Origin: a virus
Length of the DNA: 41,960 nucleotides
Direction: 5' to 3' (one strand)
Virus record (IMG/VR): IMGVR_UViG_3300043466_002940
Location: 1 to 41,960 of that record
Of the stretch, positions 1 to 41,960 are shown piece after piece. Under the pieces are notes generated by a model. It searched no databases, was not told the DNA's origin, and saw only the letters and a program-made list of their open reading frames with translations. Numbering within the stretch: the first letter of the stretch is position 1; each line of letters begins with the position of its first letter. Position numbers and translations under genes: made by a program.

Positions 1-1
1 G

Positions 2-55
2 GGCAAGAGCAACATCGCGGGCAACGTGGAGCTCGGGCCTCCGTCCGCGGACTGA
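2..55 (+). CDS. 3' end of an unidentified protein (partial)
   Basis: An open frame enters from the left edge and stops at TGA 53-55, giving 17 residues that end in GPPSAD. It is followed by a 49-nt gap with a ribosome site before the next gene. It does not match the C-terminus of the internal virion protein that precedes the second fibre cassette (which ends TAGQR), so cassette A has a different left neighbour from cassette B in this assembly. Too little remains to assign a function, and a chance open frame cannot be excluded. Confidence 0.4.
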   Translation, partial: GKSNIAGNVELGPPSAD

Positions 56-104
56 AGACTCATGCCGGCATCAGGCCGGGGATACGACAGGCAAGGAGAA
101 CACC

Positions 105-500
105 ATGACGAGAATCGGAACAGGGCTCAGCAGCAAGACGCGAGTGTACTCGGTCGTGCCCACGGACACGAACTTCCACCTGCTTGAGAGCCCGATCCCG
201 CAGGGCAGCCAGGTGCCGGTCCGCGGAACGTCAATCGACCTCGTCAACGGTCCCGTGCGTACGCTCGACAGCTCGTACGTGCAGGGCATCACGATCTACA
301 ACGACACCACGACGGCTGGCGAGTTTCTATTCGTGGCGAGCGCGGACTACGACACGGCGCCTCCGACGGGCACGGGCACGAACACGGCGTTCAAGGTGAT
401 GCCGGGCGAGTCCATCGCAATCGACTGCCGTGATGGCTCGGGCATCGCCATCGCCTTCAGCAGCACGGTCGGACGCTCCGCCCGCGTGATCGGGAACTGA
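105..500 (+). CDS. small structural protein of tail-fibre cassette A
   Basis: 131 aa, starting at ATG with a good ribosome site (AAGGAG, six bases upstream). The protein is rich in Thr, Ser, Gly and Val, has no hydrophobic segment or catalytic motif, and looks all-beta. It resembles the 142-aa gene in the same place in cassette B: both have YVQG followed by a beta-rich stretch around residues 64-69, a central GTNTA-type loop, and an ESIAID/DSIRLD strand near the C-terminus. The tail fibre gene begins one base after its stop, so the two are probably translated together. A fibre-anchoring or decoration role is inferred only from position and paralogy. Confidence 0.7.
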   Translation: MTRIGTGLSSKTRVYSVVPTDTNFHLLESPIPQGSQVPVRGTSIDLVNGPVRTLDSSYVQGITIYNDTTTAGEFLFVASADYDTAPPTGTGTNTAFKVMPGESIAIDCRDGSGIAIAFSSTVGRSARVIGN

Positions 501-501
501 C

Positions 502-2538
502 ATGAGCGCCCCTCGCCTTCTCGCCCCGACGACGATCTCGGGCGGCGTGCCTACGGCTGGTGCCGGTACGCTGAACACCATCGCGCTGTGGACCCCGGAC
601 GGGAACACGCTCGGGAACTCGCTGCTGACGCAGTCCGGCAACATCGTGACGAACGCGTCTGGAGCGATCCGCGCGGCGGGTACGACGCAGACGTCGCCCG
701 CGTTCACGCGTCATGACACGACGACCAGCGGCATCTACTTCCCGGCGACGAACGAGATTGGCTTCACGATCTCCAGTCAGCACGCGATGGTCATCAGCTC
801 TGGTCGCTCTGTCGGCATCGGCACGACGAACCCAGGCGGCCGCCTGGACGTGGTTGGCGTCGCGGGCCTATCGTGGGCTATCCGCGCGCAGGTCAACAGC
901 GCGAACACGTTGCCAGCACTGAACGCGGAACTTGGGATCAACCTCAAGAACACAAGCGCGACGGTCGGAAACTACACGTCGATTACGAACCGTGACAGTT
1001 CGGACAACGCGAACACGCAGATCAACTTCATCAACGTCAACAACAGCGGCAGCGGCGCGATCAACTTCGTAACGCGCGACTCGGTTGGAGGCAGCGGCGA
1101 ACGCGCCCGCATCGACTCGGCGGGGAACTTTGGCATCGGCGTCATCCCGAGCGCGTGGGCGTCTTCGGTGCGCGCCGAGGAAATGCGCACGCACGCACGA
1201 TGGAACTACAACAGCGGCAGCGATTCGGTTGCCTATTGGACCGTGAACGCTTTCCTCAACAGCGCCAATAATGCGATCTACAAGGCCACCGCTGCGGCTT
1301 CGCAATACACTCAGATCGGCGGCGCGCATGTATGGGAGCGCGCGGTCAGTGGTACGGCAGGCAACACCGTCACCTGGCTGGAAAGCGCCCGCATCGACTC
1401 GTCCGGATACGTCGGCATTGGACTTCCGTCGCCGTCAGCGCCACTGCATGTGCAAGGGCCACTTGCGGACTGGTCCGCCAAAATCCAGGGAAGCGCCACG
1501 TCTGGGTCGTCGTACGGCCTCAACATGCGCGCCGGAACGACGGCGGCGGACACGTCTCTTCGCCTTCAAAACGCCGCGGGGACCGTCGAGCACCTCTTCG
1601 TACGCGGCGACGGCAACGTCGGCATCGGCACGGCGAGTCCGGGCGCTATCCTGCACACGCTCGGCGCCGGTACGACTACGGGCATCTTTGCCACGACGAG
1701 CGCAAACGCATGGGTAGAGCTTCGTCGCTCGACTAGCACGACGCTCGGCTACATCGGCACGGGCACGGGCCTCGTGACCGGTGGGGCGGCAGCGGATCTT
1801 GCGTTCCGATGCGAAAGCGGCAACCTGCTCTTTTCGACGGGTGCCACCGAACGCGCCCGCATCGACTCGAACGGCAACGTCGGCATCGGCGTAACGCCGA
1901 TTTCCCCGCTCCACGTCAAAGGCAACGCGACAAACACGGACGGCATCCTGACGCTGACGCCAAACACGGGTGGCCGAAACCATCAGGTCCAGAGCCTGCA
2001 AGCCTCGTCGCTGTTCCGAATCTTTGACCAGAGCGCAGGCGCTTCGCGTCTCGAAATCGACATCAACGGCAACATTTCGGCGGCCACCACGGGCGGCACG
2101 TTCAATGCGTCGACCACGAACGCCGGAATCAAACTCCCCGCGACGCCGGGCAACGCGGACACGCAGACGCTGGATTGCTACCAGGAGAACTACGCCTCAA
2201 ACTCGTGGACGCCGGTAATCTTTGGAGGGACCACGGCAGGCACCGCAACGTACAGCGTGCAAGAGGGCTTCTATACGCGATGGGGAAACCTCATTTTCTG
2301 CACCGCGACCGTGGTCTTTTCCGGGCACACTGGCACCGGTAACCTTTCGCTGAGCGGGCTTCCGTTCGCGGCAAAGACCGCTGGTTCCGGCACCTATCGT
2401 TCTTCGATCATCATCGAAGAAGGCGGCGGCGTGAAGGCGATTCTCCGGCTCCAGTCTGGAACGACCGCCACCACGACCGGCGTATCCATTGCCGCAAGCG
2501 GTAACTACGTGATCACCTTCGTCTACGCCACCAACTGA
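502..2538 (+). CDS. tail fibre protein, cassette A
   Basis: 678 aa. The shaft carries a repeated motif of the form ERARIDSxGNVGIGxxPxxPLHV, seen fully or partly near residues 104, 200, 294, 369 and 450. This motif is typical of trimeric phage tail-fibre shafts. After the hinge GIKLPATPGN (about 543) comes a C-terminal domain beginning TLDCYQE, with WTPVIFGG and YTRWGNLIF, a pattern known from receptor-binding tips of phage fibres. No C-terminal S74 chaperone peptidase is visible. The start directly follows the upstream stop and lacks a strong ribosome site, suggesting coupling. A 255-nt stretch (1615-1869) is almost identical to cassette B. Confidence 0.9.
   Translation: MSAPRLLAPTTISGGVPTAGAGTLNTIALWTPDGNTLGNSLLTQSGNIVTNASGAIRAAGTTQTSPAFTRHDTTTSGIYFPATNEIGFTISSQHAMVISSGRSVGIGTTNPGGRLDVVGVAGLSWAIRAQVNSANTLPALNAELGINLKNTSATVGNYTSITNRDSSDNANTQINFINVNNSGSGAINFVTRDSVGGSGERARIDSAGNFGIGVIPSAWASSVRAEEMRTHARWNYNSGSDSVAYWTVNAFLNSANNAIYKATAAASQYTQIGGAHVWERAVSGTAGNTVTWLESARIDSSGYVGIGLPSPSAPLHVQGPLADWSAKIQGSATSGSSYGLNMRAGTTAADTSLRLQNAAGTVEHLFVRGDGNVGIGTASPGAILHTLGAGTTTGIFATTSANAWVELRRSTSTTLGYIGTGTGLVTGGAAADLAFRCESGNLLFSTGATERARIDSNGNVGIGVTPISPLHVKGNATNTDGILTLTPNTGGRNHQVQSLQASSLFRIFDQSAGASRLEIDINGNISAATTGGTFNASTTNAGIKLPATPGNADTQTLDCYQENYASNSWTPVIFGGTTAGTATYSVQEGFYTRWGNLIFCTATVVFSGHTGTGNLSLSGLPFAAKTAGSGTYRSSIIIEEGGGVKAILRLQSGTTATTTGVSIAASGNYVITFVYATN
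1615..1869 (+). repeat. 255-bp fibre-shaft repeat, copy 1
   Basis: This block matches 40533-40787 with about six single-base differences by eye. It encodes one shaft unit from the GIGTASPGAILHT motif to the next ERARIDS motif. Sequence on both sides differs strongly between the two fibre genes, so it is a shared module, not the remnant of two wholly similar genes. Confidence 0.9.
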
Positions 2539-2545
2539 GGCCCCC

Positions 2546-2920
2546 ATGTTCGCCACCATCGAACCCGTTTCCGTCTTCCCGAGCACCGCGACGGTGCTCT
2601 TCATCAACAACGTCAACGTGCAGCCGGGCACGAGCGCGAGCTACCAGTGGTGGCTCCAGAGCGCCGAGCGCGCGAACCTAACGACCGGCACGATCAACCT
2701 GACGGGCGACGCCTACGCCGCGTGGGGCACGGACGACGATTACCTGTATACCTACACCGCCGCGCAGCTCGGCCTGACCATCGTCGAGATCGTGCCCGAC
2801 GCGCCGCCCGCACCGCCCGAGCCGACGCCGGAGCCTGCGCCCGTCGAGGAGCCTGCTCCGGTGGTTGACGACACTGCCGCTCCCGTGGCACCTTCCGTGG
2901 ACACCCAGGAGGAATCGTGA
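2546..2920 (+). CDS. small fibre-associated protein, cassette A
   Basis: 124 aa. The N-terminal half is predicted beta (FATIEPVSVFPSTATVLFINN). The middle holds GDAYAAWGTDDDYLYTYTAAQLGL, and the C-terminal 40 residues are rich in Pro, Glu, Ala and Val, so probably disordered. Gene 41460-41822 is its paralogue. The two diverge in the N-terminal part but from 2705 onward are almost the same at DNA level, except for a 12-nt indel (codons PTPE here) and a few substitutions. Its stop overlaps the next start (GTGA). Function unknown; its place behind both fibres suggests a fibre assembly or capping partner. Confidence 0.75.
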   Translation: MFATIEPVSVFPSTATVLFINNVNVQPGTSASYQWWLQSAERANLTTGTINLTGDAYAAWGTDDDYLYTYTAAQLGLTIVEIVPDAPPAPPEPTPEPAPVEEPAPVVDDTAAPVAPSVDTQEES

Positions 2921-3058
2921 ACACGGAACAAGCATTTCAGAACCTCGTCCTCATCGTCATGCGCGCCCAGAAGGCGGGGCTGCTCGAACTCCACGAGGCG
3001 GTCGCGGTCAACGAGTCGCTCCAGACGGTGAACAAGGCCCTTGGCCTTCAGCCTCCGC
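2705..3058 (+). repeat. fibre-cassette distal repeat, copy 1
   Basis: This stretch corresponds to 41619-41960. I count two substitutions near 2740-2750, a 12-nt insertion near 2821-2832 and one substitution at 2931. From 2932 to 3058 (127 nt) the two copies are identical, and the window ends exactly there. Confidence 0.95.
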
Positions 3059-3108
3059 AGCAGGCGGCCCCGGTGGTCGCGGCAGCGGAGCCGCCGGCGC
3101 AAGCGTAA
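2917..3108 (+). CDS. small protein of the fibre/lysis junction
   Basis: 63 aa. The start is GTG overlapping the upstream TGA, with a perfect AGGAGG at 2907-2912. The N-terminal 45 residues look helical (EQAFQNLVLIVMRAQKAGLL) and the tail is rich in Pro, Ala and Gln. The next gene begins in its stop codon (TAATG). A nearly identical N-terminus begins at 41819. No known family is recognised; it links the fibre cassette to the lysis block in one translationally coupled string. Confidence 0.7.
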   Translation: MNTEQAFQNLVLIVMRAQKAGLLELHEAVAVNESLQTVNKALGLQPPQQAAPVVAAAEPPAQA

Positions 3109-3365
3109 TGGCCCCCTCGCAGAAGACGGTCGCCGAGGAGGCAGCCGAAAAGGCTGTTCGAGACGTGTTCTTCCTCATCGGGGTGGACATCGATTCGGTC
3201 GACTCGGTGAACGCCTTCCGCGAGGACCTTCGGTTTGGCCGCAAGCTGAGGATGCAGGCAGAGGAGAGCACCAGCCAATTCATGCGCGTGGTGTTTGGCG
3301 TCATCCTCTCCGGCGCTATGTGGGCCCTCGCCAAGTACGGCCACCAGTTCTTGGGGAAGCCATGA
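3108..3365 (+). CDS. small single-span membrane protein, holin candidate
   Basis: 85 aa, starting in the TAATG overlap with the previous stop. A charged, helical N-terminal region (residues 5-58) precedes one hydrophobic segment at about residues 59-76 (VVFGVILSGAMWALA) and a short basic tail. Small phage proteins of this form (charged helix, then one C-terminal membrane span) commonly lie next to endolysin genes and are often annotated as putative holins. A four-base ATGA overlap joins it to the next gene. The holin role is inferred from topology and from the endolysin some 900 bp downstream. Confidence 0.65.
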   Translation: MAPSQKTVAEEAAEKAVRDVFFLIGVDIDSVDSVNAFREDLRFGRKLRMQAEESTSQFMRVVFGVILSGAMWALAKYGHQFLGKP

Positions 3366-3580
3366 GCGACAGAGTGGAACTCTGGGCGGTGTTCATCTGG
3401 CCGGCCATCACCGGCATCTTCAACGTCCTCTTCCGCACGAGGACTCCGGAGGAGTGGGTGGAGCGCGGGGAGAAGTACCCGCGCTTCGCCGCGGTGACGC
3501 GGCTGATCCGCGCCATCGGCTGGGACCCCGTGAAGATGGTGCAGGCCATTGGTCAATTCGTAGCGGGAGGCAATCAATGA
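3362..3580 (+). CDS. small protein with N-terminal hydrophobic segment, lysis block
   Basis: 72 aa, coupled by ATGA overlaps at both ends. Residues 7-24 (LWAVFIWPAITGIFNVLF) could form a membrane segment or amphipathic helix. The rest is soluble and helical and contains a TPEEW motif. It could be a second holin/antiholin-like protein or a membrane-anchored lysis accessory. No family is identified with certainty. Confidence 0.6.
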   Translation: MSDRVELWAVFIWPAITGIFNVLFRTRTPEEWVERGEKYPRFAAVTRLIRAIGWDPVKMVQAIGQFVAGGNQ

Positions 3581-3822
3581 CCCATGCCTATGCCTATGGT
3601 CATGCGAAACGGATGGCGGTTCTGGCTCTTGCTGCTGCGGCTGTGGGGTGTCGCCCTCCGTGTAAAGTGGTCGCGGCTGAGACGATTGCTTTCACGCAGC
3701 AGTGCTCCTCGCTCGCCAAAGAACGGAAGGACGTAGCGCTCGCAGCGGCGTGCGTCGTGAGCTACGAAGTCGTCTCCGCGGCCCTCGCGGGCGGGACGTG
3801 CTCGAACGAGGTGTCGAAGTGA
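3577..3822 (+). CDS. small lipoprotein, possible outer-membrane spanin-like
   Basis: 81 aa. A basic N-terminus (HAKR) leads into a hydrophobic run ending in AAVGC, a lipobox-like sequence with the candidate lipidated Cys at residue 25. The mature part is about 57 aa with four further cysteines (29, 43, 59, 75). The start overlaps the previous stop (ATGA); an internal ATG at residue 13 would shorten the signal. Position between a holin candidate and the endolysin suggests an o-spanin-like role. However, the protein is not proline-rich and I see no clear inner-membrane partner, so the function is open. Confidence 0.6.
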   Translation: MTHAYAYGHAKRMAVLALAAAAVGCRPPCKVVAAETIAFTQQCSSLAKERKDVALAAACVVSYEVVSAALAGGTCSNEVSK

Positions 3823-4094
3823 ACTGGCTTCAGACGGTGCTCCAGGTGCTAAACCTCGTCGAGGACGCCATCGGCTACATGCCGCGCTTCGACGGCAACG
3901 GCAAGATGGTCATGCCCGAGAACCCGGCGCTGCCTGCGCTGCTCGAACTGACGCAGACGCCGGAGGTGGCCAACGCGCTCTTCGCCGCAGCCTGCCACGC
4001 CGACCCGACGCTGCACTCGGCCGTGACGGTGGCCGCGCTCAACTGCCAGGAGCCCGACAAGGCTCGCCTGCTCTCTGCACTGAAAGGAGTTTGA
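3819..4094 (+). CDS. uncharacterised 91-aa protein, lysis block
   Basis: Begins at GTG in a GTGA overlap with the lipoprotein gene. The protein is mostly helical, with LQTVLQVLNLVEDAIGYMP at the N-terminus and three cysteines in the second half. There is no signal peptide or clear membrane span. Coupled translation with its neighbours supports that it is a real gene. No family recognised. Confidence 0.6.
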   Translation: MNWLQTVLQVLNLVEDAIGYMPRFDGNGKMVMPENPALPALLELTQTPEVANALFAAACHADPTLHSAVTVAALNCQEPDKARLLSALKGV

Positions 4095-4096
4095 CC

Positions 4097-4252
4097 ATGC
4101 CCCTCGGAAAGAGTGTCGCCAAGAACATGCGTGAGCTTTACGCCGACAACGAGAAGTCCGGCAAAGAGAAGGGTGCCGGCGGGAAGAAGCGCAAGCGCTC
4201 GCAGATGATTGCCATCGCTATGCGCGCCGCCGGCAAGATGAAAGGCGGTTGA
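4097..4252 (+). CDS. very basic 51-aa protein
   Basis: ATG with a strong ribosome site (AAAGGAG). The protein starts MPLGKSVAKNMRELY, has a central lysine-rich segment (GKKRKRS) and ends with a short helix (QMIAIAMRAAGKMKGG). Small basic proteins of this shape occur in many phages near structural or lysis genes; their role is unknown and nucleic-acid binding is possible. The TGATG overlap with the endolysin start suggests coupled expression. Confidence 0.7.
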   Translation: MPLGKSVAKNMRELYADNEKSGKEKGAGGKKRKRSQMIAIAMRAAGKMKGG

Positions 4253-4854
4253 TGGGAGTCGAGCGACCCGCTAAGCGGACGCCTGTGTCTCCAGAGCAGG
4301 TGTTTCTATCGTTTGCTACGGCGTGGCAAATGCTTACCGGGTCGCCGCCTCAGCGGAATGTGCTGCACATCCTTCACGCGCAGTCAGCGCTGGAGACGGG
4401 TCATTGGAAGAGCCTGTGGAACTTCAACTTGGGCGGTGCGAAGAAGCACGGCACCTGCGACTGGACCCACTTTACAACGACGGAGCGGTTCAGACACGCG
4501 GACGCGGACAAGTACTTGGCTTCCTCGAAGCCTGGTTCCGAGGTTGCGCTCGTGAAGCAGGACGCGACGCACAAGACCCTGCGCTTCAGTGGCAAGCAAC
4601 AGATGAACTGCTTCGCCTCCTGGGAGGACTTGGACACGGCCGCGAAGGACCACATCGCGCTGCTCTTCCGCCGCTTCCCTACGGCCATCGAACGGGCCAA
4701 GGCTGGCGACGTTGACGGTTATGTGCGCGAGTTGAAGAAGCGCGGGTACTTCACGGCCAGCGAGCAGGAGTACATGAAGGCGGTCGGCAGCATCGCCCGC
4801 AGCTACGAGAAGAAGCTGCAAGGCGTCGCGCTGCCGTCTGTGATCATGCTCTAG
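4252..4854 (+). CDS. endolysin, glucosaminidase/lysozyme-like peptidoglycan hydrolase
   Basis: 200 aa from ATG 4252 (a TTG three bases earlier is in frame). Residues 36-62 read NVLHILHAQSALETGHW then WNFNLGG, the signature of the lysozyme-like glucosaminidase/FlgJ-type fold. Glu48 in SALETG is the likely catalytic acid and WNFNLGG the substrate-cleft motif. No signal peptide is visible, so release would need a holin. The C-terminal part is helical (KAVGSIARSYEKK). It ends the rightward late unit. Its TAG lies in the CTAG that also holds the stop of the opposing gene. Confidence 0.85.
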   Translation: MGVERPAKRTPVSPEQVFLSFATAWQMLTGSPPQRNVLHILHAQSALETGHWKSLWNFNLGGAKKHGTCDWTHFTTTERFRHADADKYLASSKPGSEVALVKQDATHKTLRFSGKQQMNCFASWEDLDTAAKDHIALLFRRFPTAIERAKAGDVDGYVRELKKRGYFTASEQEYMKAVGSIARSYEKKLQGVALPSVIML

Positions 4855-5390
4855 TCCTGCCCGAGCAGGTCCTTGACCACGAGGTCCGCCACCTCTTCGG
4901 CCGTAGCCTGGCCCGTGAGGAGGCGCGTGCGCATTTGGTCCATGCGCTGCTGCGTCTCCAGCACTTTGAGCTTGAGCGCCGCCTGGGTGCCCGTGGCGGT
5001 CGAGAGCTTAGCGGCGGCATCGGCTGCACCGCGCAGGTCGCCCTGCTCGAACGACTCGGTGATGCAGCGGGCCAGGGTGGAGGCGACGAGCTGATGGGCG
5101 GACTGCGGCCGCATGATGCTGCGGCGCATGTTGCGCTGCGCCTCGCGGATGCACTGCTCGACCTGCCGCGGCGTCAGCTTGTACGCCTGGCCGATCTCCT
5201 GCGAATCGCGAGCGGCGTCCCAGTCGGACTCCAGCATGTACTTCGTAATCTGCTCGACCGCGAAGAACTCACTCTCGTCCTTGGTGAGCGAGAACGGTGC
5301 GCGCGGAAAGCGCGCGAGCGCGTCCGTTTGCGGCGCCTGCTGCGCCACCTCGACCGTCGCCATGACGGGGTGCTGCTTGCGCCTAGCCAC
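4851..5390 (-). CDS. probable terminase small subunit
   Basis: 179 aa from GTG 5390, which overlaps the upstream stop by 8 nt; ATG 5363 is an alternative (170 aa). Neither start has a strong ribosome site. A helix-turn-helix-like stretch at residues 60-85 (ARDSQEIGQAYKLTPRQVEQ) is followed by helical segments. A probable coiled coil at 138-160 precedes a C-terminal tail, the domain order of many TerS proteins (DNA-binding N-terminus, oligomerising middle, TerL-contacting tail). It would be unusual in lying on the opposite strand and about 15 kb from terL. A DNA-binding regulator is the alternative. Confidence 0.5.
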   Translation of the reverse strand: MARRKQHPVMATVEVAQQAPQTDALARFPRAPFSLTKDESEFFAVEQITKYMLESDWDAARDSQEIGQAYKLTPRQVEQCIREAQRNMRRSIMRPQSAHQLVASTLARCITESFEQGDLRGAADAAAKLSTATGTQAALKLKVLETQQRMDQMRTRLLTGQATAEEVADLVVKDLLGQD

Positions 5391-5715
5391 TCTTCTGCCT
5401 GCGGTAGCGTTCGAGCAGGCTGCGACCCTTGGCTGCGAGCCGGGCCATGCTCTGGGCCGTATTCGGCACGGGCTCGCCCCATGCCGCCGCGGAGAGGGCG
5501 CGGCGCGTCGGGTCGCCATTGGGCTTCAGGGCGCCGCCCTTGGGGTTCGAGAACATGCGAACGAGGAAGGAGCCCTTGCGGAGCAGTTTCCTAACCGTGT
5601 CGGCAGGACCCTTCACGCCTGGCTTCAGGTTCGCGCCCTCGGTGCGCTTATAGTACGCGCGACCGGCCGAAGTCAGTCCACCCTTCGGGTCCTTGAGTCG
5701 TCGTGCAATTCCCAT
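5383..5715 (-). CDS. DUF6321-like basic phage protein
   Basis: 110 aa with a GGAG ribosome site. The N-terminus reads DPKGGLTSAGRAYYKRTEG, followed by NLKPGVKG, then RKGSFLVRMF, and a C-terminal ARLAAKGRSLLERY. This arrangement matches my recollection of the DUF6321 family in phages and some bacteria. The protein is strongly basic; the function is unknown. It lies in the leftward operon immediately upstream of, and overlapping, the probable terminase small subunit. Confidence 0.75.
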   Translation of the reverse strand: MGIARRLKDPKGGLTSAGRAYYKRTEGANLKPGVKGPADTVRKLLRKGSFLVRMFSNPKGGALKPNGDPTRRALSAAAWGEPVPNTAQSMARLAAKGRSLLERYRRQKSG

Positions 5716-5736
5716 CGTTGCTGCTCCGAAGATAGG

Positions 5737-5788
5737 GTGCCGGCCCCGCCGTGCAGGAGGGGGGAAGGGGCTTCAGCGAGGCCGGCAC
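5737..5788 (-). other. inverted repeat between two leftward genes
   Basis: GTGCCGGCC at 5737-5745 is the exact reverse complement of GGCCGGCAC at 5780-5788, with a 34-nt loop. It fills most of the only sizeable gap in the distal part of the leftward operon (5716-5792). There is no T-run, so a standard terminator is unlikely. A mRNA processing or stabilising structure, or a protein-binding site, would fit. Confidence 0.5.
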
Positions 5789-5792
5789 TGGA

Positions 5793-6125
5793 TCAGACTA
5801 GCTTGGCCTTGGGAGGGCGTCCAGGGCGCCGTTTAACGAAGGTTTGCTCGATGACCTTGGCGTGCTCCGGATTGGTCACGACAAGCGGCGTAACGGGCAG
5901 CGCAGGCGCCGCAACGGGGGCCTTGGCTTCCGGCTCGTCCACCACCTCGGCGAAGCGCAGCATGGCCGCGCTGATGATGAACTTCGTGATGCCGGCCTGG
6001 CGAATGTAGATGAGCCCGCCTTCGATGCTGGCCTTCCAGTCGTCGCGGGGCTCGACGAACTCGGAGTAGTGGACGCTCCAGGGGAGCTTGATGGGGTAGA
6101 GCAGGTGAAGAGTCTTCAGGTTCAT
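5793..6125 (-). CDS. uncharacterised protein with AT-hook-like C-terminus
   Basis: 110 aa; ATG in an ATGA overlap with the upstream zinc-protein stop. The first 70 residues look folded and mixed alpha/beta (LYPIKLPWSVHYSEFVEP, then IEGGLIYIRQAGITKF). An Ala/Pro linker leads to the basic tail KRRPGRPPKAK, which resembles an AT-hook core (PGRP between basic residues). DNA binding in the minor groove is an inference from that tail alone. Confidence 0.65.
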   Translation of the reverse strand: MNLKTLHLLYPIKLPWSVHYSEFVEPRDDWKASIEGGLIYIRQAGITKFIISAAMLRFAEVVDEPEAKAPVAAPALPVTPLVVTNPEHAKVIEQTFVKRRPGRPPKAKLV

Positions 6126-6499
6126 GGGTCTTTCACTCCGATGCCGCCGCAGGTGGAGCAGCGGCGGTTCTTGGCGTACAGGTTGGGTTCTCCTCGGATG
6201 GCCTCCGTGCCGCAGCGCGTGCAGCGCACGAGCCACTTGCGGTAGCCGTCCGCCTTCTCGACGACGACGTAGGTCCCGCACTCGATGCCTGGCGACCATC
6301 GCGCATGGCCTACGACACCGCGGCCACGGCCACGGCAGCCGCAGGAGCGGACGCCGTTCTGCACGATGTCGATGCGCTTCCACTTGCAGGTCTCCCCGCA
6401 GTCGCAGCGCTGCACCATGGGCGTCGTGCTCACGACGGTCAGCGCGCCGAACTTCGCGCCGACCTCGATGGCCTCATTCGTTACCGCTCGGCTTCGCAC
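6122..6499 (-). CDS. CDCG/SCGC zinc-binding phage protein, paralogue 1
   Basis: 125 aa from GTG 6499, chosen for the AAGGAGG just upstream; the longer TTG start at 6520 is poorly placed. It reads GAKFGALTVV, then CDCG, a spacer, NGVRSCGC, and a second Cys pair set (CTRCG ... CSTCGG) near the C-terminus, predicting two zinc sites. The same G-x3-LTV...CDCG...SCGC pattern recurs in 12593-13060 and 17962-18237. Related phage proteins often have an HNH nuclease following this domain; none is visible here. Function unknown. Confidence 0.7.
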   Translation of the reverse strand: MRSRAVTNEAIEVGAKFGALTVVSTTPMVQRCDCGETCKWKRIDIVQNGVRSCGCRGRGRGVVGHARWSPGIECGTYVVVEKADGYRKWLVRCTRCGTEAIRGEPNLYAKNRRCSTCGGIGVKDP

Positions 6500-6821
6500 C
6501 GACGCCTCCTTTTTCCACAAGGAAGAGCCAGTCCTCCCAGAACATGATGGCCATGGGCCGCTGCCGGTCGTAGCGGAGCACTGCCACCGGCACGTCGTCC
6601 TTCTTGCGCGCCGCGTCAGCCTGTTCGAGCGCAGCCTTTGGGGATAGGTTCTTCCCTGTCTTTACCTCAATCCACCAGCCGGGCAGCCCTACGACATCCG
6701 GGGCATCGGCCCCGTCGCGGGCCTGCCAGCCTCGGTGCGCATCCACACCGAATCGCTCGGCAATCTCCTTCGCGGTAGCGCGCTCGCCGCGCTTACCCTT
6801 CTCTCTCTGGGCCTTCCCCAT
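6474..6821 (-). CDS. PDDEXK nuclease, Holliday-junction-resolvase-like (Hjc/VRR-NUC type)
   Basis: 115 aa with AGGAGA upstream. The nuclease core is recognisable: Glu13 in KRGERATA, Asp42 in APDVVG, and Glu52-x-Lys54 in WIEVKTG, followed by an Ala-rich helix with Gln67 (LEQADAAR). These correspond to the metal-binding and catalytic residues of small archaeal-type resolvases and related phage enzymes. It overlaps its neighbours on both sides. Within the recombination operon it could resolve branched DNA before packaging. Confidence 0.75.
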   Translation of the reverse strand: MGKAQREKGKRGERATAKEIAERFGVDAHRGWQARDGADAPDVVGLPGWWIEVKTGKNLSPKAALEQADAARKKDDVPVAVLRYDRQRPMAIMFWEDWLFLVEKGGVGAKPSGNE

Positions 6822-7269
6822 CTTCTTCTCCTAGGTGCCAGTGATCTCTCATCTTGTACTCCGGGGGCAGTTCCCCGGCGTCTAGCTGGCCGCGGAGTTC
6901 AAGCTCAGGGAACACCTGAGCGATCTCGTAAGCCTCGTCGAGTGTCTGCGCGTCAGCCATCATGGGCCTGCGCGGCGTCGGCCCTTGGCGGTTACCTTTG
7001 AGCCGCTTGCACGCCTGCCGCCACTCGTGCGTCAGGTCGACAAGCCAGCGCGGGTACTCGCGCTTGTCCGCGCAGAGTGCGAGCAGGAGGGCCGGGACCG
7101 CTTCGTCATGCTCACGAAGGTAGTCCTCGACCTGCCCTGCTGTAACACGCTGCGGTCGCCCATACAGGTCGACACCGGTAACTTCGATAATGAGACGGCG
7201 AGCCTCGCCACCACGCATACCGCCGATGGCGGCTAGCTCGCTCGTCCCAAGGTACGACCATCGACTCAT
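6793..7269 (-). CDS. uncharacterised protein of the recombination operon
   Basis: 158 aa; ATG three bases after the upstream stop, no clear ribosome site, so probably coupled. The N-terminal 70 residues contain SELAAIGGMRGGEARRLI and VTAGQVEDYLREHDEAV, helices that could form a small DNA-binding fold. The C-terminus is acidic and hydrophilic (HLGEEDGEGPE). Its end overlaps the nuclease gene by 29 nt. No family is recognised. Confidence 0.65.
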   Translation of the reverse strand: MSRWSYLGTSELAAIGGMRGGEARRLIIEVTGVDLYGRPQRVTAGQVEDYLREHDEAVPALLLALCADKREYPRWLVDLTHEWRQACKRLKGNRQGPTPRRPMMADAQTLDEAYEIAQVFPELELRGQLDAGELPPEYKMRDHWHLGEEDGEGPEREG

Positions 7270-7272
7270 GGC

Positions 7273-7848
7273 TCAGAACGGGATACCGTCGTCGCTGCCG
7301 AAGTCGTCGTCACGCGGGTGCGAGTGGACCGTCGCCTTCACGGTGCCGCTCTTGAGGGCCTGCGCCCAACCCTTCGCGAGCGCGGCCTCGCGCAGTGAGT
7401 AGCCGGCCCACTTGACCTTCTCCGGGTCTTGAAGGTCCTTGCTGGCCTTCCACTCGCAGAAGCCTGCGTGCTGCTCCAGCCACTCCGGAGAAGTCTCCGA
7501 GTAGCGCCGACCGACCATCGACTCGCCCTTCCAGCGAGCAGGGTCGCGCTTGACCTCCGGGTCGCCGGTCCAGTCGCCACGCCCGCTGCCGCCCTGCTTC
7601 TGGATCTCGTGCAGCATGGCGATGCGGGCCTGCGGGAAGCCCCGCTCGTTGAAGCCTGCGAACCACGGGCGAGCGCCCTCCGGGATGAGCGTGTTCTGTG
7701 ACGGCATGGCCGGCGCGTAGGGGCTCTGCTGCGGCGCGGACGCCGTGCGCTTCACCTGCTGCTGAAGCTCGAACAGCTCCTTCTGCGTACGCGCGATGGC
7801 GTTCTCCAACAGAGAAACGCGCTGCTCAAGTGTCACTTCGTTTTCCAT
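7273..7848 (-). CDS. coiled-coil protein with SSB-type acidic C-terminal tip
   Basis: 191 aa. Residues 3-34 look like a coiled coil (EQRVSLLENAIART), followed by a Pro/Gln linker. A folded region at about 55-170 contains RWKGESMVGRRYSETSPEW. The C-terminus reads DDDFGSDDGIPF, matching the acidic tail ending in Ile/Leu-Pro-Phe that bacterial SSB uses to recruit repair and replication enzymes. I see no OB-fold pattern. It sits where SSB genes lie in RecT/exonuclease cassettes. It is either a divergent ssDNA-binding protein or a mimic that uses the SSB-tail docking site. It overlaps the nuclease gene by 16 nt. Confidence 0.65.
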   Translation of the reverse strand: MENEVTLEQRVSLLENAIARTQKELFELQQQVKRTASAPQQSPYAPAMPSQNTLIPEGARPWFAGFNERGFPQARIAMLHEIQKQGGSGRGDWTGDPEVKRDPARWKGESMVGRRYSETSPEWLEQHAGFCEWKASKDLQDPEKVKWAGYSLREAALAKGWAQALKSGTVKATVHSHPRDDDFGSDDGIPF

Positions 7849-8909
7849 GTGTCGTACCTCGTCTCCTTCATGAGTCCCATGTCACGGAGGTTGCCCTCCA
7901 GTACTTCGAGCGCCACCGCCTGCTTGGCGAGCTTCTTCTTTACGTCAGCCCAGGCGACCGTGGCCTTGATGCAGTCGCCCGCGCCTGCGTGCTCTACCAG
8001 CGAGAGCACGCGGTCGTCGTTCGAGAGCGTGACGCGCGTCGCCTCGACGCGGTAGTAATCGCCGCCGTCGCGTGTGCGGAAGCGTCCGCCGTTGACGCGG
8101 GCGAACGCCTTCATGTTCAGCTCGATCTTCCCGAGCATGTCGTTGGCGTAGGCAAGGAGCGCATGAGCGGCGGCAGCCTCGTCCTCGTTGTCGATCTTGG
8201 TAATGAGCTTCTGAAGATCAGGCACGTCCATGCCGCGCTCCACCGCCGCCGCGATGGCCGTGTTCTTCGGGCACTGAAGCGTAGCCGGGCACCACTGGCA
8301 CCACGGTCCAACGGTGGCCTTCAGGGCCTCCTCGCTGCGGTCGGAGAGGGCACCCATCATGCGCTGGTCGTGCATGTCGAGGTCTTCCGTGTGGAGCACC
8401 ATGCGGTCCTCCTCGCCGGTTGTGAGGTAGACGACGCGAACGTCGACCTTGCGCAGCGTCGGGTAGAGCGTGCGGAGCAGCCAGGCGTAGGTGCGCATCT
8501 GGTCCTCGTAGACGCCGTGGCGCTGGCCGGTCTTCCAGTCCACGAGCACGGCGTAGTCGAGGCCAGGGGATACGAGCGCCAGGTCGCAGGTGCCCTGGAT
8601 GGCGTCGGTCCCAGCCGGCGACTGGAAGACCATCGTGCGCTCGACGAGCTTGTGCCAGCCTTCGCCAGCCTCCTCGAAGAGCGATTCAGCGTAGGTGACG
8701 CCGCTCGCCGCCAACGCCACCTCGTCGTCGTCGCGTGCAGCGTCGCCCTCGGCGGGAGCGCCGAGCACACGGGCGATGGTCGTGTGGACGCGAGTGCCGC
8801 GGTCCGCAGCCGATGACGACTCCCCATCTGGCCACTCATGCCCGGCGAAGAAGGTGCAGTTGAGCCAGCGGGTCGTGGCGCTGGCGCGGAGGACGGGAAG
8901 CTTACGCAT
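7833..8909 (-). CDS. Cas4/RecB-family exonuclease with Fe-S cluster motif
   Basis: 358 aa. RecB-type nuclease motifs are visible: RGTRVH (Gly38, His42), QGTCDL (Asp109), VLVDWKTG (Asp124, Lys126) and a QMRTYAW helix (Gln137). Cysteines 204, 207 and 213 (CQWC then LQC), with Cys18 near the N-terminus, match the four-cysteine 4Fe-4S arrangement of Cas4 and AddB nucleases. Next to recT it should supply 3' single-stranded ends for annealing, as Red-alpha or RecE do. Its start overlaps the recT stop by 8 nt. Confidence 0.8.
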   Translation of the reverse strand: MRKLPVLRASATTRWLNCTFFAGHEWPDGESSSAADRGTRVHTTIARVLGAPAEGDAARDDDEVALAASGVTYAESLFEEAGEGWHKLVERTMVFQSPAGTDAIQGTCDLALVSPGLDYAVLVDWKTGQRHGVYEDQMRTYAWLLRTLYPTLRKVDVRVVYLTTGEEDRMVLHTEDLDMHDQRMMGALSDRSEEALKATVGPWCQWCPATLQCPKNTAIAAAVERGMDVPDLQKLITKIDNEDEAAAAHALLAYANDMLGKIELNMKAFARVNGGRFRTRDGGDYYRVEATRVTLSNDDRVLSLVEHAGAGDCIKATVAWADVKKKLAKQAVALEVLEGNLRDMGLMKETRYDTWKTK

Positions 8910-9732
8910 CGACCACCTCGCCCGTCACTTCGGGTGCAAGCTCCTGCGCCGCAGCCTTCACGGCCGCCTTTTGCGCATCGAAGAGCGCGCGCAGGTCCTT
9001 CTGCGCAGGACCCGTGATGCCGCGCTTCTTGATCTGCGCCGCGACGACCTTCAGTGCGTGCTCCGTCGTGCAGGCTTCGATGGCCTCACGCAGGCCCATG
9101 AGTTCGTCGTCGTCGATGTTCGACGCCTCAGGCTCAGGGGCGACGCCTACGGCCTCTTTAACGGCCTGCATGGCCTTGACCGACGCAGGGATGGACGTCG
9201 CCTGGATCGCCACAGGGACAGCCTCGTAGACGCCGCCGCGGGGCTGATCGAAGTCGGAGACCTCCTCCGGGGTGTAGACGCCGACGATGCAAGCCGGGTA
9301 GACGGTGCGGATGCCCTCGCTGATGACGCGAGCGCGGAGCATCTGGCGCGGGTACTTGAGCCAGTTGCCCTTGCCGCCGAGGCCGGCCTGCTTGGCGCGC
9401 TCCATATCCCACTCGATCGTGGCCGTGCCGCCGGCCTCGTGAGTGAACTCGCCGACGACCTTCGTGTCGGTGAGCGAGGCCCACCGCACCTTTCCGCCCG
9501 CGAGCTGGAAGCGGGCCAGCATGGCATCCGCCTTCATCGAGGGTCGCCCCTCGATGATATGATAGTCGCGCGCGGCGACCATGGGGTGCAACCCCTCGGC
9601 TTGCGCGAGGAGCATGAGCGCGAGCGCCTGGTCAGGCGTCTTCACGCCGAAGAGGTTCGACTTGGCGACGGCGGAGGCCATCTGGCCTACCTCCGCGATG
9701 GTGTGGTTCTGGGCTACGACGAGGTTCGACAT
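8902..9732 (-). CDS. recT: RecT-family single-strand annealing protein
   Basis: 276 aa with an AGGAG ribosome site. The conserved RecT core is clear: PDQALALMLLAQAEGLHP, then DYHIIEGRPSMKADAMLARF, WLKYPRQMLRARVISEG and YTPEEV. The C-terminal 90 residues are acidic and then helical, more variable in this family. RecT proteins coat single-stranded ends and anneal complementary strands. With the downstream Cas4-like exonuclease, the SSB-tail protein and the resolvase-like nuclease, it forms a complete phage recombination set. Confidence 0.85.
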   Translation of the reverse strand: MSNLVVAQNHTIAEVGQMASAVAKSNLFGVKTPDQALALMLLAQAEGLHPMVAARDYHIIEGRPSMKADAMLARFQLAGGKVRWASLTDTKVVGEFTHEAGGTATIEWDMERAKQAGLGGKGNWLKYPRQMLRARVISEGIRTVYPACIVGVYTPEEVSDFDQPRGGVYEAVPVAIQATSIPASVKAMQAVKEAVGVAPEPEASNIDDDELMGLREAIEACTTEHALKVVAAQIKKRGITGPAQKDLRALFDAQKAAVKAAAQELAPEVTGEVVDA

Positions 9733-9733
9733 C

Positions 9734-10249
9734 TTACTTCTCCTGCTTGGCTTCTTGAATGGCGGCCTCTACGAGGTCGCGTTGTTGGGCATCTGAAAAC
9801 TGCGCGTAGTTGCGCAAGTAGTGTTCACGGCTCCAGTACCGGTTGCGCTTGAAGCCGTTGCCTTTCCCGCTCTTGCTCGCGGGCTCGGTGCTCATGAATA
9901 CGCGTTGCTCCTTCACGAGTTGAGCGACCGGGCAGGCGTCGTTGCGCGCGCTGAGCACGTTGCCGGCTACGCGCTTGTACCCGGCGTCGACGAGGAATTG
10001 CTTGATCTCCTCCTTCACCATGCCAGCCGGAGCGCTTTGCAGGCGCTCGACGACGGCCTTCTTGCCCGTCTCCCACTCCTCGGAGCGCCTGAGATCCGAG
10101 CGTGCAACGTAGTGCCGCACGCGCCAGCCGTGGACTTCGGCGCGTAGTACGTCTGTGAGCCGCTTGCGCGTCTCCTCCCCCCAGTAGTCGAGCTTTGCGG
10201 AAAGCTCCCGGATGGCGAGGATGAGGTCGCGCGCTTGGTCCTCGTTCAT
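9734..10249 (-). CDS. uncharacterised protein upstream of recT
   Basis: 171 aa; ATG in an ATGA overlap with the upstream stop. The N-terminal 50 residues are helical (DQARDLILAIRELSAKLDYW). Residues around 62-110 (VVERLQSAPAGMVKEEIKQFL, then NVLSARND) have the look of a winged-helix fold. The C-terminus is rich in basic and aromatic residues (FKRNRYWSREHYLRN). It ends two bases before the recT start. A DNA-binding role is plausible but unproved. Confidence 0.6.
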   Translation of the reverse strand: MNEDQARDLILAIRELSAKLDYWGEETRKRLTDVLRAEVHGWRVRHYVARSDLRRSEEWETGKKAVVERLQSAPAGMVKEEIKQFLVDAGYKRVAGNVLSARNDACPVAQLVKEQRVFMSTEPASKSGKGNGFKRNRYWSREHYLRNYAQFSDAQQRDLVEAAIQEAKQEK

Positions 10250-10896
10250 GCGTGCTTCCTCACCAGCATCCGGTGCCAGTTGTCGATGAGGCCCTGGCTC
10301 GTGAGCCGGGCGAGCTTCTGCGCCGCGGGGCGCACGTCGTCGGCGTGCTCCTCTTCCTTCGGGGCAAGGTGCATGGTCGGCCGTCCGGCGCTGTCGACGA
10401 CGTACCAGAAAATACATGGCACGGTCGGCGTGTCGTCACCGAGAATGTCCTGGAGCAGCGTCACGGGCGGCATCTTGTAGAAGACGCGCCAGCGGTCGCA
10501 GGAGAACGAGGTGACGGCGCGGTCAAAGCGCCACAGGTTCTCCGGGCTCATGCCTGCAAGGCGCTCGAAGAAGACGCGGATGGCCGGGTTCCCAGCCGAG
10601 TCCTCGCTGAGTTGCACGTTCCCCGCGTTGTCGTTAAGCGTGCCCTTGTCGCGGAAGAAGAGCGCGCAGCGCGAGGGGCGAAGCTCCCAGGTCGTGCTGG
10701 AACCGCTATGGCCCCAGGCGACGGCACAACCGTTCTGGATGGCCGGCCTGTTCCTGCTCGTGGTAGCCTCGATGGCGGCTTTTGCCGTCTCCCAGTCCCA
10801 GACCGCGGACGAGTCAATGCTCTTCGTCCACGGGTGCTGGAACGCCCGCCCGAGGCGGATGGCGATGCGGCCGATGGTATCCTGCTGGACGATCAC
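10246..10896 (-). CDS. uncharacterised 216-aa protein, early leftward operon
   Basis: GTG 10896 is chosen because GGAGGAGAA lies directly upstream and the GTGA overlaps the preceding stop. A longer frame exists but its extra N-terminus is low in structure. The protein is mixed alpha/beta with RIAIRLGRAF, WGHSGSSTTWELRPSR, a segment around PENLWRFDRAVTSF, and WRVFYKMPPVTLLQDIL. I do not recognise a family. It is the second gene after the promoter. Confidence 0.6.
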   Translation of the reverse strand: MIVQQDTIGRIAIRLGRAFQHPWTKSIDSSAVWDWETAKAAIEATTSRNRPAIQNGCAVAWGHSGSSTTWELRPSRCALFFRDKGTLNDNAGNVQLSEDSAGNPAIRVFFERLAGMSPENLWRFDRAVTSFSCDRWRVFYKMPPVTLLQDILGDDTPTVPCIFWYVVDSAGRPTMHLAPKEEEHADDVRPAAQKLARLTSQGLIDNWHRMLVRKHA

Positions 10897-11144
10897 TTCT
10901 CCTCCACCTTGTTGTCGGGCACGAGCCCGACCGTGCACCGAGCCGTCCACACGCAGTCGTTTGCGAGCTGCATGAAGGCGCCGAAGCGGCCTTCGGTCCA
11001 CCGCGCCATGCCGTCCGTCAGGCCACCAGGCTTGGCCGTACGCACGATGCCGTAGGTCATGTCGTTAATGGCCTTCAGCTCGCTCATCACGAACGCCAGG
11101 CGGTTCTCGATCTCCTCCAGGTCTACCAAATCGATGCTGCTCAT
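10893..11144 (-). CDS. first gene of leftward operon, uncharacterised
   Basis: 83 aa from ATG 11144, which has GGAG at a good distance. A farther ATG at 11186 lies inside the predicted -10 box and so cannot be on the message. The first half is helical (EEIENRLAFVMSELKAINDM), the second half contains ARWTEGRFGAFMQLANDC. Being promoter-proximal and small, it could be an early takeover protein; nothing in the sequence proves it. Confidence 0.6.
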   Translation of the reverse strand: MSSIDLVDLEEIENRLAFVMSELKAINDMTYGIVRTAKPGGLTDGMARWTEGRFGAFMQLANDCVWTARCTVGLVPDNKVEEK

Positions 11145-11181
11145 GGTTGCTCCAGTCACCGGCGCCTCGCCGGATGTTCGA

Positions 11182-11209
11182 AGCATAGGGATGGCAAGAT
11201 AGTTGTCAA
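11182..11209 (-). promoter_or_regulatory. sigma70-type promoter of the leftward early operon
   Basis: Read on the minus strand: TTGACA (11209-11204, perfect -35), a 16-nt spacer and TATGCT (11187-11182, four of six to TATAAT). Transcription would start near 11175, about 30 nt before the first start codon at 11144. This is one of the best promoter matches in the window. Confidence 0.75.
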
Positions 11210-11215
11210 CGGCTA

Positions 11216-11244
11216 TTGACGAAAAGAAGCATCGTATTCATCAT
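11216..11244 (+). promoter_or_regulatory. divergent promoter of the rightward early operon
   Basis: TTGACG (11216-11221), a 17-nt spacer and CATCAT (11239-11244, four of six). Its -35 is only six bases from the opposing -35, so GTCAA (11205-11209) and TTGAC (11216-11220) form an inverted repeat. The start at 11276 is correctly placed downstream. Confidence 0.5.
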
Positions 11245-11275
11245 GCCCTTGGGGAGAACTGAGAAAGGTAGTGCG

Positions 11276-11575
11276 ATGAAAAATAATCGACCGTTGTCGA
11301 CCGACGATCCGTGCTCGCAGGATGCTGCGGCGCGGATCAAGCCCGTGGTGGAGCCTATCAAGGAGCAGGTCTACAAGTACGTGAAGGCCCACCCTGGATG
11401 CACCTGCGAGCAGGCGACGCAGGGCCTCAAGCTGAAGCACCAGACCGCCAGCGCGAGGTTCAACGACCTCGTGGCCGAGGGCCGACTGGTCTTCGAGGTG
11501 CTGCGCGGCGAGGACGGTCGCCTCATGCGACACTACCGGGTGCCGAGCGACCCGCGCCAAATGGAGATGTTCTGA
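11276..11575 (+). CDS. winged-helix DNA-binding protein, likely early regulator
   Basis: 99 aa from ATG 11276, with AAAGG upstream; an in-frame ATG at 11243 overlaps the promoter -10 and is rejected. Residues 20-75 have the helix-turn-helix-wing pattern IKEQVYKYVKAHPGCTCEQ, LKLKHQTASARFNDL, then GRLVF and a RHYRVP wing. Phage proteins with HQTASAR recognition helices form a known small winged-helix group. As first gene beside a divergent promoter pair, it is the best candidate to control the early switch. Confidence 0.75.
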   Translation: MKNNRPLSTDDPCSQDAAARIKPVVEPIKEQVYKYVKAHPGCTCEQATQGLKLKHQTASARFNDLVAEGRLVFEVLRGEDGRLMRHYRVPSDPRQMEMF

Positions 11576-11739
11576 TGATCTCCATATACTACATCGAGTG
11601 GAGCGAGGAGGACGAGGAGTACGTAGCGACCTGCTACGAGTACCCGTCGCTGTCCTGGCTAGCGAAGGAGCCGGTGGAGGCATTGGCCGGCCTCAAGGCC
11701 ATGCTCGACAAGATTGAGAGCGAGAACGCTGGCGATTAG
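11575..11739 (+). CDS. orphan HicB-like small protein
   Basis: 54 aa, starting in the TGATG overlap. The pattern YYIEWSEEDEEYVATCYEYP followed by LSWLAKEPVEALAGLKAML matches the partial RNase-H-like fold of HicB antitoxins and HicB-like proteins. There is no C-terminal DNA-binding domain and no HicA-type toxin (small, basic, GSH motif) on either side. It is therefore a stand-alone HicB-like protein, possibly an antidote to a host HicA toxin or a regulator. Confidence 0.65.
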   Translation: MISIYYIEWSEEDEEYVATCYEYPSLSWLAKEPVEALAGLKAMLDKIESENAGD

Positions 11740-11764
11740 CTGCGCCATGGCGTAGAAAGAACTT

Positions 11765-11795
11765 GCCCCCGAAGTGTTGCAAGCACTCCGAGGGC
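11765..11795 (+). other. stem-loop between HicB-like gene and replication gene
   Basis: GCCCCCGAAGTG (11765-11776) can pair with CACTCCGAGGGC (11784-11795) at 10 of 12 positions around a 7-nt loop. No U-run follows on the plus strand. It may attenuate transcription or protect the downstream message. It occupies the only sizeable gap (11740-11871) in this operon. Confidence 0.45.
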
Positions 11796-11871
11796 GAAAA
11801 CAAACAGCGCAAGGAAGTGATGCCACGGAGCAGGGTGGTCGTCAATGCCTTGCCGTGAACCAGAGGTGGTC

Positions 11872-12276
11872 ATGGCAAACTGGTATCAGCGTAGGCCCAG
11901 CGACGACGCAAAGCTCATCATGCTTCTCCGGCTGGGGAAGGTCGACCTAGCGATAGCGTCGCTAGAACTGTTCAAGCACCACTGCGAGCGGGAGACCGAC
12001 GACATCCCGCCGTCCGTCGAGAAGCACATGCGGGAGCTACGCGCCCTCGACATGATCCCTGCCGTCGATGACATGCTTCAGTCCCTCAAGACTAAGCGCC
12101 GCAACCGCGGTGGCGTGGTACCACGTGGCACCACCGAGCACCACGTGGTGCCCGATAAGAGAAGAGAAGAGAAGACACGAGAAGAGAGACTGCCTCCCCC
12201 TTCGGGGGAGGACAGTCTCTCTCATGATCCGGATTACGAGTTGTTTGCCGGTATGGCTAGGAGTGTAACCAAATGA
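11872..12276 (+). CDS. putative replication protein with origin-like element inside its gene
   Basis: 134 aa from ATG 11872 (AGAGG upstream; ATG 11845 is an alternative). The N-terminal 80 residues are helical and begin MANWYQRRPSDDAKLIMLL. A disordered, charged linker follows (VVPDKRREEKTREERLPPPSGE). The DNA for this linker contains a 14-bp palindrome, two 20-bp-spaced repeats, a purine tract and an 18-bp stem-loop. Linkers of this kind encoded by origin DNA are known from lambdoid initiators such as lambda O. An initiator role is inferred from this and from position; the short C-terminus (YELFAGMARSVTK) is not diagnostic. Confidence 0.5.
   Translation: MANWYQRRPSDDAKLIMLLRLGKVDLAIASLELFKHHCERETDDIPPSVEKHMRELRALDMIPAVDDMLQSLKTKRRNRGGVVPRGTTEHHVVPDKRREEKTREERLPPPSGEDSLSHDPDYELFAGMARSVTK
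12114..12151 (+). repeat. iteron-like palindrome cluster (candidate origin core)
   Basis: CGTGGTACCACG (12114-12125) and GCACCACGTGGTGC (12138-12151) are perfect palindromes. ACCACGTGG occurs at 12120-12128 and 12140-12148, 20 bp apart (about two helical turns). A purine-only tract (AAGAGAAGAGAAG-type, about 12157-12174) follows directly. This arrangement resembles the iterons plus strand-asymmetric region of in-gene phage origins. Confidence 0.55.
12183..12222 (+). other. 18-bp stem-loop inside the replication gene
   Basis: Positions 12183-12192 pair with 12213-12222 (10 bp) and 12193-12200 with 12204-12211 (8 bp, CCTCCCCC/GGGGGAGG). There is one bulged A at 12212 and a three-base TTC loop. 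No T-run follows. It lies 30 nt after the palindrome cluster and in coding sequence, so it may be part of an origin (priming or strand signal) rather than a terminator. Confidence 0.6.
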
Positions 12277-12599
12277 AAGAGATCCCAACCAACCGCTGCC
12301 GTACAGCGCAGCTGGCCATCGACATGGACCTGTATGCCCAGTTCCCGAGCTACTCCGATGGGCGTAAGCTCGACTACTGGCAGTCTCACCCGGAGCACTG
12401 GTACTACAAGTGCCTGGAAGGCATCGTCTGCACGAACCTGGTCTGCCGGCCCATGACCATGTGCGAGGACTGCAACCGCCGCCAGTGGGCCTGGCAGAAG
12501 GAGTGGTCGGCGGAGCGGCGCCGGAAGGCGCTCGCGAAAAAGCTCGGCGAGAGTGAGGCCGGGATGCAGCAGGGCCGTAATGGAGGCCGGCAGTGGTGA
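12273..12599 (+). CDS. cysteine-rich protein following the replication gene
   Basis: 108 aa, ATGA overlap with the upstream stop and AGGAG at 12259-12263. Central cysteines CLEGIVCTNLVC and CEDC suggest one zinc site; a basic helix (SAERRRKALAKKLGESE) follows. It holds the position that a helicase loader has in lambdoid phages but is far too short and lacks a P-loop. Function unknown. Confidence 0.65.
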   Translation: MKEIPTNRCRTAQLAIDMDLYAQFPSYSDGRKLDYWQSHPEHWYYKCLEGIVCTNLVCRPMTMCEDCNRRQWAWQKEWSAERRRKALAKKLGESEAGMQQGRNGGRQW

Positions 12600-13060
12600 C
12601 CTGGCGAGACAGCCCCGACAGGGCGGACCAGTTCGACCGACTTGAAGTCGGCCGCAAGTATCACTTCCTCACCTGCGTGCAGGTGCGCCCCATCGTCCTC
12701 CGCTGCGACTGCGGGAAGGAGTTGCGCTACCGCAGCCTCTCGCACCTGAACAACGGGCTCAAGAGCTGCGGCTGCCAGTCGCAGCAGTCCAGGACTCCGC
12801 GGCTGCGTAATGAGGCCGACATGCAGGAGGCCGCACGCCTGCACCGCGTGCGCCTAATAGGCTGCATCACGAAGGACGTGAAGACCCGCTTCCGCCGCTA
12901 CGAGGTGGCCTGCCTCGACTGCGGCAAGGTGCACGAGCTGTCGCACGAGAGACTTGCAGACCCGACGCCGACCATCGGCGGCTGCCAGTCCTGCTCCGTC
13001 AGGGCGACCAAGGCAGCAAGGCGAGCCAGGTTCGAGGCTCGCGTAATGAGGCCTGCCTAA
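12593..13060 (+). CDS. CDCG/SCGC zinc-binding phage protein, paralogue 2
   Basis: 155 aa; tandem GTG codons at 12593 and 12596 after GGAGG, the second in a GTGA overlap. It reads VGRKYHFLTCV, CDCG, NNGLKSCGC, then after a linker ACLDCGK and CQSC, and a basic end (KAARRARFEARV). Layout matches 6122-6499 closely: two predicted zinc sites. It ends the rightward early unit just before the GC-alternating tract. Confidence 0.7.
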   Translation: MVTWRDSPDRADQFDRLEVGRKYHFLTCVQVRPIVLRCDCGKELRYRSLSHLNNGLKSCGCQSQQSRTPRLRNEADMQEAARLHRVRLIGCITKDVKTRFRRYEVACLDCGKVHELSHERLADPTPTIGGCQSCSVRATKAARRARFEARVMRPA

Positions 13061-13396
13061 TAGGCGGCCTAATAGGAGGACGCACGCGCACGCGCGCCCC
13101 CGCGCTGCGCACGCACGCACGCACATGCACGCCCATGCGCACGCGCGCTGCGCGCGCTGCGCGCGCTCGCGTTATGCGCGGCGCGTGCGCGCTATGCGCG
13201 CACGCATACGCTCGCGAGCGGCCGCGCATACGGCCGCGCATACGCGCTAGGCGCTCGCGCGGCCCGGCGCCCATGGTCGCCTATGCCGATTCCGGAGCCG
13301 TGGCGGTGCCTAGAATCGACGATTGGGCGCCGGTGGCCACCGGACTAGCCTAGCGGCGCAAAGACGCGTTTAAGCGCCTGCTAGGCGGCAAAGCAA
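13061..13396. other. non-coding low-complexity tract with alternating CG/CA (Z-DNA prone)
   Basis: From about 13081 to 13260 the sequence is almost only alternating purine/pyrimidine (GCGCGC, CACGCA, TGCGCG words). It includes tandem CTGCGCGCG at 13148-13165 and tandem GGCCGCGCATAC at 13220-13243. Two CCTAATAGG words open it (13056-13064, 13068-13076). Short open frames here encode only Arg/Ala-rich strings without ribosome sites. I see no gene in it. Confidence 0.8.
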
Positions 13397-13425
13397 AAAG
13401 CCCCGGCCGGTTAGGCCAGGGCTTT
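13397..13425 (-). terminator. intrinsic terminator of the leftward island operon
   Basis: On the minus strand AAAGCCC-T-GGCC, loop TAACC, GGCC-G-GGGCTTT, then further T residues (TTTTTG overall). That is an 11-bp stem with one mismatch followed by a U-run. It lies about 50 bp after the last leftward gene (stop at 13476). In the plus direction the tail GGGCTTTGGTT is weaker, so it may act partly for the early rightward unit too. Confidence 0.8.
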
Positions 13426-13475
13426 GGTTCAGTGTAGGTATTTGCGGCACAGTAGCGCCAGCGTCACGAGAAGGA

Positions 13476-13715
13476 TCATGCCCAAGGCTCCGCGGCGAGG
13501 GTTCCGCCCATGCGTTCCGCTAGCAGGCCCGCGGCGCGTCTAGCGGTCGACCGTCGCCTGTAGACTATCGGCAAAGTGAACTGCCGATGGTGCGAGCCAT
13601 TCGCGAATTCCGCCACCATGACGACAAATCCCGCGCACCCATCGTGCGGCCGCGGCTTTGGCCCGGTGTACACGGCTTCCACGACGTCAATCGTGGTGAC
13701 GATTCGAGGGTTCAT
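13476..13715 (-). CDS. small protein, last gene of the island operon
   Basis: 79 aa; ATGA overlap with the upstream stop. Beta-rich N-terminus (RIVTTIDVVEAVYTG, then GFVVMVAEFANG) and a basic helix RRRSTARRAAGLLAERMGG. It is followed by a clear terminator. No family recognised. Confidence 0.6.
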   Translation of the reverse strand: MNPRIVTTIDVVEAVYTGPKPRPHDGCAGFVVMVAEFANGSHHRQFTLPIVYRRRSTARRAAGLLAERMGGTLAAEPWA

Positions 13716-13906
13716 GAGTACACCTCGACTCCAAGGGTAGACAGCGCGTCGTCAAGCGTGCGGCAATGGTCGATTTCGACGCTTAGGTGCTCGGCGATAT
13801 CGAGGTGCTCGTATTCCCAGTCTTCGTCGACGCATTGCACGCGAGCGCGCTTGCGGCCGATGGTCAGCTCGTAGAGAACGCCGTCGAGGCGAAAGCACGC
13901 GGTCAT
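13712..13906 (-). CDS. 64-aa protein of the island operon
   Basis: ATG in an ATGA overlap with the upstream stop, GGGAGG upstream. It begins MTACFRLDGVLYELTIGRKR, then an acidic middle (DEDWEYEHLDIAEHL). Probably one small mixed alpha/beta fold. No family is recognised; coupling with both neighbours supports a real gene. Confidence 0.6.
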   Translation of the reverse strand: MTACFRLDGVLYELTIGRKRARVQCVDEDWEYEHLDIAEHLSVEIDHCRTLDDALSTLGVEVYS

Positions 13907-14178
13907 TTGGCCGCCTCCCATTGTGCGGTAACGAAAAGCGCCGCCTCTTTTCGCGCCATGCCATGGGCGCGCGCCTCGCGTTCGGCGATGTCTCGCCAGC
14001 CTAGCAGCATTTCGCAAGCGGCAACCGCTCCGCGGTGAATTGGGCTCGCGGTGGGCGCGGCGTGCGTGATGCTTTCGGCGGTACACCCAGAGCGCCAGCA
14101 ATCGATCGCGCGTTCAAATCCGAAGCGGAAGAGGCCGGCCGTGCTCGTATCGGTGATATGGTAGCGCGCGGGATTCAT
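13903..14178 (-). CDS. 91-aa protein of the island operon
   Basis: Coupled to the clamp-like gene upstream by a four-base overlap. N-terminus MNPARYHITDTSTAGLFRFG, then two helices (AVAACEMLLGWRDIAERE, KEAALFVTAQW). Three cysteines. Function unknown; tight coupling suggests it works with the clamp-like protein. Confidence 0.6.
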   Translation of the reverse strand: MNPARYHITDTSTAGLFRFGFERAIDCWRSGCTAESITHAAPTASPIHRGAVAACEMLLGWRDIAEREARAHGMARKEAALFVTAQWEAAK

Positions 14179-14822
14179 TCGGCAGCCTCGCTTTCGAGCA
14201 CGCGGATTTCGTAGCCTGTCATGACTTCTGCCGCGATCCCATCTGCGTTGGTCATGTCGACGCGTACAGGCATGACGACGCTAAGCATGGTCACGTTATC
14301 GCGCGTGCGTGAGCATAGGCGCACCGGGGTACCGGGATCGCCTACCTCAACGGCCGTCGAAACGATGCGCTCCTTCCCAAAAATCGCGGCGTGCATTTTC
14401 ATGTGTGCGAGCATGAGGTTAGGGTCAAACCAGCCGCATTCGTAGCGCTTGACTTGCGCGGGAACGACGCGCTCAAGCTCAGGGAAGCTCACTCCGTCCG
14501 TTCGCGGCGATACGCGGACTGGTACGGCCCCATGCTCAATCGACGCAAAGAACGCGAGCACATCCCCCGGTTCGAACGCGACATACCCCTTGGTCCCGGC
14601 ATACTTGCAGCCGGTGCGGATGTCAGCCGCGCGGTAGACCGCTGCGCCGTTCGTCTCGGGGTCGACGCGAGGGACGCGCGCAATAACGGCCGTTGCGCCG
14701 TTCGTTGCAGCAAAGGTAACGGACACGCCGCGGCGATGGTTCACGCGGACGCTTGACGTCGACATGCGCGAATCATCGGCGACAGAGGCAACGGATGCGA
14801 GGATTTTGACGGTATCGTACAT
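14175..14822 (-). CDS. sliding-clamp-like (DnaN-type) protein, shortened
   Basis: 215 aa from ATG 14822 (AGGA upstream). Clamp-like landmarks appear in order: an N-terminal helix (VKILASVASVADD), VTFAATNGATAVIARVP (compare the ATDGHRLA strand of beta clamps), SFPELERVVPAQ (compare FPDYxRVIP), FDPNLMLAHMKMH, and VVMPVRVD (compare the terminal MPMRL). Bacterial beta clamps are about 370 aa in three domains; this has room for two. No polymerase gene is visible, so it may replace or compete with the host clamp. Assignment is by motif recognition only. Confidence 0.55.
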   Translation of the reverse strand: MYDTVKILASVASVADDSRMSTSSVRVNHRRGVSVTFAATNGATAVIARVPRVDPETNGAAVYRAADIRTGCKYAGTKGYVAFEPGDVLAFFASIEHGAVPVRVSPRTDGVSFPELERVVPAQVKRYECGWFDPNLMLAHMKMHAAIFGKERIVSTAVEVGDPGTPVRLCSRTRDNVTMLSVVMPVRVDMTNADGIAAEVMTGYEIRVLESEAAE

Positions 14823-14878
14823 GATGGTCCTATCAGTAACCGCGCACAATCGCGCGGGTCACGGCTTGCGCCGCTATC

Positions 14879-14906
14879 CATGCCGGTAAGCACGCTTGCC
14901 GGCATG
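14879..14906 (-). other. stem-loop upstream of the clamp-like gene
   Basis: CATGCCGGTAAGC and GCTTGCCGGCATG are near-perfect inverted repeats (one G-T pair) around a minimal centre. It fills the 93-nt gap between two leftward genes and has no T-run, so RNA protection or a binding site is more likely than termination. Confidence 0.6.
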
Positions 14907-14915
14907 GGAGCGGGG

Positions 14916-15389
14916 CTAGCCTAGGACCGTATCGATCGCTCCTAGGTCACGTTGGAGCGCCGCGACGGTAGGCCGCGGCTCATCGTCCGTGCCGTCGACG
15001 TCCGGCAGGTCTGCGATCGCGTCAAGCTCTGCCTGCGCGGCCTCACGGTAGGCTTCGAGCGCCTCGCGGACCTCGTTTTCGTACCTCTGACGCACTACAT
15101 AGTACGCTAGCAGGCTGGCATACTCATCGTAGCTCTTAGGCCGAGCGCCGGATTCGTCGCACGACTCTTCCGCCCAAGCGCGCTCGGAACGCGAGCATTC
15201 CGCGAGGAGCTTGTGCGCTTGGTAGTGGTAGATAACCTCGGCGCTACCGTCCGCGTGTTCGTGCGCCGCATCGTTCAGATCGCGCGGATAGTCGAGTAGT
15301 TCGCTTGCCTCACAGGGAAGCGCTTCGCGCGCCTCGCGCACGGGCTCGGGGAGCGCTGCTAGGTGTGCTTTGTGTTCTTCGTTCGTCAT
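14916..15389 (-). CDS. acidic helical protein of the island operon
   Basis: 157 aa from ATG 15389 (GAGAAG upstream). Very acidic and helical, e.g. EEHKAHLAALPEPVREAREA, a central HYQAHKLLAEC, and REALEAYREAAQAELDAIAD. No catalytic motif seen. Phage proteins with a YxYQAHKLL-like centre exist as uncharacterised entries, as far as I recall. The acidity would fit a DNA-mimic or regulator but that is speculation. Confidence 0.6.
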   Translation of the reverse strand: MTNEEHKAHLAALPEPVREAREALPCEASELLDYPRDLNDAAHEHADGSAEVIYHYQAHKLLAECSRSERAWAEESCDESGARPKSYDEYASLLAYYVVRQRYENEVREALEAYREAAQAELDAIADLPDVDGTDDEPRPTVAALQRDLGAIDTVLG

Positions 15390-15403
15390 GGTCTTCTCAG
15401 TTG

Positions 15404-15416
15404 CCGGCAAAGCCGG
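15404..15416 (-). other. short stem-loop in an island intergenic gap
   Basis: CCGGC, loop AAA, GCCGG between the genes ending at 15425 and starting at 15389 (leftward). Small, but it repeats the pattern of stem-loops in the gaps of this operon. Confidence 0.4.
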
Positions 15417-15424
15417 GTTAGGGA

Positions 15425-15613
15425 TTAGGAGGCGAGCAGGAGCCCGATAACGGCGCCCATGAGAGCGGCGGCGGCGTAGGTCCACCATGGCTCCGAGAGG
15501 CTCGCCACGAGGCGCGTAGGCGCAGCAACGGGCATCCGCGCGACGACGCAAGGGGAGTAGGTGCCAGCGTCGAGACGCTGGGCGACGGACTGAAAGACGA
15601 GGTGCGTAGGCAT
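15425..15613 (-). CDS. small C-terminally anchored membrane protein
   Basis: 62 aa from ATG 15613 (AAGGA upstream). A hydrophilic N-terminus precedes one membrane segment near the end (WWTYAAAALMGAVIGLLLAS), a tail-anchor layout. Function unknown. Confidence 0.6.
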   Translation of the reverse strand: MPTHLVFQSVAQRLDAGTYSPCVVARMPVAAPTRLVASLSEPWWTYAAAALMGAVIGLLLAS

Positions 15614-15615
15614 GG

Positions 15616-15879
15616 TCAACGGTCCTTCGTGAGATAGGCGAGGAAAGCGGCAGGAACTAGGGCGCGCGACGCGTAGGCTTGCGCTTGCGCGCGCTCCGCG
15701 CCGTCAAGCTCCGCGCGGAGCGATTCGAGAGTCGCGCGGAGCGCTTTGCGCTCGGCGTCGACAGCGCGCGCGGCGGACTCGCATCCCTTAACGTCGAGCA
15801 CGTCAAGCGCGCGCGAAAGCGCCGCGTCCGCGCGCTCCGCGCGCATGATGTCGTTTCGGATGTCGAACGGGAAGCGCAT
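15616..15879 (-). CDS. coiled-coil protein of the island operon
   Basis: 87 aa. Residues 10-68 are strongly helical with heptad character (AERADAALSRALDVLDV, AVDAERKALRATLESLRAEL). Begins MRFPFDIRNDIMR. The start follows a TGACC leader that also precedes the ATGs at 15613 and 16223. Function unknown. Confidence 0.6.
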   Translation of the reverse strand: MRFPFDIRNDIMRAERADAALSRALDVLDVKGCESAARAVDAERKALRATLESLRAELDGAERAQAQAYASRALVPAAFLAYLTKDR

Positions 15880-15906
15880 GGTCAGCAGCTCCGATGGGAG
15901 GGAAAG

Positions 15907-15931
15907 CGAGGGAGCCGTAGGCGCTCCCTCG
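15907..15931 (-). other. 9-bp stem-loop between island genes
   Basis: CGAGGGAGC and GCTCCCTCG enclose a 7-nt loop; on the minus strand CTTTCCC follows. It lies after the first cistron and may partly terminate (attenuate) or stabilise the message. Confidence 0.6.
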
Positions 15932-15941
15932 CGAGGAGAGG

Positions 15942-16223
15942 TTAGAGGATCGCGGCCGCGCGCTCAGCGCGCCGCTTGTCAGCAAGCTCCGCGCCGCGGC
16001 GCAGCATGTACAGGTGACAGCCTCCGAGGTTGATATAGACACGCAGCGCGTCGTTCACCTTGGCGCGCAGTTCTGCGGCCTCGCCGGCGGTAGCGGTCTC
16101 GGAAAGGGCGAAACCGGCCTCGAAGACTGCCAGGAAAGCGGCCTCAAGGGCTGCATGGTCGACGGCCGACTCCGGTAGCGTCGCGGGGTCAAACATGTTG
16201 GGCGGCGGAGCGGGAAAGTTCAT
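15942..16223 (-). CDS. first gene of the island operon
   Basis: 93 aa from ATG 16223 (AAGGAA upstream); the longer frame would start inside the promoter region. Helical protein with DHAALEAAFLAVFEAGFALS and ELRAKVNDALRVYINLGG, ending in a basic ADKRRAERAAAIL. No family recognised. Confidence 0.6.
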   Translation of the reverse strand: MNFPAPPPNMFDPATLPESAVDHAALEAAFLAVFEAGFALSETATAGEAAELRAKVNDALRVYINLGGCHLYMLRRGAELADKRRAERAAAIL

Positions 16224-16259
16224 GGTCAGGTTCCTTTGGGTCAGTCGCCGGTCACGTCG

Positions 16260-16301
16260 ACCGGGTAGAGACGTTGTAGACCCGGTGGGGTAGAACGTCA
16301 A
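16260..16301 (-). promoter_or_regulatory. promoter and operator-like repeat of the island operon
   Basis: On the minus strand TTGACG (16301-16296), a 17-nt spacer and TACAAC (16278-16273, four of six). A T-rich stretch lies upstream of the -35. ACCGGG (16260-16265) and CCCGGT (16281-16286) form an inverted repeat that brackets the -10, a likely operator. The first start codon is about 50 nt downstream. Confidence 0.6.
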
Positions 16302-16650
16302 GAAGAAAAAAGACAGGCTCTGTAAGTTAGCGTGACCATACGCGATTTCTGTTTACATATGCCTTGTAACTATACGCTAACCTGTGCTCTAAGCGAGCGA
16401 GGCATCCGAGCGAGCGAGCTTGCAGAGCGCGCGAAGGCTTGAGCGCGCGGCGAATGCTAGGACAGCGAAGGAATCGCGGAGCTAACCGATTAGGTTAGTG
16501 GAGTGATTCCGATGGGTTAGGGATTAAGGTAGGTGGGGAGTGAAACGACACACATACCTTAATGATTGAAATGATTGAGGAAATCGACGAACAACGTGAG
16601 TCGATATGGGGTAGCGAACGAGCGAAGCGAGTGAGCGTAGGGGGAGCGAC

Positions 16651-16670
16651 GGGGAGGTGACTACCTCCCC
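16651..16670. other. perfect 8-bp stem, 4-nt loop
   Basis: GGGGAGGT, loop GACT, ACCTCCCC. No T-run on either side, so it is not a clear terminator. It is the most stable simple hairpin in the non-coding region. Confidence 0.6.
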
Positions 16671-17052
16671 TAGCGGGGGGCTGAGCGCGAGGCAAGCGGG
16701 TTGCGCAGCTGTCGGGACGTGCGCCTACGCGCCGCGCTAGCTGCTCCGCCTGGCGCTCCGCCTAGCTCGGCCAAGCTCGGCCAAGCTCGGCCTAGGCTCG
16801 CCTAGCTCCGCCCGGCGCTAGCTCCGCGGCGAGGCGGCTAGGCGCACTGGCCAGCCCGCGCGAGGCGAGGCAGGGGAGGCGAGGCGAGGCGACTCTACAC
16901 ACGCGCGCGCAGGCAGGCAGGCGCACGCGAGCACGCAGGCGAGCACGCAGGCGCACGCGCGGGCACGGGGGTGCATGTGACACGCGAGGACGGGGGGCCA
17001 TGGCAAACCCCTTCCTCTCCATATCCTCTGCACAGCTTTTCTACCTCTCCTC

Positions 17053-17080
17053 TTGCGCTATCCGCAATGCTGTGTAGATT
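17053..17080 (+). promoter_or_regulatory. weak promoter candidate before the Cro-like gene
   Basis: TTGCGC (17053-17058, three of six), a 16-nt spacer, TAGATT (17075-17080, four of six), about 20 nt before the start codon at 17101. The match is weak but the site is well placed, and something must drive the long rightward series. Confidence 0.35.
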
Positions 17081-17100
17081 CGGCGAAAGGAGAGCAAGCA

Positions 17101-17274
17101 ATGCTGACACTGGAGCAAGTACGAGAGCGGTTGCAGGACCGCCGGTTGAACAAGGTAGCGGAGGCTACGGGGCTGTGTGCGGCGACGGTATCGCGGATAC
17201 GGGATGGGAAGGGGGAGCCGAGTTTGAAGACGATGATGGCGCTGTCGGCGTACTTGGAGAGGGCAGAGCGATGA
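17101..17274 (+). CDS. Cro-like helix-turn-helix regulator
   Basis: 57 aa; strong AAGGAG upstream. The pattern LNKVAEATGLCAATVSRIRDG (residues 16-36) is a typical XRE/Cro helix-turn-helix, followed by PSLKTMMALSAYLE, the usual fourth helix. Size is that of a minimal Cro. It opens the rightward series and probably acts on inverted repeats in the adjacent non-coding region. Confidence 0.85.
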   Translation: MLTLEQVRERLQDRRLNKVAEATGLCAATVSRIRDGKGEPSLKTMMALSAYLERAER

Positions 17275-17579
17275 GTGCTGGGGATGGGGTGGTGTGTGTG
17301 TACGCGGTGGTGGAGATGCCGATGAGCGGGGATGACCGGGAGGAGGTGCACGGCACCTTTACGGACCTGGCGATGGCGATGGTGATGTTCAACACGCTGG
17401 TGGAGAAGCAGAGCGGGAGGTGCCGGTACTACACGGGCAGTGACGTGTGCCGGGTGGAGCCGGAGGATGGGAGGGGCAGTGCGTATGCGGTGCAGAGGCT
17501 ACCGCTGACCTGCCGCCCTGGGATGGCCTTGGCGGAGATCCCTACGCCTTGGTGGGCAAAGGATGAGGTGAAGCCATGA
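17271..17579 (+). CDS. uncharacterised 102-aa protein
   Basis: ATGA overlaps at both ends. Contains VVCVYAVVEMPMSGDDRE, FTDLAMAMVMFNTLVEK and CRPGMALAEIPTPWW. Probably an alpha/beta fold. Its G-rich codon use (many GGG and GTG) differs slightly from neighbours. No family recognised. Confidence 0.6.
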   Translation: MSAGDGVVCVYAVVEMPMSGDDREEVHGTFTDLAMAMVMFNTLVEKQSGRCRYYTGSDVCRVEPEDGRGSAYAVQRLPLTCRPGMALAEIPTPWWAKDEVKP

Positions 17580-17962
17580 AGCTCGAAGACCTTGGCCGCC
17601 GAGCTGTGGCGTGCAAACACTGGCGCTGGATGGATGGGATGACGGTACACGGACTCCCGACCTACCGCGTTGTATCGAACAACTGTGACGGTCATACATA
17701 CCGGACCGATGGATATGACTCGGATAGCTTGAGGGACTGCGTTCCCGACCTCTCCGACCCCGCGACGCTCGGCTGCCTGCTCGCGCTGGTGCGTAAAGCG
17801 TGGGGACGTCCGTTCTGGGTGGAAGGCGACCCTCGCTCGATGGGCGAACGCCCCGATGAATGGATCGGCGTGCTGTTCGAGGGGCGCTTCGCAACGTGCC
17901 CAATCGTCCATGCCTCTACCGAGGCCGAGGCCCTCGTCGCCGCGCTGGAGGCTGCACCCTGA
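17576..17962 (+). CDS. small phage protein, ABA-sandwich-like
   Basis: 128 aa, coupled on both sides. It begins KLEDLGRRAVACKHWRWM, with LSDPATLGCLLALVRKAWG in the middle and ASTEAEALVAALEAAP at the end. The order (RAVACK-W-RWM, PDLxDPATLG, EAEALVAALEA) is common in early regions of unrelated phages and resembles phage ABA-sandwich proteins. Function unknown. Confidence 0.6.
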   Translation: MKLEDLGRRAVACKHWRWMDGMTVHGLPTYRVVSNNCDGHTYRTDGYDSDSLRDCVPDLSDPATLGCLLALVRKAWGRPFWVEGDPRSMGERPDEWIGVLFEGRFATCPIVHASTEAEALVAALEAAP

Positions 17963-18237
17963 TGGCTGTCGCGGTGGACGAGACGGGCAAGCGCTACGGC
18001 CGGCTGACGGTCTTGGAGCGCTCGCATGTGCGGGACTACCGCAGGGCCGCTACCTGGCTCTGTGCGTGCGACTGCGGGGGCTACAAGAGCGTCGCCGGGG
18101 TTACCCTGCGGCAGGGGCTGGTGACGAGCTGTGGCTGCCTTCTAGAGGCGAAGAAGAGGGTCGTATGCGGCTGCGGGTATGTAGGCCCGCGGGGCAAGAT
18201 GGACTGGCAGTGTCTTAGATGCAGGAGGAAGGGATGA
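17962..18237 (+). CDS. CDCG/SCGC zinc-binding phage protein, paralogue 3
   Basis: 91 aa, TGATG overlap. TGKRYGRLTVLERS, WLCACDCG, LVTSCGC, then CGCGYVG and CLRC: the same core as 6122-6499 and 12593-13060 with a shorter second zinc site. No HNH nuclease follows. This copy is closest to the widespread GxxYGRLTV form of the family. Confidence 0.75.
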   Translation: MAVAVDETGKRYGRLTVLERSHVRDYRRAATWLCACDCGGYKSVAGVTLRQGLVTSCGCLLEAKKRVVCGCGYVGPRGKMDWQCLRCRRKG

Positions 18238-18938
18238 ACGCAGTAACCGAAGTGATGGACGAGCTGAGGAAGGCGCTGGCGGAGTTAGAGGACTGCCGCG
18301 CCAGGAACGCTGACCTGCGCACGATGCTGGAGCAGGTGACGCGCGAGCGCGACGAGGCGCGCGCCGAGTCCACCAAGCGGAAGGCCGCCTTAGAGAACAT
18401 TCGCCGCACGAACACCGACCTGATGATGCAACTGTTCGACGCGCAGGAGGCGACACGAGCCGTCAACATATCGCCAGTGCTGCACGAGAACGCGCAGCTA
18501 AGGTCGAAGGCGCTTGGGTTGGGCGCCGAGGTGGACCGCCTCATGCACCAGCTCGCGGACGCGACGAACGAAAGCACCCACTTCCAGGTCATGTGCAAGC
18601 GCGAGACGGAAGAGGTGGAGCGCTTGGGCCGGCGGGTCGACCGCCTCACCGACGAGCGCGACGAGCTTCTCGTCCGCGTCGCCAACCAGGGCGCGGAGCT
18701 GCGCGCGACGCGGAAGGCGTACCTGCTTGCGCTTGCTGACATAACCAAATTGCAGGAAATGATCGAAGTGATTTCCACATCGATGATCAGGAGTGTAACC
18801 AAACAGCGCGACGCCTACCGCCGCGGAGCGGAGGCGACGCGGGAGGCGTGTGCGCGATGGATGTCGGAGCGGGAGGGCATCTCGCAGTGGGTCTATGACG
18901 ATGCGCTGAGCGCCCTGCCGATCCCGGAGGAGCCATGA
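18234..18938 (+). CDS. long coiled-coil protein
   Basis: 234 aa from ATG 18234, chosen for AGGAGG at 18223-18228 and the ATGA overlap; an upstream in-frame ATG at 18219 precedes that ribosome site. Residues 5-190 are nearly continuous coiled coil (LRKALAELEDCRARNADL, QVTRERDEARAESTKRK, VDRLTDERDELLVRVA). The last 50 residues have a separate motif (RRGAEATREACARW, then YDDALSALPIPEEP) found at the ends of many phage accessory proteins. Role unknown, possibly structural or regulatory. Confidence 0.7.
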   Translation: MNAVTEVMDELRKALAELEDCRARNADLRTMLEQVTRERDEARAESTKRKAALENIRRTNTDLMMQLFDAQEATRAVNISPVLHENAQLRSKALGLGAEVDRLMHQLADATNESTHFQVMCKRETEEVERLGRRVDRLTDERDELLVRVANQGAELRATRKAYLLALADITKLQEMIEVISTSMIRSVTKQRDAYRRGAEATREACARWMSEREGISQWVYDDALSALPIPEEP

Positions 18939-19225
18939 CGAAGCTGCGCGCGGACAGGACACCGACAAACGTCGGCCAGTCAACGCTTGAAGCTGTCAAC
19001 GCTGCGTGGCCAATGCCACGCACGTGCCACGTTTGCGGCAAAACTGGGCCATGGGACGTTCCGATGGTCGGGGAAGTGCGGCAGTACTGCGACGGCGCAT
19101 ACGTTCCCGGGGCACCCATCCTGCCGCTTGTCTGCGTGACGTGCTCACACTGCGGGAACACAGTGTTTTTCAATGCCATCAAGCTGCGTCTTGTTGACGC
19201 GGAGACAGCGAAGATGAACCCATGA
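18935..19225 (+). CDS. zinc-ribbon protein
   Basis: 96 aa, ATGA overlaps at both ends. CHVCGKTGPW in the N-terminal half and CVTCSHCGNTVFFNA in the second half form a zinc-ribbon-like pair; CGNTxFFNA is a recurrent phage motif. Function unknown. Confidence 0.65.
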   Translation: MTKLRADRTPTNVGQSTLEAVNAAWPMPRTCHVCGKTGPWDVPMVGEVRQYCDGAYVPGAPILPLVCVTCSHCGNTVFFNAIKLRLVDAETAKMNP

Positions 19226-19827
19226 TCAACCTTGACGAAATCGAAGCCCGCGCGAACGCGGCAACGCCGGGTCCTTGGACGTATCACGATGGATGCGGAT
19301 ACGTTGAGGTTCCACCGTGTGGCGCAATTGAGTTCAAGCCAGGGTGGGAGCGCTCGGTGCATTTCCTTGCTCGCGTGCACAATAACCACGTCGAGGGCGA
19401 GGACGGCCTTGGATTTGACGGGGCCTTCATCGCCAACGCCCGCACCGACGTACCCGCGTTGGTCGCTCGCGTGCGGGAGCTGGAGGCGGAGTGCGAGCGC
19501 ACGCGCATCTTTGGCTCGCGTAAGTTCGCCGAGCTGCGCGCCGCCGACGTAGAGCAAATGCGCGGTTACGGACTGAGCTATGAGGGCGTGCGCAAGGTGC
19601 TCCGCGAGCACGACGACGGGGAGATCTCCTTCGGAAAGCTCATGGACCTGATTCGCGCCGCTGCGCGGGCGATGGCGGAGGACGAGTGCGCCGAGATGCG
19701 CGTCCTACTCGCCGACGCCCACCGCGAACTTGCCACCATTGAGGCTATCACCGTCTCCCCGTCCGGCGTGGACGGGCTCATGGAACTTGTTAATCGCATT
19801 GGCCAAAAACTGGAGTCCAGCAAATGA
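19222..19827 (+). CDS. Ead/Ea22-like phage protein
   Basis: 201 aa, coupled by ATGA. It starts with IEARANAATPGPWTY and contains FIANARTDVPALVARVRELEAE, the diagnostic pattern of Ead/Ea22-like early proteins, followed by helices. These are common accessory proteins of unknown function in phage early regions. Confidence 0.75.
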   Translation: MINLDEIEARANAATPGPWTYHDGCGYVEVPPCGAIEFKPGWERSVHFLARVHNNHVEGEDGLGFDGAFIANARTDVPALVARVRELEAECERTRIFGSRKFAELRAADVEQMRGYGLSYEGVRKVLREHDDGEISFGKLMDLIRAAARAMAEDECAEMRVLLADAHRELATIEAITVSPSGVDGLMELVNRIGQKLESSK

Positions 19828-20066
19828 GCGGCTACTTCGCCATGACACCAACCATCATCGACAACGACGCGCGCAACCACAACGACGCAGGATGCTCCGT
19901 CAGCATCACGTTCGAGCCCGGGCACACCGACGACCGCGACCGCCCGTGCTTCGACGTGCTCGTGCTCGTGGACGACGAACGCATGGCCACGCTCACGCTG
20001 CACTACGAGGCCGCCATGGGGCTCGTGAAGGCGCTGAAGGGCGCGATGAAGGGTGACGAGGGATGA
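19824..20066 (+). CDS. uncharacterised 80-aa protein
   Basis: ATGA overlap with the upstream gene. Beta-rich (CSVSITFEPG, PCFDVLVLVDDERMATLTL) then a helix (AAMGLVKALKGAMKG). Probably a small single-domain protein; no family recognised. Confidence 0.6.
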   Translation: MSGYFAMTPTIIDNDARNHNDAGCSVSITFEPGHTDDRDRPCFDVLVLVDDERMATLTLHYEAAMGLVKALKGAMKGDEG

Positions 20067-20128
20067 CCCCGCCTGACGAGATCGAGCGCGTCATCGTTGC
20101 GCGCGTGCGATGGGAGCGGCTGTCATGA
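20063..20128 (+). CDS. 21-residue mini-ORF joining two genes
   Basis: MTPPDEIERVIVARVRWERLS, with ATGA overlaps at both ends. It may be a coupling relay that carries ribosomes to the next start, or a small peptide. Only the exact double overlap supports it. Confidence 0.4.
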   Translation: MTPPDEIERVIVARVRWERLS

Positions 20129-20340
20129 CCCGCCCCGACCTGGACGCCATGTGCCCGGTGCGCATCGAAGTGTGGGACGACGATGCCAAGTGTTCAAGGA
20201 TGCTGCATGGCACACTAAAAGTGCCCGCAGAGTGGATTGAGAAGATGCCGCCACTGATGATGCGAGACATCGCCGTTGGTTCGGCGGCTGCGCTCCCGCC
20301 GGGTTCTCGGTGGGGAAACATGGGGACCGATGAAACCTGA
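20125..20340 (+). CDS. uncharacterised 71-aa protein
   Basis: ATG 20125 is preferred for the ATGA overlap with the mini-ORF; ATG 20110 would add five residues. Contains CPVRIEVWDDDAKCSRML and a helix PAEWIEKMPPLMM. It overlaps the next gene by 11 nt. No family recognised. Confidence 0.55.
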   Translation: MTRPDLDAMCPVRIEVWDDDAKCSRMLHGTLKVPAEWIEKMPPLMMRDIAVGSAAALPPGSRWGNMGTDET

Positions 20341-20617
20341 CCTGGACGCCATCCGGGCGCGCGCGCAGAGCGTCGAAACGGATTCGAGCGCGCGTGCTTG
20401 CGACGTACTACTGGCCTACGACTCGTTAAGCCTGCTCGCGTACATCGACGAGCTGGAGCGCCGCACGACGTACACCGTGGGCGAGACCGAGTGGGCGCAC
20501 CGCATCGCGGTCGCCGAGCAGCGGTTCGCGGACGAGTCCGACGCGCGCAAGGCAGCAGGGCGCGAGATCGCCGAACTGAAGGCGCGCATCGTGACGCTGG
20601 AGGCGATGAAGCCATGA
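20330..20617 (+). CDS. helical accessory protein
   Basis: 95 aa. Begins MKPDLDAIRARAQSV, then LAYDSLSLLAYIDELERR and a coiled coil to the end (AEQRFADESDARKAAGREI). The beginning resembles a short form of the Ead/Ea22-type N-terminus. Coupled to both neighbours. Confidence 0.6.
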   Translation: MKPDLDAIRARAQSVETDSSARACDVLLAYDSLSLLAYIDELERRTTYTVGETEWAHRIAVAEQRFADESDARKAAGREIAELKARIVTLEAMKP

Positions 20618-20820
20618 GCTGGAAGTACAAGCCCGACAACGCGTGGCAGAAGCCCGGCGCCTCGCGCGTCACGCGAGCGCACTGGTTCGAAAGCGACGCG
20701 CACTGGAGCCTCTGCGGCCGCGTGCCGCACGGCGACGACTGGATTGACGACATCAGCGGCGTGCGGAACGATTGCAGAGCGTGCGAGAAGCGCATCATGA
20801 AGATGGAGGGCATAGAGTAG
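20614..20820 (+). CDS. small zinc-finger-like protein before terL
   Basis: 68 aa, ATGA overlap. HWFESDAHWSLCG followed by CRACEKRI gives a spaced Cys-x(n)-CxxC site, a pattern of many tiny phage proteins. It ends two bases before the terL start, so it is probably co-translated with it. Confidence 0.6.
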   Translation: MSWKYKPDNAWQKPGASRVTRAHWFESDAHWSLCGRVPHGDDWIDDISGVRNDCRACEKRIMKMEGIE

Positions 20821-20822
20821 CC

Positions 20823-22457
20823 ATGGCCTACGAGCAGGATAAGCACCGCACCGCCGTCCAGCAGTCGCAAGACCAGCGCATCAGGAAACTGCGCGAGAAC
20901 ATCGCGGAGAAGCTAGAGAAGAGCCGCGTCAAGCTCGGCACCTTCGAAGACATGATGACGCACCCGATGGGCTTCGCGCTGACGACGGCCAGCCCCGTGC
21001 AGCGCGCCATCATGCGCGTCGCGGACGGACGCGACATCGGCGACCTGTGGGGCCATCCTGCCGTCTCCCGCTGCTTTGGCGGTACGCTGCCCGCCTTCGA
21101 TGGCAGGCCGAAGGAGATTGCCCTGCTCGCAGGCATTCGCTGCGGCAAGTCGCTCCTCACCGCTGGCCTCGCCGTATGGTGGACGCAGACCTGCTCCCTC
21201 GACCACCTTGGCCCAGGCGAGATTGCCCGCGTCAGCATCGTCTCGATCTCCAAAGACCTTGCCGAAGTCGTCTTCGGTCACGTCGTCGGCCGCGTCATGG
21301 CCTCGCCTATCCTCAAGGGCCTCGTCATGGAAGACCCGACGAGCGACGAGATCGTGCTTCGCCACCCCACTGGAAGGCCCGTGCAGATTACCGTAGCCGC
21401 CGGCTCGCGCGCAGGCTCCTCGCTCGTGGCCCGCTGGTCTGCCGGCTGCATCTTCGACGAGTTCCCGCGTATGCTCGGCGAGGGCGAAGCCGTCGTCAAC
21501 TGGGATGAACTGCGCCGCTCCGTCCTCATGCGCATGTGCCCTGGCTCCCAAGTAGCCAGCATCGGCTCGCCCTACGCGCCCTACGGCCCCGCGTACAACG
21601 TCGTGAAGGAGCACTTTGGCAAGCCGTCGAGGAACATGGTCGTCGTCAAGGCTCCCGGCTGGGATATGAATCCCCACCTTTGGACGCCCAAGGCCGTTCG
21701 CGAGGCCGAGGAGCAAGACCCGCAAGCCTTCCGTACCGACGTCGCAGCCGAGTTCGCCCAGCCCGAAGAAGCACTGGTCACTTCCGACGCCCTGGATGCC
21801 GCTGTACGGCCCGCTCCGCTCATCGAGGCACCAAAGCCCGGCGTCCAGTATAGCGCCGCTATTGACCCCGCTACGCGCGGCAACGCCTGGACGCTTATCA
21901 TCGCCTGCCAAGAAGGCGACAAGCGCCGCGTGGTGCTCGCGAAGCAGTGGATCGGCACCCCGGCGCAGCCTCTCAGGCCAGGCCAGGTGCTCGCCGAGGT
22001 CGCGAAGCTGTGCAAAGGCTACCGCGTCAGCGTCCTCGACAGCGATCAGTACTACGGCGACGCCCTTCGCGACCTTGCCGCGCAGCAAAAGCTCGTCCTC
22101 ATCGTCCACGCATGGAACGAACGCGAGAAACTGGCCAAGTTCCTGGCCCTGAAGACCATGTTCGAGCAGGGAATGGCCGAGATTCCTGCGGATCCGACGC
22201 TCCGTGGCGACATCAGCCGCGTCCGCAAGGTGCTGCGAGGCTCCGGAGCGACCATTTCCTTCCCTCGCACCTCCGATGGGCGCCACTGCGACTACGCGCC
22301 GTGCCTTGCCATGGCTTTCGCGCGCTACTGGCAGCCCGACGACGAGATGAGCGAGGCTGCGGAGCACGTCCGCAAGCTCAGCGAGGAGGAACGCGACATG
22401 CTGAAGCGCATCATCGACCGTTCCAAGCCCCAGGAAGGATGGGGCTTCTCCTGGTAG
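20823..22457 (+). CDS. terL: terminase large subunit
   Basis: 544 aa. The ATPase shows Walker A GIRCGKS (104-110), Walker B CIFDE (209-213, Asp212/Glu213) and coupling motif SIGSP. The RNase-H-like nuclease has Asp348 (AAIDPATRG), an Asp in VLDSDQYYG (406-408) and Asp490 (HCDYAPCLAMAF). It packages DNA through the portal. The portal gene follows after 144 nt. No small-subunit gene is adjacent; the best candidate is at 4851-5390 on the other strand. Length is typical. Confidence 0.9.
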   Translation: MAYEQDKHRTAVQQSQDQRIRKLRENIAEKLEKSRVKLGTFEDMMTHPMGFALTTASPVQRAIMRVADGRDIGDLWGHPAVSRCFGGTLPAFDGRPKEIALLAGIRCGKSLLTAGLAVWWTQTCSLDHLGPGEIARVSIVSISKDLAEVVFGHVVGRVMASPILKGLVMEDPTSDEIVLRHPTGRPVQITVAAGSRAGSSLVARWSAGCIFDEFPRMLGEGEAVVNWDELRRSVLMRMCPGSQVASIGSPYAPYGPAYNVVKEHFGKPSRNMVVVKAPGWDMNPHLWTPKAVREAEEQDPQAFRTDVAAEFAQPEEALVTSDALDAAVRPAPLIEAPKPGVQYSAAIDPATRGNAWTLIIACQEGDKRRVVLAKQWIGTPAQPLRPGQVLAEVAKLCKGYRVSVLDSDQYYGDALRDLAAQQKLVLIVHAWNEREKLAKFLALKTMFEQGMAEIPADPTLRGDISRVRKVLRGSGATISFPRTSDGRHCDYAPCLAMAFARYWQPDDEMSEAAEHVRKLSEEERDMLKRIIDRSKPQEGWGFSW

Positions 22458-22601
22458 GCCAAAACTTTTTACGTTGGCCTGCTCGCGATAGAGCAGCGCT
22501 GGAAATACGATAGTCAGAGACTCGCAAAGCTCAAAGCGTGAGAGGAACGAGCTATCATTTGTCGTTGACGAGCGCTGCGAATAGGTAAATCACTACGCTC
22601 G
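22456..22601 (+). promoter_or_regulatory. terL-portal intergenic region with nested stem-loops
   Basis: The gap has AGGCCAA/TTGGCCT (22456-22462, 22474-22480), overlapping the terL stop, and CTGCTC/GAGCAG (22479-22484, 22491-22496). The two stems share bases and cannot form together. A TTGACG at 22565-22570 has only a poor -10 behind it, so a late promoter is possible but unproved. No tRNA fold is seen. Confidence 0.45.
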
Positions 22602-24512
22602 ATGGACTACGCGAGCGAGCAGGCTATCCAGTGGTACGGCGACGATCAGGGGTCGCCACACGCAGCCATCGCCGAGCGGATGAAGTTCCTGCTCGACCGT
22701 CAGTCCACGCGCCGCGAGGCTGTTCGTCGCTGCCAGCAAATTTACGGCGTTGACCTTGGCGCCTACGGCCTCGCGCCCGACGCGAGCATCGACCGCCGTT
22801 TCAGCATTAACCACCTGAAGAACAGCGTCGACACGCTCGCGGCCAAGATCAGCCGCGCGAAGGTGCTGCCGTTCGCCGTCACGAGCGGCGGCGACTACAT
22901 GCAGCGCAAGCGCGCCGAGAAGCTGTCGCGCTTCATCGACGGCGCGTTCCACGACACCGACTTCTGGACGAAGAGCCTCCACGTCGACCTGGCTACGCTT
23001 GTCGACGGCACCGGCTGCATGAAGGTCACGAGCACGAACGGGCAGCTTCAGCTCGAAGTCGTGCCGATGCTCGACATCTTCGTCGACGACGCCGAGGCTC
23101 GCTACGGCCAGCCGCGCAACCTGATTCAGCGTCACCTCGTGGACCGCTCGGTCGTGCGCGCGCTCTACGCGCACAAGGGCGCCACCGAGGGCAACGGCTT
23201 CTACGGCGCGCTCGCCACGCGGCGTTCGTGCATCGACGCCGTGAGCATCCCGACCGACGCCGAGATGGCCGAGTTCATCATCAACTCGGGCTCGGACCTG
23301 ATCTACGTCTACGAGGCGTGGCACCTCCCGTCCGCTCCTGGCGAGCGCGACGGCAAGCACGTCATTTGCCTCGACAACTGCACGCTCGTCGAGGAGCCGT
23401 GGACCCGTGAGCGCTTCCCGTTCGCCTTCGAGCGCCGCAACGTGCCGCTCGTGGGCTTCTGGGGCTCGTCCGCCGTCTTCGAGTTCGCCCCGGCTCAGGA
23501 AGAGCACAACAAGCTCTCTCACAAGCTCCAGCTCGCCCACAACCTCATGGGCGGCTCGCACATCATCATGCAGGCCGGGACGCTCGGGAAGACCGTCTCG
23601 CTCGACAACGGCATCGGCACCATCATCGAGTACCTGCCGGGCGGCTCGCCGCCGATGACGTTCAACCCGGACCCGGTGAACCCGCAGACGTACGCCTACC
23701 GGAACAGCATCCCGAACGAGATCAACATGGGTCTCGGGCTCTCGAACATGAGCGCCCACTCGGAGCTTCCTGCGGGCCTTCGCGCTGCCTCGGGCAAGGC
23801 GCTGCAAGTCTTCGAGGACTTCGAGTCCGAGCGCCTGCACGTCTTCCACAAGCTGCACGAGCAGTTCGCGGTCGACGTCGCGCGCCTCATCGTCGACGAG
23901 GCCGAGGCCCTGCTCGCCGCCGACGTGGACGTCTCCGTCGCCCGTCCGACGAAGAGCACCCTCGAAGAGGTGGCCTGGTCGGAAGTGCGCATGGACGAGC
24001 GCGAGTACCGCCTCCGCGTCTACCCGGTGTCGAACCTCTCGAAGCAGCCTTCGGCCAAGTTCGAGCAGATCCTCTCGATGGCGCAGTACAACCTCGTCGA
24101 CCTGCCGAGCCTGCGCCGCCTCCTCGACATGCCCGACATCGACGCCGAGGAAGACCTCCGCAACGCGCCGCTCGATGCCGTCGACCAGATGCTCTACAAC
24201 ATGGTCGAGAAGCGACAGGCGAGCGAGCCGTCCGACTACATCGACCCGGCCTTCCAGATGGAGCGCGCCAAGCTCTTCTACGCGAAGTGCCTCGTCGACA
24301 ACGTACCGGAGCGCAAGCGCGCCCTCGTTGCCGACTTCATCACGAGTTGCGCGGCCAAGATTGCCGCCATGCAGGCTCCGGAGCAGGCGGCTCCGCAGCC
24401 TCAGGCGCCTCTCCCCGGTGAGCAGACCGGCGAGATGGCTCAGGAAGCCGCCCCAATGGCCGGGGAGGGCGCTGCTCCGCCCAACCCTGCCTCTATGGGA
24501 GTCCTTCAATGA
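22602..24512 (+). CDS. portal protein
   Basis: 636 aa. Typical podovirus portal features: N-terminal helices with MKFLLDRQSTRREAVRR, INHLKNSVDTLAAKISR, then VDGTGCMKV and EVVPMLDIFVDD, and a long helical region after LGLSNMSAHSELPAG. A Pro/Gln/Ala-rich C-terminal tail follows. It forms the dodecameric DNA channel at the capsid vertex. Ribosome site is weak. The stop overlaps the scaffold start (ATGA). Confidence 0.85.
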   Translation: MDYASEQAIQWYGDDQGSPHAAIAERMKFLLDRQSTRREAVRRCQQIYGVDLGAYGLAPDASIDRRFSINHLKNSVDTLAAKISRAKVLPFAVTSGGDYMQRKRAEKLSRFIDGAFHDTDFWTKSLHVDLATLVDGTGCMKVTSTNGQLQLEVVPMLDIFVDDAEARYGQPRNLIQRHLVDRSVVRALYAHKGATEGNGFYGALATRRSCIDAVSIPTDAEMAEFIINSGSDLIYVYEAWHLPSAPGERDGKHVICLDNCTLVEEPWTRERFPFAFERRNVPLVGFWGSSAVFEFAPAQEEHNKLSHKLQLAHNLMGGSHIIMQAGTLGKTVSLDNGIGTIIEYLPGGSPPMTFNPDPVNPQTYAYRNSIPNEINMGLGLSNMSAHSELPAGLRAASGKALQVFEDFESERLHVFHKLHEQFAVDVARLIVDEAEALLAADVDVSVARPTKSTLEEVAWSEVRMDEREYRLRVYPVSNLSKQPSAKFEQILSMAQYNLVDLPSLRRLLDMPDIDAEEDLRNAPLDAVDQMLYNMVEKRQASEPSDYIDPAFQMERAKLFYAKCLVDNVPERKRALVADFITSCAAKIAAMQAPEQAAPQPQAPLPGEQTGEMAQEAAPMAGEGAAPPNPASMGVLQ

Positions 24513-25471
24513 GCGATCTCGCCGATAACACGTCTGATTTCTCCGTCTCCGACGCCGACCTCATGGCCGCCGTGACCGATGCGTTCCATGGGGCCGCTTC
24601 CGGCGCCGAGGAGGCACCTCCTGCGGCCGATGCTGGCGCGGACGAGGCAGAGTCCGCTCCGGACGAGAAGGCTCCGAAGAAGGCCGCTCAGGCGACGGAC
24701 GACGATATTGACCCGCGGGCGGTGCTCCGCGCGCGCATGGAGAAGGCTCGCGCGGCCAAGGCTGCCAAGGCGGAGTCGCGTCGCCAGGCCGAGCTTGCGG
24801 AGAAGCTGCGCGAGTACGAACAGGCTCGCCCGCCGGTTGCGCAGGGCTTCGACATCGACGGCTTCAAGAGCAAGTTCTACCAGTCGCCGCTCTCGGCGCT
24901 TCAGGAGCTTGGAGTCGACCTCGACACGTTCACGCAGCGAGTCCTCGAAGAGAACACGCCGCAGTCGCAACTCGCGCAGCAGCTCAAGGCCGTGCAGGAG
25001 CGCGTCGAGTCCTTCGAGAAGCAGAAGAAGGAAGCCGAGGAGCGCGAGGCCAAGCTCTCTGAGGAGCGCCAGCGCCACCAGGAGGAGCAGGAGTTCTGCT
25101 CCATGATCACGACCGATGACTACCCGTCGCTGTACGAGTGGTTCTCCGACGACCCGCACGCGCTCATTCGCGAAGCCGAAGTCGTCGCCACCGACCTTCT
25201 CAAAGCCGGGCATGACCCGGACGACATCGAGGACGCAGACATCGCCGACTTCCTGGAGATGAAGTACGCGAAGAAGCTGCAAAAGCTCAAGGGTGTGAGC
25301 GCTGCGCGCAAGGCGACGCAGCCCGCCTCTGGCGCCTCGAAACCCCGGTCCCCAAGCCAAGCGTCCGCTTCGGAGACGAAGCTCGGGGGACCAAAGAACT
25401 TCTGGGACCTCAGCGCGGACGAGCAGGACGCGCTTCTCAACGAAGTCGCAAGAACCGCAACCGCTAACTAG
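24509..25471 (+). CDS. capsid scaffolding protein
   Basis: 320 aa, very acidic and helical, between portal and capsid genes. An Ala/Glu/Asp-rich N-terminus is followed by a long coiled coil (KAVQERVESFEKQKKEAEE). A C-terminal part with KNFWDLSADEQDALL may be the capsid-binding helix. No protease motif is seen, so it is probably recycled, not cut. Confidence 0.8.
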   Translation: MSDLADNTSDFSVSDADLMAAVTDAFHGAASGAEEAPPAADAGADEAESAPDEKAPKKAAQATDDDIDPRAVLRARMEKARAAKAAKAESRRQAELAEKLREYEQARPPVAQGFDIDGFKSKFYQSPLSALQELGVDLDTFTQRVLEENTPQSQLAQQLKAVQERVESFEKQKKEAEEREAKLSEERQRHQEEQEFCSMITTDDYPSLYEWFSDDPHALIREAEVVATDLLKAGHDPDDIEDADIADFLEMKYAKKLQKLKGVSAARKATQPASGASKPRSPSQASASETKLGGPKNFWDLSADEQDALLNEVARTATAN

Positions 25472-25482
25472 GGAAAACCACA

Positions 25483-26802
25483 ATGCCGATCTCATCCTCC
25501 GTTGCAGCCGTCGACAAGGCGCTCAAGCTCCTCTACAAGGCTGGCGTCCCCAACCTCTCGTACAACAAGCAGGCCCTCCTGAACCGCCTTGCGGTGAAGG
25601 CGGACTTCACTGGCGAGAAGAAGGTGATGGCGCTCCAGATGTCGAACCCGCAGGGTTTCGGCTCGGACTTCAGCCGCGCGCTCGCGAACGTCAGCTCGGT
25701 CGAGCAGTACAAGCGCTTCGAGATGTTCCGCGTCCAGCACTACGGCTTCGTGCAGGTCAGCGGCGAAGTCATGCGCACGGCCGTTGAGCCGGGTGCGCTC
25801 GTCAACGTCTGGAAGAACCGCTCGGTAAGCGTTGTCCGCGGAATGCAGAACAGCGCCGGCCGTCTCGTTTACGGCACCGGCACGGGCCGCATTGGCAAGG
25901 TCGCATCGAGCGCCACTGTCGGCGGCTTTACTGTCATCACGCTCGAAACCGCGGCTGATATCGCGAACTTCGAGTCGGGCATGAGCCTGTCGTTCTACAC
26001 GGCCGACTCGTTCGCCGCGTCGTACCGTACGGCCGCTGGCGGTACGACCACGACCTTCTCGGCTGCGGACACCCGCACGGTGTCGGCGGTCGACCGCGAC
26101 ATCAACGCTGGCACCGCGACCATCACCCTCGCGGGTGCGACGTTCGCCGTGTCGAACGGCGACATCATCGTCCGCGACGGCGATGGCATCGCGCCGGATG
26201 GCGTGGCGACGAGCTACGACACGAACGCGCGCTCGCCGGCGGGCATTGAGCAGTGGATCGGTGGCGACCTCATCGGCACGCAGCCGGTTGGCGACACGCT
26301 TTTCGGCCTGAACCGTGCGTCGGACAAGGTTCGCCTCGGCGGCCAGGTGTCGAACGCGGCCGGCCGTAACATGGTCGAGGCGCTTCAGGACCTTGAGGCG
26401 AACATCCTCTTCCAGGGCATCGGCTACCCGACGCATATCGTTGCGAACCCGCTTGCCATCGGTAACCTCAAGAAGTCGGCGCTTTCGGACGTCATCCGCA
26501 TCCCGGCGCAGGACCCGAAGCAGAACCTCAACTTCCAGGACGTCGTGTTCGTTGGCCAGAACGGCCCGATCCCGTTCATCCAGGACCCGTTCTGCCCGAT
26601 GAACAAGGCGTACATGCTCAACCTCCCGACGTGGAGCATCAGCTGCGCGCCTGGCGGCATGTTCCAACTCGTCGACTTCGACGGCGTGAGCGTGCTCCGT
26701 CAGCCGACCTCGGACAACTACGAGGCCCGCTTCGCGTCGTACTACCAGATCGGCTGCGACAACCCCGGCTCGAACGGCTACCTCTACAACTGGGGCGCCT
26801 GA
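25483..26802 (+). CDS. major capsid protein (HK97 fold)
   Basis: 439 aa. Position after the scaffold, size, and segments such as VQHYGFVQVSGEVMRTAVE (E-loop/spine region) and AGRNMVEALQDLEANILFQG with FVGQNGPIPFIQDPFCPMNKAYMLN support a capsid protein. Residues about 120-250 are Thr/Ala/Gly-rich and beta (TATITLAGATFAVSNGDIIV), probably an inserted surface domain. The ribosome site AGGGAAA is adequate. Confidence 0.8.
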   Translation: MPISSSVAAVDKALKLLYKAGVPNLSYNKQALLNRLAVKADFTGEKKVMALQMSNPQGFGSDFSRALANVSSVEQYKRFEMFRVQHYGFVQVSGEVMRTAVEPGALVNVWKNRSVSVVRGMQNSAGRLVYGTGTGRIGKVASSATVGGFTVITLETAADIANFESGMSLSFYTADSFAASYRTAAGGTTTTFSAADTRTVSAVDRDINAGTATITLAGATFAVSNGDIIVRDGDGIAPDGVATSYDTNARSPAGIEQWIGGDLIGTQPVGDTLFGLNRASDKVRLGGQVSNAAGRNMVEALQDLEANILFQGIGYPTHIVANPLAIGNLKKSALSDVIRIPAQDPKQNLNFQDVVFVGQNGPIPFIQDPFCPMNKAYMLNLPTWSISCAPGGMFQLVDFDGVSVLRQPTSDNYEARFASYYQIGCDNPGSNGYLYNWGA

Positions 26803-26823
26803 TAGCCTGAAAGGGAAAACTCC

Positions 26824-27231
26824 ATGGGCCCCTCTGCTCTCCGGTCCCAACTGCGGACCAACATTCCGGGCGACACGCGAATCAGCGGTCGCTTCAATGT
26901 GAACGGTGCAACGCTCACCGTTCTCGAAGGCAAGCGGTACGTCGCGGACAGGGCCGGCACCGGCCTCTACCGCGTCCGCTTCGGCAACTCGACGACCGAA
27001 CTTACGCCGGTCCTCGGGCTTGTCGCCTGCTTCGCAAATGCCGTTGTGGCGGCCCCTGACGCGACGAACTCGCGCTGGATCGTCGTCCAGAGCATCGTTA
27101 CGAACGCAGACGGCACCATCGCTGGGGTCATCCTCGGCGCCCTCGACGCCACTGGCGCGCTCGCGAACCTCACCGCGGACGACGACATCTGCTTCGAGTG
27201 CATCGTTCGCGATACCGCGGTGACGGTGTGA
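26824..27231 (+). CDS. small structural protein, capsid decoration candidate
   Basis: 135 aa directly after the capsid gene. Beta-rich: NGATLTVLEGKRYVADRAG, GLYRVRFGNSTTELTPVLG, then SRWIVVQSIVTNADGTIAGV. A head-decoration or spike role is inferred from position. TGATG overlap with the next gene. Confidence 0.65.
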   Translation: MGPSALRSQLRTNIPGDTRISGRFNVNGATLTVLEGKRYVADRAGTGLYRVRFGNSTTELTPVLGLVACFANAVVAAPDATNSRWIVVQSIVTNADGTIAGVILGALDATGALANLTADDDICFECIVRDTAVTV

Positions 27232-27461
27232 TGCGCGGCAAGGGCGGGAAGATTGCCATTCTCCTCGGGATGAAACCCGGGGAGGGTGGCGACGACGAGG
27301 AAGAGGGTCCGTCCTCTTCCAAGATGGAAGGCCCTTCGCCCGACAAGGTGAAGATGTTCCGCAAGATGCGGAAAGCCTTCGAGATGGGAGACGATGAGGC
27401 CGGGGCGGAAGCCTTCGAGGCGCTTGTCTCCATGTGCGGCGACTACGAAGAAGAAGACTGA
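27231..27461 (+). CDS. acidic 76-aa protein
   Basis: Starts in the TGATG overlap. N-terminus GKGGKIAILLGMKPGEGG, an acidic middle (DDEEEG), then a helix VKMFRKMRKAFEMGDDEAG ending in EEED. Similar small acidic proteins sit between capsid and adaptor genes in other podoviruses. Role unknown. Confidence 0.6.
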   Translation: MRGKGGKIAILLGMKPGEGGDDEEEGPSSSKMEGPSPDKVKMFRKMRKAFEMGDDEAGAEAFEALVSMCGDYEEED

Positions 27462-27478
27462 TAGGCTAGGAGTTCACC

Positions 27479-28465
27479 ATGTCGCGTTCGAGGACTACTA
27501 CCGACCTGCGGGCCGAGGTTCGTCAGCGGGCCGATATGGTGAACTCCGCCTTCGTTACGGATTGGGAGGTCGACCGATCTGTCTCTCAGTCCTGGGCGCA
27601 GCTCCACGACCAGATGTGCTCGACGGGCGAGGATTACTTCCTGAAGTACGTCGACATCGCCGCGACGAGCGGCGGCTTCTACGACTTCATCCCGCTAAAC
27701 AGCTCCGTGCCGGGGCTCAAGGCGACGGACGTTTACCAGGTGCGCGGCGTCGATGCCGTGTATTCGGACGAGGTTGTCGTCAACGTGCCTAGGTTCAACT
27801 GGGAGGAGCGTAACATCTACGCGGCCACCCCGGCGCTGAACCCGTACTACCCGATCATTGCCTACCGCGTCATGCAGAACCCTGTGACGCAGCGCGACGC
27901 CATCCAGATCGTCCCGGAGAACTCGAACGGGATCTCGTACTTGCGCGTCTGGTACTACCCCAGCGCTAAGGCGGTCGGCTACACGGCCACGATTGTGAAC
28001 GGTGGCTCCGGCCTCACAGACGGCACCTACTACGAAGTGCCCGTGCATGGCGGCGCTGGCGTAGGCATGACCGCAACGGTCGTCATTGCTGGTGGCACCA
28101 TCACCAGCGTCGTCATCACCGACTACACGAGCGGCTACACGGTCCCTTCGTGGGCCTTTGGCTTTACGCCAAACTCTATCTACTCCGGATCCCCGAACCT
28201 CGGGACCACGGTCGGTACCATCACGGTCGACTCGCTCGACGGGCGCAACGGCTGGGAAGAGTGGGTTGTGATCGACGCGGCCATCAAGCTCCTCGCGAAA
28301 GAGGAGAGCGACACGTCGCAGCTTGAGCGCGAGGCTGCTCGCGTCTGGGGGCGCATCACGACGGCGCTTCAGAACCGCGACGCTGGCCAGGCCAAGCGCA
28401 TCACGGACGTCAGCTACAACATGGGCCTCTGGCCTTACTCCGCCAGTTACGCCCGACGCTACTAG
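27479..28465 (+). CDS. head-tail adaptor (P22 gp4-like) with an inserted beta domain
   Basis: 328 aa, AGGAG upstream. N-terminal helices (TTTDLRAEVRQRADMVNSAF, WEVDRSVSQSWAQLHDQM) and C-terminal helices (WVVIDAAIKLLAKEESDTS, EREAARVWGRITTAL) have the portal-adaptor pattern. Between them (about residues 160-235) lies a Gly/Thr/Val-rich insert with the GGSGLTDGTYYEV and GGTITSVVITDYTSGY motifs of surface beta domains. The insert makes it longer than usual adaptors (about 160-220 aa). Confidence 0.75.
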   Translation: MSRSRTTTDLRAEVRQRADMVNSAFVTDWEVDRSVSQSWAQLHDQMCSTGEDYFLKYVDIAATSGGFYDFIPLNSSVPGLKATDVYQVRGVDAVYSDEVVVNVPRFNWEERNIYAATPALNPYYPIIAYRVMQNPVTQRDAIQIVPENSNGISYLRVWYYPSAKAVGYTATIVNGGSGLTDGTYYEVPVHGGAGVGMTATVVIAGGTITSVVITDYTSGYTVPSWAFGFTPNSIYSGSPNLGTTVGTITVDSLDGRNGWEEWVVIDAAIKLLAKEESDTSQLEREAARVWGRITTALQNRDAGQAKRITDVSYNMGLWPYSASYARRY

Positions 28466-28474
28466 GAGGTCGCC

Positions 28475-28894
28475 ATGCCGCAGCTCGATAAGCCGTCGCA
28501 GTACCTCACCCGCGACGCGAAGGACCCGCTCGTCAACGCCATGCAGGACAGCTTGGCGCAGGCGACGAAGGCGCTCCGTCAGCAGCCTCCGCCGAAGCAG
28601 CTTGTTACGGCGCTCGGCCAGCAAACGCCGGACGCCGGCGTGCAGTTCAAGCCCGGCCAGATCGTCGACATCCCGCACTCGCTCGGGCGCAGCGCGGCCG
28701 GCTTCAACATCGCCAAGGTCGTGACCGACACGCCGAACGCTTCCTCGGCCCCGTACGCCGCGCCAAACCTGCAAGTGGTTGAAGTTCCTGGGCCGCTCGG
28801 GCAGAAGATCATGCGGCTGCGCTACATCGCTCCCACGGACTCGAACGGGAACCCTGTGACGACGCCGGTACGACTGCACCTGGAGATCTTCTGA
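28475..28894 (+). CDS. tail-neck structural protein
   Basis: 139 aa, AGGAGG upstream. Helical N-terminus with AMQDSLAQATKALRQQ, then a beta part (GQIVDIPHSLGRSAAGFNI, MRLRYIAPTD, VRLHLEIF). The position between adaptor and large tail protein suggests a head-completion or stabilising role. Its stop overlaps the next start. Confidence 0.65.
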   Translation: MPQLDKPSQYLTRDAKDPLVNAMQDSLAQATKALRQQPPPKQLVTALGQQTPDAGVQFKPGQIVDIPHSLGRSAAGFNIAKVVTDTPNASSAPYAAPNLQVVEVPGPLGQKIMRLRYIAPTDSNGNPVTTPVRLHLEIF

Positions 28895-31800
28895 TGCCGA
28901 CTCGTGATTCTATCGTCCAGGTTCCGTTCGTCGGCGGCATCGACCAGCATACGGACCCGGACCAGCTCCAGCCGCCGAACATGGCGCTGCTCGCGAACTG
29001 CGTCGTGCGCAAGCCAGGCCGCATCGAGAAGCGCGCCGGGATGCACCTGCTTGCGCAGACGGGGACCACGAACACCCCTGCCACGGCCTTTGGAGGCACT
29101 GCTACGGTCCTTCCGTCCGATGCCGAGGCCATCGGCGCCAACGACGCGCAAGACGGCTCCAAACTCCTCGTGGCGGCCGGAAGCACCCTGTTCGAGTACG
29201 TCGGCTCCGACGCGGCGCACGGCTACCGTGAGGTGAACCGCATCCCGTCCTGCTACGGCACGCTGCACCCGGTCGACGCGACGGGTGGCGAGATCATCGA
29301 GGTCGAGTCGATGGTCAACGACGCGGGCACCCTGCGCTGCACCGCCTGGGTGCTCGGCGCGCGCAACGGCCAGGACCTTACCAACGACAAGGCCATTCGC
29401 CAGCAGCCGGCCGGCACTCACGGTCTCTACGTCTCGGTGCAGCGCACGACGGACGGATCCTTCGTGACGCCGCCGACGCGCGTGCTCGACTCGTTTGGTG
29501 TCGCCACGACGCGCATCAGCGACATGCGCATGATGCTGTCGCTTGCAGACACGGGCACGACGCGGCACTGGGTCGTCGCGTTCCGCCGTGACTACGCCGT
29601 CATCGAGGCGTTCGTCATCAACGGCGTCGATGGGGCGCTGAAGACTACGCGCATCTTCGGTGGCTTCCCGACCACGGCATTCACCGGTCGTCCGTACTGG
29701 CGCGCGTTCGACATCACGAACGTCGCCGGCCGCAACTACTTCCTGTTCGCCTGGTGCGAGAACGACACGTCGCCTGCGTCTTCGGAGGTAAACCTGCGCC
29801 TTGAGTCGTTCAACGCGACGACGGGCGTGTTCACGACGACGTTCACCATGCCCGGCGGCGTCATCAGCAACGCCAACGCGAACGGCTCCACCACGCTGAG
29901 CGTCCACGACTGGAACCGCTACACGCCGCGTGGCGTCGTACTTGAGACGGACCCCACTGGCGTCAACGTGTCCATCGCCATTCGTATGGTCTACGAGCAA
30001 GACTCGGCGCCGTTCTACCTCGACGGCAAGTTCGTTGTGACGAACGCCAACTGCAACGGCGGATCTATCGCGGTCAGCACCAACAACTTCGCCTGGCTGC
30101 ACCGCGCAGGCTTTCAGACCGAAGACAACTTCTCGTCGTTCAAGCTGTCTGGGCCGGTTGGCGAGAACAAGACGACCGCTTCGTGCGTTCAACGTTTTTA
30201 TTTTCTTGAGACGGGAACAGTATCGGCAAATACATCAATAGCCGCTGTTGTTACTGCGCTTTTTGCAGATGGCAGTTATCAGCCATACAGCATCAAAAAT
30301 GCAGACGACGCCGGAAGCTCGTCCCCCGTTCGTCGATTTAGCAACCCCAGCCCATACATGGGCCAGGATTTGCTCAAGATTGCATCGAGCGGCATCTTCC
30401 CGATCCCGCAGCATATTTACCCTGCCGACAACAGTGTCGACGTCCAGCATCCCAACTGGGATCTTGGTGCAGTGGCTACGCCGACCCTCGATAGGGCTGT
30501 GATTTTTCAGAAGAACATAACGCGCGTGCAGCTTGGCGCTGCGCCAGCTGCCGTTGGGTATGCCAACACTGTACGCTATTGCCAGCTCTCCACTGCTGCT
30601 GGCATCAGATGCTACGCTGTCGTCTCGTTCGATGCTGCTGGCATCCCGGATGCCGTTGCGTTGTACAACGGGATGGGCGCTGCAAACATCAACAAGGCGC
30701 CGTCGCTGGACACGGTTATGCTGCTGTCGGTCGGAACGGGTCCGAACGGCCCGTGGGCAGTTCCTGTGGCCGTACCTGCTGCGACGCTCCAGGTGTTCGA
30801 CGACTTCAATAAAGCTGTACCGCTTGTTCTCCAGAACATTGTCTTCGAAGATATCGGCTCGAATACGGCTCCGGAATCACAGACGGTTGTCGAGACAAGC
30901 ATCGGCGTCGAGCAATGCGTGCATCGTTGGGACGTGAAGAACAATGGCACGCACGCCATTGTTGCAGTGTCCTCGACGTCAGCCGCCACGTTCAGCGGAC
31001 CGAACGGCGACGCCCCGCTTGGCTACGTCAGCCCGTTCGCGCGTAGCAACTATTTCGAGGTCTACCAGTGGCAGATCGGCGCGCAGTTCCGGTATGACCT
31101 GAACGACTACGCCACAACGGGAAGCAGCACTTCTAGGCCGATCTGGTGCGCGCTCGGTGGTCCGTGGCGCATGATTAGCAGTCTAACCTGGGTCGATCTG
31201 GCTACGAACCGGCTTGGCTGCGTGGTCATGCCGTCTGGCGACGACTATCAGCGCAGCGCGTTCCTCATCTCGTTCACGAACGGAAACGCCACCGTAGAGA
31301 CTGCGCTCGACCCTGTGGATAGCAACCCGATCCAGTACGCTGGCGGCGTCGTCTACACGAACAACAAGGGCGTGTTCGTCGAGTCGATGAACATGGCGCG
31401 CATCGCAGCGGCGCCGTTGAACTGTCCTCGCGTCATGGCGAAGCGCAGTGGTGGAGCGGTCGTTGGCTTCACCTGCGGCGCCATCCGCCAAGGCCAGAAC
31501 GACGGAGGCAGCGAGGTCTTCGCGCTCGACTACACCACTCAGCCTGGCAGCTGGCGAACGCTGAAGCAGTGGGGCGACTACACCATCGTCAACGGCGGGG
31601 TCTTGTCGGCCTACGACGGCAGTTCGTGCAACGAAGCGACGATGCTGCTCTGGCCGCAGTCCGACCTGACGAGCATCGCGTACGACCGCATCGCGTTCAA
31701 GCTGTACCAGCTCGACAATCCGAGTACCGACTTCTACGGCTGGAAGAATCCAAACTTCACATTCTGGTATGACTACAACTACACGTCATTCCCGGTCGGC

Positions 31801-33954
31801 CCTCTGCTTTTTGGCATCACGAGGCCGTGGTTTGCGTATGAGGCTGGGCTGAATAGCCCGAACGGGAACATCCCGGCCGGCGCGAACGGTGGCGTTATCG
31901 GAGATGGCTTCTGCGGGTGGGATACCATCAAGACAACGTGGGGCGATGACCCGACGAAGGACTATCAGGCGGTCTACATCGACCCTCGCTTTCAGCAAGT
32001 CCAGGGACGTCCTACTCAAGCAGCTGGCTCTGGCGTAAACCAGGCGTCGATGTCTCACTACTACGGCAGGTATCAGTCTGGGTACTCCGTATACAATGTG
32101 CGCAGGGCTACGGCTGGTGAGGTCTACATCGTAAGTTGGGCGCCAAGGAACTCTACGCTCGACGCTTCCACGGCCACTGGCAATCAGTTCCAGCCTGAGA
32201 ACAAGTACAACCCGATTGTGGCAAACGGCGACTTTCTCGTGCGCTGGTGTTACGAGGCTGTCGACGGGACTGGTCGCGTCGTCCGAAGTGCGCCGAGCCA
32301 AGCTGTATCGTTTACAATTTGTGCGACGATCCAGTATGGGAAGGGTCAGGCCGTATCCGGCCTGAAGCCTGAGCCCGGCGGCGTTGTCGACGAGTATCGC
32401 TACGGGTTCTACGTCCCTCGCCTTGAGCTGACGAACCGGCTCAAGACGGCGGTCGCCGACTCCAAGCGAACGGTGCTCCAGCCGTACTTCACCGCGGAGC
32501 CGTTCGCGACGGTGTTCTATCGTGTGCCATTCTCGAACTTCCTGCCGGAATACAAGAACGACTTCACCATCAGTCGCAACGCGACGCGCGGCGTCGTGCC
32601 CTACTCGTCGGCGAACGCTGGCGGCGTCAACGAAAACCCCTACGGCCTCGTCACGAACAACTTCCGGTGCTTCGACGGGCCGCAGGGCGACTACAACGGC
32701 CTGCTCTCGCAGCCGTTCCTCTACACGACGGGCGGCGTGCTCGACAACGTGCCACCTCCGAGTGCTCTCTGCATGACGGTTCATCAGAACCGCCTCGTGG
32801 CGGGCGGCGCGGACGACGCGACGGTCGTGTGGTTCTCGAAGGAACTCTCACCGACCGACGCGCCTGGATTCAACGACGCGCTCACCATCCAGATCGAAGA
32901 CGGCGGCCCCGTCACCGGCATCGCGAGCCTGGAAAGCGTGCTCGTCATCTTCAAGCAGAACATGACGTTCATCGTGCCGGGCGACATGCCCGACGATGCG
33001 GGCGGCGCCATCAACCGCGGCTACGTCTCAAACACGCTCGGAACGCCTGTGCGGATGCCGCACGGCATCGGCTGCATCGACCACCGCAGCGTCGTCGAGA
33101 CGCCGGTCGGCGTGTTCTTCCAGTCCGCGCGCACCATCGAACTGCTCGCCCGCGATATGAGCATCACGCCAGTCGGCCTGAAGCTCGACGACAGCCTGAA
33201 GCAGCTCGGCAACATCGTGTCGGCGGCGCACAACGCGCGCGACAACGAGGTCTGGTTCGTCTTCAAGGCGGATGGGTTTGTCGGCCTGTACTGGGCGACC
33301 TACAATTACCTTACCGACACCTGGTCCACGCACAAGGTCGAGCCTGGTCCCGACCTTGAGATTCGAACGCCCTGCGCTGTGACGATGGTCGGCAACGTCC
33401 CGCACATGATGGCGCAGTACGTCCCGGCGTTTGCGGCCAGCCAGACCATGGTTTTTAAGCAAAGCGACTCGACGTTCTTCGATGTCGGACCAGTCTCCAC
33501 GAACAACGGTCGGCTCTACGTCCCGATGTCCTGGCGGACGGCGCCTATCGCCATGAACCAGATCCAGGGCTACCAGCGGCTCAAGCGCATCCGCGTCATC
33601 GGCAGCCCCATCCCGACGACGAGCACGGGCGCCCCTGCCACCAGGGAGCCCCATGGCGCGTCTTTCGCGCTCCAGACCGACTACGCCACTGCCGGGCTCA
33701 ACATCGGCTCGCAAACGGCCTCCTGGACGGAAGCAGAGGCCACTGCGGTCTACACCGACCAGAACCGCGAGGTGTACGAGGTTCACGTCGCGGAGCAGAA
33801 GGGCCAGAAGCTCACGCTCTCGTACACGGAGACGGCGCCGGCAAGCATCACCGGGCTCACGCACGGGTACGGCACCGCTTTCTCTAACCTCGCTCTGATC
33901 GTCGGCTTGAAGAGCGGGCTCGATAAGCGTATCACCAGCGGAGCCAAGCATTAG
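28894..33954 (+). CDS. very large tail hub/stabilisation protein
   Basis: 1686 aa. The N-terminus VPFVGGIDQHTDPDQLQPPN followed by ANCVVRKPGRIEKRAG resembles the start of phage stabilisation (P22 gp10-like) or tail-tube B-like proteins. The C-terminal third has WFSKELSPTDAPGF, VFFQSARTIELLARD and NEVWFVFKADG, typical of beta-propeller-like tail hubs. Its size is about three times a usual gp10. The central part (30197 to about 32350) has more A/T and different codon use, suggesting an acquired or exchanged domain. Confidence 0.75.
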   Translation: MPTRDSIVQVPFVGGIDQHTDPDQLQPPNMALLANCVVRKPGRIEKRAGMHLLAQTGTTNTPATAFGGTATVLPSDAEAIGANDAQDGSKLLVAAGSTLFEYVGSDAAHGYREVNRIPSCYGTLHPVDATGGEIIEVESMVNDAGTLRCTAWVLGARNGQDLTNDKAIRQQPAGTHGLYVSVQRTTDGSFVTPPTRVLDSFGVATTRISDMRMMLSLADTGTTRHWVVAFRRDYAVIEAFVINGVDGALKTTRIFGGFPTTAFTGRPYWRAFDITNVAGRNYFLFAWCENDTSPASSEVNLRLESFNATTGVFTTTFTMPGGVISNANANGSTTLSVHDWNRYTPRGVVLETDPTGVNVSIAIRMVYEQDSAPFYLDGKFVVTNANCNGGSIAVSTNNFAWLHRAGFQTEDNFSSFKLSGPVGENKTTASCVQRFYFLETGTVSANTSIAAVVTALFADGSYQPYSIKNADDAGSSSPVRRFSNPSPYMGQDLLKIASSGIFPIPQHIYPADNSVDVQHPNWDLGAVATPTLDRAVIFQKNITRVQLGAAPAAVGYANTVRYCQLSTAAGIRCYAVVSFDAAGIPDAVALYNGMGAANINKAPSLDTVMLLSVGTGPNGPWAVPVAVPAATLQVFDDFNKAVPLVLQNIVFEDIGSNTAPESQTVVETSIGVEQCVHRWDVKNNGTHAIVAVSSTSAATFSGPNGDAPLGYVSPFARSNYFEVYQWQIGAQFRYDLNDYATTGSSTSRPIWCALGGPWRMISSLTWVDLATNRLGCVVMPSGDDYQRSAFLISFTNGNATVETALDPVDSNPIQYAGGVVYTNNKGVFVESMNMARIAAAPLNCPRVMAKRSGGAVVGFTCGAIRQGQNDGGSEVFALDYTTQPGSWRTLKQWGDYTIVNGGVLSAYDGSSCNEATMLLWPQSDLTSIAYDRIAFKLYQLDNPSTDFYGWKNPNFTFWYDYNYTSFPVGPLLFGITRPWFAYEAGLNSPNGNIPAGANGGVIGDGFCGWDTIKTTWGDDPTKDYQAVYIDPRFQQVQGRPTQAAGSGVNQASMSHYYGRYQSGYSVYNVRRATAGEVYIVSWAPRNSTLDASTATGNQFQPENKYNPIVANGDFLVRWCYEAVDGTGRVVRSAPSQAVSFTICATIQYGKGQAVSGLKPEPGGVVDEYRYGFYVPRLELTNRLKTAVADSKRTVLQPYFTAEPFATVFYRVPFSNFLPEYKNDFTISRNATRGVVPYSSANAGGVNENPYGLVTNNFRCFDGPQGDYNGLLSQPFLYTTGGVLDNVPPPSALCMTVHQNRLVAGGADDATVVWFSKELSPTDAPGFNDALTIQIEDGGPVTGIASLESVLVIFKQNMTFIVPGDMPDDAGGAINRGYVSNTLGTPVRMPHGIGCIDHRSVVETPVGVFFQSARTIELLARDMSITPVGLKLDDSLKQLGNIVSAAHNARDNEVWFVFKADGFVGLYWATYNYLTDTWSTHKVEPGPDLEIRTPCAVTMVGNVPHMMAQYVPAFAASQTMVFKQSDSTFFDVGPVSTNNGRLYVPMSWRTAPIAMNQIQGYQRLKRIRVIGSPIPTTSTGAPATREPHGASFALQTDYATAGLNIGSQTASWTEAEATAVYTDQNREVYEVHVAEQKGQKLTLSYTETAPASITGLTHGYGTAFSNLALIVGLKSGLDKRITSGAKH

Positions 33955-33962
33955 GAGTAGCC

Positions 33963-34820
33963 ATGGCGGTCGATCCAGTTTCTCTCGGGGTAGCGGCGGG
34001 CGTTAACCTGCTTGCGCCGGCAGTCGCCAAGGGCATCGGCGGCCTGTTTGGCTTGGACGAGCCGAGCGATGAAGAGCGCCGCGCCGCTGCTCGTCGGCAG
34101 GAAGCCATCGACCGCCTCACGGCTGATGCGGAAGGCCGCACGGCTTCTCCAGCACAGCTCGCTGCGCTCGCGCAGCAGCAGCGCACGCAGCAAGCGCTCG
34201 CGAGCCTCGCGCAGCGTGGCAGCGTGCAGCAGCGCGCGGGCAACGTACGCGCGGCCATGCAGGCGGCTCCGGAGGTCATGGCGCAGCAGGGGGCCGTGGC
34301 GGCGCAGACCCGCGCCGAGGAGATGGCCCGCGCTCGCAACGCTCTCGCGCAGGCGCAGATGGGCGTGGCGACGCAAGAGGCGGCCCAGGGCGCCGCTCGT
34401 CGCGAGTACATGCAACGCCTCATCGGCGCAGGCATCCAAGGTGCTGCGGCGGTCACTGGCGACGTTATGACCCGTAGCCCAGACGCGGCTACTGGCGCCA
34501 CGGGTGGAACTGGGGCGGCAGCTCCGGCTACGGCGACGACGACCGCGGCGACTGGCACCACGTCGCAAGCGCAGACAGCGGCGCCTACTTCGTCTCAGTT
34601 TGCGGCTGCACCAGGCGAAGGGGTGGCGGCTCCGGCAACTCAAGGGCAGGGAGTGCAACTTGGTCCGTCAGCGTCAATGGCGCTCGGGCAGTCGTTCCAG
34701 CCGTTCAGCCGCGAAGGTCAGCTCAGCCCGGGGGGCCTCCAGCTTGGCGGGTCGCCACTCGGTGCAGTGGGCATGAATCGTCGCGCTCGTCCGTTCTCGC
34801 TCAACCTTGGGGGGCGGTGA
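33963..34820 (+). CDS. internal virion / ejection protein 1
   Basis: 285 aa, TTAGGAGTAGCC before ATG. A hydrophobic Gly-rich start (VSLGVAAGVNLLAPAVAKGIGG) is followed by a long Ala/Gln/Arg helix (residues 40-165) and a low-complexity Ala/Thr/Gly/Pro tail. This matches small internal or ejection proteins encoded after the tail hub in podoviruses. Confidence 0.7.
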   Translation: MAVDPVSLGVAAGVNLLAPAVAKGIGGLFGLDEPSDEERRAAARRQEAIDRLTADAEGRTASPAQLAALAQQQRTQQALASLAQRGSVQQRAGNVRAAMQAAPEVMAQQGAVAAQTRAEEMARARNALAQAQMGVATQEAAQGAARREYMQRLIGAGIQGAAAVTGDVMTRSPDAATGATGGTGAAAPATATTTAATGTTSQAQTAAPTSSQFAAAPGEGVAAPATQGQGVQLGPSASMALGQSFQPFSREGQLSPGGLQLGGSPLGAVGMNRRARPFSLNLGGR

Positions 34821-36448
34821 TGGCTGAGCCGCGTATCAACCCATACACTGGACGCACAGAGAACAGGCCGCCGCCCGTCGAGAAGAAGGGATTTCAGGGG
34901 CCGGAAGCCGGCACCGCCTCAAGGTTCCCTGGTGGTCCTGTCGCACTTTACGACTTTACACAGCCGCAGGCTGGCCCGGTTCAGCCACCGCCTGTGGCGG
35001 AGGGGACAGTTACGCCAGGCCGAGCGCCGGTGGACCGCAACGAACTCGAACTTGCAGCGGAGCGGGAGTACCAGGGCGCAGGCATGATGGGCGCAGCCAG
35101 TGCGCCAGTCGGCTCGCTTGGCGGCTACAAGGCTCGCACGCTCTCTCTTCCGGAGGAGATTGAGCAAGCGTCGAAGCAGGCGAGCGAAGCCATCCAGGCC
35201 GAGCTTACGGCCGGACGTGAGTACGCAAAGAAGGTGACGCCGCTTCAGGAAGATGAGTCGAAGCGTGTGCAGCAGCGCATGGCGGCAGAGGAAGGCCGTA
35301 TGGGCCGGCTCGTCGACCTTGGTAAGCAGCAGCAGACGCTTACCGAGGAGATGGGCAAGCGCGTCGAGTCCTTCCGCGTTGATCCGAACCGGATCTTCGG
35401 CCAGGGCGGCGAGCGCGCGGCAACGACCTTCGGGCTCGGCATCGCGTCTGCGCTCTCGAACATCGGCGAAGCCATGCAGGGCAAGGCGGCGACGAACCAA
35501 ATCCTCTCGCTGGTGCAGAACCGCATCGCGCAGGACATCGGGCTCCAGGAGAACGACTACCGTCGTATGCTCCAGGGCTACGAGGTGAAGCGCAACGGAC
35601 TCATGGACTCCATCCGTCAGGTCGGCGACGAGCGCCTTGGCGCAGAGGCGCTGGCGAAGCAGCAGGGGCTCTTCTACGCAGACCAGCTTGGCAAGATTGC
35701 CAAGCAGGTAGGGCTCACGGACGCGCAGGCGGCTCGTCCGCTCCTCGAAGCGCAGGCGCGCATCCTTCAGGGCCTTGGCGAGCAGAAGGGCCGCGTCGAG
35801 CAGTTCAACGTCGCGGCGCAAAACCAGCAGGCGCAGTTCAACGCGAGCCTTGAGGCTCAGCGCCGTCAACTCGAAGAGCAACGCCGGATTTCTCAAATGT
35901 CGACATACGCGCTTGGCGAGAAAGACCAGGAGCGGATTAAGACGCAGCTCGACAAGGCGAATGAGAAGCAGCTCGTGCAGCGCTCGGCTGGCCTCCGCGA
36001 GATGAAGTCGATGCTTCAGGCAAACCCCAACGTGGCGGAATCGACCAAGGGCCTGATCCAGTCCTTCGTCAACAGCGTCGCTGGCGAGTCGCAGCCTGGC
36101 GTCATTCAGTCCAAGCTCGCTCAACTCGCGGTGGAGAACCTGTCTCCGCAAGACCAGCAGTTCGTTCGTGCGTACCAGCGATACATTGGCGGCCGCCTCA
36201 CCGCACTTGGTGGCAAGGCCATCACCGCGAACGAAAAGGCGCTCTTCAACCTCGCCAACTACACGAGCCCGAAACAGTTTGGCGCACTCCTCGACGAGGA
36301 GAGCAACGGCCTGCGCGACGACGCGCTTTCGATCTGGAAGACGTCTGGCTTGCGCGGGGACGCTTCGCTCATCCTCTCTCGTGACCTGCGTGGCCTATAT
36401 CAGGGCCTCGTGACCGAACCAACTGAGAAGCCCCCGGAGGCCAAGTGA
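34820..36448 (+). CDS. internal virion / ejection protein 2
   Basis: 542 aa from ATG 34820 (GTG 34817 adds one residue). A Pro-rich N-terminus (about 1-80) precedes long helices (EEIEQASKQASEAIQAELT; QFNVAAQNQQAQFNASLEAQ). It resembles coiled-coil internal virion proteins that form the DNA-ejection conduit. Overlaps at both ends (TGATG, GTGA). Confidence 0.7.
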   Translation: MAEPRINPYTGRTENRPPPVEKKGFQGPEAGTASRFPGGPVALYDFTQPQAGPVQPPPVAEGTVTPGRAPVDRNELELAAEREYQGAGMMGAASAPVGSLGGYKARTLSLPEEIEQASKQASEAIQAELTAGREYAKKVTPLQEDESKRVQQRMAAEEGRMGRLVDLGKQQQTLTEEMGKRVESFRVDPNRIFGQGGERAATTFGLGIASALSNIGEAMQGKAATNQILSLVQNRIAQDIGLQENDYRRMLQGYEVKRNGLMDSIRQVGDERLGAEALAKQQGLFYADQLGKIAKQVGLTDAQAARPLLEAQARILQGLGEQKGRVEQFNVAAQNQQAQFNASLEAQRRQLEEQRRISQMSTYALGEKDQERIKTQLDKANEKQLVQRSAGLREMKSMLQANPNVAESTKGLIQSFVNSVAGESQPGVIQSKLAQLAVENLSPQDQQFVRAYQRYIGGRLTALGGKAITANEKALFNLANYTSPKQFGALLDEESNGLRDDALSIWKTSGLRGDASLILSRDLRGLYQGLVTEPTEKPPEAK

Positions 36449-39400
36449 CCAAGCTCTACGACAAGCGAGAGAAGGCCGTCGTCGACGTTGCTCCTGGCGA
36501 GGTTGCTGGAGCGCTCGATTCGGGCATGTTCTCGTTCGCCAAGGACCAGAAGGTCCCGGTGAACTACAAGGGCCAGCTCATGTTCACGACCCCGGAGTAC
36601 GCGGGGCGTTATCGGGACAGGCTGATCTTCGTCAACGAGTCGGACGTCGAACAGTCCAAGGCGGAACAGGCGACGTCTGGCATCGGCGGCGCCGTGGAAG
36701 CGACGGCCCTCGGCCTCGGCAAGGCGCTGACGCTTGGCGCTGGCCCTGCGCTGCTCGGCGCAGTGAGCGACACGGCGCGCGAGCGTATGCGCGAGCTTGA
36801 GCTTGGACGGCCTGGCATCACGACGGCAGCCGAGATCGGCGGCCTCCTCGTGGACCCGTTCGCCCTGGCAGGCCGTGTCGGTCAGAGGGCAGCGCTGAGA
36901 GGCGCGGAGCAGCTTGCAGCGCGAGAGGCGGAGCAAGCAGCGGCCCGCGCAGCCGTGTCGCCGGAGATCGGCGCGGGGCAGGCTGCGGCCTTGTTTGGCC
37001 CCGCGAGGCAGACGCCGGCAGGCGTCGCAGCGCAAGTGGCGGGAGAGGTGGCGCAGGTCGGTCGAGGAGCCATTGGCCGTGAAGTTAGCCCGCTTGCTCT
37101 TGGTCGGCAAGCTGCGGCTCCTACGGCGGAAGAGGCGGCTCGCCTTACCGCGGAGTTCGAGGCGCGTCAGGCTGCCATCCGCCAGGGCGCCATCGATCGC
37201 GCTCGTGCCGTGGCGACCGATGAGGCTGGCCAAGTCGTCGAGGAGGCGTCGCTTCGTATGCGCCCGCTCACTGGGCCGACGTCGCCTGCGGAGCCGGGCC
37301 TGCGCCTTGGTGCGGACCCGTTCCGCACGGAGGGGCTTGCCATGCGCGGGCGGCAGGCCGAGGAGCTGATGGCTCGTGGCCAGGCTGCGCGCACGGCCGA
37401 GGGCCGCATCGCCGAAGAGGCGGTCGGCATGGAGCGCGGGCTCCAGCCTGGGCAGGTCGGCCCGATGGAAGACTTCACTCGCGCACCGAGCGAGTTCCTG
37501 CAAGCTGGCGACGCACGCAATCAGATGGCGAACCTCGAAGAGGCGCTTCAAGCCAATGCGGCTGCGGCCAGCCGTGCTCGTTCTGAGGCTGGCCGTCAGA
37601 GGCTTGCGGCGGAGCGCGACCGACTGCTCGCGCAGCGCGACGAGCTTGAGTACACGCTCTTCGGCGCAGAGACTCGCGCGGAAGAGGCCATGGCGACGCA
37701 GGCAGAGCGCGCGCTCGGCGCGGCGGAGATGCAGGCTGGCGCCCCGGCGCGTGCGCTCGAAGCGGAGCGCATGGGCCGCATGGCCGGCGAGATCGAAGCA
37801 GCCAACGTGCTGCCTCCGACGCTCCGCACTGCGGAGACTCGCGTCGCAGCGGAGAACGTCTCGCCGCGCCTTGGTGTCCCTGCTGCGCCTGCACCAAACG
37901 TCTCTCCGCTGGGCCTCGGCATGGCCGAGACGGGCGTTATGCCCGCTGGCCGTGGCCTGGCCCTCGGCGCCCCAATCGAGGCTCGTGCTGCGCAGGCTGC
38001 GACCGACGTGACCGCCGCTGCCGCTCCCGGACTCGTCGAGCGCATCGGCCGTCCGGCGCTCGAAGGCGCGCTCTACTCTGGCGCGACGCAGGCGTACAAG
38101 CAGGAGCTTGGCCTGGAGCCTGGCGGCGTGGGCGAAGTGCTCGCAGCTACGGCGCTCGGCGGCGTTATCGGCAAGGGGCTCACGCTCGGCGGCAAGGCGC
38201 TCGTGAAGGGACAGAAGGCGCTCACGGACGTCGCTGCGGAGAGTGCTCCCGGTTCGCTCGCGGCCATGATTGGCAAGGGCGCAGCCGGCATCGAGAAGAC
38301 GCACCTGCTTCGCCAGTGGGGCCAGTCGCAGAAGGCCGTGCGCAAACTCAACCAGCGCTTCACCGAGGACGAGCTTGGCAAGCTCGGTTCGTCGGCCATG
38401 ACGGACTACATCCGCAACGCAGCGGCCGACATCGAGAGGCTGAAGGCGGCTCACCCAGAGAACCAGTTCCTCCAGAGCATCAACATCGGGAAGAACGGGC
38501 TCACCTTCACGAACCTCTCGGCCGAGCAGCGCAACGCCATGGCGCAGGTGCTTCGCGAGGAGGCCGGCAAGGAAGTCGAGGCCATGTACGGCCCGACGCT
38601 GAACCAGATTGTCAGCCCCGAGGCCATCGACGCAGCGCTCAGTCGCGTCGAGAATAAGCTCCGCACTCGTGGCGCGGGCGACATCCCGCTCCAGGACATC
38701 CGCGCCGAGATTAACGCGCTGCGCGACTCCGTGGCTAAGCAAGAGCGATTCACGGTCGGCGACCTGCGCCGATACGAGATCGAGACCAGCCGCCGCTTCC
38801 AGGAGCGTCAGGGCACTCACGAGCCCATGACCGCGGCTCAGTCCACGTTCCGAAACGAAATCAAGAACCTGTACCTCGACACAGCAGAGCAGGTTTCGCC
38901 TGGCATCCGCCAGAGCCTTGTCGTCCCCAACCGCAACTACACGCTGGCCGATATGCTGGCTGCCGGGGCGGACGACGTGCTTGCGAAGCTCGATGTAACG
39001 TCTCCGGTGGGGCGTGACTCGCTCTCGCAGTTCGCCCTTGGCGCGTTCGCCATGGTGCAGCCCATCCCGGCTGCGCTCTTCTTCCTCGGCGCCACTGTCA
39101 TTCGCGGGCTCTACAACCAGCGCGGCGAGGGCTTCATCGCCGACATGGCTGGCAAGCTCTCCCGCAAGGCCACCAGCGTCGCCGCTGCCCCCGAGGCCGC
39201 TGCGCGCGAAGTCACGCAGAGCATCATCAACGCCAGGCGTCCGATGCTCGGTGCGCTCAATGGAGAGAAGCTGGTCGAGGTGAAGCCCACCGACTACACC
39301 AGCCTCTCACAGGGCATCCGCGAGCTGGCCGCGTCGACGGACTACGCGCACGAGAAGATTCGCCAGGCGACGGCATCCATGCCGCCCGACCAGCAGGAGC

Positions 39401-39882
39401 GCTACATCGCCGACTACGACGCGACGATGCAGAAGCTCGTCGACGAGATGCCGAAGGGCATCCCGACCGGCAAGGCGCTGAGCGAAGCCGAGCGCCGCTG
39501 GACGGTCATGGCGCGTAGCCTGTTCGACCACTCCTACGCGACGCAGACCATCGCCAACGGTGGCCCGATGGCCACGGCGGCGGCGCAGGGGCTCGCCATG
39601 ATTCCGAACGGGCAGAAGTACCTCGACGAGCTGGCGAGCAACCTCCAGCGCGCCATCGCGGAGAACGAGAAGCTGCGCGGGAACCAGCAGCTCGCGACCG
39701 TGGCCCGCAACTTCGCCAAGGTGAAGACGGGCGGCGGCGGCATCCGCATCCAGCGCATCGTGAGCGGCATGGGCCAGCAGGCCTTCCAGCCGCCCGCTGG
39801 CGGGCGTTTGCCGACGCCAGGCGCCTCCGGGCAAGCTGCGGCACGAAACGCCTTTGGCGCTGCCACTGCGGGCCAGCGATGA
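36445..39882 (+). CDS. internal virion / ejection protein 3
   Basis: 1145 aa from GTG 36445, with GGAGG four bases upstream. N-terminal YDKREKAVVDVAPGEVAGAL and FAKDQKVPVNYKG are followed by a Gly/Ala hydrophobic segment (ATALGLGKALTLGAGPALLG) that could insert in a membrane. An Ala/Arg/Glu-rich helical body follows, and a second hydrophobic stretch lies near residues 860-890 (QFALGAFAMVQPIPAALFFLG). No lysozyme or transglycosylase motif is seen. Likely part of the ejectosome. Confidence 0.7.
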   Translation: MTKLYDKREKAVVDVAPGEVAGALDSGMFSFAKDQKVPVNYKGQLMFTTPEYAGRYRDRLIFVNESDVEQSKAEQATSGIGGAVEATALGLGKALTLGAGPALLGAVSDTARERMRELELGRPGITTAAEIGGLLVDPFALAGRVGQRAALRGAEQLAAREAEQAAARAAVSPEIGAGQAAALFGPARQTPAGVAAQVAGEVAQVGRGAIGREVSPLALGRQAAAPTAEEAARLTAEFEARQAAIRQGAIDRARAVATDEAGQVVEEASLRMRPLTGPTSPAEPGLRLGADPFRTEGLAMRGRQAEELMARGQAARTAEGRIAEEAVGMERGLQPGQVGPMEDFTRAPSEFLQAGDARNQMANLEEALQANAAAASRARSEAGRQRLAAERDRLLAQRDELEYTLFGAETRAEEAMATQAERALGAAEMQAGAPARALEAERMGRMAGEIEAANVLPPTLRTAETRVAAENVSPRLGVPAAPAPNVSPLGLGMAETGVMPAGRGLALGAPIEARAAQAATDVTAAAAPGLVERIGRPALEGALYSGATQAYKQELGLEPGGVGEVLAATALGGVIGKGLTLGGKALVKGQKALTDVAAESAPGSLAAMIGKGAAGIEKTHLLRQWGQSQKAVRKLNQRFTEDELGKLGSSAMTDYIRNAAADIERLKAAHPENQFLQSINIGKNGLTFTNLSAEQRNAMAQVLREEAGKEVEAMYGPTLNQIVSPEAIDAALSRVENKLRTRGAGDIPLQDIRAEINALRDSVAKQERFTVGDLRRYEIETSRRFQERQGTHEPMTAAQSTFRNEIKNLYLDTAEQVSPGIRQSLVVPNRNYTLADMLAAGADDVLAKLDVTSPVGRDSLSQFALGAFAMVQPIPAALFFLGATVIRGLYNQRGEGFIADMAGKLSRKATSVAAAPEAAAREVTQSIINARRPMLGALNGEKLVEVKPTDYTSLSQGIRELAASTDYAHEKIRQATASMPPDQQERYIADYDATMQKLVDEMPKGIPTGKALSEAERRWTVMARSLFDHSYATQTIANGGPMATAAAQGLAMIPNGQKYLDELASNLQRAIAENEKLRGNQQLATVARNFAKVKTGGGGIRIQRIVSGMGQQAFQPPAGGRLPTPGASGQAAARNAFGAATAGQR

Positions 39883-39926
39883 TAGGGTGAGACTTGCTTA
39901 GAGTGTCCAACTGAGAGGAGAAGGCT

Positions 39927-40355
39927 ATGAGGACTGGAAGCGCGATTGCGAATGGGGTGCGTCAGTACGCGGTGAGCGTGACGAACGCGCAGTGGTTCCA
40001 ACTGGAGAGCGCGACGGGAGGAGTCGTCGCCGACTCTGGCCTCGCGGCCTCGATGCCTGTGCGCCGCTGGCGCGGGCAGGTCGGCACGGGTACGAACACG
40101 GCTGCGCAGGAGCGTACGCCGCAGGACTACGTTCAGGGCCTTCTCATCCAGAACACGAGTGCGACGCTTACGCTCTACCTGACGACGACGCTCGACCAGT
40201 CTGGTGCGGCGCCGGCTGTTGGCGACCGCGCTGTGGCGAACTGCATCGCCATTGCCCCCACGGACAGCATCCGTCTCGACAACACGGACGCGAGCAAGAT
40301 CTACCTGCGGGCGAGCGCAGCCGGCCCCATCATCGCGACCGTCCTCGCGACCTGA
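39927..40355 (+). CDS. small structural protein of tail-fibre cassette B
   Basis: 142 aa with an excellent ribosome site (GAGAGGAGAAGG). Beta-rich; DYVQGLLIQNTSATLTLYL and TDSIRLDNTDASKIYLRA align with the 131-aa gene of cassette A, though overall identity is low. It is inferred to attach or decorate the fibre. Confidence 0.7.
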   Translation: MRTGSAIANGVRQYAVSVTNAQWFQLESATGGVVADSGLAASMPVRRWRGQVGTGTNTAAQERTPQDYVQGLLIQNTSATLTLYLTTTLDQSGAAPAVGDRAVANCIAIAPTDSIRLDNTDASKIYLRASAAGPIIATVLAT

Positions 40356-40367
40356 GAGGAGAGACAC

Positions 40368-41450
40368 ATGAGCGCACCAGCTATCATCTCCTCTGGTACC
40401 GCAGCCGGTGGGCCTCCCGTTGGCGGCGGTGGAACTTCCTCGCCCTCGACGATCCCCCGCTGGACCGGGCCGAGCACGTTGGGGGATTCGGGGCTTATCG
40501 ACAACGGCACCGCGATCTACACGACGACGCGCAACGTCGGCTTCGGCACGGCGACTCCGGGCGCTATCCTGCACACGCTCGGCACCGGTACGACTACTGG
40601 CATCTTTGCCACGACGAGCGCAAACGCATGGGTAGAGCTTCGTCGCTCGACTAGCACGACGCTCGGCTACATCGGCACGGGCGCGGGCCTCGTGACCGGT
40701 GGGGCGGCAGCGGATCTTGCGTTCCGATGCGAAAGCGGCAACCTGCTCTTCTCGACGGGTGCCACCGAACGCGCCCGCATCGACTCGTTGGGGCGCTGGT
40801 ACGTCGGCGTCGCTGCGGTATCGCCAGGGAGCAGTGGAATCTGGGCCATCATCAATCAACCTGGCGGCGCAGGTGGACAGGAGTGGCACAATTCTACCGG
40901 GAGCCAAGGCGGCACAGCGGTCGTGCCAAGCCAGGATCGGGCTACGTGGTATGTGTATTCTGGGTCGGTCGGGTCAGAAATTTATAAGCAATCGTGTGCG
41001 TTCACGCCGACCGGCATCGACCTGACCGGCGCATGGGCGACCCCCGGAATCAAACTCCCCAATGCGCCGGGCAACACCGACCCGAACACGCTGGACTCTT
41101 ACCGCGAGGGGACGCGCGTACTCGCGGCTGGCGATCTCTCCGGCTGGACCTACGTTACGGCGACGCAATACTGGACGCTCGTAGGCCGCACGGTCACGCT
41201 TCACACCATCTTCACGGGTGGCACGTCGAGCGCGACCGGTGGCGCGACCATCGCGACCCCGCCACTTCTCACGCCGCTCCGCATCGCTGCGGGCGCTGCG
41301 GTCAACAGTGCAGGCACCGCGCTTGGCAACGGCGTGTGCGTCGTCGCTTCGACCAGCTCCACGACGGGCACCGTCACAACGTCGAGCGCGATTTCGTCCA
41401 GCGCCTTGGACAAGGTTATCACCGTCACCTACGAGACCGCAGGTCTCTGA
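40368..41450 (+). CDS. tail fibre protein, cassette B
   Basis: 360 aa, GAGAGGAGAG upstream. Begins MSAPAIISSGTAAGG, then TIPRWTGPSTLGDSGL (compare cassette A TIALWTPDGNTLGNSLL). One complete shaft module (GFGTATPGAILHT to ERARIDS) is nearly identical to cassette A. After the hinge GIKLPNAPGNTDPNTLDSY the C-terminal 130 residues are unrelated to cassette A (SGWTYVTATQYWTLVGRTV). It has roughly half the shaft length of A and a different tip, so probably a different receptor. Confidence 0.85.
   Translation: MSAPAIISSGTAAGGPPVGGGGTSSPSTIPRWTGPSTLGDSGLIDNGTAIYTTTRNVGFGTATPGAILHTLGTGTTTGIFATTSANAWVELRRSTSTTLGYIGTGAGLVTGGAAADLAFRCESGNLLFSTGATERARIDSLGRWYVGVAAVSPGSSGIWAIINQPGGAGGQEWHNSTGSQGGTAVVPSQDRATWYVYSGSVGSEIYKQSCAFTPTGIDLTGAWATPGIKLPNAPGNTDPNTLDSYREGTRVLAAGDLSGWTYVTATQYWTLVGRTVTLHTIFTGGTSSATGGATIATPPLLTPLRIAAGAAVNSAGTALGNGVCVVASTSSTTGTVTTSSAISSSALDKVITVTYETAGL
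40533..40787 (+). repeat. 255-bp fibre-shaft repeat, copy 2
   Basis: Partner of 1615-1869, about six single-base differences by eye. Flanking sequence is not conserved. Confidence 0.9.
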
Positions 41451-41459
41451 AAGCCTACC

Positions 41460-41822
41460 ATGCACGCTACCATTCAACCCGTTCCCGCATTTCCGAAGCC
41501 CGCCGTGGCTTTGTTCATCAACAACGTCACCGTGTGGCCGTCGAGCGAGGCGCAATTTGGCTGGACCCTTCGCGACGCTGACGGCGCGCAAGTGGGTTTC
41601 GGCATCCTCACGCTCTCCGGCGACGCCTACGCCGCGTGGGGCACGGACGACGACTACCTGTACACCTACACCGCCGCGCAGCTCGGCCTGACCATCGTCG
41701 AGATCGTGCCCGACGCGCCGCCCGCACCGCCCGAGCCTGCGCCCGTCGAGGAGCCTGCTCCGGTGGTTGACGACACTGCCGCTCCCGTGGCACCTTCCGT
41801 GGACACCCAGGAGGAATCGTGA
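41460..41822 (+). CDS. small fibre-associated protein, cassette B
   Basis: 120 aa. N-terminal 53 residues (FPKPAVALFINNVTVWPSSE) differ from the cassette A paralogue. The rest, from GDAYAAWGTDDDYLY, is the same apart from the missing PTPE. Followed by AGGAGG and the GTGA overlap exactly as in cassette A. Confidence 0.75.
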   Translation: MHATIQPVPAFPKPAVALFINNVTVWPSSEAQFGWTLRDADGAQVGFGILTLSGDAYAAWGTDDDYLYTYTAAQLGLTIVEIVPDAPPAPPEPAPVEEPAPVVDDTAAPVAPSVDTQEES

Positions 41823-41960
41823 ACACGGAACAGGCATTTCAGAACCTCGTCCTCATCGTCATGCGCGCCCAGAAGGCGGGGCTGCTCGAACTCCACGAGG
41901 CGGTCGCGGTCAACGAGTCGCTCCAGACGGTGAACAAGGCCCTTGGCCTTCAGCCTCCGC
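41619..41960 (+). repeat. fibre-cassette distal repeat, copy 2
   Basis: Partner of 2705-3058. The last difference is G at 41833 against A at 2931. The following 127 nt to the window end are identical to 2932-3058. Confidence 0.95.
41819..41960 (+). CDS. second copy of the junction protein, cut by the window end
   Basis: GTG start, 47 complete codons, protein the same as residues 1-47 of the gene at 2917-3108. The truncation is the end of the sequence, not a biological stop. Confidence 0.7.
   Translation, partial: MNTEQAFQNLVLIVMRAQKAGLLELHEAVAVNESLQTVNKALGLQPP

Follow-up and report, generated by a model that had tools for sequence, protein, structure and literature searches.

A viral protein with an SSB-like C-terminal tail and a predicted non-OB body, encoded beside RecT and an exonuclease

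What function does a protein perform that ends like a single-stranded DNA-binding protein (SSB) and is encoded where phages often carry an SSB, if the rest of it does not resemble one? This question is raised by one gene in the window (the whole stretch of viral DNA analysed here, 41,960 nucleotides, IMG/VR record IMGVR_UViG_3300043466_002940). The reading frame that a preliminary description had placed at 7273-7848 is present at exactly these positions, on the minus strand, which had not been specified; its product, here called X, has 191 amino acids and is supported by homologues in eight other viral contigs. The C-terminus of X reads HPRDDDFGSDDGIPF, directly followed by the stop codon. Its tail DDDFGSDDGIPF (residues 180-191; 7276-7311, minus strand) is predicted to be disordered and resembles the C-terminal peptide of SSB (SSB-Ct), so that X shares with bacterial SSB an acidic, disordered C-terminal stretch that closes with (I/L)PF.

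X comes third in a RecT-exonuclease-X cassette whose reading frames overlap. Directly upstream on the same strand lie a DUF2800-like PD-(D/E)XK exonuclease (7833-8909, minus strand; PDDEXK_1 E=4.5e-12, DUF2800 E=1.9e-8, PHROG exonuclease E=4e-21) and a RecT-like single-strand annealing protein (SSAP; 8902-9732, minus strand; PF03837 E=1.4e-7, PHROG RecT E=2.4e-30). These Pfam and PHROG profile matches confirm the neighbours that had been named for X in the preliminary description, which had placed X in the SSB position. The exonuclease gene and the start of X share 16 nt, and the overlap has the identical length in all five RecT loci. The order RecT-exonuclease-X is common to the window and to contigs L001, L015, L033 and L036, and in each of them X adjoins the SSAP and exonuclease genes, the setting by which a partner with an SSB tail of the HK620 type is recognized. 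The next gene of the operon, a conserved neighbour to which no function is assigned (6793-7269, minus strand), keeps the same order in L001, L015, L033 and L036. It is followed by a nuclease of PHROG family 244 (6474-6821, minus strand), which is labelled as RusA-like resolvase and has a weak match to PDDEXK_15.

Several other genes of the record can be mentioned here. A 224-aa protein (14175-14849, minus strand) is sliding-clamp-like by eye, and its sole match is PHROG 3007, labelled RusA-like (E=2.6e-5). Three small cysteine-rich proteins (6122-6520, minus strand; 12593-13060 and 17860-18237, plus strand) show weak to clear similarity to PHROG HNH endonucleases (374, 681). Both ends of the record carry tail-fibre-like genes (502-2920 and 40368-41822) that look like related pairs, and the reading frames 2546-2920 and 41460-41822 have the common C-terminus PAPVVDDTAAPVAPSVDTQEES.

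An ordinary SSB was rejected as the identity of X, given the absence of a profile match and of an OB fold in the structural model. Pfam and PHROG scans of X gave no SSB match, the OB-fold profile of bacterial SSB included, and X had no match among Pfam, PHROG and PDB sequence families. The cores of X and of its distant relative from contig L003 likewise had no match in Pfam, where an ExoX C-terminal-like (GKxKG) domain was considered, to which a remote similarity may still exist. The AlphaFold2 model, a prediction built from eight sequences and not a solved structure, consists of a coiled-coil helix (residues 7-35; 7744-7830, minus strand; pLDDT about 61-77), a disordered linker (35-52), a conserved domain (57-167; 7348-7680, minus strand), which is also delimited by the alignments, and a disordered end (174-191). 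In the N-terminal helix hydrophobic residues occupy seven of the ten heptad core positions, and its weak matches are to coiled-coil families only. The C-terminal part of the domain is a helical hairpin (121-140/145-167); apart from these helices and helix 7-35 the model contains only two short strands. The pLDDT reaches 86-94 over residues 101-170 and 63-90 over 57-100 and falls below 50 over 174-191. A beta barrel of the OB type was sought in the model and was not found; therefore the prediction supports a non-OB body. A coiled coil plus an unfamiliar fold had been proposed from the sequence, together with structure prediction of residues 55-170, and the model agrees in giving a mostly helical domain, for which Foldseek retrieves nothing with E<3 from the PDB.

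The only Foldseek match of X is one viral model, A0A6J5MP36 (BFVD, E=7.1e-7), and none of the fold matches is to an ssDNA-binding protein. Kinship with 2yxy was considered and rejected, as the best match at a second look (Z 4.7, 51 residues, rmsd 1.4, 31% identity) covers only the hairpin, regarded as a common one. Candidate homologues among solved structures found by sequence were also discarded, being chance matches of the coiled coil and weak unrelated ones.

Could the domain nevertheless bind ssDNA? In that case X would be a genuine ssDNA-binding protein with a novel fold other than OB, taking the place of SSB on the ssDNA of the phage and ending in the usual tail. X sits where recombination modules of phages have their SSB, the order SSAP-ssb being common in phage genomes (PMC8093625), and the tail is present. 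The profile PF00436 has no match in the window record or in the eight related contigs, which are fragments or of unknown completeness, so that an SSB may lie elsewhere in the phage genomes, and the Enc34-type profile PF10991 has none in the window, a weaker check than that with PF00436 given that only one control genome was matched. The alignments of the domain show the motifs GDWxGDP, WKGES..G and LAKGWA, and the aromatic residues W62, W93, W106, W161 and Y150, invariant among the RecT-linked members, would suit such a role. However, the net charge of the domain is only +1 to +4, and strong DNA binding is therefore not indicated for this nearly neutral domain; it consists mostly of a helical hairpin, and the fold searches brought up no ssDNA-binding protein. 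Hence we regard a new-fold SSB as improbable. A broader version of this idea makes X the first representative of a new phage class of non-OB proteins that bind ssDNA or handle its ends. The SSB tail would here have been grafted onto a coiled-coil/helical-hairpin scaffold that replaces SSB in the RecT-exonuclease machine; this version is somewhat less improbable but still doubtful.

Five distinct RecT-linked homologues can be compared, namely those of the window, L001/L002 (87% identity to X of the window), L015 (45%), L033 (46%) and L036 (48%), and their tails are DDDFGSDDGIPF, DDDDFASDDGIPF, DRDFDDANEDFPF, GWNDANEEIPF and FDDNFPSDDIPF. All five are acidic and end in IPF or FPF (IPF, IPF, FPF, IPF and IPF in the five lineages). 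The 14 residues of linker before the tail, on the other hand, have diverged to 14% identity between the window and L015, 7% between the window and L036, and 18% between L036 and L015. The C-terminus had been described as a copy of the SSB tip, and the comparison upholds this: it is a conserved SSB-Ct-like peptide, kept at about 45% overall identity next to a linker with 7-18%. Three of the four codon changes between the tails of the window and L001 are synonymous.

An acidic end may also arise by chance or serve as a generic tail with no SSB-type docking role, and the existence of tailless homologues indicates that X can do without it. Against this, a hydrophobic-Pro-Phe end preceded by at least four acidic residues in nine positions is expected in about 2.5e-6 per ORF by a composition model, and the tail is kept in five lineages despite the diverged linker. 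We consider a meaningless tail very improbable, and a functional role of the tail is well supported. The hydrophobic-Pro-Phe end occurs in seven of the 849 distinct ORFs of at least 80 aa in the fetched DNA, and all seven encode RecT-module proteins; the loci were chosen for their RecT modules, therefore this figure is an enrichment within the sample and not an unbiased rate. Besides the five members of the X family, the seven comprise two other proteins. In phage ctz7E20 (MW202753.1; L049:5807-6055) an 82-aa gene after RecT, whose product matches a PHROG single-strand DNA-binding protein (E=1.8e-8), ends in PPPDAGDVPF. In a Salinibacter phage the RecT-like protein itself (L052:2920-3933; OR896277.1 32417-33430) ends in FEDADGELPF, an SSB-like tail on an annealing protein. 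A second Salinibacter record (L060) has the identical tail, but the record is 98.5% identical and therefore not an independent case. The sampled RecT modules of actinobacterial phages and of Verrucomicrobia phage P8625 contained no such tail.

Relatives of X were found only in IMG/VR contigs; searches of phages in GenBank, of plasmids and of bacterial genomes (one per species) detected none, although the two genome scans relied on patterns shaped mainly by the coiled coil or by two of the lineages and could have missed some. The most distant branch (L003, L004 and L005; 28% identity to X of the window) has a different setting: an Erf-family annealing protein (in L003 PF04404, E=4.8e-13) is followed by an exonuclease and then by an X of 129 aa. 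These proteins retain the domain and end in DPAW, without the SSB-like tail, and therefore the tail is not essential to the X family. Since the Erf-linked branch lacks it, the tail goes with RecT within the family, as observed in a small sample.

Taken together, X is likely a recruiting accessory. In its full form, this explanation, to which we give about an even chance, holds that X is a non-OB accessory of the phage exonuclease/annealing module that presents an SSB-Ct-like peptide, with RecT as its likeliest partner. The coiled coil would make X an oligomer, the helical domain would associate with the exonuclease or with the ssDNA that the exonuclease leaves, and the disordered C-termini would display copies of the SSB-tip peptide and dock a partner that has an SSB-tip pocket. 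Most probably this would be RecT of the phage, docking with its C-terminal helical domain, and X could thus load RecT onto newly made 3' overhangs with no need for a phage SSB; host proteins that bind the SSB tip might be recruited as well. Read most simply, X would occupy the slot of the tail-bearing partner, but not as an OB-fold SSB.

Three kinds of observation argue for this accessory. First, the tail is kept in the five RecT-linked homologues while the linker diverges, and the 16-nt overlap is constant; second, similar tails are found in other RecT-module proteins (DAGDVPF in ctz7E20, DADGELPF in the Salinibacter RecT); third, no PF00436 or PF10991 match is present in the window, and the model predicts the order helix, disordered linker, domain and disordered tail. 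Precedents point by analogy in the same direction. The SSB of phage HK620 ends in NDYPPF, and both the binding of Sak4 to SSB-coated ssDNA and the stimulation of annealing require its last six residues (PMC5928155). RecT proteins recognize the SSB C-terminus over about seven residues, and this recognition sets the host range of RecT (PMC10711431); Red-beta uses residues 178-261 to bind lambda exonuclease and potentially also SSB (PMC9512822). The accessory is weakened by the Erf-linked homologues, in which the domain persists but the tail is missing, and by the near-neutral charge of the domain, which gives no sign of strong DNA binding.

A different use of the same parts is a decoy, in which X titrates host repair proteins off host SSB and thereby protects phage ends. 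A tail without an OB fold could compete for such proteins, and the coiled coil would raise its avidity. However, X is no early gene standing on its own but is tied to the exonuclease by overlapping frames, the tailless branch conserves the domain, and phages commonly put real SSB partners at the position of X (PMC8093625), which makes the decoy quite improbable. The accessory is favoured over it because the order RecT-exonuclease-X is fixed with frames overlapping, because X is kept with an Erf-type annealing protein where the tail is absent, and because annealing proteins depend on SSB C-termini (PMC5928155; PMC10711431).

The identity of the docked partner is a less certain part of the accessory model. 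The C-terminal domain of RecT (8905-9138, minus strand), for which AlphaFold2 predicts three helices with pLDDT 91-95, is a candidate docking site for the tail of X. Against RecT as the receptor, the fold search with this model gave no significant match. A Red-beta-CTD-like end of RecT was considered and set aside: a three-helix bundle is predicted, but the Red-beta CTD and lambda Orf are absent among the matches listed. The region weakly resembles T4 UvsW.1 (2jpn; sequence E=1.5, fold Z 6.2), a likeness that is no evidence, because helical domains of EXOG and PheRS match likewise. The Salinibacter RecT bears its own tail, and therefore the receptor may be a third protein. This would be easier to understand if X recruited host enzymes that bind the SSB tip (e.g. 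PriA, RecO, RecG, ExoI or pol III chi), bringing them to the recombination intermediates of the phage and thereby letting recombination feed host-driven replication; the tails, close to the bacterial consensus (DDGIPF, DDIPF, NEEIPF), fit such receptors. The strict linkage of X to exonuclease and RecT also fits a phage receptor, and we consider a host receptor in place of RecT unlikely, albeit a possibility to be taken seriously.

The phage seems to show the recruiting tag of SSB on a different scaffold. RecT-type annealing proteins read the C-terminus of SSB, and this makes them host-restricted. If the accessory model is correct, a phage module with the SSB tip on a scaffold of its own would be a portable loader and a direct test of the need for the tip; recombineering could possibly become less host-dependent, and the SSB tip would be a transferable peptide, independent of the OB fold.

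Literature searches, in which subscription papers were mostly outside coverage, returned no account of a phage protein that carries an SSB tail but lacks the OB fold. Like bacterial SSB (PF00436), X has a disordered linker and an acidic tail ending in IPF; unlike it, X is composed of coiled coil, helical domain and tail, with no OB fold and no sequence match. The closest likeness of the body is to A0A6J5MP36, an uncharacterised 136-aa protein of an uncultured Caudovirales phage, which has a similar predicted fold and 28% identity over 122 columns. The phage SSBs of the T7 gp2.5 and Enc34-type (PF10991) families are OB-fold proteins, and X has no sequence match to them. A DUF2800-type exonuclease as neighbour is nevertheless shared between the T7 gp2.5 modules and the X cassette (PMC8093625). 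The HK620 SSB is a proven ssDNA-binding protein and a distant homologue of other phage SSBs (PMC5928155), whereas X has no detectable relation to SSB families and no OB fold in its model, and the partner is Sak4 (DUF669) in the one case and, putatively, RecT with a PD-(D/E)XK exonuclease in the other. What X and the HK620 SSB have in common is that each is a phage-encoded neighbour of an SSAP with a C-terminus like the SSB tip (PMC5928155).
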